From an uncultured Christensenella sp. (GTDB lineage: Bacteria > Bacillota > Clostridia > Christensenellales > UBA3700), in assembly GCA_949284695.1 (NCBI GenBank), contig CASDWJ010000035.1:1-55027 (forward strand): DNA of 55,027 nucleotides, given 5' to 3'. A program made the translations under genes and the position numbers. The notes below the pieces were generated by a model, which searched no databases, was not told the origin of the DNA, and saw only the letters and a program-made list of their open reading frames with translations. Below are positions 1 to 55,027 of this stretch, piece by piece. Within the stretch, counting starts at the first letter, position 1. The number at the start of each line of letters is the position of its first letter.

Positions 1-366
1 AGTGAGGAGTATGCCGAAAAAATTGCCGAGCTTTTCAATGTAAAGCACCTTTTTGCCCGTCACCCGCAGTCGCTTTCCGAAGGGCAGAAGCGCAGGGTGT
101 CCATTGCGGCGGTCGTTGCGTGCAAGCCCGAAGTGCTCTTATTAGACGAACCTACGGTCGGGCAGGATTATGAGGGACTTTGCGCAATGACGGATATACT
201 CAACCGTTTGCATATGGAAACGGGCAACACGATGATAACCGTAACGCACGACGTGCGCTGTGCCGAAGCCCTCTGTGATAGGGCGATCTATATTGAAAAC
301 GGCGTCGTTGCAAAGGCGGGCGGAAAGGAACTCGTCAGGGAATATTTTTCATCTGAAAATATTTAA
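1..366 (+). CDS. ECF-type ABC transporter ATPase, 3' part only
   Basis: The reading frame is open from base 1 to TAA at 364, so only the C-terminal 121 residues are in the window. It contains the ABC signature LSEGQKRRVSIA, Walker B VLLLDEPT with the catalytic Glu, the D-loop and the switch His in VTHDVRCA. The K-R-R form of the signature (GQKRRV) is typical of EcfA/CbiO ATPases of energy-coupling-factor vitamin or metal importers. The ATPase would power uptake on the cytoplasmic face together with EcfT and a substrate-binding S component lying upstream. The Walker A half is outside the window. An in-frame GTG at 97 is internal to the gene and is not a start. The substrate cannot be told. Confidence 0.85.
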   Translation, partial: SEEYAEKIAELFNVKHLFARHPQSLSEGQKRRVSIAAVVACKPEVLLLDEPTVGQDYEGLCAMTDILNRLHMETGNTMITVTHDVRCAEALCDRAIYIENGVVAKAGGKELVREYFSSENI

Positions 367-424
367 CATATCAGTGTTTCAATCCTTAACTTAGCTGGAT
401 AGTTTTGCGAAAATATAATGTATT

Positions 425-524
425 CGGCATGGCGAACTTAAAAAGTTTGCCGTGCCGATAAAAAATCGTTAGCAGTTCGCTAATGCGAACTTAATTTTTT
501 GACAACATGTTCGCTTTGGCGAAC
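425..524. promoter_or_regulatory. Three related inverted repeats built on GCGAAC
   Basis: Three hairpin-forming palindromes lie in 100 bases. The first (425-457) has 15-base arms around GGCATGGCGAACTT with two G-T wobbles. The second is AGTTCGC-TAAT-GCGAACT (474-491). The third is GTTCGC-TTTG-GCGAAC (509-524). All carry the half-site GCGAAC, and the last sits just upstream of the ribosome binding site of the gene at 537. They could be a repeated operator or RNA hairpins of the leader. Which one is unknown. Confidence 0.5.
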
Positions 525-536
525 TTGGAGGGTGCG

Positions 537-1067
537 GTGTTATTAAAACTTAAAAACATCGGAAAGATATACGACAGCAACGATATATTCACAATAGGTA
601 TCCGCGGTATTAACCTCGAATTTGATTACAACGAATTTGTAACGATCGAGGGCGAGAGCGGTTCGGGTAAGTCTACACTTTTGAATGTCATCGGAGCGAA
701 CGATACCTATGAAGAAGGGGAGCTGTACATAAACGGGGAAGAAACTTCTCACTATTCCGAAACGGAATGGGAAAAGTACCGCGAAAAGAATATCGCTACG
801 ATTTTTCAGGATTTCAATATCATCGAAAACCTCACAGTACTTGAAAACGTAGAACTTGCGCTCCTTCGCCTCGATGACAAGAAAGAGCGCAGAAAGAGAG
901 CAAAAGAGCTAATAGGTCGCGTAGGGCTCACAAAGCAGATAAACCAGCGCGGAAGCAAACTTTCGGGCGGCGCGGTGGCAGGCATTGCAATCGGCGCGGT
1001 GGCAGGCGCGGGAGCGGTCGGCGCTCTCGTCTGGTTCTTTATAAAGCGTAAAAAACGCGCTGTCTGA
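537..1067 (+). CDS. Truncated ABC ATPase fused to a surface-protein membrane tail
   Basis: Residues 1 to about 143 are the N-terminal half of a MacB/LolD-type ABC ATPase: start MLLKLKNIGKIY, Walker A GESGSGKST, Q-loop TIFQDFNIIENLTVLEN, and signature beginning KLSGG. Directly after that Gly-Gly the frame changes into an Ala/Gly-rich hydrophobic helix (AVAGIAIGAVAG..) followed by FFIKRKKRAV, the kind of C-terminal anchor seen on large clostridial surface proteins. Walker B, D-loop and switch His are absent, so it cannot hydrolyse ATP normally. GTG 537 was chosen because GGAGGG precedes it by four bases and the sequence then matches the family start; an ATG at 507 is in frame but gives an unusual extension. 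Best explained as a deletion joining two genes, or a misassembly. Confidence 0.7.
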   Translation: MLLKLKNIGKIYDSNDIFTIGIRGINLEFDYNEFVTIEGESGSGKSTLLNVIGANDTYEEGELYINGEETSHYSETEWEKYREKNIATIFQDFNIIENLTVLENVELALLRLDDKKERRKRAKELIGRVGLTKQINQRGSKLSGGAVAGIAIGAVAGAGAVGALVWFFIKRKKRAV

Positions 1068-1093
1068 GCCTTGAAATAACCGTTTGATACGTT

Positions 1094-1137
1094 AAAAGCG
1101 CGGATGTCTATTGGTTTTCAAGATGTCCGCGCTTTTT
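1094..1137 (+). terminator. Rho-independent terminator
   Basis: Stem AAAAGCGCGGA / TCCGCGCTTTT with a 21-base loop and a T run, 26 bases after the stop of the chimeric ABC gene. Confidence 0.8.
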
Positions 1138-1170
1138 GTACGGGCGGTTTGAGTGCGGCAGGCACAAAAG

Positions 1171-1207
1171 AAAACAGAGCAGAAAAAGCTGCTCTGTTTT
1201 GTCTTTT
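1171..1207. terminator. Second hairpin terminator
   Basis: Perfect 12-base arms AAAACAGAGCAG / CTGCTCTGTTTT with a six-base loop, followed by GTCTTTTT. It lies 34 bases after the previous terminator and may back it up or belong to a lost gene. Confidence 0.65.
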
Positions 1208-1314
1208 TCACATGACAGCAGGCGAGGAATACGCTTGTCGACGTCAGGGTCGGAAAATACGTATTATTTTCGCACTTTATTGCAGATACTAACGAAAAAT
1301 TACGGGAGGTCTGT

Positions 1315-1755
1315 ATGGACGGACAGAGTTACAAACTGGCAACAAAGTGTTCCAAGGGAGCAAAGATGGGTGCGACGGCGCTTTCGCATATGGCGGATTA
1401 TTGCGAGGACGGCAAGGTCAAAGACACGATCAGGGATTACGTCGTAAAGCACAGAGATCTCGCAAGAGAGATAGACGGCGCGATCGCGGGCGGGGGCAGA
1501 CAGCCCAAGGACGTATGGAAGATCGCAGAATGGTTCGCGCTCAAAGGCATCGAGTTCAAGTTCGCGGGAGAGCACGACACTCAGGCTGTGGCGAGTTCTG
1601 CCGTATCGAGCGCGGACAAGGCGATCGAGTCGCTCGAGAGGAATGCGAGGACGTATTCGCTTGCCGATCCCGAGGTCTGCGACTACGTCAGACGCACGAT
1701 AGAGTTGCAACGCGATTTCAAAGAGGATATGACCGAGGTGATGAGCAAGAAATAA
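1315..1755 (+). CDS. Small helical protein, ferritin-like/DUF2383-like
   Basis: A 146-residue soluble protein with no signal peptide or membrane segment, predicted to be almost wholly alpha-helical. GGGAGG lies six bases before the ATG. The pattern of four long charged helices, with spaced His, Glu and Asp (for example HRDLAREID, GEHDTQAV, DFKEDM), suggests a four-helix bundle of the ferritin-like/DUF2383 sort, but no canonical E-x-x-H di-iron pair is obvious. It is monocistronic: two terminators lie upstream and a strong promoter for the next gene starts 36 bases downstream. Function unknown; the fold is inference. Confidence 0.55.
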   Translation: MDGQSYKLATKCSKGAKMGATALSHMADYCEDGKVKDTIRDYVVKHRDLAREIDGAIAGGGRQPKDVWKIAEWFALKGIEFKFAGEHDTQAVASSAVSSADKAIESLERNARTYSLADPEVCDYVRRTIELQRDFKEDMTEVMSKK

Positions 1756-1791
1756 AGCGATGTTGAGACATATTATACGCGCGGGCGTGCA

Positions 1792-1820
1792 TTGACTTTT
1801 TTCAGGCAATCCTATATAAT
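1792..1820 (+). promoter_or_regulatory. SigA-type promoter of the HD/trxB operon
   Basis: TTGACT (1792-1797), 17-base spacer, TATAAT (1815-1820), about 22 bases before the GAGGAG site of the HD-domain gene. Confidence 0.85.
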
Positions 1821-1849
1821 AAAATTTAACGACAGCGAGGAGTATCAAA

Positions 1850-2458
1850 ATGGATTGCGAAGACAACAAGAAAGAATTTATCGCTATTTTCAACAACGCG
1901 GTCAAACGCCCGGGGGCAGACAAGTTTTTAGAGTGGCTGATCAAGTCGGATTTCTTTTATGCGCCCGCGAGCAGTAAGTTCCACAATGCGTTCGAGGGCG
2001 GGCTCTGCGAGCACAGCATCAACGTATGCAAACGCTTGAAAATGCTCGTCGAGCAGGAGAAAAAACTGCACGCCGCGAATGACGCGGTGACGGGCATAAC
2101 CGACGAGAGCATTGTCATCTGCGGGCTTCTGCACGACGTATGCAAGGCGAATTTTTACAAGGTAGAGTACCGCAACCAGAAGAAAAACGACGTCTGGGAG
2201 AAGGTGCCCTATTTTGCGATAGACGAAGATCTGCCGTACGGTCACGGCGAAAAGTCGGTGTATATAATCAACGGCTTCATGCGCCTGACGAGAGAAGAAG
2301 CGATGGCGATCAACTGGCATATGGGCGGCTACGACACGAGGGTCAAGGGCGGCGATTTCAGCATTTCTAAGGCATACGAGAAGTATCCGCTTGCGGTACT
2401 CACGCATATTGCGGACGTCATGGCGTCCTATCTGGACGAGAAAATAGGAACGAACTGA
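1850..2458 (+). CDS. HD-domain phosphohydrolase
   Basis: A 202-residue cytoplasmic protein of the HD superfamily. The metal-binding signature is visible: His in GGLCEHSINV, then HD in CGLLHDVCKA, then further His/Asp in the C-terminal half (YGHGEK, WHMGGYD, LTHIADVMA). This arrangement resembles the stand-alone HD domains related to YhaM 3'-5' exonuclease, but the OB-fold nuclease part is missing, so nucleotide or RNA phosphodiester hydrolysis is inferred only by family. GAGGAG precedes the ATG. It is the first gene of an operon with trxB, 11 bases downstream. Confidence 0.8.
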   Translation: MDCEDNKKEFIAIFNNAVKRPGADKFLEWLIKSDFFYAPASSKFHNAFEGGLCEHSINVCKRLKMLVEQEKKLHAANDAVTGITDESIVICGLLHDVCKANFYKVEYRNQKKNDVWEKVPYFAIDEDLPYGHGEKSVYIINGFMRLTREEAMAINWHMGGYDTRVKGGDFSISKAYEKYPLAVLTHIADVMASYLDEKIGTN

Positions 2459-2469
2459 AGGGGAGAGAT

Positions 2470-3381
2470 ATGAGAAAGACGGATATAGCTATAATAGGCG
2501 CGGGCACCGCGGGCATGAGCGCCGCGATATACGCAAAACGCGCGGGCAGGCAGGTGGTGATGTTCGAGGGCTATATGCCCGGCGGGCAGATTGTGGTGAC
2601 TCCCGAGGTGGACAATTATCCCGCGCTCGGCAAGGTCAGCGGTTACGACTTCGCTATGGGGCTTTTCAATCAGGCGACTCAACTCGGCACCGAGATGATA
2701 AGCGCAGAGGTCAAGGAGGTCTGCCGCAAGGACGGCGGTTTCAATATCGTCTACGACGGAGGAGAGCTTGAGGCAAAAGCGCTTATAATCGCCACGGGCG
2801 CGAAAAATCGTAAACTTGAAGTCGAGGACGAAGAAAGACTGACAGGCTTTGGCGTATCCTATTGCGCGACCTGCGACGGTGCTTTTTTCAAAGGTAAGAC
2901 AGTCGCGGTGATAGGCGGCGGCAATACCGCGTTCGAGGACGCCGAGGTGCTCGCCGCGCTTTGCGCAAAAGTATATCTCGTGCACCGCAGAGAGGGATTC
3001 AGGGCGGAGCCGGAAAAGGTGGCTAAGGTCAGGAATATGCCCAACGTCGAATTTATTCTCAACGCAAAGGTAAGCGCGCTTAAGGGCGACGACAAGGTGG
3101 TCGGAGTTACGCTCGAGGACGTAAAGAGCGGCGAAAAGAGAGATCTCGCGCTGGACGGAGTTTTTGTCGCGGTGGGACAGACCCCCAGCACAGACCTTTT
3201 CAAAGGACTCGTAGAGAGAGATAAGGCGGGTTATATCGTCGCGGGCGAGGACTGTATCGCCGCAGACGGCATATTCGCGGCAGGAGATTGCCGCACCAAG
3301 AAGGTCAGACAGCTCGTGACCGCGGCGGCGGACGGAAGCGTGGCGGCGCTCGCGGCGAGCGAGTATTGCAGTCGGGACTGA
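2470..3381 (+). CDS. trxB: Thioredoxin-disulfide reductase
   Basis: A 303-residue FAD and pyridine-nucleotide-dependent flavoprotein that reduces thioredoxin. The FAD-binding motif GAGTAGMSAA is at the N terminus, the redox-active CATC is at residues 132-135, the nucleotide-binding GGGNTAFEDA is near 155, and the FAD-closing motif FAAGDCR is near the C terminus. Length is normal for the low-molecular-weight bacterial enzyme. GGGGAGAG precedes ATG 2470. It sits between the HD gene and an ABC exporter (4-base gap). A thioredoxin gene at 34752 is a likely substrate. Whether it takes electrons from NADPH or from ferredoxin, as some clostridial relatives do, was not determined. Confidence 0.95.
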   Translation: MRKTDIAIIGAGTAGMSAAIYAKRAGRQVVMFEGYMPGGQIVVTPEVDNYPALGKVSGYDFAMGLFNQATQLGTEMISAEVKEVCRKDGGFNIVYDGGELEAKALIIATGAKNRKLEVEDEERLTGFGVSYCATCDGAFFKGKTVAVIGGGNTAFEDAEVLAALCAKVYLVHRREGFRAEPEKVAKVRNMPNVEFILNAKVSALKGDDKVVGVTLEDVKSGEKRDLALDGVFVAVGQTPSTDLFKGLVERDKAGYIVAGEDCIAADGIFAAGDCRTKKVRQLVTAAADGSVAALAASEYCSRD

Positions 3382-3385
3382 GGCG

Positions 3386-5149
3386 ATGGAAAAATCGGAA
3401 AAAAAGGGCGCGAAGGACAGTTTGTTCAAGCGTTTCGTAGCATATTACAAACCGCACAAGGCGACGTTTGCGTTCGATATGCTCGCGTCGCTCGTCTTTT
3501 CGTTGTGCGGTCTTTTTTATCCCGTACTTTCGAGACGGCTTCTCAACGTATCCGTGCCCGAAAAGCGGATAAACGAGGTCGTCGTCTTCGGCGCGGCGCT
3601 GATAGTGGTGTACATAATCCGCGCGCTGATGAATTATTACATCAGTTATTACGGGCACGTCATGGGCGTGAAGATGCAGGCGGCGATGAGGAGCGATCTG
3701 TTTTCGCACCTGCAGAAACTGCCTTATTCTTTCTATGACAACAACGAGACGGGACAAATAATGTCGAGAATGACCAATGATCTGTTCACTGTCTCGGAAC
3801 TTGCTCATCACGGCCCCGAAAATCTTTTTATTTCGACTTTCATGATAGTCGGTTCTTTCGTCTACCTTTGCACGATAAACTGGATAATGGCGCTCATCGT
3901 CTTTGCATTTCTGCCTTTCATCATCTTCGTGTCGATAAAGGCGCAGAACAAGATGAACACGGCGTTCGACAAGAGCAATGCAGAGATAGCCAACGTCAAC
4001 GCGACGCTCGAGAACAGCATTTCGGGCATACGCGTGACCAAGGCTTATGCCAACGAGTCGCACGAACAGAGCAAGTTCGATGCCGACAACCAAAGCTACG
4101 TCAAGTGGCGTAAATGGGCGTACAGGATCATGGGGAGTTTTAACGCCGTATCGGGTTTTGCAACTCAGCTGTGCAACGCGGTCGTGCTGATAGTCGGAGG
4201 CATATTCTGCATAAAAGGCAGGATAGATTACGGCGATATAGTGGCATTCATGCTTTCTATAACCTTGTTTATCAGTCCCGTCGACAAACTTCTCGCTTTC
4301 TGCGAACAGCTCGTCGACGGCATTGCGGGCTTCAGACGGTTTTCCGTGCTGATGGACGCGACCGAAGAAAAGGAATTGCCTGGCGCAAAGGATATCGACA
4401 AGCCTGTCGGGGAGTTGCGCTTCGAGCACGTGAGTTTTTCTTATGACGGCAAGCATGAAGTGCTGCACGACGTCGATCTCGTTATTCCGGCGGGCAAGGT
4501 ATATGCGTTGGTCGGGCCGAGCGGCGGCGGCAAGACGACGCTGTGTCACCTTATCCCGAGGTTTTACGAGGTGACAGACGGTACGATACGTCTTGACGGA
4601 GTTCCCGTCAGGGATATAACGGCGAAGTCGCTGAGGCAGAACGTGGGCATAGTGCAGCAGGACGTGTTCCTGTTCACGGGGAGTTTCAGAGACAATATCG
4701 CATACGGCAACGTAGACGCGACCGACGAGCAGATAGTCGAAGCCGCGAAGAAGGCGAAGATACACGATTTTATCATGGGTATCGAGGGCGGCTACGACGC
4801 TCAGATAGGGGAGAGAGGCGTCAGACTTTCCGGCGGGCAGAAACAGAGGCTCAGCATAGCGAGGGTATTTCTCAAAGACCCGTCCGTGCTGATACTCGAC
4901 GAGGCGACGAGCGCGCTCGACAACGCTACCGAAGTGTCGGTGCAGAGGTCTTTCGCAGAGCTGTGCAAAGGCAGGACGGCGCTGATAGTCGCGCACAGAC
5001 TGAGTACGGTCAAGAATGCGGACGAGATCGTCGTGATAGAGAACGGCAGGATAAAAGAACGCGGCACGCACGGGCAACTGCTCGCGGCGGGCGGCGCTTA
5101 TAAGTCGCTTTACGAGGCGCAATTCAAAGAATACGGAGAGGCGGAATAA
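3386..5149 (+). CDS. ABC exporter, fused permease-ATPase (MsbA/LmrA type)
   Basis: A 587-residue half-transporter. The first ~310 residues form the six-helix type-1 exporter membrane domain (hydrophobic helices such as FAFDMLASLVFSLCGLFY and LFISTFMIVGSFVYL). The last ~240 form the ATPase, with Walker A GPSGGGKT at 377-384, signature LSGGQKQR near 481, Walker B ILDEATSALD with D505/E506, and switch His in VAHRLST. It should act as a homodimer or heterodimer in the cytoplasmic membrane. Only one half-transporter is in the operon, which favours a homodimer. Substrate unknown; lipid, peptide or drug are all possible in this family. Confidence 0.92.
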   Translation: MEKSEKKGAKDSLFKRFVAYYKPHKATFAFDMLASLVFSLCGLFYPVLSRRLLNVSVPEKRINEVVVFGAALIVVYIIRALMNYYISYYGHVMGVKMQAAMRSDLFSHLQKLPYSFYDNNETGQIMSRMTNDLFTVSELAHHGPENLFISTFMIVGSFVYLCTINWIMALIVFAFLPFIIFVSIKAQNKMNTAFDKSNAEIANVNATLENSISGIRVTKAYANESHEQSKFDADNQSYVKWRKWAYRIMGSFNAVSGFATQLCNAVVLIVGGIFCIKGRIDYGDIVAFMLSITLFISPVDKLLAFCEQLVDGIAGFRRFSVLMDATEEKELPGAKDIDKPVGELRFEHVSFSYDGKHEVLHDVDLVIPAGKVYALVGPSGGGKTTLCHLIPRFYEVTDGTIRLDGVPVRDITAKSLRQNVGIVQQDVFLFTGSFRDNIAYGNVDATDEQIVEAAKKAKIHDFIMGIEGGYDAQIGERGVRLSGGQKQRLSIARVFLKDPSVLILDEATSALDNATEVSVQRSFAELCKGRTALIVAHRLSTVKNADEIVVIENGRIKERGTHGQLLAAGGAYKSLYEAQFKEYGEAE

Positions 5150-5151
5150 AT

Positions 5152-6114
5152 ATGAAAAAACACAAAATCGTGATACTTGACGGCAACTGCGCAAATCCCG
5201 GAGACCTTTCGTGGGAGGAGTTTGAAAAGATCGGCGACGTGACGGTATATCCGCATACCGCCGACTGCGACGTTGTCGGAAGGGCAGAGGGAGCGGACAT
5301 AATCATCGACAACAAGGTGAATCTCACGGCGGAGACGATAGCGGCGCTTCCCGATCTGAAATACATCGGATTGTTGTCCACGGGATACAACGTGGTCGAC
5401 CTCGACGCGGCAAAGAAGCGGGGGATCCCCGTATGCAACGTGCCCGCGTATTCGACGATGAGCGTCGCCCAGCACGCGATAATGCTGACGACCGCGCTCG
5501 CTGCACGGCTTTTCGCGCACGCCACGGCTGTAAACGACGGGGAGTGGAGAAGATGCGACAACTTCTGTCTTTACAAGGGCGAAGTCACAGAGCTTTGCGA
5601 CAAGACGCTCGGCATAATCGGTTATGGGAGCATAGGCAGAGCGGTCGCTAAAATAGCGCTTGCCATGGGCATGAAAGTGGTCGCGTGCAAACGTCACACC
5701 TGCACGACAGACAAAAGGGTCAGACTGGTAGAAAGTCTCGACGAGCTGCTTGAGGAGGCAGATGTTATCACCCTGCATTGCGATCTCAACGCGGGCAACG
5801 CGAAGATGGTGAACGCCGATTTCCTCTCCAAGGTGAAAAAAGGCGCGATACTCGTCAACACGGCGCGCGGCGGTCTCGTAGACGAAGAAGCGGTCAGAAA
5901 GGCGCTTGACGACGGCACGCTGTCGGGATTCGGCGCAGACGTGCTCGCCGAGGAGCCTCCGAGAAGCGGAAGCCCGCTGATCGGCGCGCCCAACTGCATA
6001 ATCACCCCGCACGTCGCATGGGCGAGCAGAGAGGCGAGAGCGCGACTTCTCAAGGCGGCAAAGGCTAATATCGACGCATTCCTTGCGGGCGACCCGATAA
6101 ACGTGGTGTATTGA
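5152..6114 (+). CDS. D-2-hydroxyacid dehydrogenase (hydroxypyruvate/glycerate type)
   Basis: A 320-residue NAD-dependent oxidoreductase interconverting a 2-oxoacid and a D-2-hydroxyacid. The nucleotide-binding glycine motif GYGSIGRAV begins near residue 157. The catalytic residues of the family are present: Arg239 in TARGGLVDE, Glu near 268 in AEEPP and His287 in TPHVAWAS. Overall it resembles glycerate dehydrogenase/hydroxypyruvate reductase more than D-lactate dehydrogenase, but substrate is inference. It follows the ABC exporter by two bases and ends the operon; a terminator lies 56 bases downstream. Confidence 0.88.
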   Translation: MKKHKIVILDGNCANPGDLSWEEFEKIGDVTVYPHTADCDVVGRAEGADIIIDNKVNLTAETIAALPDLKYIGLLSTGYNVVDLDAAKKRGIPVCNVPAYSTMSVAQHAIMLTTALAARLFAHATAVNDGEWRRCDNFCLYKGEVTELCDKTLGIIGYGSIGRAVAKIALAMGMKVVACKRHTCTTDKRVRLVESLDELLEEADVITLHCDLNAGNAKMVNADFLSKVKKGAILVNTARGGLVDEEAVRKALDDGTLSGFGADVLAEEPPRSGSPLIGAPNCIITPHVAWASREARARLLKAAKANIDAFLAGDPINVVY

Positions 6115-6170
6115 GCGGGCGACCCGAAAACGCGGGATAAAGAACGTCGTAAAGAGATTGAAAAGCAAAG

Positions 6171-6196
6171 AAAAACGCGCGGAAAGCGCGTTTTTT
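6171..6196 (+). terminator. Terminator of the HD/trxB/ABC/dehydrogenase operon
   Basis: Arms AAAAACGCGC / GCGCGTTTTTT with a short GGAAA loop and six T. Confidence 0.9.
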
Positions 6197-6395
6197 CATC
6201 TATACCGACAGGTAGCGGTCTCAAAATGCGGCGCGTTCCGTCCGCCGACCCGTAAAATCGGGCAGTCGTTCCGAGCTGCCGTTTGACGGTCTCCGCTGTT
6301 TTGCGGTCATTTTGACGGAAGGGTTATCCGCAGGACGATAAGCGAAGTTCCCGGATTTGCCGCAAAGCGCGACGTCAAGCGCGCGACGTCTGCGG

Positions 6396-6890
6396 TCAGG
6401 GCAGGGCTATTTCGGTCACGTCGTCGGGCACGAACATATCGAGTTCTTCGTGCATATTTGCGTCCGTGATCTTCTCTGCGGGCATCTTGTAATATGTAGC
6501 CGTGCCTTCTGCGAGCACGGTCCCGCTCTCGTCCTTTATCACGGCGTGCCCGGTGTAGGCGCGCGAGCCGCTCTTGACTATGGTGCCGATGCCTATCAGA
6601 GGCTTTTCGTAGGGGACGGGTTTGCGGAATTTCACCTCGATATCGAGCGTCACCGCGAGCACAGACGGCTCGGTGACCCATATAACTCTGCCGATGAGTT
6701 CGTCGAGCATACAGGTTATCATGCCTCCGTGCACTCTGCCGGGGTAACTCTGATGTCCGAAAGAATAAGAAAAAAGCGTGACTACGCTGCCGTCCTCCAT
6801 TTCGTAGAAGGGAGCTTTTACGCCCGCGGGATTGTCGAGCCCGCAGATGATACAACTTTTGCTGTTGGTCTGTTTTCTGAGAACTTTCAT
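6396..6890 (-). CDS. PaaI-type hotdog thioesterase
   Basis: A 164-residue protein of the 4HBT/PaaI hotdog superfamily, likely to hydrolyse an acyl-CoA or acyl-thioester in the cytoplasm. The core signature is GRVHGGMITCMLDE, in which HGG and the Asp/Glu of the long helix form the usual active site. An N-terminal CIICG pair may bind zinc. The start MKVLRKQT at 6890 is chosen over an in-frame ATG eight codons upstream because GAGGTG lies five bases before it, and TATAAT overlaps the upstream ATG. It is divergent from the Fe-alcohol dehydrogenase gene and stands alone. Natural substrate unknown. Confidence 0.85.
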   Translation of the reverse strand: MKVLRKQTNSKSCIICGLDNPAGVKAPFYEMEDGSVVTLFSYSFGHQSYPGRVHGGMITCMLDELIGRVIWVTEPSVLAVTLDIEVKFRKPVPYEKPLIGIGTIVKSGSRAYTGHAVIKDESGTVLAEGTATYYKMPAEKITDANMHEELDMFVPDDVTEIALP

Positions 6891-7027
6891 TTTTTCACCT
6901 CGTATATTATACATTTTAGCACTGCGCCCGACTTAAGTAAACGGATTGACGCGAAAAGAGTAATAAAAAGCCGCGTTTTTGAGGCTGTCACATATGCGCG
7001 TATATATTATATTCGCAATATAACGCG

Positions 7028-7056
7028 TTGACAAAAGCGTCGAAAAGGGGTATACT
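7028..7056 (+). promoter_or_regulatory. SigA-type promoter of the Fe-ADH/thiN operon
   Basis: TTGACA (7028-7033), 17-base spacer, TATACT (7051-7056). Confidence 0.88.
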
Positions 7057-7096
7057 GAATTAAAACGTGAGATAAGTATTGAGTTATGAGGTGTTT

Positions 7097-8296
7097 ATGA
7101 ATGCTTTTGAAAAAATATGGTGCAGGACTTTTCAGACTGTGATGAGAGCGGCAAGCGCGGTATTGCCGTGGAGAGAGCCCGAGATACTGCATTTAGATAA
7201 CGGCACGCGCGGGATCGGCGCGTTCGTCGCGAAAAAGGCGTACAAGAAGGTGTTCGTGGTTACGGGCCCCAACGTTTACAAGAGAGGTCTTGCAGACGAA
7301 CTCATAAGAGGACTCGAAGAAAACGGCGTGAAGTACGCGCTTTTCAACAGAGTGGTCAACAATCCGACGATAGACAATATAGAAGAAGCGTTCGCGCTGT
7401 ACAAAGCTGAGGGGTGCGACGCGATAATCGCGCTCGGCGGCGGCTCTCCGATGGATCTCGCCAAGGTCGTCGGCGCGAGGGCGGCGAAACCGCGCAAGCC
7501 CGTCAAGAAGATGAAGGGTCTGCTCAAGATAATGAAAAGAATCCCCGACCTCTACGCGATACCCACGACGGCGGGCAGCGGCAGCGAGACGACGATCGCC
7601 GCGGTGGTGAGCGATTCCGTGACTCACGAGAAATATCCGATAAACGATTTGAGTCTGATACCGAGATACGCGGTGCTCGACCCGCGTCTGACGGCGGCGC
7701 TTCCTCCGCAGACGACGGCGACGACGGGTATGGACGCGCTGACTCACGCGGTCGAGGCGTACATAGGCAGGAGCAATACAAAAAAGACGAAAGAGAACGC
7801 AGAAAAAGCGGTGAAGCTGATCTTTGACAATCTGCTCACGGCATACGGGCACGGCGACGACCTGACCGCGAGAGAGAATATGCAGAAGGCGTCCTATTAT
7901 GCGGGCGTAGCGTTCACGAGGGCGTACGTCGGATACGTGCACGCGCTCGCCCACGCGCTGGGCGGCTTTTACGGCACTCCGCACGGGCTTGCCAACAGCG
8001 TGCTTCTGCCCGTAGTGCTCGAGTATTACGGAGAAAGCGCGCACGAGCCTCTCGCGAGACTTGCGGAGATCGTCGGCATCGAGGGAGGCGACGACGCGGC
8101 TAAGGCGACGAAATTCATCGGCGCGATAAAGGAAATGAACGCAAAAATGCTGATACCTGCGACCATTGACGGCATAGATCCCGCCGACGTGCCCGAGATG
8201 GCAAAGAGAGCGGCGGCGGAAGGCAATCCGCTCTATCCCGTCCCCAGACTTCTCGGCGCGGACGAGCTCGGGAAGATCTACGGGCTGATAATGTGA
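7097..8296 (+). CDS. Iron-containing alcohol dehydrogenase
   Basis: A 399-residue group III (iron-activated) alcohol dehydrogenase using NAD(P)H, interconverting a primary alcohol or diol and an aldehyde in fermentation. NAD-binding GGGSPMDLAK is near residue 120, and the metal ligands lie in the family motifs MDALTHAVEAYI and HALAHALGGFY..PHGLANS. ATG 7097 follows GAGGTG at 7088-7093; an in-frame TTG at 7079 has no such site. The stop overlaps the thiamine pyrophosphokinase start, so it is the first gene of an operon driven by a good promoter at 7028. Substrate preference cannot be read from sequence. Confidence 0.92.
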   Translation: MNAFEKIWCRTFQTVMRAASAVLPWREPEILHLDNGTRGIGAFVAKKAYKKVFVVTGPNVYKRGLADELIRGLEENGVKYALFNRVVNNPTIDNIEEAFALYKAEGCDAIIALGGGSPMDLAKVVGARAAKPRKPVKKMKGLLKIMKRIPDLYAIPTTAGSGSETTIAAVVSDSVTHEKYPINDLSLIPRYAVLDPRLTAALPPQTTATTGMDALTHAVEAYIGRSNTKKTKENAEKAVKLIFDNLLTAYGHGDDLTARENMQKASYYAGVAFTRAYVGYVHALAHALGGFYGTPHGLANSVLLPVVLEYYGESAHEPLARLAEIVGIEGGDDAAKATKFIGAIKEMNAKMLIPATIDGIDPADVPEMAKRAAAEGNPLYPVPRLLGADELGKIYGLIM

Positions 8297-8922
8297 TGAC
8301 TGCCCATATCGTGGGCGCGGCGGACGATTTCTGCGCGCGCAAGCTCGTCAAAAAAGACGACGATCTGCTCATAGCCGCAGACGGCGGTTACGGGAAGATA
8401 GCCGACAAGGGTCTGATAGACGTCGTGATAGGGGATTTCGATTCTCTCGGATACGTGCCCGACGCGCGCAACGTGGTAAAGCTGAGGCGCGAGAAGGACG
8501 ATACCGATACCGATCACGCGGCGGAATACGCGGTTAAGCAGGGTGCGGACGAGATAGTGTTTTATGCCTGTCTCGGAGGGAAGACAGATCACGCGCTCGC
8601 CAATCTTCAGCTGGGCACGAGGCTCGCAAGGCGCGGGATAAAGACGACGTTCGCGAGCGACGGTTACGACGTGTATTTCGTCTGCGACGGCAGTCTCAGG
8701 TTGCCCGCGAGGAAGAGCGGCAGAGTGTCCGTTTTCAGTCCCGACGTCACATGCGGCGTGACGATAAAGGGCTTGAAGTACGAGGTCGAAGGAGTAACGC
8801 TGACCAACGAGGTCGCGCTGGGCGTAAGCAACGAGTTTACGGGCAAAGAAGCGGAGATATCCGCACAAAAAGGCGTATTGACGGTATTTGTATATGAAGA
8901 AACTGATGATATTCGATCTTGA
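8296..8922 (+). CDS. thiN: Thiamine pyrophosphokinase
   Basis: A 208-residue enzyme that converts thiamine and ATP to thiamine diphosphate. Characteristic motifs are AADGGYGKI, VIGDFDSLG, DDTDTDHAAEYA and LGGKTDHALANL in order, which are the metal and nucleotide-binding segments of the family, followed by the C-terminal thiamine-binding beta domain. Start and stop overlap the neighbours (the start shares bases with the dehydrogenase stop and the stop lies within the HAD gene), indicating translational coupling. In most Bacillota this gene sits beside rpe and rsgA; the alcohol dehydrogenase/phosphatase setting here is different. A GTG at 8293 is an alternative start. Confidence 0.93.
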   Translation: MTAHIVGAADDFCARKLVKKDDDLLIAADGGYGKIADKGLIDVVIGDFDSLGYVPDARNVVKLRREKDDTDTDHAAEYAVKQGADEIVFYACLGGKTDHALANLQLGTRLARRGIKTTFASDGYDVYFVCDGSLRLPARKSGRVSVFSPDVTCGVTIKGLKYEVEGVTLTNEVALGVSNEFTGKEAEISAQKGVLTVFVYEETDDIRS

Positions 8923-9538
8923 CGGAACGCTTCTCAATTCTCTCAAGGATCTGTGGGCGGCGCTCAACGGCGCTTTGTGGGAATGCGGGCTCGATTACCG
9001 CAGCGAGGACGAGGTCAGGTCTTTCGTCGGCGACGGCGTGGATATGCTGATACGGCGCGCGCTCGACGGCGACGAGAGCAGGTTTGCAGAGTGCAAGGCG
9101 GCTTTCAAACGGCTGTACGACAGGGATATGCGCAATCAGACGAGACCTTACGACGGCGTAAACAAGATGCTCGCGGATATAGTCGCTCAGGGCGTGGAGA
9201 TAGCGGTGCTGTCCAACAAATACGACAGCGCGGTCAAGGAACTGTGCGGCTACTATTTCGGCGACAAGGTAAAGTACGCGGTAGGGCAAAAGGACGGGAT
9301 AAAAGTGAAGCCGGACCCGACCGCATTGCTGAACTTGCTCGACGAGGCGGGCGTAAGCGCGGGAGAAGCGGCATATTGCGGAGACGGCGAAGCGGACGTG
9401 CTCTGCGCCAAAGCGGCGGGGGTGGATTTCATCGCGGCGACCTGGGGTTTCAGGCATTATTCCGTGCTCGAAAAGGCGGGCGCGAAGATCTTCGCGACTG
9501 CGCCGCGCGACGTGGCGGGCATACTGACCACGCTGTGA
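8894..9538 (+). CDS. HAD hydrolase, phosphoglycolate phosphatase-like
   Basis: A 214-residue haloacid dehalogenase superfamily phosphatase. Motif I FDLDGTLLNS begins at residue 5, motif II is in VAVLSNKYDS, motif III Lys is in KVKPDP and motif IV is CGDGEADVLCA. The helical cap after motif I puts it in the C1-cap Gph/PgmB subgroup. ATG 8894 (MKKLMIFDLDG) is preferred to a TTG two codons earlier. It overlaps thiN by 29 bases, so it is translated from the same message. Substrate unknown; 2-phosphoglycolate repair is the commonest role of this subgroup. Confidence 0.88.
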   Translation: MKKLMIFDLDGTLLNSLKDLWAALNGALWECGLDYRSEDEVRSFVGDGVDMLIRRALDGDESRFAECKAAFKRLYDRDMRNQTRPYDGVNKMLADIVAQGVEIAVLSNKYDSAVKELCGYYFGDKVKYAVGQKDGIKVKPDPTALLNLLDEAGVSAGEAAYCGDGEADVLCAKAAGVDFIAATWGFRHYSVLEKAGAKIFATAPRDVAGILTTL

Positions 9539-9600
9539 CGATCTGACGGTTTGCGCTTAAGCGCAACGAATAAACAATAGCAAAGAGGAGAGGTGTTGTT

Positions 9601-12093
9601 ATGAGAAAAGCAAAGTACGGCAGCGGATTCAGGCTGTTCGATTACTACAAAACGGTCGCACGCGTAGGCGGCGTATTTTCGGCATTGTCGCTTTCGGCAA
9701 TGATATACGTCATCTACTATATGTTCTACAACTACATACTTGGCGACCTCAAGATCGAGCTCGCGACGAATAACGCGCTCAGATATTCGCTGATCGCGGT
9801 CGGCGCGGTGATCGCACTTATGGTCGTAGTGTTCGTCGCGCTGAAAATAGCTTCGAGGCGGACGAGCGCTCTCGACGTTGCGCTCATCGTCGTAGGAGTG
9901 GCGGACATCGTGATCATGGTCAAGAAGTTCTCGATAGACGGCATAATCGAGACGAGGGCGGAGATCGCCGTTTATGCTGTACCGCTCGCCTGCACGGTGC
10001 TCATCAGCATAATCAGATGGATAATATTCCGTCCCAAGAACAACAAACTGATATCCACTCACGGAGAAAAGAGCAATTCCACTTTTGCGACGTACTATAA
10101 AGATCTTCTGAAAAGACCTTCCACGTGGTTCATGACGGTCGTTGCGCTGGTGGTCTCGCTGATGTTCGTACTCGCGCAGGCGCAGGGCTGGCTCGACGTG
10201 TTCGAACTCAACGACAGCGCCAGAAATACGATGATAACCAACTGCGCGGTCATGGGAGGCGTTGCGGGCGTACTGTTCATTATCGGTCTTGCGATAAGGC
10301 TTTACAACAAGACGCTCAATTTTATGGACGCGTTCTCGTTCGCGATCGCTCCCGCGGGCATCATCATGGTGATAAGCCACGCGATAGTTCAGCATACCGC
10401 GACACTCGTGCTCGCGATAGGCGCGCTCGTGATCTCGGCGGCGTTGCAGATACTTTACGCCAAGACGAGTTATCTGACAGACAGCATCGTATGCGATTAT
10501 GACGATATCCCCGACGAGGAAGAGGAGAGCGAAGAAGCGCCCGAGCCTTGTTCCGCGCCCGAAACAAAAGAGGAAGTCGTCGACGCGATCGCCGCGGTAG
10601 CTTCCGAACACGAGGACTACGGCGCGACGCTCGAGGCGGTGCAGAGCACTCTCGACAGACTTTACAAGCAGAACGAGGAACTCGCCGAAAGACTTGAAAA
10701 AGCGGAAAAGGCGCTCGCCGGACAGACGGACAAGATCGCGGCGCTCGAAAAAGAGGCGGCGGCGAACAAGGCGGCTTACAGATTCGTGCTTCTCGATATA
10801 GAAAAACTCACGTCGAGGCTCTCATACCTTGAGACGAAAGCGGGCGCACAGACGCAGACCGTCGTCGTGAAAGAGGAAAACGGAGACGACAAGGCGTTCG
10901 TGATGAAGTCGCTCGAAAACATATATTCGAGACTGTCCTATGCGGAACTCCTGATAGGCAGACAGGCGGAGGAGCTTGCCGTCGAAGAAGAAGCGTGCCC
11001 GATGTTGTCCGACCACGCGTTCATAATGCTCACGCTCGAAAAGCTGATCTCGAGACTGACTTATGCGGAATGGCTTCTCGCAAACGGCGTAGTGCCCGCA
11101 GAAGAAGCGGAGACCGCAGAGGAGCAGACGGAACAGGAACAGGCAGAGGAAGAAGTTGCCGAGGAAGAAGAAGCTCCCGAGGATGAGGAAGCGCCCGAGG
11201 AGGACGAAGAACAGGAGGAGACCGAAGAAGCTCCCGCAGAGGAGCAGTCAGGCGAGATAACCTGGGAAGAAGTAGCTTCCAACAAGCGCCGCGCGAAACC
11301 GCGTTATACCTTTGACATGAAGCTGCGCATCGCTGACGACAACGTCAAGAAGTTTTACAGCGATATAAAGAACGCGTTGCTCTCATACGGAATGCACGCG
11401 AGAATGTCGCGTCACAAGGAGAACTTCAACAAGGGAAGAAACAATATCGCGCGTATGGCGATCAACGGCAAAACGCTCAAGATATATCTTGCGATCAATC
11501 CCGCGGATATAGATCCCAAGTATTATCATCACCGCGATGTCAGCGACAAGAAGGGCGTTGCCGAACTGCCGACGATGATCAACGTCCGCTCCAAAGTGGC
11601 TGTCAAGAAAGTAAAAATGCTCATCGACCGTATTGCCGAAGAACTGGTTATCTTCCCCAAGAAGTATACCGAGCAGGACTTTGCTGCGGGACTGACTGCC
11701 GACGGATTTACGACGGTGGAGCGCAAGGGTTACGGATATCTCGTCAATCCCGAGGGCGTTGCAGTAAAAGAGGAAGTCGACAAGATACCCGACGACTTCG
11801 CGACCAACGCGGTAGAATATATCACGGCGCCCGAAAAGGCGGGAAGATTTATCAAGGCTCAGCTTTCGCTCAAGGAGTTGAGTAAACACTTCAGGGACGG
11901 CGACGTCGTGGATATCGCGGCTGTCAGAGAAAAGGGACTCTGCGCGGTCAACGCCAACTATCTTGCCGTGACCGAGAGCGACAGACTGACCAAAAAACTG
12001 CACGTATACGCAGACGAGTACACTGTGGCGGCGGCAAAGATGATCTGCGTCGCAGGCGGCGAAGCGTATATGATCCTTCAATCGGAGGAATAA
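9601..12093 (+). CDS. Eight-helix membrane protein with triple SRLSYAE repeat and uL15-like tail
   Basis: An 830-residue protein of unknown function. Residues ~20-285 hold about eight hydrophobic helices. Residues ~335-400 are a charged coiled coil. Three copies of a segment of the form LEKL-x-SRLSYAE-x-L follow at about 391, 430 and 471, roughly 40 residues apart. An extremely acidic Glu/Pro linker (~500-560) comes next. Residues ~571-685 are a basic domain (FDMKLRIADDNVKKFY..) containing NKGRNNIARMAI. Residues ~753-830 match the C-terminal domain of ribosomal protein uL15: LSLKELSKHF, DGDVVDIAAVREKGL, LTKKLHVYADEYT. AGAGGAGAGGTG precedes the ATG; a small TTGCGC/GCGCAA hairpin lies upstream. 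Role inferred at most as a membrane protein interacting with nucleic acid or ribosomes. Confidence 0.8.
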   Translation: MRKAKYGSGFRLFDYYKTVARVGGVFSALSLSAMIYVIYYMFYNYILGDLKIELATNNALRYSLIAVGAVIALMVVVFVALKIASRRTSALDVALIVVGVADIVIMVKKFSIDGIIETRAEIAVYAVPLACTVLISIIRWIIFRPKNNKLISTHGEKSNSTFATYYKDLLKRPSTWFMTVVALVVSLMFVLAQAQGWLDVFELNDSARNTMITNCAVMGGVAGVLFIIGLAIRLYNKTLNFMDAFSFAIAPAGIIMVISHAIVQHTATLVLAIGALVISAALQILYAKTSYLTDSIVCDYDDIPDEEEESEEAPEPCSAPETKEEVVDAIAAVASEHEDYGATLEAVQSTLDRLYKQNEELAERLEKAEKALAGQTDKIAALEKEAAANKAAYRFVLLDIEKLTSRLSYLETKAGAQTQTVVVKEENGDDKAFVMKSLENIYSRLSYAELLIGRQAEELAVEEEACPMLSDHAFIMLTLEKLISRLTYAEWLLANGVVPAEEAETAEEQTEQEQAEEEVAEEEEAPEDEEAPEEDEEQEETEEAPAEEQSGEITWEEVASNKRRAKPRYTFDMKLRIADDNVKKFYSDIKNALLSYGMHARMSRHKENFNKGRNNIARMAINGKTLKIYLAINPADIDPKYYHHRDVSDKKGVAELPTMINVRSKVAVKKVKMLIDRIAEELVIFPKKYTEQDFAAGLTADGFTTVERKGYGYLVNPEGVAVKEEVDKIPDDFATNAVEYITAPEKAGRFIKAQLSLKELSKHFRDGDVVDIAAVREKGLCAVNANYLAVTESDRLTKKLHVYADEYTVAAAKMICVAGGEAYMILQSEE

Positions 12094-12100
12094 AAACGCG

Positions 12101-12123
12101 GTCGGAGCCGTGCAGGCTCCGAC
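12101..12123. other. Intergenic hairpin
   Basis: Perfect arms GTCGGAGCC / GGCTCCGAC with a GTGCA loop, between the uL15-tailed gene and the GH20 gene. No T run follows on the plus strand, so it is a poor terminator there; it could be an RNA-processing or stabilising stem. Confidence 0.5.
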
Positions 12124-12147
12124 AAAAATTGAACAAGGGAGAGCGTT

Positions 12148-13725
12148 ATGAATGAAAGGTTGAATCTTATACCTTATCCCGCCCGAGTGGATTTCAAGGG
12201 CGGCACGTTGAGATGCGACGCAATAAAAGCGTGCGGCAAAGAAAGTATAAACGGTCTGAAAATTTCAGATTTTTTTGCCGCTTACGGCATCAGGACGGGA
12301 GACGACGGCGTAAAGGCGAGATTTTCTGCCGAAGGATGCGACGTAGAAGGTAAAGAGGCATATGTTCTCGACGTGTCGGCAGACGGGATCGTCGCGTGTG
12401 CCAACTCTGACGCCGGGCTTTTCTATGCAGCGGTCACGCTCGTACAGCTGTTGCATAATTACGAAAACGACCTTCCGCTTTGTACGGTAAAGGATTCCCC
12501 CGCCGTCGGATACCGCGGCTTTATGCTCGACTGCGGCAGATATTTTTTCTGCAAAGAGGACGTTTTTAAAATAATCGACCTGTGCGCGCTTCACAAGATC
12601 AACGTGTTCCACTGGCATCTGACCGAAGATCAGGGGTGGAGAATAAGCATAGACAAATATCCGGAGCTAACAGAAAAGGGGAGCATGCGCTCTCACACGA
12701 ATTTCGGGTTCAGACCTCACGGCGGATACTATACAAAACAAGACGCGACGGAGATATCTGCCTACTGCAAGGCGCGCAATATCGAGATCGTACCCGAGAT
12801 TGACGTCCCCGGGCACTCTCAGGCTGCGATAGCGTGTTATCCTTGGCTGGGCTGTTTTGACAGAAAACTCAAAGTCGCTACTCATTCCGGCGTCAAACAC
12901 GACATACTTTGCGCAGGCAAAGAAAGCACGTATACGTTCGTGTTCGACGTGATTGACGAGATTGTCGGGCTTTTCGGCGACAATATGCGTTATATGCACA
13001 TAGGCGGCGACGAGGCGGTCAAGACGCGCTGGAAGATATGTCCGCATTGTCAGAAAAAGATGAAGGAGCTGGGACTTGAAAAAGAAGGCCAGCTACAGGC
13101 GCATTTTATGCAGCGCATTGCCGATCACGTAGTGAAAAAGGGCTTTATCCCCGTTATGTGGAACGAAACCGATCTGTCCTTGCCCTGCCACGACGATATC
13201 GTATGGCAGTTGTGGACGACTGCGGACGGAACGGTACAGACTGAGGAAATAATAGGCGCGGCATTCAGGAGAGGCGGACTGATAAACAGCGAAAGCACAT
13301 ACGTATATATAGACTGGCCGTATGCAGACGTCAGTCTCGAAAAAAGCTATTCTTTCAAGCCGATCCCCGACGGCGCGGACAGCAGCAAGCTGTGCGGAGC
13401 GGAGACCGCCCTGTGGACGGAATATGTGCCCGACTTCAGGACGGCGTGCAAAAGGGCGCTTCCGCGCCTGTGCGCAATCGCCGACAAGATGTGGGGCGGT
13501 TACGGCGGAGATTTTGGCGAATTTCTTCAAAGACTCGACCACACGGAAAATTTCCTCAAAAAATTCGGTTACGACGGCGCAACGCGCAGACAGGCGATGC
13601 CGGGGAAAGTCAGGGCGTTTTTCCAGAAACTGTGGTTTGAAAGAAGACAACTGCATTGGCAGGGTCTGCACAATCTTATAGAAAATGCGGCGGTAAATAT
13701 CAGATACCGCAAAAAAGAGAGGTAA
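12148..13725 (+). CDS. Beta-N-acetylhexosaminidase, GH20
   Basis: A 525-residue family 20 glycoside hydrolase removing terminal beta-linked GlcNAc or GalNAc. An N-terminal alpha/beta GH20b-type domain (to ~130) is followed by the TIM barrel. FHWHLTEDQGWR is the family signature, and the substrate-assisted catalytic pair is D288-E289 in HIGGDEAVK. The sequence lacks a signal peptide or lipobox, so it is probably cytoplasmic and acts on imported glycans or recycled wall sugars. GGGAGAG precedes the ATG. It is followed two bases later by a GH36 enzyme, suggesting a shared host-glycan or glycolipid degradation task. Confidence 0.93.
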   Translation: MNERLNLIPYPARVDFKGGTLRCDAIKACGKESINGLKISDFFAAYGIRTGDDGVKARFSAEGCDVEGKEAYVLDVSADGIVACANSDAGLFYAAVTLVQLLHNYENDLPLCTVKDSPAVGYRGFMLDCGRYFFCKEDVFKIIDLCALHKINVFHWHLTEDQGWRISIDKYPELTEKGSMRSHTNFGFRPHGGYYTKQDATEISAYCKARNIEIVPEIDVPGHSQAAIACYPWLGCFDRKLKVATHSGVKHDILCAGKESTYTFVFDVIDEIVGLFGDNMRYMHIGGDEAVKTRWKICPHCQKKMKELGLEKEGQLQAHFMQRIADHVVKKGFIPVMWNETDLSLPCHDDIVWQLWTTADGTVQTEEIIGAAFRRGGLINSESTYVYIDWPYADVSLEKSYSFKPIPDGADSSKLCGAETALWTEYVPDFRTACKRALPRLCAIADKMWGGYGGDFGEFLQRLDHTENFLKKFGYDGATRRQAMPGKVRAFFQKLWFERRQLHWQGLHNLIENAAVNIRYRKKER

Positions 13726-13727
13726 TC

Positions 13728-15389
13728 ATGTTGGGTATTCCCGCATTGAAATTTGCATTCAGATGCGGCGACGACATTCTGACCGCGAACGGATCGCGCG
13801 ACGAGGTGGAGTTTACCGTAGAATATTCCGAGAATGCTTACAGGCTGTGGGTGCTTGCGCACAAGGAAGTGACCCCGCTCATCTGCGAGCTAAGATACAA
13901 GTATCCTTATCCCGCGGGAGCGACCGTCTATGCGGGAGGGTATCAGTCGTGGACTCATTCGCGAGAATACGGCGCGACCGACGTGCAGAAAGGTCTGCGG
14001 TTGCCCGTCAGGTTCGGCGTTGCGAGAAAGTATGCGGCGGCGTTCGGCGATTATGACTTTGCGACTTACAGTCTCAGAGAGGGCGATTGCCATTCTTTCT
14101 ACTATACCTATGTCAGGGACAAGGACGGGCTGACGTTTGCGGGAAGTCTTGACGAGAGCCGCGGTTATACGGTGTTTTATCACAATCGGGACGGCAGACA
14201 GCTTAAGGTAGTCAAAGACCTCGAGGGACTGACTCTGCGCGCGGGAGAACGATACAAACTGTTCGATCTCTGTTTCTGCAAGGGCACGAGGAATCAAGTT
14301 TTCGACTTTTATTTCGGCAAGCTGGGGCTTGAAAAACCTCGTGAGAAAAAATTGTGCGGATATACGAGCTGGTACAACTTGTTCGGGAAAATAGACGAAA
14401 AGAGCGTGATGCGCGATCTCGACGGACTCAAAAAGGCGGATATCGGCGCGACGATATTTCAGATTGACGACGGCTGGCAGGCAGCGGTCGGCGACTGGCT
14501 CAGCGTTAGAGAGGACAAGTTCCCGTCGGGCATGAAAAAGCTGTGCGACGAGATACACGCGAGGGGATTCAAGGCGGGATTGTGGCTGGCTCCCTTCCTC
14601 TGTGCAAAAGACAGTTGCGTTGCGAAAGAGCATCCCGACTGGCTGATTAAAAAGCAGGGAAGACCCGTGATCGGCAACGTGGGTTGGGGCGGCGCATATG
14701 CGCTCGATTCTACCAACGGCGAGGTAAGAGAATCCCTGAAGAAAGTGTTCGACACCGTGCTTTCGGACTGGGGATACGACATGGTCAAACTCGACTTTCT
14801 CTATGCTGCGGCGATGTTTCCCAAAGACGGCAAGACAAGAGGCGAGCTGATGACTTCGGCGATGAATTTTTTGCGTGCCTGTGTAGGAGAAAAGTGGTTG
14901 TTGGGTTGCGGAGTCCCTCTTTTTCCCGCGTTCGGCACCTGCGATTTCTGCAGGGTGGGGAGCGACGTTGACCTCAGTTTTAAAGAGAGGTTTTTCTCAA
15001 AAATCACCAACAACGAGATAGTGTCTACATACAATGCGATGACTTCGTCCGCGTTCCGTCAGCACCTCGACGGAAGGGCGTTCGTCTGCGATCCCGACGT
15101 ATTCTTTCTGAGAAAAGACAATATCAGATTCACCGCCGCGCAGAAAAAGCTGCTTGCGAAGTTCAATTCGATCGTCGGAGGAGTGCTTTTCGTGTCGGAC
15201 AACGCGGGAGAGTACGGCGAAGAAGAAAAAGCGCTCGCGAGAGAATGTTTTGCAAGAGAAGCCGAAGTGACGGACGTGCGCTATGCCGCAAAAGACGTTG
15301 CGGAGATAAAATATACGCAGAACGGGGAGTCGTTCGTGTTCAGGTTCAATCTCAGGACGGGAAGGATTCTTGCCGACGGAAAGGCATGA
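13728..15389 (+). CDS. Alpha-galactosidase-like enzyme, GH36 type
   Basis: A 553-residue clan GH-D enzyme. An N-terminal beta domain (~1-190) precedes the TIM barrel. The presumed nucleophile is D356 in MVKLDFLYAA, the presumed acid/base is D413 in CRVGSDVDLSF, and QIDDGWQAAVGDW is the usual substrate-binding segment. There is no signal peptide, so it is intracellular. ATG 13728 (MLGIPALKF) is chosen because AGAGAGG lies just upstream and the family starts there; the open frame extends upstream into the GH20 gene. Shorter than typical ~720-residue GH36 alpha-galactosidases. Release of alpha-galactose from oligosaccharides is the likely reaction. Confidence 0.88.
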   Translation: MLGIPALKFAFRCGDDILTANGSRDEVEFTVEYSENAYRLWVLAHKEVTPLICELRYKYPYPAGATVYAGGYQSWTHSREYGATDVQKGLRLPVRFGVARKYAAAFGDYDFATYSLREGDCHSFYYTYVRDKDGLTFAGSLDESRGYTVFYHNRDGRQLKVVKDLEGLTLRAGERYKLFDLCFCKGTRNQVFDFYFGKLGLEKPREKKLCGYTSWYNLFGKIDEKSVMRDLDGLKKADIGATIFQIDDGWQAAVGDWLSVREDKFPSGMKKLCDEIHARGFKAGLWLAPFLCAKDSCVAKEHPDWLIKKQGRPVIGNVGWGGAYALDSTNGEVRESLKKVFDTVLSDWGYDMVKLDFLYAAAMFPKDGKTRGELMTSAMNFLRACVGEKWLLGCGVPLFPAFGTCDFCRVGSDVDLSFKERFFSKITNNEIVSTYNAMTSSAFRQHLDGRAFVCDPDVFFLRKDNIRFTAAQKKLLAKFNSIVGGVLFVSDNAGEYGEEEKALARECFAREAEVTDVRYAAKDVAEIKYTQNGESFVFRFNLRTGRILADGKA

Positions 15390-15483
15390 CAGCGGACAAA
15401 TCGCCGCGGAGTTTATCTTCTTTTAAGATTGAACAAAGGAATTATTGCATATTTTCGCGCGCGTATGTTATTATAATATTACT

Positions 15484-18051
15484 ATGAAAGAAATCAGAGA
15501 TCTCAAAAGACTCGAGCGGGCACGCAAAAAGAAAAAGCACGACAGTTACAAACTCAAGAATGCGGACAAGTTCAATCCTTCCGCAGAAACGGGTCTGACT
15601 GCCGCGCAGGTAGAAGCGCGAAAACAAGAAGGTCTCGTCAACAAAAAGACGGACAATTCGAGCAAGTCCTACGTCAGGATAGTTTTTGAAAACATCTTCA
15701 ATTTCTGCAATACGGTCACGATACTTCTCGTGATACTTCTTCTCGCGATCGGGGCATGGGATTACACGCTCTCGTCGAGCATCATATTTCTCAACATTGC
15801 GATAGGTATAATTCAGGAGATCAAAGCCAAGTGGACGGTGCAGAAGCTCTCTCTCGTCGCGCAGTCCAAGTGCGACGTGGTCCGCGACGGCAAGCGCGTC
15901 AATATCAATACCGCAGATCTCGTGTACGAGGACGTTTTCTATATCCATGCGGGCGCGCAGGTGCCCGTCGACGCGACGGTGCAGAGCGGATATATCGAGG
16001 TCGACGAGTCCATCATCAGCGGAGAATCGCGTCCCGTGCGCAAAGAGGCGGGCGCGAAGATACTCGCGGGCAGTAACGTGCACGAGGGAGAGGCGTGCTG
16101 CATCGCAGAACGCGTGGGCAAGGACAGATATATCGAGGGAGTATCCAAGGTCGCCAAGCGCGTCAGCAAGCCCAAGAGCCGCATCTTCTCCGTGCTCGAC
16201 TCTCTGATCAAGGGCATTACCGTAGTGCTCGTCATACTCGCGGGATTTTTGCTTGCGGCAGACAGGATTACTGTGGGCGGCGCGTGGAAAGATACGATAA
16301 TCACGGTTTCGAGCAGCGTGCTCGGCATGATACCGATAGGCATGTTCCTTCTGACGTCGACCGCGCTTGCGGCAAGCGTGCTCAAACTCTCCAAGAAGCA
16401 CGCGCTTGCGCAGGATCTTTCGGGAATAGAGATGCTCGCTCTGACCGATACCCTTCTTCTCGACAAGACGGGCACGATCACCGACGGCAAGCTCGAGCTT
16501 GTGGAGACGGTAAGAGTCGGAGACGTCGAAAGTCCCGTCGACCTTCTCAATACCATAATGAGTGCCACTCACGACAGCAAGTCGACCGCGCTCGCTCTGC
16601 TTCAGGGCGTGGGCGAGGGCAATATAATGCCGACGACCGACGTGATGAGTTTCAACAGCGCGAGAAAGTACAGCGCGGTCACGCTCGAGGACGGCGCGAC
16701 TTACGTACTGGGCGCACCCGACTTCGTAGGCGTGCCCGAAGGCAAGGTCCTCGAAGCCGTCAAAGAGAATTCGTCAAAGGGCAGGAGAAGCATACTTCTT
16801 TCGCGCTTTGACGGTCCGATAGCCGAGATAGACAAGACGCTCACAATACCCTGTTTCGTGTTCGCGCTCGAGGATACGTTGCGTTCAAACATACGCAAGA
16901 CGCTCGGCTGGTTCTATGACAACGACGTGGATATCAAGATCATTTCGGGCGACGACGCCGAGACGGTTGCCAATATCGCCGGCAAGGCGGGGCTCAGGAA
17001 TTGCGATCATACGCTCAACTGCGCCGAGGTCGACGACGAACAACTAAGGCAGGCGGCTTCGGATACGGCAGTATTCGGCAGAGTATCGCCGGAGCAGAAG
17101 GCGGTCATAGTCAAGCAGCTTCAGAGCGAAGGAAGAACCGTAGGCATGATAGGCGACGGAGTCAACGACGTGCAGGCGCTCAAAGAAGCGGACTGTTCGA
17201 TATCTTTCGCGGGCGCCAACGACGTCGCGAGGAATATTTCAAGAATAATACTTATGGACAACGACTTTGCGTCTATGCCCGACATAGTGCGCGAAGGCAG
17301 GCAGGTCATCGGCAATATAGAAAAGGTATCCGCCCTTTACGTTATGAAAAATATTTTCGTGATGTTCATGACCCTGCTGTACGCGATAATCACGATCGTT
17401 ACAAAAGAGAACAGCTATCCGTTCGACACCAAGAAGATGCTGATGATAGAGTTCTTCGTCATCGGCGTGCCGACCTTCCTTTTCGCGTTGCAACCGACAA
17501 AAGCGCGACCAAAAGGAAACTTTTTGAGGAACGTGCTCAAATCCTCTCTGTCGGCATCGGTGGGGCTTATAGCGGCGACGGGCTTTATCATGATAATGAA
17601 CGGCTTCATCGATTATTCCCCGATAGCCGCGACGCACGAAGAACTCGAAGCCGTCAAGGCGGTTATGGCTACGTTTGCGCTGACCATGGCGGGATTCGTA
17701 TGCTTGACTGTGATCAGTATGCCGCCCAACAAGTTCAGATTGGCTACGATAGCGGTAATGTTTGCGGTGTCTTTGCTTGCTATATGGTTTGACAACAGCT
17801 TTATGGGAGGCACTTTCCTCGGCATGGACTTCGTACCGTTGCAATACGCCTGGTGGATCATCGTAAGCTCTGCGATAGCGCTCGTCGCGATGTTGGGCAC
17901 AAGATGGGTGATCACCTATTTCGACAACCGCTACGGCGAAAAAATAGTCGATGGAATGGATGAAAAGATAAAGGACTTCAAACAAAAGAGAATTGACAGA
18001 TACAACAGAAAACAAGAGGAGAAAGAAAAGAAGGGTGGAGAAGAAAATTAA
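15484..18051 (+). CDS. Cation-transporting P-type ATPase
   Basis: An 855-residue E1-E2 ATPase in the cytoplasmic membrane. An N-terminal basic tail precedes about four helices. The actuator domain has SGESRPV in place of TGES. The phosphorylation site is D327 in DKTGTITDG, the hinge is GDGVNDVQALKEAD, and C-terminal helices follow. Related to Exp7/CaxP-like streptococcal ATPases. The M4 helix, normally PEGL, reads IPIGM (P284-I285), so the usual ion-binding Glu is missing. ATG 15484 has no ribosome binding site but TATAAT ends six bases before it. An in-frame TTG at 15445 is preceded by AAAGGA and would add 13 residues. The stop overlaps the radC gene. Confidence 0.87.
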   Translation: MKEIRDLKRLERARKKKKHDSYKLKNADKFNPSAETGLTAAQVEARKQEGLVNKKTDNSSKSYVRIVFENIFNFCNTVTILLVILLLAIGAWDYTLSSSIIFLNIAIGIIQEIKAKWTVQKLSLVAQSKCDVVRDGKRVNINTADLVYEDVFYIHAGAQVPVDATVQSGYIEVDESIISGESRPVRKEAGAKILAGSNVHEGEACCIAERVGKDRYIEGVSKVAKRVSKPKSRIFSVLDSLIKGITVVLVILAGFLLAADRITVGGAWKDTIITVSSSVLGMIPIGMFLLTSTALAASVLKLSKKHALAQDLSGIEMLALTDTLLLDKTGTITDGKLELVETVRVGDVESPVDLLNTIMSATHDSKSTALALLQGVGEGNIMPTTDVMSFNSARKYSAVTLEDGATYVLGAPDFVGVPEGKVLEAVKENSSKGRRSILLSRFDGPIAEIDKTLTIPCFVFALEDTLRSNIRKTLGWFYDNDVDIKIISGDDAETVANIAGKAGLRNCDHTLNCAEVDDEQLRQAASDTAVFGRVSPEQKAVIVKQLQSEGRTVGMIGDGVNDVQALKEADCSISFAGANDVARNISRIILMDNDFASMPDIVREGRQVIGNIEKVSALYVMKNIFVMFMTLLYAIITIVTKENSYPFDTKKMLMIEFFVIGVPTFLFALQPTKARPKGNFLRNVLKSSLSASVGLIAATGFIMIMNGFIDYSPIAATHEELEAVKAVMATFALTMAGFVCLTVISMPPNKFRLATIAVMFAVSLLAIWFDNSFMGGTFLGMDFVPLQYAWWIIVSSAIALVAMLGTRWVITYFDNRYGEKIVDGMDEKIKDFKQKRIDRYNRKQEEKEKKGGEEN

Positions 18052-18781
18052 TCCTCACGAAAATCACAGAGAGAGGATGCGTGCGAGGGTAAGGGAAAAC
18101 TCTCTCGATTCGCTTAGCGATCACGAAGTGCTTGAATATCTTCTGTATCCGTTTATACCGCGCAAGGATACCAACGGCATCGCGCACGCGCTGATATCCA
18201 AGTTCGGTTCTCTTGCCGCGGTGATGGACAGTGACGCCAACGCGCTGACGGCTGTCAAGGGCATGACGGCAAACGCGGCGCTTTATCTCAGCAGCCTTTC
18301 TTCGCTCTCGCGTCGTTACAATTCCAGCAAGATAGGCATAAAACCCAAGATGGAGACGAGAGGTCAGATACTCGAATATCTGATGAGTTTCATGAGTACG
18401 CTCGAGGACGAGCGCATTTACGCTATATGCGTGGACAGCGCGGGCAGGCTCAAGGAAAGATGCGAGCTGGGCAGAGGCGGCAGCGACGATTGCAAACTGC
18501 GCGTAAAAGAGCTTGTCATGCTGTGTCAGAATTCGCAGACGAAATACGTTTATCTCGCGCACAACCATCCGTCGGGCATAGCGAGACCTTCGACCGAAGA
18601 CGTGGATTTCACAAAATGGGCGGTCAGCGCGCTCGAGATCATGGACGTACTTCTCATCGATCACATCATAATAGCCAAGAACGATTATTACAGCTTTCTG
18701 CACGACGGCAAACTCGACGAATACAGAGAGTCTTTTCAGAATTTCGTCAAGAGCGGCAGGATCTCCGACAGGAGAAGCTGA
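18035..18781 (+). CDS. radC: RadC-like JAB-domain protein
   Basis: About 248 residues. N-terminal helix-hairpin-helix-like region (LSDHEVLEYLLYPFIPRKDTNGIAH, split here by function: UPF0758 N-terminal domain) and a C-terminal JAB/MPN metalloprotease-fold domain with AHNHPSG and the downstream S-T-E-D-VDFT ligands. RadC proteins are linked to DNA uptake and recombination, but the biochemical role is unsettled. GTG 18035 is chosen because NPHENHRERMRAR, conserved near the family start, follows directly; a TTG at 17993 and an ATG at 18078 are alternatives. It overlaps the P-type ATPase by 17 bases and touches the metallopeptidase gene (TGATG). Confidence 0.88.
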   Translation: MEKKINPHENHRERMRARVRENSLDSLSDHEVLEYLLYPFIPRKDTNGIAHALISKFGSLAAVMDSDANALTAVKGMTANAALYLSSLSSLSRRYNSSKIGIKPKMETRGQILEYLMSFMSTLEDERIYAICVDSAGRLKERCELGRGGSDDCKLRVKELVMLCQNSQTKYVYLAHNHPSGIARPSTEDVDFTKWAVSALEIMDVLLIDHIIIAKNDYYSFLHDGKLDEYRESFQNFVKSGRISDRRS

Positions 18782-19434
18782 TGGCACGCAAAACGCTACG
18801 CTCTTACAGGCTGACGGCAAGCGGCATTGAATTTGCAGTGCTCAGAAAAAGGGTGAAGACCATGGTGCTGAGGCTCAAACCCTCGGGACCCGTCGTCACG
18901 GCGCCCGTATACGTCGGCGACGAAAAGATATGCGCGTTCGTATCTGAGCACGAGCAGTGGATAAGGCGGCGCGTCGAGGAAAAGAAGCTTGTCAAGGTCT
19001 ATCTTCTCGGCAAAGGCTACGAGAGAAAGGACGAGTACAGCCTTAACGCATACGCGGAGTTCGGCGACGGGATATGCCGTATCGGAGGCGTCGACGAAAA
19101 GGCGAGAGAAAAGGCTCTGATGCAGAAGTACGAAGAAATTTTAGCTCCGCTTCTTCCGCCTCTTTTTGAAAAATGGCAAAACGCGACGGGACTTTACGTG
19201 CGGTCGGTCGAGTTGACTTCGGCGCGCTCCTACCTCGGCAAATGCGACGTAAACAAGAAGAAGATCAAGATAAGCCGCGTGCTCGCTTCAAAACGTCCTG
19301 AGGTGATAGATTACGTTGTGCTTCACGAGATATGTCATATCAGAGTCCCCAATCATCAGAAGAAGTTTTACGGTTATCTCGGCAGATTCATGCCCGATTA
19401 CAAGGCGAGGATAAAGCTGAAAAAGAATGCCTGA
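18781..19434 (+). CDS. YgjP/SprT-like metallopeptidase (DUF45)
   Basis: A 217-residue protein of the YgjP/WLM/DUF45 family. The zinc-binding HEICH is at residues 182-186, followed by PNHQKKFYGYLGRFMPDYK, which includes the third ligand region. The N-terminal half has the family beta-rich segment (VLRLKPSGPVVTAPVY, FVSEHEQWIRRRVEEKK). Relatives are cytoplasmic and some were reported to bind or hydrolyse nucleotides; a peptidase role is not proven. The start codon overlaps the radC stop by one base, so it is translationally coupled. A terminator is not evident; the DnaA-box region follows. Confidence 0.88.
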   Translation: MARKTLRSYRLTASGIEFAVLRKRVKTMVLRLKPSGPVVTAPVYVGDEKICAFVSEHEQWIRRRVEEKKLVKVYLLGKGYERKDEYSLNAYAEFGDGICRIGGVDEKAREKALMQKYEEILAPLLPPLFEKWQNATGLYVRSVELTSARSYLGKCDVNKKKIKISRVLASKRPEVIDYVVLHEICHIRVPNHQKKFYGYLGRFMPDYKARIKLKKNA

Positions 19435-19532
19435 TAATTTAGACAAAACGAGAAAATCAAGGACGAAACGGCAGAAGACTGCACACTTTCGGGTATGCGT
19501 TTTTCGACGTTTTTCGCTGGTAATATTGCGGT

Positions 19533-19624
19533 TTATCCACACATATAAATGATATCGGAAAGGTCGTATTTTTCGCGAAGTTATCCACAAGAACGAATGT
19601 TTTTGTGGATAACTCTGTGGATAA
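19533..19624. promoter_or_regulatory. Cluster of four perfect DnaA boxes
   Basis: Four exact copies of the DnaA 9-mer TTATCCACA lie in 92 bases: plus strand at 19533-19541 and 19581-19589, minus strand (TGTGGATAA) at 19604-19612 and 19616-19624. They sit in the 260-base gap between the YgjP-like gene and the CwlD-like amidase. Neighbouring sequence is AT-rich in part. dnaA, dnaN and other origin-flanking genes are not in the window, and gene direction does not switch here, which argues against the main oriC. A DnaA-titrating or DnaA-regulated site is the better inference. Confidence 0.75.
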
Positions 19625-19694
19625 CTCCGCAAAAATGCGGCTTTTCGCGAAAATAAGCAGATTAGCGACAAGTTTTGCAGGACGGAAAATTCGT

Positions 19695-20378
19695 ATGATT
19701 TTTATAGGAAAAAGAAGCGTTTTGTGCATAGTTGCGGCGCTTGCGGTTTTAGCGCTCACGGGCGCGGGAATTTTCGCCGTATCGGCTACCGTGGAGGCGC
19801 AGATTGTGCCCGTCGGCGCGGTGGTCGCGATAGACGCCGGACACGGCGGTTACGACGGCGGCGTAGTAGGCGTGAGCGGCACGAGAGAGAGCGAGCTCAA
19901 TCTCGCGCTCGCCCTGCTTCTCGGCGATTTGCTTAAGGCTCGCGGCGTGCACGTCGTATACACGAGGACGACCGACGAGGCTCTCGGCGATACTAAACGC
20001 GATGATATGAAAGCGCGCGCGGAGATCATACGCGGCAGTCGCCCGGATTGCGTGATAAGTCTGCATCTCAACAGTTACCCTGACAAGACGAGGCGCGGGG
20101 TGCAGGTGTTCTACGACGATACGGGCAGGGGCGGCAGTTTTGCTTCGTATATGCAGGAGAGGCTCAACGCGACGATCAACTATAAGTACAGCAAGCGTTG
20201 CGACCTCGCACCGCAGGCGGGCGACTTCTATATCACGAAATGCGCGGGTGTGCCGTCGGTGATAATAGAATGCGGCTTTATTTCCAATGCCGAGGACGAG
20301 AGCCTTCTCAAAAGCAAGGCGTTCAGGCGGGAGCTGTGCACGGAGATCGCAGACGCGACGCTGACCGCCGTATCATAA
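19695..20378 (+). CDS. cwlD: N-acetylmuramoyl-L-alanine amidase, CwlD-like
   Basis: A 227-residue zinc amidase (Amidase_3). It has an N-terminal signal anchor (about residues 9-30), then IDAGHGGYDGG with the first zinc His, the Glu ligand in SELNLALALL, the second His in SLHLNSYPD and the catalytic Glu in IIECGFISN. It cleaves the amide between muramic acid and the stem peptide outside the membrane. In spore formers CwlD acts with GerS on spore cortex muramic-delta-lactam; whether this organism sporulates is not shown here. ATG 19695 is preferred to upstream GTG 19605, which lies within the DnaA boxes. A terminator follows at 20397. Confidence 0.85.
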   Translation: MIFIGKRSVLCIVAALAVLALTGAGIFAVSATVEAQIVPVGAVVAIDAGHGGYDGGVVGVSGTRESELNLALALLLGDLLKARGVHVVYTRTTDEALGDTKRDDMKARAEIIRGSRPDCVISLHLNSYPDKTRRGVQVFYDDTGRGGSFASYMQERLNATINYKYSKRCDLAPQAGDFYITKCAGVPSVIIECGFISNAEDESLLKSKAFRRELCTEIADATLTAVS

Positions 20379-20396
20379 CGGATAACGGAATATCTC

Positions 20397-20422
20397 AAAG
20401 GCGCTTTGACGGCGCTTTTTTT
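20397..20422 (+). terminator. Terminator after the amidase gene
   Basis: Arms AAAGGCGC / GCGCTTTT with one G-T pair, seven-base loop, seven T. Confidence 0.75.
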
Positions 20423-20446
20423 CGCGCTACGGCAACAGTGCCGCGC

Positions 20447-20474
20447 AAAAAAGCCCCCCGCCGTAGCGGAGGGC
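20447..20474 (-). terminator. Terminator of the NlpC/P60 gene
   Basis: On the minus strand GCCCTCCGC / GCGGGGGGC with a TACG loop, then six T. It lies 16 bases past the stop of the convergent lipoprotein gene. Confidence 0.85.
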
Positions 20475-20489
20475 GCGTTGTGAAAAGCG

Positions 20490-21317
20490 TCAGTTGAGCA
20501 CTCTGCGCGCTTCTATGAAATACGACCAGCGTTTTGAAGAAATCTGCTCTATTACCGCGTGATCGCTTGCGGTGTGAAGGATATAATTGTCGCCGAGATA
20601 TATCGCGACGTGTCCCACTCTGTTGACTCCCGAGAGGTTGTATCTTGAGGAATTTGTAAAGAACATCAGGTCGCCTCTCTGCAGATTTTCGCGCGTGACC
20701 CTGACGCCCTGAAGCACCTGCGTCCTCGTCGTGACGTCGAGGAGCACGCCCGCGCCTTTGTAATATGCGTACTGCGTCAGCGCAGAGCAGTCGAACTCGC
20801 CCTGTCTGAAGTTTGCGTTGAGCACTCCGTTGCCCCAGTGGTAGCGCTGGCTTCCCCATACGTAAGGGTAGCCGAGCAGCGATTTGCCAACAGCGATGAC
20901 GCTTTCGACTTTTTCGTTTGCCTTGTCCATACGGTAGATCGTTGCGTAAGAGCTGTTTGCAGACACGTAAGCGACTCTCTCTTTGTAGACCGTCTTGTAC
21001 CAGCCGTCCTCAAGCGCGACGAACGATACCATGTCGCCCTTGTCGAGGCTTCCGAGCGGAGCGTAAGAAGTGCCTTTGCCGCTTCTGACGGTCAATCCGT
21101 CGGTCAGGGAAACGACGAGCAGATCCTTTTCTTCCTGCGACGGGGTCTGACTGCCGCCGCTCTGGTTCTGTCCGATATAGTTCGCGTAGATCAGAGCGTC
21201 GATCTTGTCCGCTATCGAGAAAGCGAACGCGTTGTCTTCTGTTTGTCCGCACGACACCAGCGCGAATGCCGAGACCGCGATCAACGTCAATGCGGCGATT
21301 ACGGTTAGCGTTTTCAT
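20490..21317 (-). CDS. NlpC/P60 cell-wall endopeptidase lipoprotein with SH3 domain
   Basis: A 275-residue exported protein. The signal peptide ends in the lipobox LVSC (Cys23), so it is likely a membrane-tethered lipoprotein. A bacterial SH3 domain covers about residues 67-125 (LTVRSGKGTSYAPLGSL). The C-terminal NlpC/P60 domain has the catalytic Cys177 in FDCSALTQYA, His236 in VGHVAIYLG and a third residue near His248. It should cut D-gamma-glutamyl-meso-diaminopimelate or related bonds in peptidoglycan. AGGAGG lies seven bases before the ATG, and a small CGGGC/GCCCG hairpin is in the leader. It is convergent with the CwlD-like amidase, so two wall hydrolases are adjacent. Confidence 0.92.
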   Translation of the reverse strand: MKTLTVIAALTLIAVSAFALVSCGQTEDNAFAFSIADKIDALIYANYIGQNQSGGSQTPSQEEKDLLVVSLTDGLTVRSGKGTSYAPLGSLDKGDMVSFVALEDGWYKTVYKERVAYVSANSSYATIYRMDKANEKVESVIAVGKSLLGYPYVWGSQRYHWGNGVLNANFRQGEFDCSALTQYAYYKGAGVLLDVTTRTQVLQGVRVTRENLQRGDLMFFTNSSRYNLSGVNRVGHVAIYLGDNYILHTASDHAVIEQISSKRWSYFIEARRVLN

Positions 21318-21489
21318 TTTCCTGCCTCCTATGATTTAGTACGGGCTTTGCCCGCAAGCACATATTAACAGAAAATATACAAGCGCAGCAACCCACAAAA
21401 TTTTCCAATTTTGTTAAAATTTCCTCTCCCGTGTAGGTAAAACGCGATTGAGTGAAGCGCGGCGTCTGCGGCGCAGTTGATTTTAGCTC

Positions 21490-21518
21490 TTGTATTTGCG
21501 CGCGCGCTATGATATAAT
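21490..21518 (+). promoter_or_regulatory. SigA-type promoter of the GH27 gene
   Basis: TTGTAT (21490-21495), 17-base spacer, TATAAT (21513-21518); predicted start near 21525. Confidence 0.8.
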
Positions 21519-21525
21519 GAAACAA

Positions 21526-21544
21526 GCGGTCAAGGACTGACCGC
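21526..21544. promoter_or_regulatory. Inverted repeat at the GH27 transcription start
   Basis: Perfect arms GCGGTCA / TGACCGC separated by AGGAC, beginning about one base after the predicted transcription start and ending before GGGGAGG. The position fits a repressor operator at +1 or a 5' stabilising hairpin. Confidence 0.55.
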
Positions 21545-21559
21545 GGGGAGGACGACGCT

Positions 21560-23194
21560 ATGCAACGCAATTCTATGTGCCCGATATGTTTTCTCAGGAC
21601 GCTGTTCACACGCCCGTCAAAGGTCGGCAACGTGTATCCCGCCGCCAAGTATGACGACGGCAAGCTGACCGCGCCTCCTATGGGCTGGTCGAGCTGGAAT
21701 ACGTTCAAAAACAACATCGACGAAGATATGATATACGAGACCGCCGTGGCGATGAAAGAAAAAGGGTTGCTCGCGGCAGGGTACGACAGAGTCAATATGG
21801 ACGACTGCTGGCACAGTTCTCTGAGGGACGAAAACGGAGACCTTCAGGGCGATCTGACGCGCTTCAGGAGCGGTATCGGGACGCTGGTCGACAAGATAAA
21901 CGCACTCGGTTTCAAGGTGGGCATTTACTCGTCCAACGGCACGCTGACCTGCGAAGATCTGCCCGCAAGCCTCGGCAACGAGAGGAGAGACGCATACACT
22001 TTCGCCGGATGGGGGATAGAGTTTTTCAAATACGACTTCTGTCACAACGTCCCTCTGCCTTATTACGCGCCGCTCGTCTACGGCATAGAGCTGACCCCTA
22101 AGGGTGAAAAGGAGGGCGTATTCTATCCTTGTACGGACGCGCGGCTCGACGGGCTTGCCAAGTTTATGCCGTGCAAAAAGATAGCGACCGGCCGCTTCGT
22201 CAGCGGTATGGACAAATGCCTCGGTTCGATGGAATACAACAACGTATACTCCGAGAACGGCGGCGAATACGTGCTTACGCTTTGCTGCAAAAAGACAAAC
22301 AGTCCTTACGAAAAACTCGCGGCGGTATTCGTAAACGGAGATATGCATCTCGTTCCCGTTCCGCCGCAGAAGTTCTGGAACGTGACTTCGCGCTTCCAGA
22401 CGGTCGTCACGCTCGGGAAAGGTATAAACAGGATAAAGATATTCAACCCGGTCTCAAGCCGCGCTGACAGCGCGATGCTTCAATACATGACGATGGGCAA
22501 TGCGCTCAAAGAAGCCACCGCAAGGGTAGCCGCGGAGACGGGAAAAGAGGAAAAGCCGATAGTCTACTCGATATGCGAGTGGGGCAAGAATCAGCCGTGG
22601 AAGTGGGGCGCGCTCGCGGGCAATATGTGGCGCACGACGGGCGACATTTTCCCGAGGTGGTTCCGCATAAAAATGATATACGACAAGACGGTCGGGCTGT
22701 ATAAATACGCTTCGGCGGGAGCGTTTAACGACCCCGATATGCTCGAGGTGGGCAACGGCAAGCTGACAAAGGAACAGAACAAGTCGCATTTCGCGTTGTG
22801 GTGCATGATGGCGGCGCCGCTGATACTCGGCAATGATATAAGGAGCATAGGCGACGACGTGCTCGCGATAGTCACCAACGCAGACCTCATCGCCGTGGAT
22901 CAGGACAAGCTGTGCAGACCCGCGAAACGCGTCGGAAGGGGAGGGGTCGACGTACTTGCGAGACCGCTTGAAAACGGTGCGGCGGTCTGTCTGTTCAACA
23001 GGACGGGCAGGCGCAGGAAAGCGTCGGTCGACGTGGCGGCTCTGATAAAGGACGGCTATGCGGGTATAAAGAGCGGGGAGGCGTACGACTGCAAAGAGGT
23101 ATACTCGGGAAAAACCTATCCTCTCGGGGACAAGTTGTGCGCGACGCTCGAAGGCAACGGCTGCGAAGTGTTCGTACTGACGTCCAAGAAGTGA
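21560..23194 (+). CDS. Alpha-galactosidase, GH27, with inserted beta domain
   Basis: A 544-residue enzyme. The barrel starts with APPMGWSSWNTFK; the nucleophile is D159 in FFKYDFCH; the second half resumes with YSICEWGKNQPW and the acid/base is probably D362 in MWRTTGDI. Between them, about residues 184-303, is an extra beta-rich domain (DARLDGLAKFMPCKK..RIKIFNP) resembling a carbohydrate-binding galactose-binding fold. A C-terminal beta domain ends the protein. No signal peptide, so intracellular. GGGGAGG precedes the ATG and a strong promoter and terminator isolate it as a single gene. Together with the GH36 enzyme it gives two alpha-galactosidase-like activities. Confidence 0.9.
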   Translation: MQRNSMCPICFLRTLFTRPSKVGNVYPAAKYDDGKLTAPPMGWSSWNTFKNNIDEDMIYETAVAMKEKGLLAAGYDRVNMDDCWHSSLRDENGDLQGDLTRFRSGIGTLVDKINALGFKVGIYSSNGTLTCEDLPASLGNERRDAYTFAGWGIEFFKYDFCHNVPLPYYAPLVYGIELTPKGEKEGVFYPCTDARLDGLAKFMPCKKIATGRFVSGMDKCLGSMEYNNVYSENGGEYVLTLCCKKTNSPYEKLAAVFVNGDMHLVPVPPQKFWNVTSRFQTVVTLGKGINRIKIFNPVSSRADSAMLQYMTMGNALKEATARVAAETGKEEKPIVYSICEWGKNQPWKWGALAGNMWRTTGDIFPRWFRIKMIYDKTVGLYKYASAGAFNDPDMLEVGNGKLTKEQNKSHFALWCMMAAPLILGNDIRSIGDDVLAIVTNADLIAVDQDKLCRPAKRVGRGGVDVLARPLENGAAVCLFNRTGRRRKASVDVAALIKDGYAGIKSGEAYDCKEVYSGKTYPLGDKLCATLEGNGCEVFVLTSKK

Positions 23195-23247
23195 AAGCAT
23201 ACCCGCAACACGGGCGCGATAAGTATAAATCAGCTCTTTAACAGACA

Positions 23248-23277
23248 CGGGCAGGAAAAATTCCTGCCCGATTTTTT
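23248..23277 (+). terminator. Terminator of the GH27 gene
   Basis: Arms CGGGCAGGAA / TTCCTGCCCG with an AAA loop and ATTTTTT. Its 5' arm is part of a 23-base exact repeat also found inside the methyltransferase gene at 24519. Confidence 0.9.
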
Positions 23278-23316
23278 GTCGGTTTAACATTGTGCGCGTT
23301 TGTCAATAATCGTGTT

Positions 23317-23571
23317 ATGAAAAGAGGTTGCGGGTGCGGCGGCTGTCTGACAAGGATAGTCGTCGCGGTGATAATAGTATCCTGCGCGGCGTATTGGGCG
23401 TATTCGTCCCTGACGCTCGAGAAGCTCGGCAAAGCCGACGAAGCGGGAATGTTCGGTTTTCTCGGCGACGGTTACGAGGACAAGTCGCCGCGCGATCTCG
23501 GGATAGAGGATCTGACCCTGAGGGAAATATTCGAATGGTTTTTCGACAGAGAAAAGGACGGCGCGCCTTAA
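23317..23571 (+). CDS. Small single-helix membrane protein
   Basis: An 84-residue protein, MKRGCGCGGC at the N terminus, then one hydrophobic helix (RIVVAVIIVSCAAYWAYSS), then an acidic tail containing LRELG-like charged residues. Two Cys pairs near the start could bind a metal or be acylated. No ribosome binding site is obvious before ATG 23317; GTG 23290 is an alternative that adds nine residues. It ends inside a strong inverted repeat that also faces the small gene on the other strand. Function unknown; called a gene because of the coherent membrane-protein composition and codon use. Confidence 0.55.
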   Translation: MKRGCGCGGCLTRIVVAVIIVSCAAYWAYSSLTLEKLGKADEAGMFGFLGDGYEDKSPRDLGIEDLTLREIFEWFFDREKDGAP

Positions 23572-23585
23572 GCAAGGCGCGCCGT
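23558..23585. terminator. Strong shared inverted repeat between convergent small genes
   Basis: Perfect 12-base arms ACGGCGCGCCTT / AAGGCGCGCCGT with a four-base loop, overlapping the stop of the membrane protein and lying six bases after the stop of the convergent gene. There is no long T run on either strand; it may still stop transcription or protect 3' ends. Confidence 0.55.
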
Positions 23586-23590
23586 TCGGC

Positions 23591-23737
23591 TTATTCAAGG
23601 TAATCCGAGAGTTCGTCCTCGAAGTTGTAGAAGCCGTCTGCCTCGTCTTTGAGACTCATTTCGAGATTTGCCGCGTCGACCGCGCGCGCTTTGGACGGAT
23701 TGGTTTTGCTTCTTGCTTTGTTTTTTGCGTTTTTCAT
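23591..23737 (-). CDS. 48-residue hypothetical protein
   Basis: A short gene with a clear GGAGG six bases before its ATG. The protein begins MKNAKNKARSKTNPSKARAV, strongly basic, and ends in an acidic half rich in Asp, Glu and aromatic residues (YNFEDELSDYLE). This switch from basic to acidic resembles small intrinsically disordered or spore-associated proteins, but no family is recognised. It ends six bases from a strong inverted repeat. The site, codon use and clean stop support it as a real gene. Confidence 0.65.
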   Translation of the reverse strand: MKNAKNKARSKTNPSKARAVDAANLEMSLKDEADGFYNFEDELSDYLE

Positions 23738-23789
23738 AGTTTTCCTCCGCATATAGTGTGGCACTTATGCGCCCGATTATTCACAACTG

Positions 23790-23818
23790 TTGCAGGCTCG
23801 CGACAGGTGTGATACAAT
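23790..23818 (+). promoter_or_regulatory. SigA-type promoter giving a leaderless message
   Basis: TTGCAG (23790-23795), 17-base spacer, TACAAT (23813-23818). The GTG of the methyltransferase starts six bases after the -10 box, so transcription should begin at or next to the start codon. Confidence 0.75.
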
Positions 23819-23824
23819 AGAGAT

Positions 23825-25198
23825 GTGAAAAAAGGCGATATTATTGACGTAGATATAGTATCCTCGGGCATGGAAGGCGAGGGAGTGGCGCGCGTAGACG
23901 GCATGGTCGTCTTCGTGCCGCTTTGCATGCAGGGCGAAAAGGTCAGAGTGATGGTGCGCGAGGTAAACAAGAAATTCGCGCGCGCTACCGTGATAAAAGT
24001 GCTCGAGGCGAGCGGCGACAGGGTCTATCCGCTGTGCCCTATATTCTACCGTTGCGGCTGTTGCGATATGCAGCATATACGTTACGACAAGCAGAAAGAG
24101 ATAAAAAGAGCCAACGTCAAGGCGTGTCTCTACAAGGCGCTCGGCAGAGACGTGGAAGTGGACGAGGTGCGCGGCGACGGCGCGATCTTCGGATACCGCA
24201 ACAAGATACAGGTGCCGCTTGCCATGCAGGGCGGCAAGGTCGTCGCAGGTTATTACAAGGGCAACACGCATACGGTCGTGCCTTTCGGGGAAAGGGTCAG
24301 AGACGATCTGGGCGCATGCGTGATGTACGAGCGCGGCATGCAGGATATGCTCGACGCTTTTCTCGGATATGCGCAAGAGCTCGGGCTCGATTGCTACGAC
24401 GAGAGGACGGGCAAAGGATTTCTTCGCCATTTCGTAGCGCGCAGAGTGGGCGACAAGTATGCCGTCGTAGTGGTCGGCAACGGCAAAAAACTGCCCGCCG
24501 AAAAGAAGCTGATATCGGCTTTAACAGACACGGGCAGGAAATTTTCTTTATATTTTAACAGCAATACAAAAAAGACCAACGTGATCATGTCTCCAGAGCT
24601 GAAGACGATCTACGGCGAGGAGAGGCTTGAGGCGAACGTCTGCGGCGTGCGCGCAAAAGTCAGCCCGCTTTCGTTCATGCAGATCAACGACGGCGTCAGG
24701 GATATGATCTATACCGCAGTTGCAGAAGTCGTCAAAGAAGATGGCGCGGATGTCGTGGTGGACGCTTACAGCGGCGCGGGCGTACTGACCAACGTGCTCG
24801 CAAAGAGTGCGGGAGAGGTCTACGGGATAGAGATCGTGCCCGAGGCGGTCGCCGACGCGGACGAGCTGACTGCCGCCTGCGGCAATACGGGCAAGGTCAG
24901 GAACGTATGCGGAGACTGCGCCAGGGAGCTTCCTCCGCTTGCGGAAAAGCTGAGAGAGCGGGGAGAGAGGTTTGCGGTAGTTCTCGACCCTCCGCGCAAG
25001 GGGTGCGACGAGCGCGTGCTCGAAGCGATAAAGGCGGCAAGCCCCGATCTGGTCTGCTACGTGTCCTGCAATCCCGCGACGCTTGCCCGCGATCTCGCAA
25101 GGCTTGACGCGCGTTACGAGATAAAGTCTGTGACCCCATACGACATGTTCCCGCAGACCAAGCACGTCGAGACGCTGGTACTGCTTTCCAAAAAATGA
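23825..25198 (+). CDS. 23S rRNA (uracil-5-)-methyltransferase, RlmD/RlmCD type
   Basis: A 457-residue SAM-dependent RNA methyltransferase making 5-methyluridine in rRNA (a tRNA target is possible in some relatives). An N-terminal TRAM domain (residues ~1-60) is followed by the iron-sulfur Cys cluster in CPIFYRCGCCDMQH. The Rossmann domain has DAYSGAGVLTNVLA, and the catalytic segments are DPPRKGCDERVLE and SCNPATLARDLARL; the nucleophilic Cys is in SCNP and the Glu base is in HVETLVLL. GTG 23825 is chosen because the TRAM domain needs it. It has no ribosome binding site and starts about seven bases after a -10 box, so the message looks leaderless. Confidence 0.92.
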   Translation: MKKGDIIDVDIVSSGMEGEGVARVDGMVVFVPLCMQGEKVRVMVREVNKKFARATVIKVLEASGDRVYPLCPIFYRCGCCDMQHIRYDKQKEIKRANVKACLYKALGRDVEVDEVRGDGAIFGYRNKIQVPLAMQGGKVVAGYYKGNTHTVVPFGERVRDDLGACVMYERGMQDMLDAFLGYAQELGLDCYDERTGKGFLRHFVARRVGDKYAVVVVGNGKKLPAEKKLISALTDTGRKFSLYFNSNTKKTNVIMSPELKTIYGEERLEANVCGVRAKVSPLSFMQINDGVRDMIYTAVAEVVKEDGADVVVDAYSGAGVLTNVLAKSAGEVYGIEIVPEAVADADELTAACGNTGKVRNVCGDCARELPPLAEKLRERGERFAVVLDPPRKGCDERVLEAIKAASPDLVCYVSCNPATLARDLARLDARYEIKSVTPYDMFPQTKHVETLVLLSKK

Positions 25199-25275
25199 CA
25201 TAAGTCATACCGTAAATTATCAGTCTTCCGGGTGAGAGAAGACAGACGTCGTATCGATATTAAAGGAGACAAAAA

Positions 25276-26604
25276 ATGAGAGACTTGCTTTACAGACGTA
25301 TCTGCATAGCCGTTCTGACGCTCGTTCTGTTGGCGGCGATTTTGGTCATGTCGGCTTCGTGCGATTTACACGACGATCCCGCAGAAGAAAAAGATCTGAC
25401 GGTTGAATTGTATTACGTCGCTCAGAGCAACGATCTCGTCGTAGACAACGAGAACAAGACGGCGACCTTTACCGTGAGCGACGATTCGGGAAAGTTCGGT
25501 CTTTAGGGGATAACTTTCCGCAACAATTCGGAAATCGTTTTCAAAGCGTATTCCGACCAGGAGCTTACCGAGGAGATCGAAAACGAAGTCGCGCTGTCGG
25601 CAGGCGAAAATATTTTTTACATACAGGCGTGGCACAAGGACGCTCCGTCCGCAAAAGTGACGTATACATTCACCGTGACCTGTCCTGAGGCGCACGTTCA
25701 CGCTTTCGGGGAATGGAAAGTTACCGTCGAGCCAACCTGCGAGGACGGCGTAAAGACGTTTGCTTGTCAAAGAGTCGGTTGCGGAGACAGCTATACCGAA
25801 CCGATCCCCGCTACCGGTCACTCCTTTATAGACGGCGTATGTCAGAATTGCGGTCTTAAATACGGCTACACGGAGGGATCGAGCTATGAGCTCAACGGAG
25901 AAGGCACGGCGTATACGGTCACGGGGATAGGGACGGCGACGGATACCGATATAGTTATCCCCTACGAATACGAAGGGCTTCCTGTTACCGCCGTCGGCGA
26001 TTATGCGTTCATTTTAAACGCAGATATCACAAGCGTTACGATACCTGAGGGCGTAACGAGTATAGGCATGTACGCATTTCAGTATTGCAGCGAATTGAGA
26101 TCTGTGGAGATCCCTGCAAGTGTGGAGAGTATAGGCACGTGCGCTTTCTATATGTGTGAGTCGTTGCAGTCCGTGGAAATTGCAAAGGATTCAAAACTCA
26201 AGAAAATCAGCGGCGGAGTGTTCAATGATTGCTATGCTCTCGAAGTCCTGAATTTGCCGGCGAGCGTTGTTGAGATCGAAGACGGAGCCATCTCAGGATG
26301 TACTTCTTTGAAGCAGATCACCTTTGCGCCGGGCAGTAAATTGGAACGTATCGGCGATTACATTTTCGCACAATGTAAGAAGCTGGAAAGTATAGTAATA
26401 CCCGAAAGCGTCACCTACATCGGCGCAACGCACGAATATACGCTTGCGGAAATATATTATGTCTGAGGTGCGGACGACTGGACTGCGGTAACGGGCGCGG
26501 GCAGTTTTGCAGGGAACGCCACGGTGTATTACTACTCCGAGAGCCAACCCGTACAAAGCGGAAATTACTGGCATTACGACGGGCAATCGATCGTCAAGTG
26601 GTGA
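25276..26604 (-). other. No minus-strand gene here; see plus-strand pseudogene
   Basis: The minus strand of this stretch shows no coding sequence with a ribosome binding site. Only the damaged plus-strand leucine-rich-repeat gene is supported. Confidence 0.5.
25276..26604 (+). pseudogene. Leucine-rich-repeat (BspA-like) surface lipoprotein, two in-frame stops
   Basis: AAAGGAG precedes ATG 25276 and the product starts with a signal peptide ending in a lipobox-like SASC. Frame 1 continues in sense through a TAG at 25504 (FGL-stop-GITFRNNSE) and a TGA at 26464 (IYYV-stop-GADDWTAV) to a TGA at 26602, ending NYWHYDGQSIVKW as BspA-like proteins do. Between them are a beta domain with paired Cys (CEDGVKTFACQRVGCGD, CQNCGLKYGY) and LRR_5 units (SVTIPEGVTSIGMYAF, SVEIPASVESIGTCAF). 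Both TGA and TAG are normal stops elsewhere in this DNA, so the gene is probably decaying. A GTCTTC/GAAGAC hairpin lies in its leader. Confidence 0.82.
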
Positions 26605-26692
26605 CGCTTGTTGCGGTCTGACCGACAACGGCACGTCGGAAATCCACGTAGTCTTTATGACAAAGTTTTAGTTACATGAGAGGATACGTTTG

Positions 26693-27409
26693 ATGGACAG
26701 AGGGAATTTTTTGCGCGACAGGCGCGAGCACAAGGGACTTTCGGTATCCGAACTCGCGAAGATGCTCAACATTTCCGAATGGAAGGTGGAGCGCTGGGAA
26801 GACGGCGAGACGCCGGATTCGGAGCATTTGCTCCTTCTTTCTTCGATACTGGGCGTGTCCGTAGAGGATATTTTGCGCGGAGGCGGCGCGACGGAGCAGT
26901 CGCAAGGCTATGCGCAGAAAGAAAGCGTGGAGAGAGAATCGGACGATCAGACCTTACGGTCGGGCGACCCCGTGAACGAGATCGATATAAAACCGAGCGG
27001 GCGCAACGGTTATTCTGCGGCGGAACGCAAGTTCGGATATCTGGTATTTACCGTTTTCGTAGCCGTTATAGTCATACAGCTTGCGATTCAGTTTTTCGGC
27101 TGGGTAAATCGCCCGCGCGAGATCACGCTTGAAAATTATAACGATTACATAGAGATAGACCTCGTGCCGACGAGAAATTTCAATTGTGACGAGCATATCC
27201 TTCGCATAACGGCAAAAGAGGACGTTAAAGGTCTCGATATCACTGTCAACGTCGCTTTTCACGATTTTCTCCAAGGCGATTACAGCGAGACGGTGAGTCT
27301 GAGCGGCAATCTTGTCGAAGGCGGCAAGTTGGAACAAACGGTGAAACTTCCGTTTTTCTCGTTTGATTCGGGATATGAGGTCGTATCCGTCACGGGAGGT
27401 TTGTCATGA
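26693..27409 (+). CDS. Membrane-anchored XRE-family regulator
   Basis: A 238-residue protein. Residues ~5-60 are an XRE helix-turn-helix (GLSVSELAKMLNISEWKVERWEDGETPD). A short linker precedes one transmembrane helix at about 110-134 (LVFTVFVAVIVIQLAIQFF), and the C-terminal ~100 residues form a predicted extracytoplasmic beta domain (SVNVAFHDFLQGDYSETVSL-like). This is the layout of a one-component membrane sensor-regulator. GAGAGG lies before ATG 26693. It overlaps the next gene by four bases (ATGA), so the pair is coupled. Target and signal unknown. Confidence 0.82.
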   Translation: MDRGNFLRDRREHKGLSVSELAKMLNISEWKVERWEDGETPDSEHLLLLSSILGVSVEDILRGGGATEQSQGYAQKESVERESDDQTLRSGDPVNEIDIKPSGRNGYSAAERKFGYLVFTVFVAVIVIQLAIQFFGWVNRPREITLENYNDYIEIDLVPTRNFNCDEHILRITAKEDVKGLDITVNVAFHDFLQGDYSETVSLSGNLVEGGKLEQTVKLPFFSFDSGYEVVSVTGGLS

Positions 27410-27717
27410 CCGAGAAGAAAAAAGACGTCGTATTTATGATATGTCAGATCGCGGTCGCGATCCTCGGACTGTTGTTTATGATCGTTAAGGGCAGATTCGC
27501 TCTTATATGGCTGTATCTGCTCGTAATGGCGGCGATCATTCCGTCGACCTATTTCAATTACAGTCTGTGCAGGTTTGAAAACAAGTGGCATTCCCGTTGG
27601 AACGAGGAAAAACCGTGCGACGGAGAGCCGAGCCTTTTCAAACTCCGTATGGGTAAGCTGAGCGAATGGGCATGTTATATCCTTGCCCTTGTCTTCGTAT
27701 TCCTGCCCGTGCAGTGA
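27406..27717 (+). CDS. Small three-helix membrane protein, partner of the XRE sensor
   Basis: A 103-residue hydrophobic protein with about three membrane helices (VVFMICQIAVAILGLLFMI, ALIWLYLLVMAAIIPSTYF, WACYILALVFVFLPV) and a hydrophilic loop between the second and third (ENKWHSRWNEEKPCDGEPSL). The start overlaps the stop of the membrane-anchored regulator, so it is probably co-translated and may form a complex with it. No family recognised. Confidence 0.7.
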   Translation: MTEKKKDVVFMICQIAVAILGLLFMIVKGRFALIWLYLLVMAAIIPSTYFNYSLCRFENKWHSRWNEEKPCDGEPSLFKLRMGKLSEWACYILALVFVFLPVQ

Positions 27718-27838
27718 CCGTAGCGACGTCGTTCAGGGCGTCGTCCGCGTATGCTCAGGCTTGCGCCGCGTGCCGGGTACGGAAGTTTTGAGATAAGTTC
27801 ATTGAATATGAAAATTTATAGCCAAACAGGGGGAAATT

Positions 27839-28042
27839 ATGTCCGAAGAATTGCAATCGTTGTCTGAAATTTTCAACAACCGCATTTTCCGCGTGCCTGA
27901 CTATCAGAGGGGGTATGCGTGGCGCAACGAGCAGTTGACCGATTTCCGGGAAGACGTCGTCAACCTGCCCGTGGGGAAAAACCACTATACGGGCGCGCTG
28001 TTTTGTGCGTGCGTCGTCACACGTTGCGGTTTTGCAAAATAA
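27839..28042 (+). pseudogene. DUF262 (GmrSD/restriction-type) N-terminal remnant
   Basis: AGGGGGAA precedes ATG 27839. The first ~54 residues match the start of DUF262 proteins: LSEIFNNRIFRVPDYQRGYAW carries the conserved nucleotide-binding motif region, followed by KNHYTGAL. After that the frame runs into unrelated residues and a stop, and nothing downstream continues the family. DUF262 is the nuclease/NTPase domain of type IV modification-dependent restriction enzymes and some other phage-defence proteins. What remains is only a fragment of a domain that is normally several hundred residues, so it is non-functional. Confidence 0.75.
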
Positions 28043-28100
28043 GACCCGACACGTGGATTATAACGATTTGTATATTATTGTAAAAATTTTTAATTTAGAC

Positions 28101-28129
28101 TTGTAATTTATATAGTTATATATTATATT
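28101..28129 (+). promoter_or_regulatory. AT-rich promoter region of the AAA+ fusion gene
   Basis: The 135-base gap before the fusion gene is very AT-rich. TTGTAA (28101-28106) with a 17-base spacer to TATATT (28124-28129) is the best fit, but other -10 choices exist nearby. Confidence 0.4.
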
Positions 28130-28177
28130 TATTATAGTGCGTCGATCGTACGCGACGTTTAACTCAAGAGAGGAGAT

Positions 28178-31100
28178 ATGAGCAGATACAGCAGATTATT
28201 CAACGTAATAATGAAAAAGTGCTTTGGCGGTAACGTCAAAGAAGTCAAAGCGGGAGAATTCGTGCTTGCGGTCATCAGAGTGCTTTCCACGCCTGCGGAG
28301 GATTTTGCAGAGAACGAGGATCAGATCGACGAGATAAAGGCGGAGCTTGAAAGTATAAGAGATTTTTTTGCAAAGCAGGAAATAGATCTGAAGAGTACCG
28401 AAGAAAAACTCGCCGCGTTCAAAAGAAGCGGCGCCGACGAGTGGGAGGAAAAGCTGGTATTCAAAAGCGTTCTTGACAGATGCGTCAAAGATAACGTCGC
28501 CCACGGAGACAACGTGTCGGCAGACAAGATCTGCCGCGCCATCTTCAAATACGACATGAGTCAGATCAACGAATGTATTGTGTACAACGAGGGCAAGGCG
28601 CCTGCCAAAACAGACCCGTTGTCGGATCCGATCTTTGAAGAGCTTGTCTTGAAAACATGGGCAGATATAAGCGGAGCAGGTGAAAAAAAGAAAGAAAAGA
28701 AAGAGGAGACGGAGCCTCGCGAACCGGCTGTTAAACCCGAGGAACTTCTGTCTGAACTGTCTGCGACCGTTACCCATGTCAGAGAGGAACTTGAGAAGAA
28801 CGTCTTCGGACAGGCAAAGGCGATAGATTCGTTCATATCCGGCTATTTTGAGGCGGAACTGCGCGCGGCTTCTATGAAAGAAAGGTCAAAACCCCGCGCT
28901 TCTTTCCTGTTCGCGGGACCTCCCGGAGTGGGCAAGACGTTCCTTGCAGAGCAGGTCGCCCGGGTGCTCGGTCTGCCTTTCAGACGCTTTGACATGAGCG
29001 AATACGTAGACCACGAGAGCAATATAGAATTCTGCGGATCGGACAAGGTTTACAAAAACGGCAAAGAGGGCAACGTGACGAGCTTTGTGGATGAAAATCC
29101 TCATTGCGTGCTTCTGTTCGACGAGATAGAAAAGGCTCACATCAGCATAATATATCTGTTCCTTCAGATGCTCGACGCCGGCAGGCTGAGAGACAATTTT
29201 ACAGACAAGGAAGTGTCTTTCAAAGACGCGATAATCATACTGACGACCAATGCGGGCAAGGAGTTGTACGAGGACGATTCGGTCAACCTCGCGTCCGTAT
29301 CGCGCAAAGCGGTGCTCAAGGCATTGTCGTCGGAAACAAATCCCGTGACCGGGGCAACCTACTTCCCGCCTGCGATATGTTCGCGTTTTGCTTCGGGCAA
29401 CGTCATCATGTTCAACAGAATGGACGCTTCTCAGCTTCTCAGAGTGGCGAACGGTGAGATGGACAAGTGCGCGAAAGAGATAGGCGCTTCTACCGGGCTG
29501 AGCATCGTGAGCGACGACAAGGTGCCTTACGTGATGCTCTATTCCGAGGGCGCGAACGCAGACGCAAGAACGGTAAAGAGCAAGAGCGGAGCGCTCGTAT
29601 ATCACGAGATATACGAACTGCTCAGACTCGTGAGAGGCAAGGGCGAAGACGAGGTCGCAAAACTTAAGAAGATATCGTTTGAAGCTGCCGTATCCGACGA
29701 CCGCGAGATCGCGCCGTACTTTAAAAAGAGCGGAGTCGCGACCGTGCTCGTGTTCGGAGACAAAGAACTTTACAAAAAATGCGCAGAGAAGATCAAACGC
29801 CACAAGGTGGTCTATGCCGCAAGTGCAGAAGCCGCCAAACGCATACTCGGCAATAAAGACGTCAGCTGCATCCTCTGCGACATCACCTATAAAAAGAGGA
29901 CCAAGGGAGATCTGCTCAATATAGAGGACGTGGATTCCGAGGGCAGAGATTTCATGAATTACGTCACTGCGCGCAATCTTGCGCCCGTCATCATCGTGTT
30001 CGAGAACGAGGGCGACATAGGCAAGGAAGAAGCGTATTCGCTGGCGCAGAGCGGAGCGAGATCGGTAGCGTACGTCAACGGCAGCGGGGACAAGAGCATC
30101 GACGCTTTCGTCAGCGCAGAGATCGAGGAGCAGTACCGCAACAGCTGTCTGCTCGACCTCGCAAAAGCCAACAAGATCATATCTTACAGGACGTCGCAGT
30201 CTTTGAGTGAGGACGGCAGTGAAGCGAGCATCACCTTCTTCGGGTTCAGAAAAGAGATCGCGCCCGACGCAGGCGACAACAAGAAGATACTCGACAACGT
30301 CAGCAAGCCCGACGTCAGGTTCGACGACGTCATCGGCGCAAAGGACGCTAAAGAAGAGCTGAATTATTTCATAGAATATCTTAAGGATCCCAAGAAATTC
30401 GTGCGCTCGGGCGTAAAGCCGCCCAAGGGCATACTGCTTTACGGCCCTCCGGGCACAGGCAAGACACTTCTTGCCAAGGCTATGGCGGGAGAGTCCGAAG
30501 TCACGTTCATCAGGGCGGAAGGCAACCAGTTCCTCAAGCGTTACGTGGGCGAGGGACCCGAGGCGATACACGATCTGTTCCGCACCGCGAGAAAGTACGC
30601 GCCGTCTATACTGTTCATCGACGAGATCGACGTGATAGGCAAAGAGCGCGGTATGTCGGAGCACGAGCATCACACAGACATTCTGACCGCGCTTCTGACC
30701 GAGATGGACGGTTTCAGAGTGGATTCGGGCAAGCCCGTATTCGTACTCGCCGCAACCAATTATTCGATCAAGAGCGGCACCAACAGGAGTCTTGACGACG
30801 CGCTTCTCAGAAGATTCGACAGGCGCATATACGTCGATCTGCCGGGCAGAGAGGAGCGCATGCAGTTCATCAGGAAAAAGGTCGCAAAGATAAAGAAGCA
30901 TTCGCTGACTCAGGGTATGCTCGACAACATAGCCATGCGCTCTACGGGAGCAAGTCTTGCGTCGCTCGACTCGATATTCGAACTCGCGCTCAGAAACGTG
31001 ATCAAGTCCAAAAGTCTTACGCTCACCGACGAGATACTCGAGGAGTCTTTTGAGATATTCAACAACGGCGAGGAGGTCAAGTGGGACGAGAGAGAACTTC

Positions 31101-31627
31101 TCAGGACCGCGCGTCATGAGGCAGGGCACGCGATAGTGCACAGACATTTCGGCAGAAAATCCACCTATATGACGATCGTCTCCCGTGGCAATCACGGCGG
31201 TTACAATCAGGCGCAGATTGACGAAAAGGGCGGCTATACAAAAGACGAACTGCTGTCTTTCGTCAGGGCAAGCCTCGGCGGCAGAGCGGCGGAGATCGTC
31301 TACTACGGAGAAAAGGACGGCATTTCAACCGGCGCTTCGGCAGACCTCGCCAATGCGAGCGGCATTGTCAAAGATATGATATGCACTTACGGCATGTACG
31401 AGGAGTTCGGGCAATGCGCTCTGTCCGAGATAAAGGCTGTGGGCAGCGAGATGATGGCACGCATTATCGCCAAGATCAACGATATACTCAAGGAGGAGCT
31501 CGCCAAGGCGGTCGATATCGTCCGCAACAACAAGGAGATATTTGACAAGCTGGTCGATAAGCTGATCGAAAAAAGCGCGCTCAAGACCGAGGAGATCGAG
31601 GAGATTCTCAAGGACGTAAAAAACTGA
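28178..31627 (+). CDS. Hsp100-type AAA+ / receiver-like / FtsH-type AAA+ metalloprotease fusion
   Basis: A 1149-residue cytoplasmic protein. Residues ~1-190 are helical and weakly Clp-N-like, then a basic/acidic linker. Residues ~200-420 are a ClpB-D2-like AAA+ module: FGQAKAIDSF, Walker A GPPGVGKT at 247-254, FDMSEYVD, Walker B LLFDEIEK with D315/E316, sensor ILTTNAG. Residues ~520-660 look like a receiver fold (VLVFGDK, CILCDITYK, PVIIVFENEG). Residues ~710-1149 are FtsH-like: Walker A GPPGTGKT at 756, pore motif RYVG, D815/E816, SRH RRFDRRIYVDLP, then zinc motif HEAGH at 980-984 and Asp1056 in STGASADLA. No transmembrane helix, unlike normal FtsH. GAGAGGAG precedes the ATG. Predicted unfoldase-protease. 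Confidence 0.9.
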   Translation: MSRYSRLFNVIMKKCFGGNVKEVKAGEFVLAVIRVLSTPAEDFAENEDQIDEIKAELESIRDFFAKQEIDLKSTEEKLAAFKRSGADEWEEKLVFKSVLDRCVKDNVAHGDNVSADKICRAIFKYDMSQINECIVYNEGKAPAKTDPLSDPIFEELVLKTWADISGAGEKKKEKKEETEPREPAVKPEELLSELSATVTHVREELEKNVFGQAKAIDSFISGYFEAELRAASMKERSKPRASFLFAGPPGVGKTFLAEQVARVLGLPFRRFDMSEYVDHESNIEFCGSDKVYKNGKEGNVTSFVDENPHCVLLFDEIEKAHISIIYLFLQMLDAGRLRDNFTDKEVSFKDAIIILTTNAGKELYEDDSVNLASVSRKAVLKALSSETNPVTGATYFPPAICSRFASGNVIMFNRMDASQLLRVANGEMDKCAKEIGASTGLSIVSDDKVPYVMLYSEGANADARTVKSKSGALVYHEIYELLRLVRGKGEDEVAKLKKISFEAAVSDDREIAPYFKKSGVATVLVFGDKELYKKCAEKIKRHKVVYAASAEAAKRILGNKDVSCILCDITYKKRTKGDLLNIEDVDSEGRDFMNYVTARNLAPVIIVFENEGDIGKEEAYSLAQSGARSVAYVNGSGDKSIDAFVSAEIEEQYRNSCLLDLAKANKIISYRTSQSLSEDGSEASITFFGFRKEIAPDAGDNKKILDNVSKPDVRFDDVIGAKDAKEELNYFIEYLKDPKKFVRSGVKPPKGILLYGPPGTGKTLLAKAMAGESEVTFIRAEGNQFLKRYVGEGPEAIHDLFRTARKYAPSILFIDEIDVIGKERGMSEHEHHTDILTALLTEMDGFRVDSGKPVFVLAATNYSIKSGTNRSLDDALLRRFDRRIYVDLPGREERMQFIRKKVAKIKKHSLTQGMLDNIAMRSTGASLASLDSIFELALRNVIKSKSLTLTDEILEESFEIFNNGEEVKWDERELLRTARHEAGHAIVHRHFGRKSTYMTIVSRGNHGGYNQAQIDEKGGYTKDELLSFVRASLGGRAAEIVYYGEKDGISTGASADLANASGIVKDMICTYGMYEEFGQCALSEIKAVGSEMMARIIAKINDILKEELAKAVDIVRNNKEIFDKLVDKLIEKSALKTEEIEEILKDVKN

Positions 31628-31687
31628 AACAGGGTGCGGCGCCAACCGCACGCAATAATAAAAACAATTTCCAAGGAGGGAAAAATA

Positions 31688-32161
31688 ATGGCAGACAAGC
31701 AGGCTAAGGCTGAAAAAGTCTACAAAACAATGGTAAAAGCTCTCAAAGAGAAAAACTGGCACTTTGAAGAGCGTGAACAGGATCTCACGATCGTATCCAA
31801 CTATTCGGGCGACGATATTCCCGTCAGATTCATCATCAGGATCGACGCAGGCAGAGAAGTCATCCAGTATCTTTCGCCGCTTCCGTTCAAAATGGACGAG
31901 AGCAAGCGCGTAGACGCGGCGGTCGCCGTATGCGTGGCAAACTACGGTCTCGTAAACGGCAGCTTCGACCTCGACATCAATGACGGCGAGATCAGATACA
32001 GACTTACCACGAGCTACAGTGATTGCGAGATGGGCGAGGGATTCTTCTACCAGATGATGGCTGTCGCCGTCATTACGACCGACGATTACAACGACAAGTT
32101 CATGATGCTCAACAAGGGCATGATGACTTTGCAGCAGTTTATCGATATGAGAAACAACTGA
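31688..32161 (+). CDS. YbjN-like protein
   Basis: A 157-residue soluble protein with the alternating pattern of the YbjN/type-III-secretion-chaperone-like fold: a first helix (KVYKTMVKALKEKNW), antiparallel strands (LTIVSNYSGDDIPVRFIIRID), a helix carrying KRVDAAVAVCVANYGLV, then strands and a C-terminal helix (MMLNKGMMTLQQFID). AAGGAGGG lies eight bases before ATG 31688. It follows the AAA+ fusion by 60 bases with no terminator between, and a terminator follows it, so the two form a two-gene operon. A substrate-adaptor or chaperone role for the fusion protease is inference. Confidence 0.8.
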   Translation: MADKQAKAEKVYKTMVKALKEKNWHFEEREQDLTIVSNYSGDDIPVRFIIRIDAGREVIQYLSPLPFKMDESKRVDAAVAVCVANYGLVNGSFDLDINDGEIRYRLTTSYSDCEMGEGFFYQMMAVAVITTDDYNDKFMMLNKGMMTLQQFIDMRNN

Positions 32162-32183
32162 CAATAGTCGGCACAAGACACAG

Positions 32184-32209
32184 CCCCGGCTCTGCCGGGG
32201 TTTTGTTTT
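32184..32209 (+). terminator. Terminator of the AAA+ fusion/YbjN operon
   Basis: Arms CCCCGGC / GCCGGGG with a TCT loop and TTTTGTTTT. Confidence 0.92.
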
Positions 32210-32293
32210 GCCCCGGACTGCGAGGACGGTTTGCCCCGCTTCAGCTCGCGGGGCGACGTTTGACAGCATGTTGTTCATACAATCAAGCTATAC

Positions 32294-32322
32294 TTGAAAA
32301 CGCACGGTCGATATGGTATAAT
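32294..32322 (+). promoter_or_regulatory. SigA-type promoter of the GNAT gene
   Basis: TTGAAA (32294-32299), 17-base spacer, TATAAT (32317-32322). Confidence 0.82.
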
Positions 32323-32372
32323 TCCCAATGTGACGGCAACAGTTTTACGTTGTTTAAAGGAGGGCATCTGTT

Positions 32373-32909
32373 ATGGAGTTTTTTAAGATCGGGAAAGACG
32401 GATCGGCGAAGATCTACGCGGCTATGCTTGAGAATTTCACGGGTGACGAATTGCGCGACCGTGACGACGCTTTTGCGGTCATGGACGACGTGAGATTCGG
32501 CATATACGGCGTTTCCGAAGGCGGCGCCGAAGTCGGCTTTATAAGTATATGGGCTCTCGGCGACGTGACTTTTGTCGAGCATTTCGTGATATACGCAGAC
32601 GTGCGCGGCGGCGGCATAGGCGGCAGGGCGATAGACGAGGTCTGCAAGAAGTTCGGCAAGGTCGTCTTAGAGGCAGAACTGCCCGTGGACGAGATTCAGA
32701 AAAGGCGCGTCGCTTTTTACGAAAGACACGGCTTTGTCGTAAATCCGCAAGCCTATATGCAACCCGCTTATCGCAGAGACGGCGCGTGGGTGCCGATGTA
32801 TCTGATGAGTTATCCTTGCGCGCTCACGGACTTCGACGGCGTAGTCGCACGGCTTTACGACGCGGTATATCGCGTGAAATACGACGGCGGTGCGGGAGAA
32901 AAGAGATAA
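32373..32909 (+). CDS. GNAT-family N-acetyltransferase
   Basis: A 178-residue acetyl-CoA-dependent transferase. The acetyl-CoA-binding segment is VRGGGIGGRAIDEVCKKFG (Q/R-x-x-G-x-G/A pattern), preceded by the FVEHFVIYADV strand and followed by AFYERHGFVVNPQAYMQP with the usual Tyr. AAAGGAGG precedes the ATG and the gene has its own promoter. Substrate (amino acid, drug, ribosomal protein or other amine) cannot be inferred. It stands alone between a terminator and the promoter of the next gene. Confidence 0.85.
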   Translation: MEFFKIGKDGSAKIYAAMLENFTGDELRDRDDAFAVMDDVRFGIYGVSEGGAEVGFISIWALGDVTFVEHFVIYADVRGGGIGGRAIDEVCKKFGKVVLEAELPVDEIQKRRVAFYERHGFVVNPQAYMQPAYRRDGAWVPMYLMSYPCALTDFDGVVARLYDAVYRVKYDGGAGEKR

Positions 32910-32993
32910 ACTGAGACAAAAAAACAGTCGTTGTCGGAAAAATCAATGCAAACGCGGCGGGAAACGGCGCGCTTCTTCCGAGTTTTTCGCGTA

Positions 32994-33022
32994 TTGACCT
33001 GCGCCGGCAAAAGGGGTATAAT
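32994..33022 (+). promoter_or_regulatory. SigA-type promoter of the exported MBL-fold gene
   Basis: TTGACC (32994-32999), 17-base spacer, TATAAT (33017-33022), then GAGGTG. Confidence 0.87.
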
Positions 33023-33041
33023 AATTGCGAGGTGTTGTGCT

Positions 33042-34049
33042 ATGTCAAAACTTAAAAAAGCTCTTATCATCACAGCGGCAGTCATCGGTATTCTCGTGCT
33101 GATGGCGGGCATAGTAGCGGGAAGCTGCGCGCTTTTCGGTATGGCGGTAGAGGACGATTTTATATTTGTCGCTTACGACGGAAGCAAGGGCGGCGACAGG
33201 ATACATTTCCTCGACGTCGGCAACAGTGACGCGATACTTCTCGAGAGCGACGGCAGATTCGCGCTCGTCGACTGCGGGGAGGACAACGACAACCCCCGCG
33301 GCTTTTCAAGTCTCGATCTGCAAGGGTACGAAGACCGCGTAGTGGACTATCTCAACGCATATTGCGCAGACGAGGACGGGCAGATATATTTAGAGTTCAT
33401 AATAGGCACGCACGCGCATTCCGATCATCTCGGCGGCTTCGACACTGTGCTGTCGCAGGACAATGTGCACCTTGAAAGGGCGTATTTAAAGCGGTATTAC
33501 GAAGACCGTATAAAGAGCAGCGAGGTCGAAGGCTGGGACAATAAAGAGGTCTACGAGCAGACTCTTGCCGCAGTAGAGGCGCAGGGCGCGGAACTGATAC
33601 AGGACCTCGAGGACGTCTCATTCACGTTCGGCAATTTTCAGATAACGCTGTTCAACGGGCAGGAAGCAGATCCCGACGATAAGGTCGGCGAAAACGAAAA
33701 TTCACTCGGGGTAATGGTGGAAAAAGACGGCTACAGAGTTTTCCTCGCGGGCGATCTGAACAACTTCGACGGCGACGAAAAGAGACTTGCGCCCGAGATA
33801 GGCAAGGTCGACGTGCTCAAACTGGGACATCACGGTTATCTCGGGTCGTCCACGCTCGGCTATATCAGGACACTCGACCCCGACCTCGCGATACAGACCA
33901 ACGACAATCCCGCCAACCTTTCGGTGCAGGTAGTCGTGACGATGATCAACATGACTCCGATCTATCAGACGGCTGAGCACGAAGGCATAATCCTCGACCT
34001 CGGCGACGTTGACAACATAAAGCTGTACGATCGGGTACATTTCAGCTAA
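33042..34049 (+). CDS. Membrane-anchored metallo-beta-lactamase-fold hydrolase (ComEC C-terminal type)
   Basis: A 335-residue protein. A single N-terminal helix (about 9-30, ALIITAAVIGILVLMAGIVAG) anchors it, with the catalytic part outside the membrane. The metal motif is THAHSDHLGG; further ligands lie in LAGDLNNF and LKLGHHGYLGSS. This pattern is the stand-alone version of the MBL domain found at the C terminus of competence protein ComEC, thought to degrade one DNA strand. ATG 33042 has GAGGTG in front; upstream in-frame codons lie in the promoter. A nuclease or phosphodiesterase role is inferred by family only. Confidence 0.87.
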   Translation: MSKLKKALIITAAVIGILVLMAGIVAGSCALFGMAVEDDFIFVAYDGSKGGDRIHFLDVGNSDAILLESDGRFALVDCGEDNDNPRGFSSLDLQGYEDRVVDYLNAYCADEDGQIYLEFIIGTHAHSDHLGGFDTVLSQDNVHLERAYLKRYYEDRIKSSEVEGWDNKEVYEQTLAAVEAQGAELIQDLEDVSFTFGNFQITLFNGQEADPDDKVGENENSLGVMVEKDGYRVFLAGDLNNFDGDEKRLAPEIGKVDVLKLGHHGYLGSSTLGYIRTLDPDLAIQTNDNPANLSVQVVVTMINMTPIYQTAEHEGIILDLGDVDNIKLYDRVHFS

Positions 34050-34245
34050 AACAGGTGCCCGTGTAGATTAAACGCACTATAAAAAGACAAAAACCGCGGT
34101 CTGTCGCAGATTTTCGCGAGGTGTCTGCCGAGGGATGAAAACGCGGAAAAGATTTTATCCGACTTGCACGTCATTCGCGCGCGGGTACGGAAAAAGTCGA
34201 AAAAACACTATTTTGCTCGCAAAAATTAAAGGTGATAAAATTTCC

Positions 34246-34274
34246 TTGCATTATATCCCGACAAATACTATAAT
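34246..34274 (+). promoter_or_regulatory. SigA-type promoter of the 81-residue protein gene
   Basis: TTGCAT (34246-34251), 17-base spacer, TATAAT (34269-34274). Confidence 0.8.
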
Positions 34275-34301
34275 TCGGCTTGTGTGGTTGGGAGGTCTCA
34301 T

Positions 34302-34547
34302 ATGGAAATAGTGGATATAAGCAAGGTCGTACGCAGGAAAAAGAGCGCGAAAACGTTCGGCTCAAGACGTGGGGAAAACAACGGGGACGGTGCGCTCGCG
34401 CGCATAGCAAGGCTGAAAAGAGCGCTCGATTCGCGTGCAAGGCTGGGCGACCGCGCAGGGTTTGCCGCAGGCAGGAAAGAGCTTTGCGATCTGATTTTCG
34501 CCGTTGTATCAGAAGACGTCGGCGCAGACGGGAAGAAACACGGCTGA
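34302..34547 (+). CDS. 81-residue basic hypothetical protein
   Basis: Starts MEIVDISKVVRRKKSAKTFG after GGGAGG and a clear promoter. It is basic at the N terminus with a single predicted helix pair (ARIARLKRALDSRARLGDRAGFAAGRKELCDLIFAVV) and no signal peptide or membrane segment. The helix-turn-helix-like length and charge suggest a small nucleic-acid or protein-binding factor, but no family is recognised. It is monocistronic; 200 bases of non-coding DNA follow. Confidence 0.7.
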   Translation: MEIVDISKVVRRKKSAKTFGSRRGENNGDGALARIARLKRALDSRARLGDRAGFAAGRKELCDLIFAVVSEDVGADGKKHG

Positions 34548-34670
34548 ATCTTTCTTGTGCATACACGCAGGCAAGCGGACGGCAAGGGAGCGGTTTATCT
34601 GTTCCCGCGCGCATAGCGTATACGCTCTCGCGGCGCGGGCAAAGCAAAAGCGCGCTTTGACCCGTAAAAT

Positions 34671-34713
34671 ATCGCCTTATGTGACCATATCACAGAATCG
34701 GGCGATTTTTTTT
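34671..34713 (+). terminator. Stacked-hairpin terminator with TGTGA/TCACA palindrome
   Basis: Outer arms ATCGCC / GGCGAT (34671-34676, 34701-34706) enclose a perfect TGTGA-CCATA-TCACA palindrome and are followed by seven T. It would end the upstream transcript. The inner palindrome resembles a Crp/Fnr-family half-site pair with an odd spacing and lies about 35 bases upstream of the trxA start of transcription. Confidence 0.6.
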
Positions 34714-34721
34714 GCTATAAT
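34713..34721 (+). promoter_or_regulatory. Extended -10 promoter of the thiol/superoxide cluster
   Basis: TGCTATAAT (TG-N-TATAAT) at 34713-34721 with no good -35 box at the usual place, as expected for an extended -10 promoter or an activated one. Confidence 0.65.
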
Positions 34722-34751
34722 ACGATCGAAAAAGACAAGGAGATCGAAAAT

Positions 34752-35066
34752 ATGGCAGAACTGAAAATCACTCATGACAATTTTGAAGAAGAAGTGCTCG
34801 GGTCGGAAGTGCCCGTACTTCTCGACTTCTGGGCGCCCTGGTGCGGCCCGTGCAGAATGATCGCGCCCGTGATAGAGGACGTGGCAAAAGAATACGAGGG
34901 CAAAGTCAAGGTCGGCAAGGTCAACGTCGACGAAGAAAACGCGCTTGCGGCGGCGTTCCGTGTGGCGAGCATACCCACTCTCGTCGTCGTCAAAGACGGC
35001 GCGGTAGTCGCAGGCGCCGTCGGCTATAAGACGAAAGCCGAGATCGCGGCAATGCTCGGGGTGTGA
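34752..35066 (+). CDS. trxA: Thioredoxin
   Basis: A 104-residue canonical thioredoxin with the redox motif WAPWCGPCRMIAP near residue 30, the cis-proline segment SIPTLVVVKDG and the conserved Asp in LLDFWA. It reduces protein disulfides in the cytoplasm and is itself reduced by thioredoxin reductase (trxB at 2470). AAGGAG precedes the ATG. It heads a cluster with a rhodanese, a CoA-disulfide reductase and desulfoferrodoxin, separated by two bases, an overlap and 53 bases, which points to a common role in redox and oxygen defence. Confidence 0.96.
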   Translation: MAELKITHDNFEEEVLGSEVPVLLDFWAPWCGPCRMIAPVIEDVAKEYEGKVKVGKVNVDEENALAAAFRVASIPTLVVVKDGAVVAGAVGYKTKAEIAAMLGV

Positions 35067-35067
35067 A

Positions 35068-35385
35068 ATGGGCATATTCGGATTTTTCGGTTCAAGCGCA
35101 TTCGACGACGGCGTAAAGGAATTTTCGGCTACGCCGTCCGCCGTACTGCTCGACGTAAGGACGCGCGAAGAATACGACGGTGGGCACGTGGAAAAGAGCG
35201 TCAATCTTCCGCTCGACGAGCTGCGCACGGTCACGGATAAGATCGACAGGAGGGTGCCCGTATTCGTCTATTGCCTCAGCGGAGCCAGAAGCGCTCAGGC
35301 GGCGGCGCTTCTCAGACGGCTCGGGTATGAAAATGTAAAAAACATAGGCGGTATATCCTCTTACAGAGGAAAGGTGGTCAGATAA
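35068..35385 (+). CDS. Rhodanese-domain sulfurtransferase
   Basis: A 105-residue single rhodanese domain. The fold motifs LLDVRTREEYDGGHVEKSVNLPL and the active-site loop YCLSGARSAQAA with the persulfide-forming Cys are intact. No signal peptide, so it is cytoplasmic. It begins two bases after trxA and its stop overlaps the start of the CoA-disulfide reductase, which carries its own C-terminal rhodanese domain. Likely moves sulfane sulfur or reduces polysulfide with CoA or thioredoxin. Confidence 0.9.
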   Translation: MGIFGFFGSSAFDDGVKEFSATPSAVLLDVRTREEYDGGHVEKSVNLPLDELRTVTDKIDRRVPVFVYCLSGARSAQAAALLRRLGYENVKNIGGISSYRGKVVR

Positions 35386-37082
35386 TGAAAGTTGTGATAG
35401 TCGGAGGCGTAGCGGGCGGCGCGAGTGCCGCGGCAAGACTGCGCAGACTGGACGAAAATGCAGAGATCGTGATGTTCGAGCGCACGGGATACGTATCGTA
35501 CGCCAACTGCGGTCTGCCGTACTATATAGGCGGCGTGATAAAGAATAAAGAGGATCTTACGTTGCAGACCCCTCAAAGTTTCAAAGAGAGGTTTAATGTC
35601 GACGTGCGCGTACTGACAGAGGTTTTGTCGATAGACAGAGCGGCAAAAGAGGTCGTCGCGCGCGATCTTGCGAGCGGCAGGGAGTATCGTGAAAGCTATG
35701 ACAAGCTGATACTTTCCCCCGGTGCGCACCCCGTCGTGCCCGACGTCAAAGGTGCGGACAGCAAAAAGATATACACTCTGCGCACGGTCGAGGACACCTT
35801 CCGCATAAGAGAGGCGGCGCTTGCCGACGGAGTGAGATCGGTCGCGGTTATAGGCGGCGGCTTCATCGGAGTGGAGACGGCGGAAAATCTCAGGGAAGCG
35901 GGTCTTGACGTGACTCTGATACAGAGAAGCGGTCACGTGCTCAGTCCGATAGACGGAGACACCGCGTCCTTCCTGCACAGCCGTATGCGCAGATTCGGCG
36001 TCGATCTGAGACTCGATTCTCCCCTTCTCGGCTTCGAGGATACAGAAAACGGGATACGCGTCCTGATCAAGGACAAAGCTCCCGCAGAAGCGGATATCGC
36101 CGTGCTCGCGATAGGCGTTGCGCCCGAGTCGAAGCTCGCGAAAGAAGCGGGACTCGAACTCGGAGTCAAAGGCAGTATCGCCGTCGACGACAGGATGAGG
36201 ACTTCGGATCCCGACGTGTACGCCGTCGGAGACGCGGTCTCGATAACCAACACGGTAACAGGAGGAAAGGCAGTCATTTCGCTCGCGGGACCCGCCAACA
36301 AGCAGGGCAGAGTCGCCGCGGACAATATCGCCGGGGTAGATCACCGCTACAAGGGCTCGCACGCGGCTTCCGTGCTCAAGGTGTTCGACATGACGGCGGC
36401 GTTCGTCGGCACAAACGAAAAGACGGCAAAGGCGGCGGGCATAGACTACGGCAAGGTGATCATATCGCCCGCATCTCACGCTTCCTATTATCCGGGAGGC
36501 AGAGCAATGACGATAAAAGTGCTGTTTACCAACACGGACATGAAAATTATCGGCGCGCAGATAGTTGGATTCGACGGCGTGGACAAGCGTCTCGACGTGA
36601 TAGCCACAGCTATGCAGGCGGGTCTCAAGGTCACCGATCTTGCAGATCTCGACCTCGCTTACGCGCCGCCGTACGCGTCGGCGAAAGATCCCGTCAACAT
36701 GGTCGGCTTCGTTGCCGAGAACGTGCTCGAAGGCAAGGTCAGACAGTTTTTCTATGAGGACGTTCCCTCTCTTGTCGGCACCGACGCTCAGTTGCTCGAC
36801 GTGCGCACGGCGGAAGAATACGCATGCGGACGCGCGGCTGGGTTTGACAAAAACATTCCCGTCGACGAGCTCAGAGAACGCATGAGCGAGATAGACAAGA
36901 AAAGACCCGTATATCTGATGTGTCAGTCGGGCCTGCGCAGTTATGTCGCTTGCAGGATGCTCGCTCAGAACGGCTTCGACTGTTACAATTTTGCGGGCGG
37001 CTACCGCCTGTATTCGAGCATGGAAAAGTCGCGCTTCGACGGCGATTGCGCGACCGATTGCGGCGTAAAGCGCATCAGGTAA
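35385..37082 (+). CDS. CoA-disulfide reductase with C-terminal rhodanese domain
   Basis: A 565-residue FAD-dependent enzyme that reduces CoA disulfide, CoA persulfide or polysulfide with NAD(P)H. FAD-binding GGVAGGASAAARLRR at the N terminus, single redox Cys42 in SYANCGLPYYIGG (the class uses a single Cys), NAD-binding GGGFIGVETAENL near 160 and a second FAD motif VYAVGDAVS. From about residue 455 a rhodanese domain follows with active Cys513 in MCQSGLRSY. This matches the Cdr/Npsr fusion known from Shewanella and Bacillus relatives. It overlaps the small rhodanese gene by one base. Confidence 0.92.
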   Translation: MKVVIVGGVAGGASAAARLRRLDENAEIVMFERTGYVSYANCGLPYYIGGVIKNKEDLTLQTPQSFKERFNVDVRVLTEVLSIDRAAKEVVARDLASGREYRESYDKLILSPGAHPVVPDVKGADSKKIYTLRTVEDTFRIREAALADGVRSVAVIGGGFIGVETAENLREAGLDVTLIQRSGHVLSPIDGDTASFLHSRMRRFGVDLRLDSPLLGFEDTENGIRVLIKDKAPAEADIAVLAIGVAPESKLAKEAGLELGVKGSIAVDDRMRTSDPDVYAVGDAVSITNTVTGGKAVISLAGPANKQGRVAADNIAGVDHRYKGSHAASVLKVFDMTAAFVGTNEKTAKAAGIDYGKVIISPASHASYYPGGRAMTIKVLFTNTDMKIIGAQIVGFDGVDKRLDVIATAMQAGLKVTDLADLDLAYAPPYASAKDPVNMVGFVAENVLEGKVRQFFYEDVPSLVGTDAQLLDVRTAEEYACGRAAGFDKNIPVDELRERMSEIDKKRPVYLMCQSGLRSYVACRMLAQNGFDCYNFAGGYRLYSSMEKSRFDGDCATDCGVKRIR

Positions 37083-37135
37083 AAAGCATAAGGGGGCTAC
37101 CCGCGCCCTTGAAATAACAAAACGGAGGAGAGATC

Positions 37136-37513
37136 ATGTCGGGTAAATTTTATATCTGCCGCCATTGCGGCAACATTATCGGAATGGTAAAAAATTCGGG
37201 CGTGCCCGTAGTGTGTTGCGGTGAGAAGATGCAACTTCTCGTTCCCAATTCGGTGGAAGCGAGTGGCGAAAAGCACGTGCCTGTCGCAGAAGTCGTCGGC
37301 GACAAAGTGACGGTCAGAGTCGGGTCGGTCGATCATCCCATGCTTGCGGAGCACTATATCGAGTGGGTGTATCTGCAGACGGAAAAGGGCGGTCAGCGCA
37401 AGGCGTTCATGCCGGGCGACGCACCGGTCGCGGAGTTCGCTCTCGCAGACGACAAGGCGGTCGCGGTATACGCGTACTGCAATCTGCACGGGCTCTGGGT
37501 CAAGGAGCTGTGA
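37136..37513 (+). CDS. dfx: Desulfoferrodoxin (superoxide reductase)
   Basis: A 125-residue two-domain iron protein. The N-terminal desulforedoxin domain has CRHCG and CCGEKM, four Cys for a rubredoxin-like Fe site (class I/2Fe). The C-terminal superoxide reductase domain carries the His ligands and active-site pair in GEKHVPV, VDHPMLAEHYIEW and the closing CNLHGLW (Cys and His of the Fe-His4-Cys site). It reduces superoxide to peroxide without making oxygen, which suits an anaerobe. AACGGAGGAGAG precedes the ATG. A bidirectional terminator follows. Confidence 0.95.
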   Translation: MSGKFYICRHCGNIIGMVKNSGVPVVCCGEKMQLLVPNSVEASGEKHVPVAEVVGDKVTVRVGSVDHPMLAEHYIEWVYLQTEKGGQRKAFMPGDAPVAEFALADDKAVAVYAYCNLHGLWVKEL

Positions 37514-37574
37514 AGCGGATACCGGGCGCGCCTGCGACGGCGCGACACGCGGGGCGAAACTAAGCGTAAAAAAG

Positions 37575-37602
37575 AAAAGGCGGTGAAAAAACCGCCTTTT
37601 TT
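37575..37602. terminator. Bidirectional terminator between dfx and rnfB
   Basis: Arms AAAAGGCGGT / ACCGCCTTTT with T runs reading out on both strands; it ends dfx on the plus strand and the Rnf operon on the minus strand. Confidence 0.9.
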
Positions 37603-37663
37603 GTCGTTTTTTGCAGACCGTCAATACCGCGCACGGCATTGCGACCCGCGGTCTGAAGATACG

Positions 37664-38482
37664 TCAATGTTCTTTGATGATCTTTCTCGGGCACTTGTTG
37701 AGACATTCCATGCAACCCGTGCACTTTGAGTAATCGAATACGGGCAGGTTGTTCACCATGGTTATCGCGCCCTGTTTGCACACTCTCGCGCACATACCGC
37801 AACCTATGCAGCCGACTTTGCAGAAGGACATCGTCTCTTTGCCCTTGCATGTGGTCGAGCACGCGCAGTACACTTTCGCACTTGCGGGTATGCGTTCGAT
37901 TATCAGTTGCGGGCACTTGTGGATACAGGCTCCGCACGAGGTGCACAGCGTCTTGTCGACGAACGCAACGCCGTCCTTTACCTTTATCGCGCCGACGGGG
38001 CAGACTTCTTCGCAGGTGCCGCCGCCGAGACAACCGCTCGGGCACAGCTTGCAGCCGCCGAGGTACATTTTTTTGTTGAGGCAGCCTTCGTTGCCGATAT
38101 ACTCGTACTTGTCGGTCGCGTTTACGCCGCCGTTACACTTGACGACGGCAACGGTGGGCTCGCTTGACGAAAATTCTATGCCGGCAAGCTCTGCGATGAC
38201 TTTCTTTTCTTCGTCCGAGGTGACTTTGCAGTCGTCGAGAGAAGCCTTGCCGCAAGCGAGGCATTTCGCGAAGCCTTCGCAGCCGCTGTGACCGCAACCG
38301 CCGCAGTTTGCGCCCGCAAGGTGCTCGAGGATCTTGACGACCTTTTCGTCCTCCTTGATATGGCAGACTTTGGTCACGATGAGGATAAGCACTGCAAAAA
38401 TCACGGCAAGACCCGCGATTATTCCAAGCACCATTCCGACTTTACCCCATTGTATAGCCGCAGAAATCAATACGTTTATCAT
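37664..38482 (-). CDS. rnfB: Rnf complex subunit B (ferredoxin entry subunit)
   Basis: A 272-residue iron-sulfur protein anchored by one N-terminal helix (VGMVLGIIAGLAVIFAVLILIV). A four-Cys cluster site ANCGGCGHSGC..CLACG comes first, then repeated ferredoxin-type sites: CPSGCLGGGTCEEVCP, LCTSCGACIHKCP, GCIGCGMCARVCK and CTGCMECLNKCP. It takes electrons from reduced ferredoxin and passes them into the membrane complex. Last gene of the operon, 13 bases after rnfA, with a terminator downstream. The four C-terminal clusters are typical of clostridial RnfB. Confidence 0.96.
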   Translation of the reverse strand: MINVLISAAIQWGKVGMVLGIIAGLAVIFAVLILIVTKVCHIKEDEKVVKILEHLAGANCGGCGHSGCEGFAKCLACGKASLDDCKVTSDEEKKVIAELAGIEFSSSEPTVAVVKCNGGVNATDKYEYIGNEGCLNKKMYLGGCKLCPSGCLGGGTCEEVCPVGAIKVKDGVAFVDKTLCTSCGACIHKCPQLIIERIPASAKVYCACSTTCKGKETMSFCKVGCIGCGMCARVCKQGAITMVNNLPVFDYSKCTGCMECLNKCPRKIIKEH

Positions 38483-38495
38483 TGTCTCATCCTCC

Positions 38496-39101
38496 TCAGC
38501 CTATCATATTGAATACGTAAAAGCCCATTGCCATAAAGCATGCCGCCATCATCGTGATCGGGAAGCCTTTCATCGGGCCGGGCATCTTGAGGTGGTCTAT
38601 CTTTTCTCTGAGACCGCTCATTATGACTATGGATACGATGAAGCCCACGCCCGCGAACAAGCCGTAGAGCACCGCCACGCCGAGGTTCATCGACGAAATG
38701 CCGAGCAGGCTCATCATCTGCGCCTTATCGATCACGAGTTCGGCTACGCCGAGCACCGCGCAGTTGGTCGTGATCAGCGGCAGGTAGATGCCCATCGCCT
38801 GATAGAGGGCAGGGGAGAAGCGCTTGATCGCGCGCTCTATCATCTGCACGAGCGCCGCGATGACGAAGATGAACACGATGATCTCGAGGTACTCGAGCCC
38901 GAGCGGGGTGAGTATGTACTCGTATATCGGGTATGTGATAAGGCAGGTTATCGTCATAACGAGCGTGACGGCGATGCCCATACCGAGGGCGTTGTTCGTC
39001 TTTTTGGAAACTCCGAGGAAGGGGCAGATGCCGAGGAACTGCACGACGACGAAGTTGTTCACAAAGACCGCTATTATAAGTATCGTAAAGAAAGTACCCA
39101 T
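38496..39101 (-). CDS. rnfA: Rnf complex subunit A
   Basis: A 201-residue integral membrane subunit with six helices. The start MGTFFTILIIAVFVNNFVVVQ and the motif FLGICPFLGVSKK carry the conserved Cys that, with RnfE, holds an intramembrane iron-sulfur centre. Homologous to RnfE and to NqrE. Located between rnfE (one-base gap) and rnfB, as in Acetobacterium and other clostridia. Participates in Na+ or H+ translocation coupled to ferredoxin:NAD+ electron transfer. Confidence 0.96.
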   Translation of the reverse strand: MGTFFTILIIAVFVNNFVVVQFLGICPFLGVSKKTNNALGMGIAVTLVMTITCLITYPIYEYILTPLGLEYLEIIVFIFVIAALVQMIERAIKRFSPALYQAMGIYLPLITTNCAVLGVAELVIDKAQMMSLLGISSMNLGVAVLYGLFAGVGFIVSIVIMSGLREKIDHLKMPGPMKGFPITMMAACFMAMGFYVFNMIG

Positions 39102-39102
39102 A

Positions 39103-39831
39103 TCACTTTACCTCCTTTGCGGGCTCTGCCGCGCCTTCCGCCTGCGCCTGTTCGCTCGCCTCGGGGTCGAGGTTGTCGGGAGCGGATACGTCGGGCTTGG
39201 GCATTATCCTGAGAGCGAACGTCTTGCTTCTTCTGACGTTCTCTATCTTGGAGTAAACCGCGTTGAAAATCGCTATCGCGAGTCCGTAGACGAAGAACGC
39301 GCCCGCGGACGAGGTGAAGAACTCGATCTTGAAATCCCATAGCGTGTAGCCGAATATCGCGCCCGCGCCGAGGATCTCTCTGACCGCACCGATCAGGGTC
39401 AGCGCGCAGGTGAAGCCGAGACCTGTGAACAGACCGTCGCAAGCGGAGTCGAGCACCTTGTTCTTGCTCGCGAAGGATTCCGCTCTGCCGAGTATGATAC
39501 AGTTGACGACGATAAGCGGCAGATACACGCCCATCGAGTCGTACAGCGACGGAATGAACTTGTCGAGCACCATTCTGACTATCGTGACGAAAGTCGCGAT
39601 GATTATTACGAACGCGGGGATACGCACCGCATTGGGTATCGTCTTCCTGAGAAGCGATATCAGCGCGTTGGAACATATCAGTATGAACGTGACCGCAAGA
39701 CCCATGCCTATGCCGTTGAACGCCGCCGTAGAGAGCGCGAGCGTAGGGCAGGTGCCCAGCACGAGGCGCAGGGTCGGGTTGTTCTTGAGAAGCCCGTCGA
39801 AGGCTATCGTTTTAAATCCCTTTCCCGTCAT
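39103..39831 (-). CDS. rnfE: Rnf complex subunit E
   Basis: A 242-residue membrane subunit, paralogous to RnfA, with the motif VLGTCPTLALSTAAFNGIG that bears the second conserved Cys, and about six helices. A hydrophilic Glu/Ala-rich C-terminal tail (EASEQAQAEGAAEPAKEVK) extends past the family core. It abuts rnfG (start one base after the rnfG stop region) and rnfA. Forms the membrane core with RnfA. Confidence 0.95.
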   Translation of the reverse strand: MTGKGFKTIAFDGLLKNNPTLRLVLGTCPTLALSTAAFNGIGMGLAVTFILICSNALISLLRKTIPNAVRIPAFVIIIATFVTIVRMVLDKFIPSLYDSMGVYLPLIVVNCIILGRAESFASKNKVLDSACDGLFTGLGFTCALTLIGAVREILGAGAIFGYTLWDFKIEFFTSSAGAFFVYGLAIAIFNAVYSKIENVRRSKTFALRIMPKPDVSAPDNLDPEASEQAQAEGAAEPAKEVK

Positions 39832-40425
39832 TTAAGCCACCTCCTCGGATCCCGCCGCGAAAAGCACTTCGCGTGCGAATTGCAACGCGCAGTCTACCGC
39901 GTTGTTGAGCGCGTTGGTAGAATAAGTCGCGCCGCTTATCAGCACCTTTATGCCGTCGCCGCCCGTCGTGAAATACACGTCGCCCGTGATCTCGTCGTTG
40001 TGGGCGGAGTAGACGTCGTATGTGAGTTTTGACATTAGCGTCTGCTTTTCGTAGCTCTCCAGCACGACCTTTTCAATACCGCCGAACGCGCCGTCCTTGG
40101 CAGTCAGCACGACCCATACGGTTATCGTGCCGCCCTTATATCCTTCGCCGCCCGTCGCCTGTACGAGGTAATTGCCGTTCTCGAGCAGATACACCTTGGA
40201 CAGAGAGCCGTAATCATTGGCAAGCTGATCGGACGAATATTCTTTTTCCTGATAATTCATCTCCATGCCGTAGACCTTCTCGATCGCTCTCATCGTGCGT
40301 TCTTCGTCGGTGACGTAGAGAACGTCGTTGAGGATCGCGAGCAAGCCGCCCGCGACGAGAGCTATGACGAGCAGGACGATTATGCATTTAAAAGCCTGAC
40401 TTGTGAAAAACTGTTTGACCGTCAT
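39832..40425 (-). CDS. rnfG: Rnf complex subunit G (FMN-carrying)
   Basis: A 197-residue subunit with one N-terminal helix (CIIVLLVIALVAGGLLAIL) and an extracytoplasmic FMN-binding domain. The covalent flavin site is the Thr of SGATYSTNAL near residue 166. GGEGYKGGTITVWVVL is the usual FMN_bind core. It overlaps the rnfD stop by four bases. The covalent FMN would be attached by an ApbE-type transferase, which is not in the window. Confidence 0.95.
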   Translation of the reverse strand: MTVKQFFTSQAFKCIIVLLVIALVAGGLLAILNDVLYVTDEERTMRAIEKVYGMEMNYQEKEYSSDQLANDYGSLSKVYLLENGNYLVQATGGEGYKGGTITVWVVLTAKDGAFGGIEKVVLESYEKQTLMSKLTYDVYSAHNDEITGDVYFTTGGDGIKVLISGATYSTNALNNAVDCALQFAREVLFAAGSEEVA

Positions 40426-41456
40426 TGTTTTCCGCCCTCCTCTTTTGCCGCTTTCGCCGCCTTTTTCGCTTCGATCTTAGCGCGGATACGCTCGACAAGT
40501 CCGGGCGCGCCGAACGGACGCGGACGGATATAAGCGTTTATCAGCGGGACGAGCAGGTTCATCAGCAGTATCACGAAGGATACGACCTCTATCTTGGTTG
40601 CCGCTCTGAGCACCGCGGTGAGCACGCCGAGCGCGACGAAGTAGACGTAATTGCCCGCCGTGCTGTTGGGACTTGTCACGTAGTCGGTCGCCATGAATAT
40701 CGCGCCGAGGAACAGACCGCCCGAGAGTATCGAGGGCAGGAACTGCGCGAAGTCGAACTTGGCGAGACAGACCGCGACAAAGCCTTCGACGACTATGTAG
40801 GTGACGGGGAACTGCCATTTGATGACCTTGCGCACGACGAGGTAAATGCCGCCGATGAGAAGCGCGAGCTTGCAGGTCTCGCCTATGCAACCCATCATGC
40901 CCGTGCCGAGGAACATATCGAGCAGGCTGACCGAAGCCGCGTTGCCGCCGAGCATAGAGGTCAGCTCGGTCGCGCCCGTCGCGACGTTGCCGTCAAGCGC
41001 GGCGATCGTGGGAGCGACCCAGCCCGAGACCATCATCGACTGAAAGGCTATGAACGCAAAGACTCTGCCCGTGATCGCGGGGTTGACTATGTTTTTGCCC
41101 GTGCCGCCGAACAGCATTTTGACGACCGCTATCGCGAAAATCGCGGATATCAGCGGAACGTACCATTTGACGTGAGACGGGAGACACATTGCAAGCAACA
41201 GACCCGTCACGACGCTCGTGAAGTCGAAAGACCTGATTATCTCGAGCGGCTTTTTCTTCAGGCACAGCGAGTAGACGAACTCGGTCGCCACGCTTGCCGC
41301 GACGCTTATCAGTATCGTGACGAGCGCGTTTACTCCGAAGAACACGCACCCCATCACCGCCGCGGGCAGGAGGGCTATGACCACGTCGAGCATAATGCCT
41401 CTCGTAGTGCGTTTGCCTCTTATATGAGGGCTGTCGGATACGATAACTTTTTCCAT
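40422..41456 (-). CDS. rnfD: Rnf complex subunit D
   Basis: A 344-residue integral membrane subunit with about nine or ten helices, homologous to NqrB. The start VIVSDSPHIRGKRTTRGIMLDVVIALLPA is characteristic of the family in its pieces SPHI and T-x-x-IM-x-DV. The segment ATDYVTSPNSTAG matches the region binding covalent FMN and facing the periplasmic-side partner. C-terminal Lys/Ala-rich tail is hydrophilic. Between rnfC (9-base gap) and rnfG (overlap). Confidence 0.95.
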   Translation of the reverse strand: MEKVIVSDSPHIRGKRTTRGIMLDVVIALLPAAVMGCVFFGVNALVTILISVAASVATEFVYSLCLKKKPLEIIRSFDFTSVVTGLLLAMCLPSHVKWYVPLISAIFAIAVVKMLFGGTGKNIVNPAITGRVFAFIAFQSMMVSGWVAPTIAALDGNVATGATELTSMLGGNAASVSLLDMFLGTGMMGCIGETCKLALLIGGIYLVVRKVIKWQFPVTYIVVEGFVAVCLAKFDFAQFLPSILSGGLFLGAIFMATDYVTSPNSTAGNYVYFVALGVLTAVLRAATKIEVVSFVILLMNLLVPLINAYIRPRPFGAPGLVERIRAKIEAKKAAKAAKEEGGKQ

Positions 41457-41465
41457 TTTTCCCTC

Positions 41466-42767
41466 CTATTTCATCTCTCTGAGTTTTTGTTTGCAAAGCT
41501 GAATGCTCTGGACGAGCGCACGGCTTGCGGGGCAGACGTAAGCGCAGCTGCCGCACTCTATACAGTTGAGCACGCCGCCGCGTTCTTTCGCCATAATGTA
41601 GTCGCCCGCCTGCGTGTAGAAGTCGATATCCATCGGCATCAGGTGCATCGGGCATACTCTCGCGCACGAGCCGCAGCTTATGCACGGGGTCGGGTTGGAG
41701 AGCGAGACCTCGCTCGCGGGCAGGAGCAGCAGACCGCTGTCCGTCTTGCGGGTGTAGTAGTCGGTAGAGAGCATCGTCGCGCCCATCATGGGACCGCCGT
41801 CGATTATCATGCCGATATCGCCCTTTATGCCGCCGCATTTTTCGAGCATGAAGTCAAAGCTCGTGCCGAATCTGACGATCAGGTTGGCGGGATTTTCCAC
41901 GCACTGACCCGAGACGGTGACCACGCGCTCGAACAGGGGTTTGTTGAGTTCGACCGCCTCGTAGACCGCGTAGGAAGTCGCGATATTCTGCACCACGCAA
42001 CCCGCGTCGGCGGGAAGTTTGCCGGGTGGGACCCTGCGGCCGGTACAGCAGTATATCAGGTGCTTTTCGCTTCCCATCGGGTAGCGCTTGCGCAGTATCA
42101 CCACGTCCAGATCGTCGTACTTTTCAAACAGCGAGATCGCGTCCGGCTTGTTCTTTTCTACGCCGACGATGATGTGGCTCACGCCGAGGGCTTTGGCTAT
42201 CAGTCTGAAGCCTTCGACCAGCTTGTCCGTCTGTTCGACCATAAGGCGGTAGTCGCAGGTCAGATAAGGCTCGCACTCCGCCGCGTTGATGATCAGCGTA
42301 TCGACGGGGGTCTTGGGCGAGAGCTTTATAAAAGTGGGGAAGCCCGCGCCGCCCATGCCTACGATACCCGCTTCGGCTATTCTCGCGATGATCGTCTCTT
42401 TGGTCTTTTCCTTGAGCGGCTCAAGAGGAACGAAGGTGTCGTCCGCATCTATGTCGCGGCTGATCACGACGTGGGTGTCCATGCCGCCGCGCGGATTCGC
42501 GCGCTTTTCTATCGCTATGACCTTGCCCGCAACACTGCTGTAGATGTTGGCGCTGACAAAGCCGTCCGCTTTTGCAATGAGCTGTCCGCATTTCACCGTA
42601 TCGCCCACCGCGACAACGGGTGCCGCAGGCTTGCCGATGTGCTGTTGCAACGCTATCGACGCGATATTGGGTGCTTCGAGCCGACTGATCGGGCAGTCTT
42701 TACTGATGAATTTCATATCGCGGAAATGCACGCCGCGACTGAAAAACTTGCCGTTTCTTGCTTTCAC
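41466..42767 (-). CDS. rnfC: Rnf complex subunit C (NADH-linked)
   Basis: A 433-residue soluble subunit that docks NAD and FMN and carries two [4Fe-4S] clusters: CISCGSCARVCP and CIECGSCAYVCPASR near the C terminus. GMGGAGFPTFIKL is the NADH/FMN-binding glycine loop as in NuoF. The product starts from GTG 42767 with GGAGG before it. First Rnf gene, 42 bases after the Gx transporter, with a small GCACC/GGTGC hairpin between. Its stop is TAG, which shows that TAG is a normal stop in this genome. Confidence 0.96.
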   Translation of the reverse strand: MKARNGKFFSRGVHFRDMKFISKDCPISRLEAPNIASIALQQHIGKPAAPVVAVGDTVKCGQLIAKADGFVSANIYSSVAGKVIAIEKRANPRGGMDTHVVISRDIDADDTFVPLEPLKEKTKETIIARIAEAGIVGMGGAGFPTFIKLSPKTPVDTLIINAAECEPYLTCDYRLMVEQTDKLVEGFRLIAKALGVSHIIVGVEKNKPDAISLFEKYDDLDVVILRKRYPMGSEKHLIYCCTGRRVPPGKLPADAGCVVQNIATSYAVYEAVELNKPLFERVVTVSGQCVENPANLIVRFGTSFDFMLEKCGGIKGDIGMIIDGGPMMGATMLSTDYYTRKTDSGLLLLPASEVSLSNPTPCISCGSCARVCPMHLMPMDIDFYTQAGDYIMAKERGGVLNCIECGSCAYVCPASRALVQSIQLCKQKLREMK

Positions 42768-42809
42768 AGTTACCTCCGATGATTTATTTGCACCAAGGTG
42801 CTTTTCCCT

Positions 42810-43358
42810 TCAGGGACAATTGGTTTTCTGTTGATCGACGACGGCGCCCATCTTCGCGAACATCGAAGAAGGCAGACGCTTCGCGACGAGCACGCACGCC
42901 GCGCCCACGGCAAAGCCGCTCAGCGAGCCGAGAAGTATCAGGTAGGGAAGATAGACGACCGCCTGCCACGTGCCCGATATGGCGCAGAACACGAGACATT
43001 GCACGACGTTGTGCACGACAGCAGAGCATACGCTTATGCATACGAAACTGATTTTCGGGAAAGCGAACGAGTACAGGAAAGTCGCGACGCTCACGCTGAC
43101 CGCGCCCGCGCAGAGACCGAATAGCATAGAAGAAAGCGACCCGACGATCAGATTGCCGAGTACGCAACGCAGTATCACGATAAGTGCGGCGACAGCGGGC
43201 GAATAGAGGACGAGAGCGAGCATGGAAAACGCGTTGCCGAGACCGAGTTTTGCGCCCGGTATAAACATAGGCGGTAAAAAACTCTCCAACATAAACGCGA
43301 TAAGACTCAACGCGAGGAGCACAGAGACTCCTGCCAATTTTCTCGTTCCCAAACCCAT
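42810..43358 (-). CDS. Gx transporter family membrane protein (HepT-like)
   Basis: A 182-residue protein with about five or six membrane helices, of the family once called heptaprenyl diphosphate synthase component I and now Gx transporter, related in shape to ECF S components. The motif FIPGAKLGLGNAF and the SLSSMLFGLCAGAVSV segment are typical. It is the first gene of the Rnf operon and shares its promoter. In many clostridia the same family sits beside rnfC, often with a NusG-II domain protein and ApbE; those two are missing here. Cargo unknown; a flavin-related substrate is a reasonable inference from the neighbourhood. Confidence 0.85.
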   Translation of the reverse strand: MGLGTRKLAGVSVLLALSLIAFMLESFLPPMFIPGAKLGLGNAFSMLALVLYSPAVAALIVILRCVLGNLIVGSLSSMLFGLCAGAVSVSVATFLYSFAFPKISFVCISVCSAVVHNVVQCLVFCAISGTWQAVVYLPYLILLGSLSGFAVGAACVLVAKRLPSSMFAKMGAVVDQQKTNCP

Positions 43359-43392
43359 ACAATAAAAAAACCTTTATAAAAAGATTAAATAT

Positions 43393-43421
43393 ATTATAAA
43401 ATAAATACGCTCTTTTGTCAA
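43393..43421 (-). promoter_or_regulatory. SigA-type promoter of the Gx-rnf operon
   Basis: On the minus strand TTGACA (43416-43421), 17-base spacer, TATAAT (43393-43398): an exact consensus promoter, with about 28 bases of leader containing AAAGG before the ATG. Confidence 0.92.
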
Positions 43422-43703
43422 ATTGAGTTGAAAAAAGTCGCGGAATCAACATTTTTTTAACAAACTCGCCCGGTCGGGAATAAAAACGTCTCGTTTTGCG
43501 CGGCAACAGAAAAGTATCGCGCCTTATAGCTCGTCGGGGTGCGCGGCGGGCGGCGACGCGTTTTGCGCCGTCAAAGATTAGCAACAAGGCAATGGAGAAT
43601 CGTTTTTTGCAAGGTTTGCGGCGCGGATGTCAAAAAATGAAGTCGGGAAGAAAGAAGCAGAAGAAAACGGGTAGCCGCTAAAAAGGAAGTCGCAAAATAT
43701 AAA
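43422..43703. other. Non-coding stretch upstream of the Rnf promoter
   Basis: About 280 bases without a convincing gene. A 29-codon plus-strand frame at 43592-43681 (MENRFLQGLRRG..) is very basic and has only a weak AAGG before it; I do not call it. No tRNA, riboswitch or repeat was recognised. Confidence 0.5.
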
Positions 43704-43727
43704 AAAACCCGATACGTATCGGGTTTT
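43704..43727. terminator. Bidirectional terminator, end of the GH18-like lipoprotein gene
   Basis: Perfect palindrome with arms AAAACCCGATAC / GTATCGGGTTTT, followed on the minus strand by TTTTTTTATATTT. Confidence 0.85.
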
Positions 43728-43754
43728 CTCTGCGTTTCGACTTGAAAAAGCGTT

Positions 43755-45083
43755 TTATTGCATCGCTTCTTTTATCGCGTTGGCAAGCGACAGCGAGCCG
43801 CTCGCGTCGTAATGCGGGCAGACCGAAAGTATGCCCGCTATGCCGTAGTCGTAGCAGAACGCCGCCATATCGCGGACGAACTCGTATCCCGTGAAGCGCA
43901 GCGACGTGCCGTCGTCGAGCGTCAGCGAGTTGCCGTACTGCCCGAGTCGTTCTGCGTAGTCGCAGTATTTATAAAGCGTTTTGCTCTCCTTGTCGTAGCT
44001 GTAGAATGGCAGGGTGAGATAGACCTTGGATTTTGGCAGATCGCTGTCCTTGAGCGTCTCGAGCGTCTCGCAGACCGTATCGGAGAAGGTGCACGCGGTG
44101 TTGTCGTCGAGGTTGGGGGTCAGCACATAGAAGTTGTCGACGAGCTTTTTGGACTGTTTGTTGAACATCGTAGCGTCGGGATTGACGAAAACGCCTATCT
44201 CGTACTGCGACATCAGTTTGCCGCGCAAGGTCTCAATGAAGTCGTTGTAAGAGCCGTAGTCAAACAGGTTTTCTCCGAAGCTGAAGTCGAAGCCGAAGAC
44301 TACGCCGTCGAAGCCCGAATTTTTGAGGAGATCCGCCACGTTTTGCGACAATGTCTCCGCGTTGTTCTTGAACGCGTTGTGGCGCACGTCGTTTTCGTCC
44401 TCATCCTCGGCGGGGGCGGGAAGTATCACGAGGTGTATCTTCGCGCTGACGTTGAAAGCGCGTATCGTTCCCGTCACGTCGGCGAGGTCGGCTCCGTTTG
44501 CGGTCAGGTTGCCCTGAGAATCGAAGTATACGAGCGGATAGACGATATAGTCTGTGTAGTTCTTGATCTGCGAGACGTTCACGTCCTTGAACGGTTCGCC
44601 CTCGGTGTTCAGTCTGACGAACGCCGTCGAATGGAAGTCGCGCGTTCTCGGCAGGTTGTATATCCCGATGTCCGTCAGTTTGTAAGTGCCTTTGCACGAA
44701 GTCACCTTGATCGTGATCGACGTTGCCGTCACGGTGCCGAGGTAGACGTTCCTCATCTTGCCAATTTCGTCCTGCGAGGCGACGAGCATGTCGTTGACGT
44801 ACACTTCAAAGCCCGTGACGTTGTTGCCGCTCTCGTAGAGGAAGATCTCGTTGCAGACGACCGCGCTGTCCCAGGAGACCCTGACCCAGGCTTCTTCAGA
44901 CGATTTCAGCGAGAAGTTGATCTTGCTGTCGCCGTTGCTGTAAGTGAAGTTGGCAAAATGCGCGAGGTTGGTCGCGTCGACTTCAAAGATATTCTTGATA
45001 TCGCTGCAACCCGCGAGCGCGCCCGCAAGGAGCGCCAGCGTAAATACGACGAGGATGAGCGACAATAAGGTTTTTCTTTTCAT
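43755..45083 (-). CDS. GH18-like lipoprotein with discoidin-type N-terminal domain
   Basis: A 442-residue exported protein. The signal peptide ends in the lipobox LAGC (Cys ~26). Residues ~35-150 form a beta domain like F5/8C discoidin modules (WVRVSWDSAVVCNEIFLYES). From ~165 an alpha/beta barrel resembles family 18 glycosidases: FDGVVFGFDFSF stands where DGxDxDxE is expected, but the catalytic Glu is not in register, so it may be a binding protein rather than a chitinase. No ribosome binding site is seen; a TATAAT ends nine bases before the ATG, giving a very short leader. Single gene with its own terminator. Confidence 0.75.
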   Translation of the reverse strand: MKRKTLLSLILVVFTLALLAGALAGCSDIKNIFEVDATNLAHFANFTYSNGDSKINFSLKSSEEAWVRVSWDSAVVCNEIFLYESGNNVTGFEVYVNDMLVASQDEIGKMRNVYLGTVTATSITIKVTSCKGTYKLTDIGIYNLPRTRDFHSTAFVRLNTEGEPFKDVNVSQIKNYTDYIVYPLVYFDSQGNLTANGADLADVTGTIRAFNVSAKIHLVILPAPAEDEDENDVRHNAFKNNAETLSQNVADLLKNSGFDGVVFGFDFSFGENLFDYGSYNDFIETLRGKLMSQYEIGVFVNPDATMFNKQSKKLVDNFYVLTPNLDDNTACTFSDTVCETLETLKDSDLPKSKVYLTLPFYSYDKESKTLYKYCDYAERLGQYGNSLTLDDGTSLRFTGYEFVRDMAAFCYDYGIAGILSVCPHYDASGSLSLANAIKEAMQ

Positions 45084-45212
45084 AACATAATCATTATATC
45101 ATATTATCTGCAATAGCGAACAAAAAAATTGTAAAACGCGTGAAAACAGGCAAAAAAGGGGGCGGCGCAGGATCGCGCCGCCTCGTTGTGAGGGGGATTG
45201 GGTATGAAAAAA

Positions 45213-45809
45213 TCAGTTGTTGTCGTTCAGCTTGAGCATCACCGCGCCCTGCTTTGCCTGACAGAGCGGGCATATCTTCCACGCCTCTTTCGCCGTCGCC
45301 TCGTAGCCGCAGTCCGCGCACTTCCACTTGACCGCGGTCGGGCGGCTGTACAGCTTGCCCTGAGAAAGCTGATTGTAAAGATCGGTGAACAGCTTGTTGT
45401 GGCAGGTCTCCACCTGCACCACGTTGTCGAAAAGCCCCGCGATGTCCTTGAATCCTTCCTTTCTCGCCGTCTCCGCAAAAGCGGGATATATCCTCGTCGC
45501 TTCTTCGTTTTCGTCCTCCGCCGCGAACTTCAGATTGTCGACGAGATCCCACTTTTCCTTGAACGGATATTCTGCGCATATCTCCACAGAATCTATCGCC
45601 GCGTTCTTGTCCGCCGTCTGAATGAAAGAATAGAACATTCTTGAGTGGTGAAATTCCTGGTTGGCGACCTGCTTTATGATCTTTGCCATTTCAGAGTAGC
45701 CTTCCTGCTTTGCGCCGTATACGATATAGTCGTAACGCGCCTTTGCCATACATTCTCCCGCAAAAGCGCGGGCAAGATTTTTAAAAGTTTCGCTGTCTTT
45801 GAGTTGCAT
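45213..45809 (-). CDS. rbr: Rubrerythrin
   Basis: A 198-residue di-iron peroxidase. The ferritin-like domain has the Glu/His pairs in AFAGECMAKARYDY, ANQEFHHSRMFYSFI, AEDENEEATRIYPAFAETARKEG and VVQVETCHNKLFTDLY. The C-terminal rubredoxin-like domain has CADCGYEATAKEAWKICPLCQ. It reduces hydrogen peroxide using electrons from rubredoxin or NADH in anaerobes. GGAGG lies five bases before ATG 45809, so the longer upstream frame is not used. Complements the superoxide reductase at 37136. Confidence 0.96.
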   Translation of the reverse strand: MQLKDSETFKNLARAFAGECMAKARYDYIVYGAKQEGYSEMAKIIKQVANQEFHHSRMFYSFIQTADKNAAIDSVEICAEYPFKEKWDLVDNLKFAAEDENEEATRIYPAFAETARKEGFKDIAGLFDNVVQVETCHNKLFTDLYNQLSQGKLYSRPTAVKWKCADCGYEATAKEAWKICPLCQAKQGAVMLKLNDNN

Positions 45810-45868
45810 AATTACCTCCGTGAAATGAGTATTGACAAAACTGTCTGCGCTATTCATTTTGACGGTAA

Positions 45869-45897
45869 TATTTATTTTGAAGGCGTGATTTTTACAA
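45869..45897 (-). promoter_or_regulatory. Probable promoter of the rubrerythrin gene
   Basis: On the minus strand TTGTAA (45892-45897), 17-base spacer, TAAATA (45869-45874). The -10 is imperfect. Confidence 0.4.
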
Positions 45898-45955
45898 GTT
45901 TGCTCACATATACTACAATTTTCAGTCTGTTTTTCAGTCTGTTTACCCTTTCGAC

Positions 45956-45980
45956 AAAAAAAGCGACCCTCTCGGGTCGC
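45956..45980 (-). terminator. Terminator of a truncated minus-strand gene
   Basis: Minus strand GCGACCC-GAGA-GGGTCGC followed by seven T. It lies 20 bases after the stop of the remnant at 46000 and is the only sign of that gene's original end. Confidence 0.85.
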
Positions 45981-45999
45981 CTTTATATCGGTATGCTTT

Positions 46000-46122
46000 T
46001 TATTGTTGCGCTGTCGGGCTTATCTCATAATACGTTATATCGTCATTGTCGAGGCTGAAGATAATATCGCCTGAGAGCATTTGTTTGTTCGCAATACTGT
46101 CACATATTTTTATGGATACTTT
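46000..46122 (-). pseudogene. 3' remnant of a minus-strand gene
   Basis: The last ~41 codons of a gene remain: KVSIKICDSIANKQ then MLSGDIIFSLDNDDITYYEI and SPTAQQ before TAA, with a good terminator 20 bases later. Upstream there is an in-frame stop at 46123 and then AT-rich DNA of a different style, so the 5' part is missing. Codon use of the fragment is like the chromosome. It marks the left edge of the accessory island. Parent gene not identified. Confidence 0.6.
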
Positions 46123-46406
46123 TTAATTATCCTATTTTAATAGTGTTAAAGGAATACAAAAAACACCTCTTGTATTACCAAAGTTCGCATTGCCCAATCT
46201 AGAGCGAGTTAAACGTAAAACGACTCTTTTAAGCAAGAAAAAATGACGAGAAAATATCCCATCCCATAAAATAAATTTTGTAGTTGTCATGATACCCACC
46301 CAAATACAACAAAACCTTAGTCAACGATATAAATCAACCTATTCAACTCACATAGATTTTTATAATTCAATTAGCTATCTTCTATCTCTATCAATTCAGA
46401 TACTTG
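46123..46406. other. AT-rich non-coding DNA at island edge
   Basis: About 280 bases of AT-rich sequence with no supported gene. A 26-codon minus-strand frame starting MTTTKFILWDG has no clear ribosome binding site. No repeat or RNA gene was recognised. Confidence 0.5.
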
Positions 46407-46868
46407 CTAGATTCTTATCTTATTGTACGAAGCTACATCTGCGATAGGCAACGAACCAAATTTCATTAAAAATTCATATCTTTTGTTACTTTCAACTATT
46501 GCACAATCGTCGTTAATTATATAAATTTCCATCAATAGTGCTTTACACAATGTGAGAACATATTCCATTAACGTGATATTTTGCATATTATCATCCCCTA
46601 AACAACAATGTCTAAATCTAAATCCTAAAGAGTTTTTCCCGTTATGAATTTGTCCCCTTGTATGCCCAATATATAAAACATTGTTTTTGTTTTTAGGGTA
46701 TTGATATTTTTCATTAATTAAAGAGTAAATATATACAACATTAAATTTATCTTCTTGGTCCTCAGGCATAAAATAGTCATCTATTTATTTTTCTAAATCT
46801 TTGCAATTTTCTTTTGTTACAATAAATTCTTTGTTTTTCTGTAAATCATCAATAAAATCTTTTTTCAT
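46407..46868 (-). pseudogene. GIY-YIG-like protein gene with an in-frame TAA
   Basis: The frame from ATG 46868 reads MKKDFIDDLQKNKEFIVTKE.. and, after a TAA at 46785-46787, continues in the same frame as IDDYFMPEDQEDKFNVVYIY to a stop at 46407. The second part has VVYIYSLINEKY..VLYIGHTRG followed by FRFRHCCLG, matching the GIY and YIG strands and the Arg of GIY-YIG nuclease domains. One base change separates it from an open 153-residue gene. It starts four bases after the stop of the radical SAM gene, so the two formed an operon. The 120-residue part from ATG 46769 might still be made but has no ribosome binding site. Confidence 0.65.
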
Positions 46869-46871
46869 ATT

Positions 46872-47894
46872 CTAGAACTTTCGCTTTATTAGCTCCTTAA
46901 ACTCTTTAAATTCTTCATATGTATAATTTTTCCAAGTAATAGGGCATCCACCACGGCAAGATTTCAAATGCTTACATGATAAACATTCTTTGGAAGGAAG
47001 TGCATCTAATTCTCTTGTAATTTGACTGTATACATTATTTTTTCTTAATTTTTCAAACTCTTTATAGTTCGTAAAATCCACACCAAAATGTCCCAGACTT
47101 ATATTAGTATGCATATTACAAGGTAAAAGATTTAATTTTGTATCGATTGTAATGCAGTTTTTAGTATGGATTTGACATTTGGTTGCCAATTTATTTTCAA
47201 GCAATTTTAACTGTTCTTCAGTATAGAAACAAGTAGGATAACTATACTCAATCCACCAATTATTTGTAATGCTGTTGAGTTTATCTATTTGTTTTATAAA
47301 CGCATCTATCAATTTAAGAGGATTGTATTTTTCTAGATAGGAAACTCCCTTTTCTTTTGATTCACTATTATCTATAACAAATGTAAAAGAAAATTGTTTA
47401 GCACCATTATTACGTGCTTCGCCAATCGCTTTACAAAAAGAATTAATATTATGCATTGTTAAAACCATAGAACACGTTAATTCCACACCTAACTTTGACA
47501 AATTTTTGATAGCTTTCATTTGTTGAGAAAAGCAATCTTTTCCAACAATTTCTAAACACTCTTTATCGGAACTTCCTTTTAGAGAAATATCAATGTATTT
47601 TATCCCATTATCCACTAGTTGCTTGCACTTCTCGAAATCTTCCAATAAAACACCATTGGTCGCCATGGCTGGAATCACCTTGTGCCTTTTTGTGTTAATA
47701 TACTGTAAAATTTCTGTAAGTTTTGGATAAATAACGGGTTCTCCTCCAGTAAAGACAACAGGGTAATTGAATTTAAGAAAAAAACCTATTTTTATTAGAA
47801 ATACACGAAATTTACACATTTTCGAGATTCCTTGAGCGGATTCAAGAATAGTCAACTCTTCTTTTCCAGCTCTTTTTTTGCCGGAGTTATCCAC
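46872..47894 (-). pseudogene. Radical SAM/SPASM protein lacking its N-terminal cluster motif
   Basis: About 340 residues. The core strand VVFTGGEPVIYP (SAM-binding GGEP), the middle barrel and a C-terminal SPASM region (CQIHTKNC, LPCNMHT, CLSCKHLKSCRGGC) are clear. The CxxxCxxC motif that binds the catalytic cluster should lie ~40 residues before GGEP, but the first 45 residues (MDNSGKKRAGKEEL..) hold only one Cys. The gene is therefore truncated and re-joined to foreign sequence, probably by the neighbouring integration. AT-rich codon use differs from the chromosome. Its GTG start overlaps a perfect DnaA 9-mer (47887-47895). It ends in TAG. Confidence 0.72.
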
Positions 47895-48079
47895 AGGGTG
47901 TCGCTAAAATATTATAATATTATAAAGAGATTAGCTTATAGTAAATACTATCTTTGATTGATAATAATTACGCTAACGCGTAAGTTAATTTATTAGTTAA
48001 TCATTGTAACTTTTACTCTCTTTGTTTCTTTTGACGCACTTTTCTTTATTTCTCATTTTTCACACACGATCGGGCATAC
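47895..48079. other. AT-rich junction between the radical SAM remnant and the phage
   Basis: No gene. Holds an ATATTATAATATTATA palindrome near 47908-47925, a TTACGC-TAAC-GCGTAA hairpin at 47968-47983, and AGTTAAT repeated twice just after it. It could contain the left attachment site or a dif-like site, but I cannot prove either. Confidence 0.4.
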
Positions 48080-48107
48080 AAAAGCAAGGGTATTTTCATA
48101 TCCTTGC
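48080..48107 (-). terminator. Terminator of the phage operon
   Basis: Minus strand GCAAGGATAT-GAAA-ATACCCTTGC (one G-T pair) followed by TTTTGT; 68 bases after the last phage gene. Confidence 0.75.
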
Positions 48108-48174
48108 GTTATTGTTATTAAGAGTAGGATCTATATCAACGGGACTTTCACCCGAATTCGGTCACGCTTGACGT

Positions 48175-48516
48175 TCAGTCTTCCGGCTTATGCAGATCAT
48201 TATACTCCCGTGCTTCGCTATAAAATGCAAAGAGCTTTTCAAAAGCTGCATGCAAATTCTCGCAGCGTTGTCTTGTCTCAGCAATTGCTTCATCGAACTT
48301 TTCCATGTCGTATTGACGATCGCGTGCCAGAAAAGCGGTCAGAGTGGTGTCATCGACTTCAACGACTTTTCGTTCGACATTTTTATCGTTAGCGTTGAAG
48401 TTTTTGATTTTTTGAAGGATCTCCTGAATTTTAGAATCGGGCACTATTTCGGCATCGAGAATCGTTGGTTTCTCGTTCTCTTTTTTCGTCTTTGTCTGTT
48501 TGTAAAGAATATACAT
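48175..48516 (-). CDS. 113-residue hypothetical phage protein
   Basis: Starts MYILYKQTKTKKENEKP with GAGGTG before ATG 48516. The middle is a mixed segment (KIKNFNANDKNVERKVVEVDD) and the C-terminal half is a long charged helix (DEAIAETRQRCENLHAAFEKLFAFYSEAREY split by eye into two helices). No signal peptide or membrane helix. It is the last gene of the phage transcript, after the Zot-like ATPase and a GC-rich hairpin. Function unknown; a DNA-binding or assembly accessory role is only a guess. Confidence 0.65.
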   Translation of the reverse strand: MYILYKQTKTKKENEKPTILDAEIVPDSKIQEILQKIKNFNANDKNVERKVVEVDDTTLTAFLARDRQYDMEKFDEAIAETRQRCENLHAAFEKLFAFYSEAREYNDLHKPED

Positions 48517-48546
48517 GTTACACCTCAATTTCAGTTTTTATATCGG

Positions 48547-48637
48547 ACGCGCTACGCGCGTATAAGCGGATTTCTAAAGCAATCTTTAATCGCTGAACAC
48601 CGCGCCGCCGCGAGCGCTGCTTTCGCGGCGGCGCGGT
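48547..48637. other. GC-rich hairpins, candidate phage packaging or replication signal
   Basis: Two palindromes lie between the Zot-like gene and the last phage gene: ACGCGC-TAC-GCGCGT (48547-48561) and a perfect 15-base stem ACCGCGCCGCCGCGA / TCGCGGCGGCGCGGT (48599-48613, 48623-48637) with a nine-base loop. Neither is followed by a T run. Filamentous phages carry a strong hairpin packaging signal near the end of their gene map, so this is a candidate. Confidence 0.55.
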
Positions 48638-48649
48638 ATAATAGCGTTA

Positions 48650-49939
48650 TCAATTTTTCGATTTTATTTTAGCGACGTGAACGTCTATTTGAGCGTTTAA
48701 ATTGTCCCAATATAAACGATCGATAGTAACTTCATTACCCCAAGAGGACAAATCTAAAGATTTATCTTTAGCTTTGTTTATATCACGAAATAACCGAGTA
48801 TCAGATTCATAACGCCTCTTTACAGGCATATAATATCGATTAATCTTTTTTCTTCCGATTATTTCAACTTCACGAGCGTTCTCTGAAGCATCATTAACCG
48901 TATTACCTTGAGTCGAACCTCTGAAAACGCGAACATAACGAACAAACCCGATACTATTTACAATACTTTCAAGCTTTCTTAAACGCAAAGCCGTTTTAGT
49001 ATCGGAATGATATAATTTATCAAAACAGATCCTACCGTCGTTTACGATAGGAAAGATCTGCGTTAAACCTTCTTCTCGATAATCAACAGGACTATGCTTT
49101 TTTAAAAACTTATCTATTTTTTTATTTAAGATCCATAATAAAAATTTTGGCTTTAAAAAAGTGTCCATGCTTTGCATAGTATAGTTCGAAGCCATATTTC
49201 GAAATTCAAGCAAAGCCATGAATTTATTTTGCTCAGTTGCTACAATAACAGTTTCAGAAAACTGCCTTAAGAAACGAAGACTTTCATCAAGCTCAGAACA
49301 TATTTTCCCGCTATAACGATTTGAAAGTCCTGAATTTTTGATTTCATCTAATAAAATTAAGGACTTATAAGGAAGACGGGATTTTTGCAATAACATTGAA
49401 AAATCAAAACGCAGCGTTTCTTTTCCGTCGACACGCATAGGTACGTTTGAAACAAGACAAGGAAAAAGCTCTGGACGATTTATATAAAAATCGTAAACTT
49501 CTTTTACCTCGAGATAATGTTCAAACCAGTTTTTATCGCAAGATTTTTCAAGAAACTCATGCGACATACGAATATATTCACTTTGTATTTGTTGCCAGAA
49601 AAAATCCGCTTTGATTACAGCGTAACGCTTCGCTGTATCAGTTTTTCCGGATCCCTGCAGACCCTCGATAAGCAAAGCGTGATCCGTATCGTTTTCGACG
49701 TCGCGGATATAGTCATGATAATTGTGATCACAATATATTACAAACGAAACCTTAAATAACGACGCGAAAAACGCAAAGATCGGAATAACCGAAAAGCCGC
49801 AAGCGAATATTATATTCACAAGATCTGAACTGTTAAACGCAAAAAACAGCCAAACAATGCACGATACAAAGAATATCGTGCAAATGGCTGACTGAGTAAA
49901 ATAGTAGATATAAGTATTACGTGTTTGCGAATTTTTCAT
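48650..49939 (-). CDS. Zot-type filamentous phage assembly ATPase (gpI-like)
   Basis: A 429-residue protein. Two N-terminal membrane helices (about 12-34 and 40-69) precede a FtsK/HerA-superfamily P-loop domain: Walker A GLQGSGKT at 93-100, the Zot-typical VSNVPMRVDGKE near 163-173, and Walker B SLILLDEIKN with D198/E199. The C-terminal ~200 residues are mixed and may form the extracytoplasmic or regulatory part. Zot/gpI proteins drive extrusion of filamentous phage particles through the membrane. Membrane helices lie before the ATPase here, the reverse of M13 gpI. It overlaps the 317-residue gene by four bases. Confidence 0.8.
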   Translation of the reverse strand: MKNSQTRNTYIYYFTQSAICTIFFVSCIVWLFFAFNSSDLVNIIFACGFSVIPIFAFFASLFKVSFVIYCDHNYHDYIRDVENDTDHALLIEGLQGSGKTDTAKRYAVIKADFFWQQIQSEYIRMSHEFLEKSCDKNWFEHYLEVKEVYDFYINRPELFPCLVSNVPMRVDGKETLRFDFSMLLQKSRLPYKSLILLDEIKNSGLSNRYSGKICSELDESLRFLRQFSETVIVATEQNKFMALLEFRNMASNYTMQSMDTFLKPKFLLWILNKKIDKFLKKHSPVDYREEGLTQIFPIVNDGRICFDKLYHSDTKTALRLRKLESIVNSIGFVRYVRVFRGSTQGNTVNDASENAREVEIIGRKKINRYYMPVKRRYESDTRLFRDINKAKDKSLDLSSWGNEVTIDRLYWDNLNAQIDVHVAKIKSKN

Positions 49940-50889
49940 TGCGATACCTTCTTTTTGAATATCAAAACGGTAACGCAGATGATCAATGAAGCCGCAAAAA
50001 CAGCCGCAAGTATGATCAATACGTTTTTAGCCCAGGAAGGGAACTCAAAGCCTGAATAAACCCCAACGACGGATATATCGAAGTTAACGATCGTGTTCTC
50101 GTCGATGCGATCGCCAGCAGACGTCTCAAAATATTTGAGAGCTTTTCCATTATAATCGGGAGCCGGAACGTCGCATAGCTTAGTCCCTTCTGCTACAGTC
50201 AAACGAACGACGGAACCGTCGGGGAGAGCAACATCGACGTAACGCGCCGGCGCGTAAACGCTATAGAGCGTCGTATTTCGAGTAACGGTCTCATAATTGC
50301 CACCGTCCCAGCCGACGAAAACGAGACCGTCAGCAGAATAGTCCCGCGGCGTGGGCGCGGTCACGGTCGAGCCGTGCGAAGCTGTCAAAGTCTGTATAAA
50401 GTCGCCGCTGATACCGTCTACAAACTGAACGGTGTAAGTTAGGGGCGTATGTATACAGTCGAGTGATACGTCGTTCAGAGAGACGAAATTCGCCGTGTAA
50501 TAAAGTCCCTGGGGCGCGACTTCCCAACCGCTGAATCCGTCGAACGTGTAGCCGCCGACCTGAAGGTAATGTTTATAATAATCGAGCTCGCTCTGATACA
50601 CTCTGAAGACGAATCGAGCGATCTCTGTATCGAACATATAGCAGCCGATCACGCTGAAGCTGTAATCTTTTACTGAGGATTTCACTTCGATTTCTGCCGC
50701 GGTAAATCCGGACGGGAGAGAGAAGTGTTCCGGCGTGGGCGCCGGAGAGAGAGGGAGCGCAAGCGCGGCGCCGTTTTCGACGCCGGCGCTTGTGCCTGAT
50801 ACGGAGGTATTGTATGAACAACATACGAACGTCGCGAGTATCAAACAGACGACGATCGCAAGAGAAATAGTCAAAATGTATTTTTTCAT
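49936..50889 (-). CDS. Phage surface protein with InlB/Flg_new-type repeat and C-terminal anchor
   Basis: A 317-residue protein. The signal peptide ends in a Cys-containing region (ILATFVCCSYN), so it may be a lipoprotein. The middle has a Listeria-Bacteroides-type beta-grasp repeat (YTVQFVDGISGDFIQTLTAS..FVGWDGGNYETV) found in surface adhesins. A C-terminal transmembrane helix (NVLIILAAVFAASLIICVTVLIF) is followed by KKK. Signal peptide plus C-terminal anchor is the layout of pIII-like adsorption or minor coat proteins. Gene order just before the Zot-like ATPase supports that. Probable receptor-binding role. Confidence 0.7.
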   Translation of the reverse strand: MKKYILTISLAIVVCLILATFVCCSYNTSVSGTSAGVENGAALALPLSPAPTPEHFSLPSGFTAAEIEVKSSVKDYSFSVIGCYMFDTEIARFVFRVYQSELDYYKHYLQVGGYTFDGFSGWEVAPQGLYYTANFVSLNDVSLDCIHTPLTYTVQFVDGISGDFIQTLTASHGSTVTAPTPRDYSADGLVFVGWDGGNYETVTRNTTLYSVYAPARYVDVALPDGSVVRLTVAEGTKLCDVPAPDYNGKALKYFETSAGDRIDENTIVNFDISVVGVYSGFEFPSWAKNVLIILAAVFAASLIICVTVLIFKKKVSQ

Positions 50890-50892
50890 GGT

Positions 50893-51192
50893 TTACTCCT
50901 TTCCGTTCAGAATGATATTGTCGTTTATATCAAGCATTGTGCCGTCTCTACGAGGATAAAAGATCTTCGCTTTTGCGTCGGGAACGCAAGGACGCTTGAT
51001 AAGTTCGGAAAACGTACGGCGATCGCCGCCGGGCATTTCAAAAACTTGATATCCGAAGTTTTTCAGCGCTCCGAGCGCTACGTAAAAAGTGTAGTATTTA
51101 CGCCCCGATTCCTTTTTCGTTTTCTTGGGCGGTTCGTATGCGGGCTCAGGATCCGTGACTGGGGGAGCGAAAAGTTCGTCTATGAGTCTCAT
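50893..51192 (-). CDS. 99-residue hypothetical phage protein
   Basis: Starts MRLIDELFAPPVTDPEPAYE after GAGGTG. A Pro/Glu-rich N-terminal segment is followed by a basic region (PPKKTKKESGRKYYTFYV) and a compact alpha/beta domain (GALKNFGYQVFEMPGGDRRT). No signal peptide. It ends three bases before the surface-protein gene and overlaps the preceding small gene. Perhaps a small DNA-binding or regulatory protein; not recognised. Confidence 0.65.
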   Translation of the reverse strand: MRLIDELFAPPVTDPEPAYEPPKKTKKESGRKYYTFYVALGALKNFGYQVFEMPGGDRRTFSELIKRPCVPDAKAKIFYPRRDGTMLDINDNIILNGKE

Positions 51193-51343
51193 TGTGATCA
51201 CCTCGTTTTATGGCTTTTTTCAAGATCTGATCTATCTGCTTTTTCAGCTCTTCTAGATTGTCAGAGGTACACGCCAAAGCGTCGTTGTCGACGTCTAAGG
51301 CGCCGTATTTGCCGTCTTCGGTTATATATATCTGAAAAAGCAT
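51146..51343 (-). CDS. 65-residue phage protein
   Basis: MLFQIYITEDGKYGALDVDN then CTSDNLEELKKQIDQILKKA: a short beta hairpin followed by a helix, with AAAGGA before the ATG. The last 15 codons overlap the start of the next gene in a different frame. Small and not recognised, but the site and composition support it as a gene. Confidence 0.55.
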   Translation of the reverse strand: MLFQIYITEDGKYGALDVDNDALACTSDNLEELKKQIDQILKKAIKRGDHNETHRRTFRSPSHGS

Positions 51344-51365
51344 ATTGATAATCCTTTATTTCTGT

Positions 51366-51394
51366 TTGACATAATCAAAATAATATGATAAACT
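51366..51394 (+). promoter_or_regulatory. Promoter on the plus strand inside the phage
   Basis: TTGACA (51366-51371), 17-base spacer, TAAACT (51389-51394) with an extended TGA before it. It points opposite to all phage genes and toward a hairpin terminator. Confidence 0.7.
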
Positions 51395-51400
51395 ATTTTA

Positions 51401-51470
51401 ATAGTAGTGACAGTTCCTTTGGAACGGTGCTGATGCTCATTGAGTGTTTGGCGGTTCACTACTTTTTTTT
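51401..51470 (+). ncRNA. Predicted antisense small RNA of the phage
   Basis: About 70 bases from the predicted start to a T run. The closing stem is AGTAGTGA (51403-51410) / TCACTACT (51456-51463) and is followed by eight T. Inside are a GTTCC-TTT-GGAAC hairpin (51413-51425) and a weaker CTC-ATT-GAG hairpin. It is transcribed against the phage message, from the gap between the 65-residue gene and the basic 113-residue protein and into the 3' end of the latter. The stem is followed by no T run on the minus strand, so it is not a terminator for the phage genes. Confidence 0.65.
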
Positions 51471-51800
51471 ATCTCTTTTTTCTATGTATTTTTGTTTTGC
51501 CTTCTTGCCGTAAGATTTTATTCGATCGTAATCTTTTGATGACATTTTACCGGAGCGAGGATCTGAATAGTCTTTCTGTGGTGCGACGGTTCCTTGTCTT
51601 CGAGCATAAGAATGTTTTGAGTCTCCAAGAGGATTGACTTCCAACTTGTAATTAGGATTGTTTTTTCCTTTTTTGAGTTTTGTGGACAAACCAACGGAAA
51701 CATGCTTATCGTCAATATTATCGACAATAACATGCGGATGTCCGCCTTTTTTATCCTTGTGATTTTTAATTATGATGTTGATAAGACGTCTTTTTTTCAT
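51459..51800 (-). CDS. 113-residue basic phage protein
   Basis: MKKRRLINIIIKNHKDKKGG followed by HPHVIVDNIDDKHVSVGLST, then a long Lys/Arg-rich tail (KSYGKKAKQKYIEKRDKKK). Very basic, no signal peptide. GAGGT lies before the ATG, three bases from the stop of the 651-residue gene. It may bind single-stranded DNA in the manner of small phage DNA-binding proteins, but the family is not recognised. It ends in TAG within the T run of the antisense RNA. Confidence 0.65.
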   Translation of the reverse strand: MKKRRLINIIIKNHKDKKGGHPHVIVDNIDDKHVSVGLSTKLKKGKNNPNYKLEVNPLGDSKHSYARRQGTVAPQKDYSDPRSGKMSSKDYDRIKSYGKKAKQKYIEKRDKKK

Positions 51801-51802
51801 AT

Positions 51803-53758
51803 TTACCTCTTTTTCTTATAACTGTTTTCAAGTGCTTCAAACGGCAGTTTTATCAGCCAGATAATAAAGCGGAAAATGTAGGGTATCGCGCAGATCCCGA
51901 CGATCACCGCGAGAGCAAGCAGACCGTATTTCCACCAATTTTCCTTGAAAGAGCCGAGCGCCGCGGTCAGCTTGTCCCAAAGCTCCTGGATCTTTTCCAA
52001 GAGAGCTTCGAGCCAGTCTTTCGTTTTATCCAATGCGTCGCTAAAAGGATCTTCTGCCGGCGGCGTGACGGACGGGATTATATCGACAGGTGACGCAACG
52101 ACCGGAATTACGGTATATACACCGTCTGCGTTGAATGTCAGTTGAATAATATCAAAGCCGAGGAATACGTTTTCTTGAGCTACATAAGCACAGTCCATCA
52201 AACCAATATTGTTGAAGTTATGATTCAACGGGACACCGTCAGACCAATGATTTTCGTATTTATAGACATTAACTTCTTCTGAATAATATTCTGTGCATGC
52301 GAACCGAAAGAGGAAGACTGTCTGGTCGTTCGCCTCTGCGTTCGCTACATACGTCTTGATATCTGACACGTCTGCTTCTCCGACCAGAAGCCTTTCTGAA
52401 ACGCTTTCAGCCGTTCCGGAAAGATCTTTCGATGATATTGCAATGATTGGCGCAACGTCTTGCAGAACAGCCTGATCCTCCTTAAAAAGGTAGTCCCAGA
52501 GCTGTCCCAAACCTTTAACGTCAGGCTCGTATGCGGTAAAATCAAAAGCGTCTTCGTCTGCATCGAAGTCGACGAGATTGTAAACGCTGCGATCGTCTCC
52601 GACATTTTCAGTTAGTAGGTCTGAGCGGTCACCGCCGTAGCTATAAAGGTATTCTTCAATACGTTCTGAAGGCAAAGTGTAATTGAAGACGTCGGAACCT
52701 TCACTATCAAACAGCCACGATATTTTCGTGATAGCCTCATTGTAATCTTGACTGGATTTCCACTTCATGTTATAAGCTTGGTCAAATAGTAAGTACTGAC
52801 CACCGGCGCTTCTTCCAATTCCGAAACAGTAATCCAGGTCACAGTCTTGATGATCAGCACCGATATCTACGCCGAGCAAGGGTAGAAGAAAGTTATAGAA
52901 ATCGGTATTATCCGTTACGATGATCGGGGTTGTACGGTATTCGTTCCAGGTCGCTTTTATTTTTTGGAGCTTGCCGTATTCTTCGAGGATCGAGTTAGGA
53001 ACGGCAAAATACGCTGTCGTTACCTGATTATGATTTTTTATTGAGGAGTTGTTCGGATCCTGGATATAGCTCGTCTGCTGAATTTCAAGCTCGATCGTGG
53101 TCAGATTCGTAACTTCACATTTCAACGTCGAAGTATCTGTTTCGCCGTCTTTGCCGTAGCCGGCAGCGTAACCGCTGAACTTAAACGTGCCGCCGACGCC
53201 GTACGCTTCGATAGTATTGTTGCCGAAGTCAAGCTCGAACTCTGAAACGTCATAACGACGCTCTGAAGACGTCTTAGAGACGCGCTGCTTTATCGTGGAT
53301 CCCTCTGCAGAGATGTGATCCACGATACGGAATTTATAAAAGAGATTGCTGTATTCGCCTGTGGAGCGACTGCAAACCTTCAGGCTGAATTTTTCGTAAT
53401 CGTCTGGTTTGCCGTCTTCGTCGTAGGAAACGGCGATCGTAATACTGCTTTTCGAGTCCGTCAGGATCGCTTTCCCGGACGGGTTGTATATGTAAACGTA
53501 AAGCCCGAAGTCTCCCATTTTTGAAGAGTAGAAGCTGTAAGCAAACTCCTGGAAGGTTATCAGAGCGACTTCGTCTTTCGTCTTGTATGCGTCGAGATCT
53601 ACGCCGGCAGAGGTAAGATCGTCGACGACGTTCGTGTTTTCGAATGTTTCGTAAGAGGGGGTAACGTCCCCGGTCTCCGCCGCAAAGGCGGGGATCGGGA
53701 ACGCAAGGAGAAGTATTATGACAGAAATGAGCAATGTTGAGAATATGCCTTTTTTCAT
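51803..53758 (-). CDS. Large phage surface/adsorption protein with signal peptide and C-terminal anchor
   Basis: A 651-residue protein. The signal peptide is clear (FSTLLISVIILLLAFPIPAFA-AE). The long middle is beta-rich with several charged segments and no family match. Residues ~565-605 are an amphipathic helix (DKTKDWLEALLEKIQELWDKL), then a transmembrane helix (YGLLALAVIVGICAIPYIFRF) and a basic tail. Signal peptide plus anchor close to the C terminus is the layout of filamentous-phage pIII-type proteins retained in the inner membrane until assembly. GAGG precedes the ATG. Candidate host-receptor protein. Confidence 0.7.
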   Translation of the reverse strand: MKKGIFSTLLISVIILLLAFPIPAFAAETGDVTPSYETFENTNVVDDLTSAGVDLDAYKTKDEVALITFQEFAYSFYSSKMGDFGLYVYIYNPSGKAILTDSKSSITIAVSYDEDGKPDDYEKFSLKVCSRSTGEYSNLFYKFRIVDHISAEGSTIKQRVSKTSSERRYDVSEFELDFGNNTIEAYGVGGTFKFSGYAAGYGKDGETDTSTLKCEVTNLTTIELEIQQTSYIQDPNNSSIKNHNQVTTAYFAVPNSILEEYGKLQKIKATWNEYRTTPIIVTDNTDFYNFLLPLLGVDIGADHQDCDLDYCFGIGRSAGGQYLLFDQAYNMKWKSSQDYNEAITKISWLFDSEGSDVFNYTLPSERIEEYLYSYGGDRSDLLTENVGDDRSVYNLVDFDADEDAFDFTAYEPDVKGLGQLWDYLFKEDQAVLQDVAPIIAISSKDLSGTAESVSERLLVGEADVSDIKTYVANAEANDQTVFLFRFACTEYYSEEVNVYKYENHWSDGVPLNHNFNNIGLMDCAYVAQENVFLGFDIIQLTFNADGVYTVIPVVASPVDIIPSVTPPAEDPFSDALDKTKDWLEALLEKIQELWDKLTAALGSFKENWWKYGLLALAVIVGICAIPYIFRFIIWLIKLPFEALENSYKKKR

Positions 53759-53769
53759 GTTGTACCTCG

Positions 53770-54351
53770 TCAGAAGACAATTTCGTCTTCACTCAGCTCG
53801 ACGCCGGTGACGCCGGAACCGAATACGCAATTCAGCGTTATAGAGCTATCAGACGTCGAAATTTTTATCGCAAAAAACGCTTCGATTTTTGATATGTCGC
53901 CGTCGATCTGGATCGCAGATCTGTCGACGTTGTGGTATTTCGCCAGGACGTCGACGATATCGCCTTGCGGCGGATCTACTGAAAAGCCGGTATCAGTATA
54001 GAGCACGCCGAAAACACCGAATAGATCTTCGACGTCGGCATAACGCTCCGCCGCTCCGTCTACAAAGTAGCCGAAATTTACGCTTGAAAGCGGCAATATT
54101 TCGACTTTGAATTCTTCTTCGGAAGACACTTCGAAAACCGTAAATTCGCTGTAGAGCGAGATTGTAGAATCTTTGTCGTAAGTCGTATCTCCGATCGTAA
54201 CGGAAAAATCTGCGCTTGCAGGAGTCGTCGGATCGTCTTCCAAAAGCGGACTTATTGCGAAAACGTAGACGAGAAGCGCGCAGACAGCAAATAGTCCGAT
54301 CGCGAGTAGAGCTCCGAAAACGCTTTTGAATGTGCTGTTACGTTTTGCCAT
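53770..54351 (-). CDS. 193-residue membrane-anchored phage protein, paralogue of the next
   Basis: An N-terminal helix (VFGALLAIGLFAVCALLVYVF) anchors a beta-rich outer domain. The end GVTGVELSEDEIVF is clearly related to QVSGVSLSKTEITF of the partial gene upstream, so the two look like tandem paralogues with a shared C-terminal fold. A single 5' membrane helix and no second anchor. It lies 11 bases before the large surface protein. Possibly a minor coat or virion-tip protein. Confidence 0.65.
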   Translation of the reverse strand: MAKRNSTFKSVFGALLAIGLFAVCALLVYVFAISPLLEDDPTTPASADFSVTIGDTTYDKDSTISLYSEFTVFEVSSEEEFKVEILPLSSVNFGYFVDGAAERYADVEDLFGVFGVLYTDTGFSVDPPQGDIVDVLAKYHNVDRSAIQIDGDISKIEAFFAIKISTSDSSITLNCVFGSGVTGVELSEDEIVF

Positions 54352-54379
54352 TATGATTACCTCTTTTAATTTCTTTGTG

Positions 54380-54491
54380 GTTACGCATAGTTCTTATTAG
54401 CGCGCTACTTAGAACGTGATTGCGGCGCGATCTGATCGCCGTCAATCCGAGTTACGCATAGTTCTTATTAGCGCGCTACTTAGAACGTGAT
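54380..54491. repeat. Two 41-base direct repeats with an internal palindrome
   Basis: The same 41 bases occur at 54380-54420 and 54451-54491, 30 bases apart. Each holds GTTCT..TAGCGCGCTA..AGAAC, an imperfect palindrome. The second copy covers the stop and last codons of the partial gene; the first is a detached copy downstream of it (in gene direction). A GCGATC-T-GATCGC palindrome (54427-54439) lies between them. Confidence 0.85.
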
Positions 54492-55027
54492 CTCGGTCTT
54501 GCTCAGACTTACGCCAGAAACTTGCGCAACGTACTTGTACTTAAAATAGAAAGATGCTGATGCGCCTGAGTTTGTTTCAGTTACCGTAACTTTGATTTTC
54601 TGGCTTTCGATTGCGGTCACGTTCTTATTTGCATAACTAATTATGTCGTTCTTAGATGCCCATTCATAATTTTCGGATGGGGACGGATATAACAGATCTG
54701 CAAGACCTTTGAAAGCAACTCTGTTGTTATAGTGCAGATTGTCGCCTTCGGATTCGGTGCTGTCATAATGAGTAAAAGGAACAAGCGTCATCGCTGCCTT
54801 AAGCGTATTTCCGGATATGGAGAAGTTCATGGAATCGTGAACAAGCTGTCTGGAACTTGCACCGGTTTCGTTCATGGATTCATATGTATGATAGCCCCAT
54901 TTTGAAGAGTAGTAATCAATGCAAACGAGGTCGTTTGTCACTTCGCCGACATCTTCAACAGTAACCGAATAGGACGTTGAATAGTTGGTTATCGCTCCGA
55001 ATATATTGGAGAGCGAAAGCTGTGCCG
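54480..55027 (-). CDS. Phage protein, 3' part, paralogue of the 193-residue protein
   Basis: Open from the right edge of the window to TAA at 54480, about 182 residues. Beta-rich, Ser/Thr/Asn-rich (ITNYSTSYSVTVEDVGEVTN, ESMNETGASSRQLVHDSMNF), with no membrane helix in the visible part. The C-terminal motif SGVSLSKTEITF matches the end of the 193-residue protein. A GTG at 54941 is internal. Likely an exported phage structural protein whose signal peptide lies outside the window. Confidence 0.65.
   Translation of the reverse strand, partial: AQLSLSNIFGAITNYSTSYSVTVEDVGEVTNDLVCIDYYSSKWGYHTYESMNETGASSRQLVHDSMNFSISGNTLKAAMTLVPFTHYDSTESEGDNLHYNNRVAFKGLADLLYPSPSENYEWASKNDIISYANKNVTAIESQKIKVTVTETNSGASASFYFKYKYVAQVSGVSLSKTEITF

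Follow-up and report, generated by a model that had tools for sequence, protein, structure and literature searches.

The question raised by positions 28178..31627 (plus strand) of the window, the stretch of 55,027 nucleotides of DNA from an uncultured Christensenella sp. analyzed here, is what kind of protease is encoded by a gene that joins Hsp100-type and FtsH-type parts. AAA+ proteases usually couple one type of motor with one protease, which is either fused to it (FtsH and Lon) or recruited (ClpAP), and the Hsp100 proteins ClpA and ClpC recruit ClpP rather than carrying a fused protease. In the 1,149-amino-acid protein from this locus, two intact motors from different AAA+ clades and a protease are parts of a single chain, in which a switch-like domain separates the motors. 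To judge from its sequence, the fusion is a new variant of AAA+ protease, and no description of this architecture was found in the open-access literature.

The open reading frame starts at an ATG closely preceded by GAGGAG (28170..28175), and its domain order was obtained from domain searches and a structure model. The N domain (residues 1 to 135; 28178..28582) is modeled as mainly helical, and a profile of 34 such regions matches the ClpA N domain (E 8.2e-5); no Clp_N was found there among the Pfam families listed (25 of 31), nor at this locus in a Clp_N search of the genome. It is followed by AAA1 (residues 187 to 503; 28736..29686), an intact ClpA/ClpB D2-type AAA+ module for which the best Pfam family is AAA_2 (residues 238 to 377), and which the ClpA, ClpB, and ClpV models of NCBIfam match over approximately residues 190 to 470. 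The receiver-fold domain comes next (residues 520 to 663; 29735..30166) and, like the N domain, was identified by profile searches, Pfam alone being insufficient. The C-terminal half comprises AAA2, an intact FtsH-type AAA+ module (residues 701 to 965; 30278..31072; Pfam AAA best at 752 to 887), and the M41 zinc protease domain (Peptidase_M41 at residues 971 to 1143; 31088..31606), with the HEAGH motif at 980 to 984 and Asp1056. The NCBIfam model FtsH_fam spans residues 703 to 1140 of this half, which also matches the structures of FtsH, AFG3L2, and YME1 (TMt up to 0.78) in a search with the full-length model. FtsH-type and Ycf2-FtsHi chains are among the 50 matches listed, so that search bears on the FtsH-type half. 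The Pfam and NCBIfam matches and the model thus agree with the first-pass annotation, which had proposed a ClpB-type AAA+ module, a receiver-like domain, and a complete FtsH/M41 protease in this order.

The residues expected of working motors and of a working protease are invariant. The Walker A lysines (K253 and K762), the Walker B pairs (D315-E316 and D815-E816), the sensor-1 asparagines (N358 and N861), the arginines R403, R464, and R878-R879, and the M41 site (H980-E981, H984, and the third zinc ligand, D1056) are identical in all 78 aligned proteins, and those of these positions that were checked in a more diverse set are identical in 23 of 23. A pore-type aromatic residue is found in both modules: position 292 is Tyr, Phe, or Trp in 78/78, and position 789 is mostly kept (at least 65/78).

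The fusion also lacks a transmembrane segment, as had been claimed earlier. Its maximum 19-residue Kyte-Doolittle mean is 1.32 (threshold, 1.6), versus 3.24 for the ordinary FtsH of the same genome; 6 of 80 relatives reach 1.62 to 1.92. AAA2 and the M41 domain have in common with FtsH a classical AAA module, whose Walker motifs are intact and whose arginines are conserved, and the M41 HExxH motif and Asp; their identity to the FtsH-type matches listed in relatives is approximately 35 to 42%. The fusion differs from FtsH in having no membrane anchor and in that an additional Hsp100-type module, itself intact, and the receiver-fold domain precede the FtsH-type half, and it scores 339.2 bits against the equivalog cutoff of 600 for FtsH (NCBIfam TIGR01241). 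With ClpA, ClpB, and ClpC, it shares the D2-type module and may share the N region, which resembles the ClpA N domain by profile; unlike them, it has no D1 module, its second module is FtsH-type, and its protease is in cis. Together, these features suggest that the fusion is probably a soluble, self-contained AAA+ protease with two intact motors.

Downstream, on the same strand, lies a gene for a 157-amino-acid YbjN-like protein (31688..32161). Its start is the ATG at 31688, which has AAGGAGG ahead of it (31673..31679), and not the upstream GTG at 31634. A terminator-like hairpin, called by pattern match only, follows both genes (32182..32202, plus strand); the region has 8 such hairpins, versus a mean of 6.2 in shuffled sequences. 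The predicted structure matches type III secretion chaperones, AmyR, YbjN, and DR1245, in line with the chaperone-like fold assigned previously. This fold is shared with YbjN/AmyR/DR1245 and the TY-chaperones (PMC9503650, PMC5398634, and PMC3575483); the partner differs from these proteins in scoring below the gathering score of Pfam YbjN (PF10722; 19.1 versus 22) and in being linked to an AAA+ protease.

Carriers of the fusion are uncultured bacteria, many of them from animal guts, and its distribution is patchy: at E 1e-45, 27 of 396 genomes from the order have it. The host genome also encodes a member of a diverged paralogue class of the fusion. A phage or plasmid origin was considered as well: no relatives were found in viral contigs (two alignment queries) or in phage and plasmid records (one 346-residue query each), so a mobile context is not supported. 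The synteny comparison within the genus applies to the upstream side, where 10 of the 13 genomes have the rlmCD-like gene.

The neighborhoods of the 80 loci of the window's class contain recurrent signaling- and defense-type genes. A membrane TrkA/RyR cluster occurs in 28 of them, a CARF-nuclease cluster (c3) in 19, the window locus not being among these, and a cluster of stand-alone RyR proteins in 13. Far fewer loci have a VWA (3), PP2C-like (3), or kinase (4) cluster. One member of c3 matches CARF_PDDEXK of PADLOC (E 2.8e-30), and the c3 profile matches VC1899 (8.5e-7) and Can2 (2.6e-4). The cluster thus resembles Card1/Can2 as a CARF nuclease and differs from them in lying beside the fusion protease. 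Single-protein Pfam matches of the membrane protein are weak (RyR in 6/29, best E 0.0045; TrkA_N in 10/29, best E 1.1e-5). In eight loci of the paralogue class, all from one genus, the gene immediately upstream encodes an RyR-type homologue of this protein (hhalign probability 99.1%, E 5.3e-19), and some of the loci also have VWA, PP2C-like, and kinase genes. The two classes have in common membrane TrkA/RyR neighbors and, in few loci, these VWA, PP2C-like, and kinase genes. In a 94-row tree, 19 of the 78 labeled rows have none of YbjN, c2, or CARF nearby. One neighbor alignment (A11) gave only a weak RyR structural match (E 0.0075); another (A12) gave no useful structural match, and its motifs can be read as an RyR-like tail.

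The unusual architecture alone, and the draft state of the window's genome (46 contigs), might suggest that an error of assembly or annotation merged separate clp and ftsH genes. The probability of this is negligible, and the reading was rejected because the whole fusion is a single full-length open reading frame in 77 of the 80 fetched loci of relatives, from many assemblies, and its two halves are always connected by the same linker and receiver-fold region. A housekeeping role, in which a soluble FtsH descendant with an added Hsp100 ring clears cytosolic aggregates and the YbjN-like protein is a general holdase, has more in its favor. It would fit the ClpA-like N domain and the Hsp100-type ring, and also the window itself, where the scanned neighbors other than the YbjN-like gene include none of the RyR/CARF/VWA/PP2C/kinase set and are ordinary chromosomal genes, several of the downstream ones being retained in another genome (G004). 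We nevertheless regard it as unlikely, given the patchy distribution, the recurrence of RyR, CARF-nuclease, and kinase/VWA genes next to the fusion, and the presence in the host genome of an ordinary FtsH and of a Clp_N-bearing open frame of 852 amino acids, taken to be ClpB/ClpC-like. The paralogue class and the wider neighborhood shift the likely biology from general proteostasis toward regulated conflict or stress.

How such a protease would be controlled depends on the receiver-fold domain and on the YbjN-like protein. In the model of residues 520 to 663, strands and helices follow one another as in a receiver (block pLDDT approximately 81 to 95), and 25 of 33 PDB profile matches of this region are two-component proteins by name. 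Moreover, strand 3 ends with Asp568, which 77 of 78 proteins retain and which aligns with the acceptor Asp of genuine receivers, at an hhalign probability of only 49.8% (E 1.7e-4). These observations would be expected if a histidine kinase phosphorylated Asp568 to open or close the protease. However, of the putative acidic pair, position 528 holds Asp in just 33/78, position 608, the Thr/Ser site of strand 4, is mainly Gln or Glu, no conserved Lys of strand 5 is found at 629 to 633 in the 78 aligned proteins, and no histidine kinase is present in the recurrent neighbor clusters scanned or read, all of which makes a true two-component output very unlikely. The receiver-like fold proposed in the first-pass annotation is therefore upheld as a prediction and its acceptor Asp is present, but the acidic pair is not conserved and gating by phosphorylation is doubtful; since the acidic pair and the Thr/Ser and Lys sites are not conserved, the domain is more likely a pseudo-receiver. 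Pfam recovered no family from the window's own slice, and among 42 slices searched at E up to 1, it recovered Response_reg in 6 and OKR_DC_1_N in 7; an inserted, conserved loop holds Asn581 and Asp584. The YbjN-like protein is a probable adaptor of the fusion protease. Of the 80 loci, 39 have YbjN-like genes close to the fusion, 38 of them on the same strand. These genes occur on deeply separated branches of the tree and are absent from the fetched flank, sometimes a short one, in 41; the linkage is thus recurrent but not universal. Close linkage of a single or duplicated gene would be equally expected of a dedicated substrate or an antitoxin-like safety catch. This alternative is rather unlikely, since the protein has the predicted fold of secretion chaperones that bind peptides, and the tandem pairs in 16 loci and the fused double-length copy of 322 residues (L168) fit a dimeric binder better.

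The reading that we favor, with moderate confidence, is a soluble double-ring unfoldase-protease of a regulated stress or anti-invader system, with a YbjN-like adaptor. The subunits would assemble as a hexamer, in which the ClpA-like N domain takes in the substrate, the ClpB-D2-type ring of AAA1 pulls and unfolds it, and the FtsH-type ring of AAA2 threads the chain into the M41 chamber, a direction that we infer. The receiver-fold domains would form a belt between the rings and, together with the Hsp100 ring, replace the membrane anchor of FtsH, and the YbjN-like protein, a peptide-binding chaperone by its fold, would probably present chosen substrates or restrain the enzyme. More tentatively, and at somewhat less than even probability, the fusion could be the core of a so far undescribed family of single-chain double-ring Hsp100-FtsH proteases, acting as a regulated executioner or switch in a nucleotide-signaled anti-invader system in which TrkA/RyR, CARF, and kinase/phosphatase/VWA proteins sense and relay and type-III-chaperone-like adaptors choose the targets.

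Among known systems, the FtsH ternary MoxR-vWA conflict systems also have a two-AAA+ protein with an active FtsH-type module and a vWA protein in the system. In the passages of PMC7159879 that describe them, both AAA modules belong to the FtsH type, the first of them being inactive, deltaproteobacteria, actinobacteria, and planctomycetes are named, and rare variants carry ClpN repeats. By comparison with those passages, the first module of the fusion is AAA_2/ClpB-type and intact, and no MoxR gene was found among its recurrent neighbor clusters scanned or read.

The fusion, often beside signaling- or defense-type genes, may be a novel form of regulated protein destruction. It opens to experiment the questions of how a substrate is shared between two dissimilar motors, whether a receiver fold is able to control a ring when phosphorylation plays no part, and whether proteins with the type III secretion chaperone fold act as protease adaptors. 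Its neighborhood connects the destruction of proteins with signaling modules of the CARF, RyR, and kinase types in uncultured Clostridia.

The 31 comparison genomes used for presence and absence were hand-picked. A broken distant match, with 27% identity over residues 186 to 708 and four in-frame stops, was observed in one of them, G046. In genome G047, scored as being without the fusion, two YbjN-like genes lie side by side, and a diverged fusion that falls below the cutoff may be present.

The fusion protease encoded at 28178-31627 of the window (forward strand) is an open reading frame of 1149 aa, in which Pfam places AAA_2 at residues 238-377, AAA at residues 752-887 and Peptidase_M41 at residues 971-1143. 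The first AAA+ module matched the ClpA, ClpB and ClpV models of NCBIfam, and residues 703-1140 matched its FtsH model at 339.2 bits, far below the cut-off of 600. The main alignment comprised 78 rows, namely the window fusion and 77 relatives. Walker A, Walker B, sensor-1 and the named arginines of both AAA+ modules were identical in all 78, as were the zinc and catalytic residues of the M41 domain, and the checked catalytic positions were also identical in 23/23 sequences of a more diverse set. Pore-type position 292 was Tyr, Phe or Trp in every row, and pore-type Gly791 was present in 75/78, the remaining three having gaps; the pore loop, arginine finger and sensor labels are ones that we take to carry over from ClpB and FtsH. 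No membrane segment was found in the window fusion by a hydropathy scan, and six of 80 relatives had a hydropathy window slightly above 1.6. Antisense to the fusion, an open frame of 769 aa (28886-31195, reverse strand) is most likely a side effect of codon usage.

The draft genome that contains the window as contig C35 amounts to 1.85 Mb, is split into 46 contigs and is 81% complete. M41 was matched three times in it: in an ordinary FtsH that has membrane segments, in the window fusion, and in another fusion, on contig C25, which has an open frame of 1115 aa, is 39% identical to the window fusion and represents a diverged paralogue class. A profile of 34 fusion N regions matched the N domain of ClpA (E 8.2e-5), and Clp_N was absent among the Pfam families listed for these regions. 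The N regions vary between the classes in an alignment read by eye, a pattern to be expected in a part that receives substrate.

The distribution of the family was explored at several taxonomic levels. With the whole protein as query, ten further places matched across both AAA+ modules in a set of 59 genomes that included the window's. The N-terminal half was found in 27/396 genomes of the order, representing 17/142 genera, at E 1e-45 (window's own included). Samples of the class and of the phylum, searched at E 1e-40, contained it in 3/391 genomes (two from the same order, the window's among them) and in 3/398 genomes (the window's among them), respectively. A scan of a collection of 84,980 species produced 195 candidate stretches; of the 131 relatives obtained, the best 80 underlie the locus counts reported here. 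By their record titles, these 80 belong to Clostridia and related Firmicutes that are uncultured or metagenome-assembled, apart from one labelled merely uncultured bacterium, and many of the titles name herbivore gut samples; the closest named relative among them belongs to an uncultured Christensenellaceae (L094, 81% identity over a 346-aa query). The fusion is a single open reading frame of 1018-1281 aa in 77/80 loci; the exceptions are L096, where the frame is only 730 aa long, and L160 and L167, where it runs into a contig end. No relatives were found in the viral contigs, phage records or plasmid records searched. A distant match to fusion residues 186-708 in another genome (G046, contig C47, 2536-4122) shares 27% identity and is interrupted by four TAA codons in frame; it is either a decayed copy or something else.

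The fused architecture proposed by the first-pass annotation was thus borne out, and more widely than could be known from one sequence, as a conserved family of patchy distribution, whose neighbourhood is rich and whose partner recurs. No description of this architecture was found in the open-access literature searched. The FtsH ternary systems of PMC7159879 combine MoxR and vWA with a pair of FtsH-type AAA+ domains of which the first is inactive; the theme is related, but the build is different.

The AlphaFold model of the fusion had a mean pLDDT of 85.6 and a pTM of 0.58, so the relative placement of its domains is not reliable. Between the AAA+ modules, the modelled strands and helices (522-526, 529-538, 543-547, 550-559, 562-567, 588-599, 604-608, 616-624, 629-632 and 641-663) follow the receiver order. 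With an E limit of 10, a profile of 42 sequences of this region gave 33 matches in the PDB (best E 0.0014); 25 carry the names of two-component proteins, and the remaining eight are unrelated or designed proteins. We conclude that this region has a predicted receiver fold. Gating by phosphorylation of this domain had been envisaged. Alignment by hhalign with 14 receivers from four genomes placed Asp568 on the acceptor Asp (E 1.7e-4, probability 49.8%), and this residue is present in 77/78 rows, but the rest of the phospho-switch is unconserved among the 78, which leaves the proposal weak. In the inserted loop after Asp568, Asp584 is present in 78/78 rows and Asn581 in 75/78. The domain is probably a pseudo-receiver with a conserved putative pocket.

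The YbjN-like gene downstream (31688..32161, forward strand) starts with the ATG at 31688, which is preceded by AAGGAGG. The model of its product (157 residues, pLDDT 92.9) matched the T3S chaperones VecA, SchA and ExsC, and the YbjN-family proteins AmyR, YbjN and DR1245. The suggested linkage to the fusion held in part, such genes lying near it in 39/80 loci rather than in all: downstream in 21 and upstream in 18, 16 of the latter with a tandem pair. They were on the fusion's strand in 38/39 loci, and in 17 they start at most 112 bases past its end. The sole pair on the opposite strand is in L155. Downstream copies and upstream pairs mostly sorted into two large groups on a FastTree phylogeny of 94 fusions. 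We counted 27 state changes, so that the link looks old and often lost. Among 62 chosen genomes, a YbjN-like gene was present in 14/31 with the fusion versus 4/31 hand-picked genomes without it. By coordinates read by eye, 19 of 23 YbjN-like rows in fusion-bearing genomes are no more than about 2.5 kb away from the fusion, and four (in G294 and G917) lie farther. This gene linkage is consistent with an adaptor role for the YbjN-like protein. L168 encodes a YbjN-like protein of double length (322 aa) in a frame that stops 1458 bases ahead of the fusion, and this hints at the two proteins of a tandem pair working as a dimer. TY-chaperones, the YbjN fold among them, are proposed in other conflict systems (PMC9503650).

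Proteins flanking the fusion in the 80 loci were clustered. Cluster c2 occurs in 28/80 loci, always on the fusion's strand. All of its members (30/30) have a hydrophobic segment, Pfam detected TrkA_N in 10/29 scanned and RyR in 6/29, and its profile matched an RyR structure (E 2e-7). Cluster c3, in 19/80 loci (L112, L116, L135, L138, L143 and 14 others), is a CARF plus PD-(D/E)XK nuclease by PADLOC on one member, and its profile matched VC1899 and Can2. Cluster c4, in 13/80, is a stand-alone RyR domain (one member tested, Pfam E 5.5e-39). VWA and PP2C-like clusters each occur in 3/80 loci and a kinase cluster in 4/80; the VWA and kinase identities come from one member each, and that of PP2C from one alignment of four proteins of both classes (best PDB E 0.0038) together with motifs. 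Very large proteins of about 1160-1200 aa lie close to the fusion in L080 and L081, one only being a kinase by motifs.

In the paralogue class (C25 and congeners), the gene directly upstream of the fusion is homologous to c2 in eight loci (hhalign 99.1%, E 5.3e-19), and some loci have a helicase with an MTES_1575 nuclease ahead and VWA, PP2C-like and kinase genes after. The larger cassette on C25 (L004, 3264-15789) runs helicase-nuclease, RyR-like, c2-like, fusion, VWA-like frame, PP2C-like and kinase, the VWA-like frame having been read by eye and Pfam run on the L040 copy. Two well-separated fusion classes, the paralogous one sampled from a single genus, therefore share the same kinds of neighbour. 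We take RyR, CARF and helicase-nuclease neighbours to be typical of conflict systems, in part from PADLOC naming. This neighbourhood suggests that the fusion system may serve defence.

An rlmCD-like methyltransferase gene lies at 23825-25198, 3 kb upstream of the window fusion, and in four genomes (G005, G009, G010 and G012) such a gene shares a contig with the paralogous fusion, roughly 23-30 kb apart. Its presence near fusions of both classes hints at an insertion hotspot. The window also encodes a BspA-type leucine-rich-repeat protein at 25657-26466 (Pfam LRR_5, E 5.6e-44).
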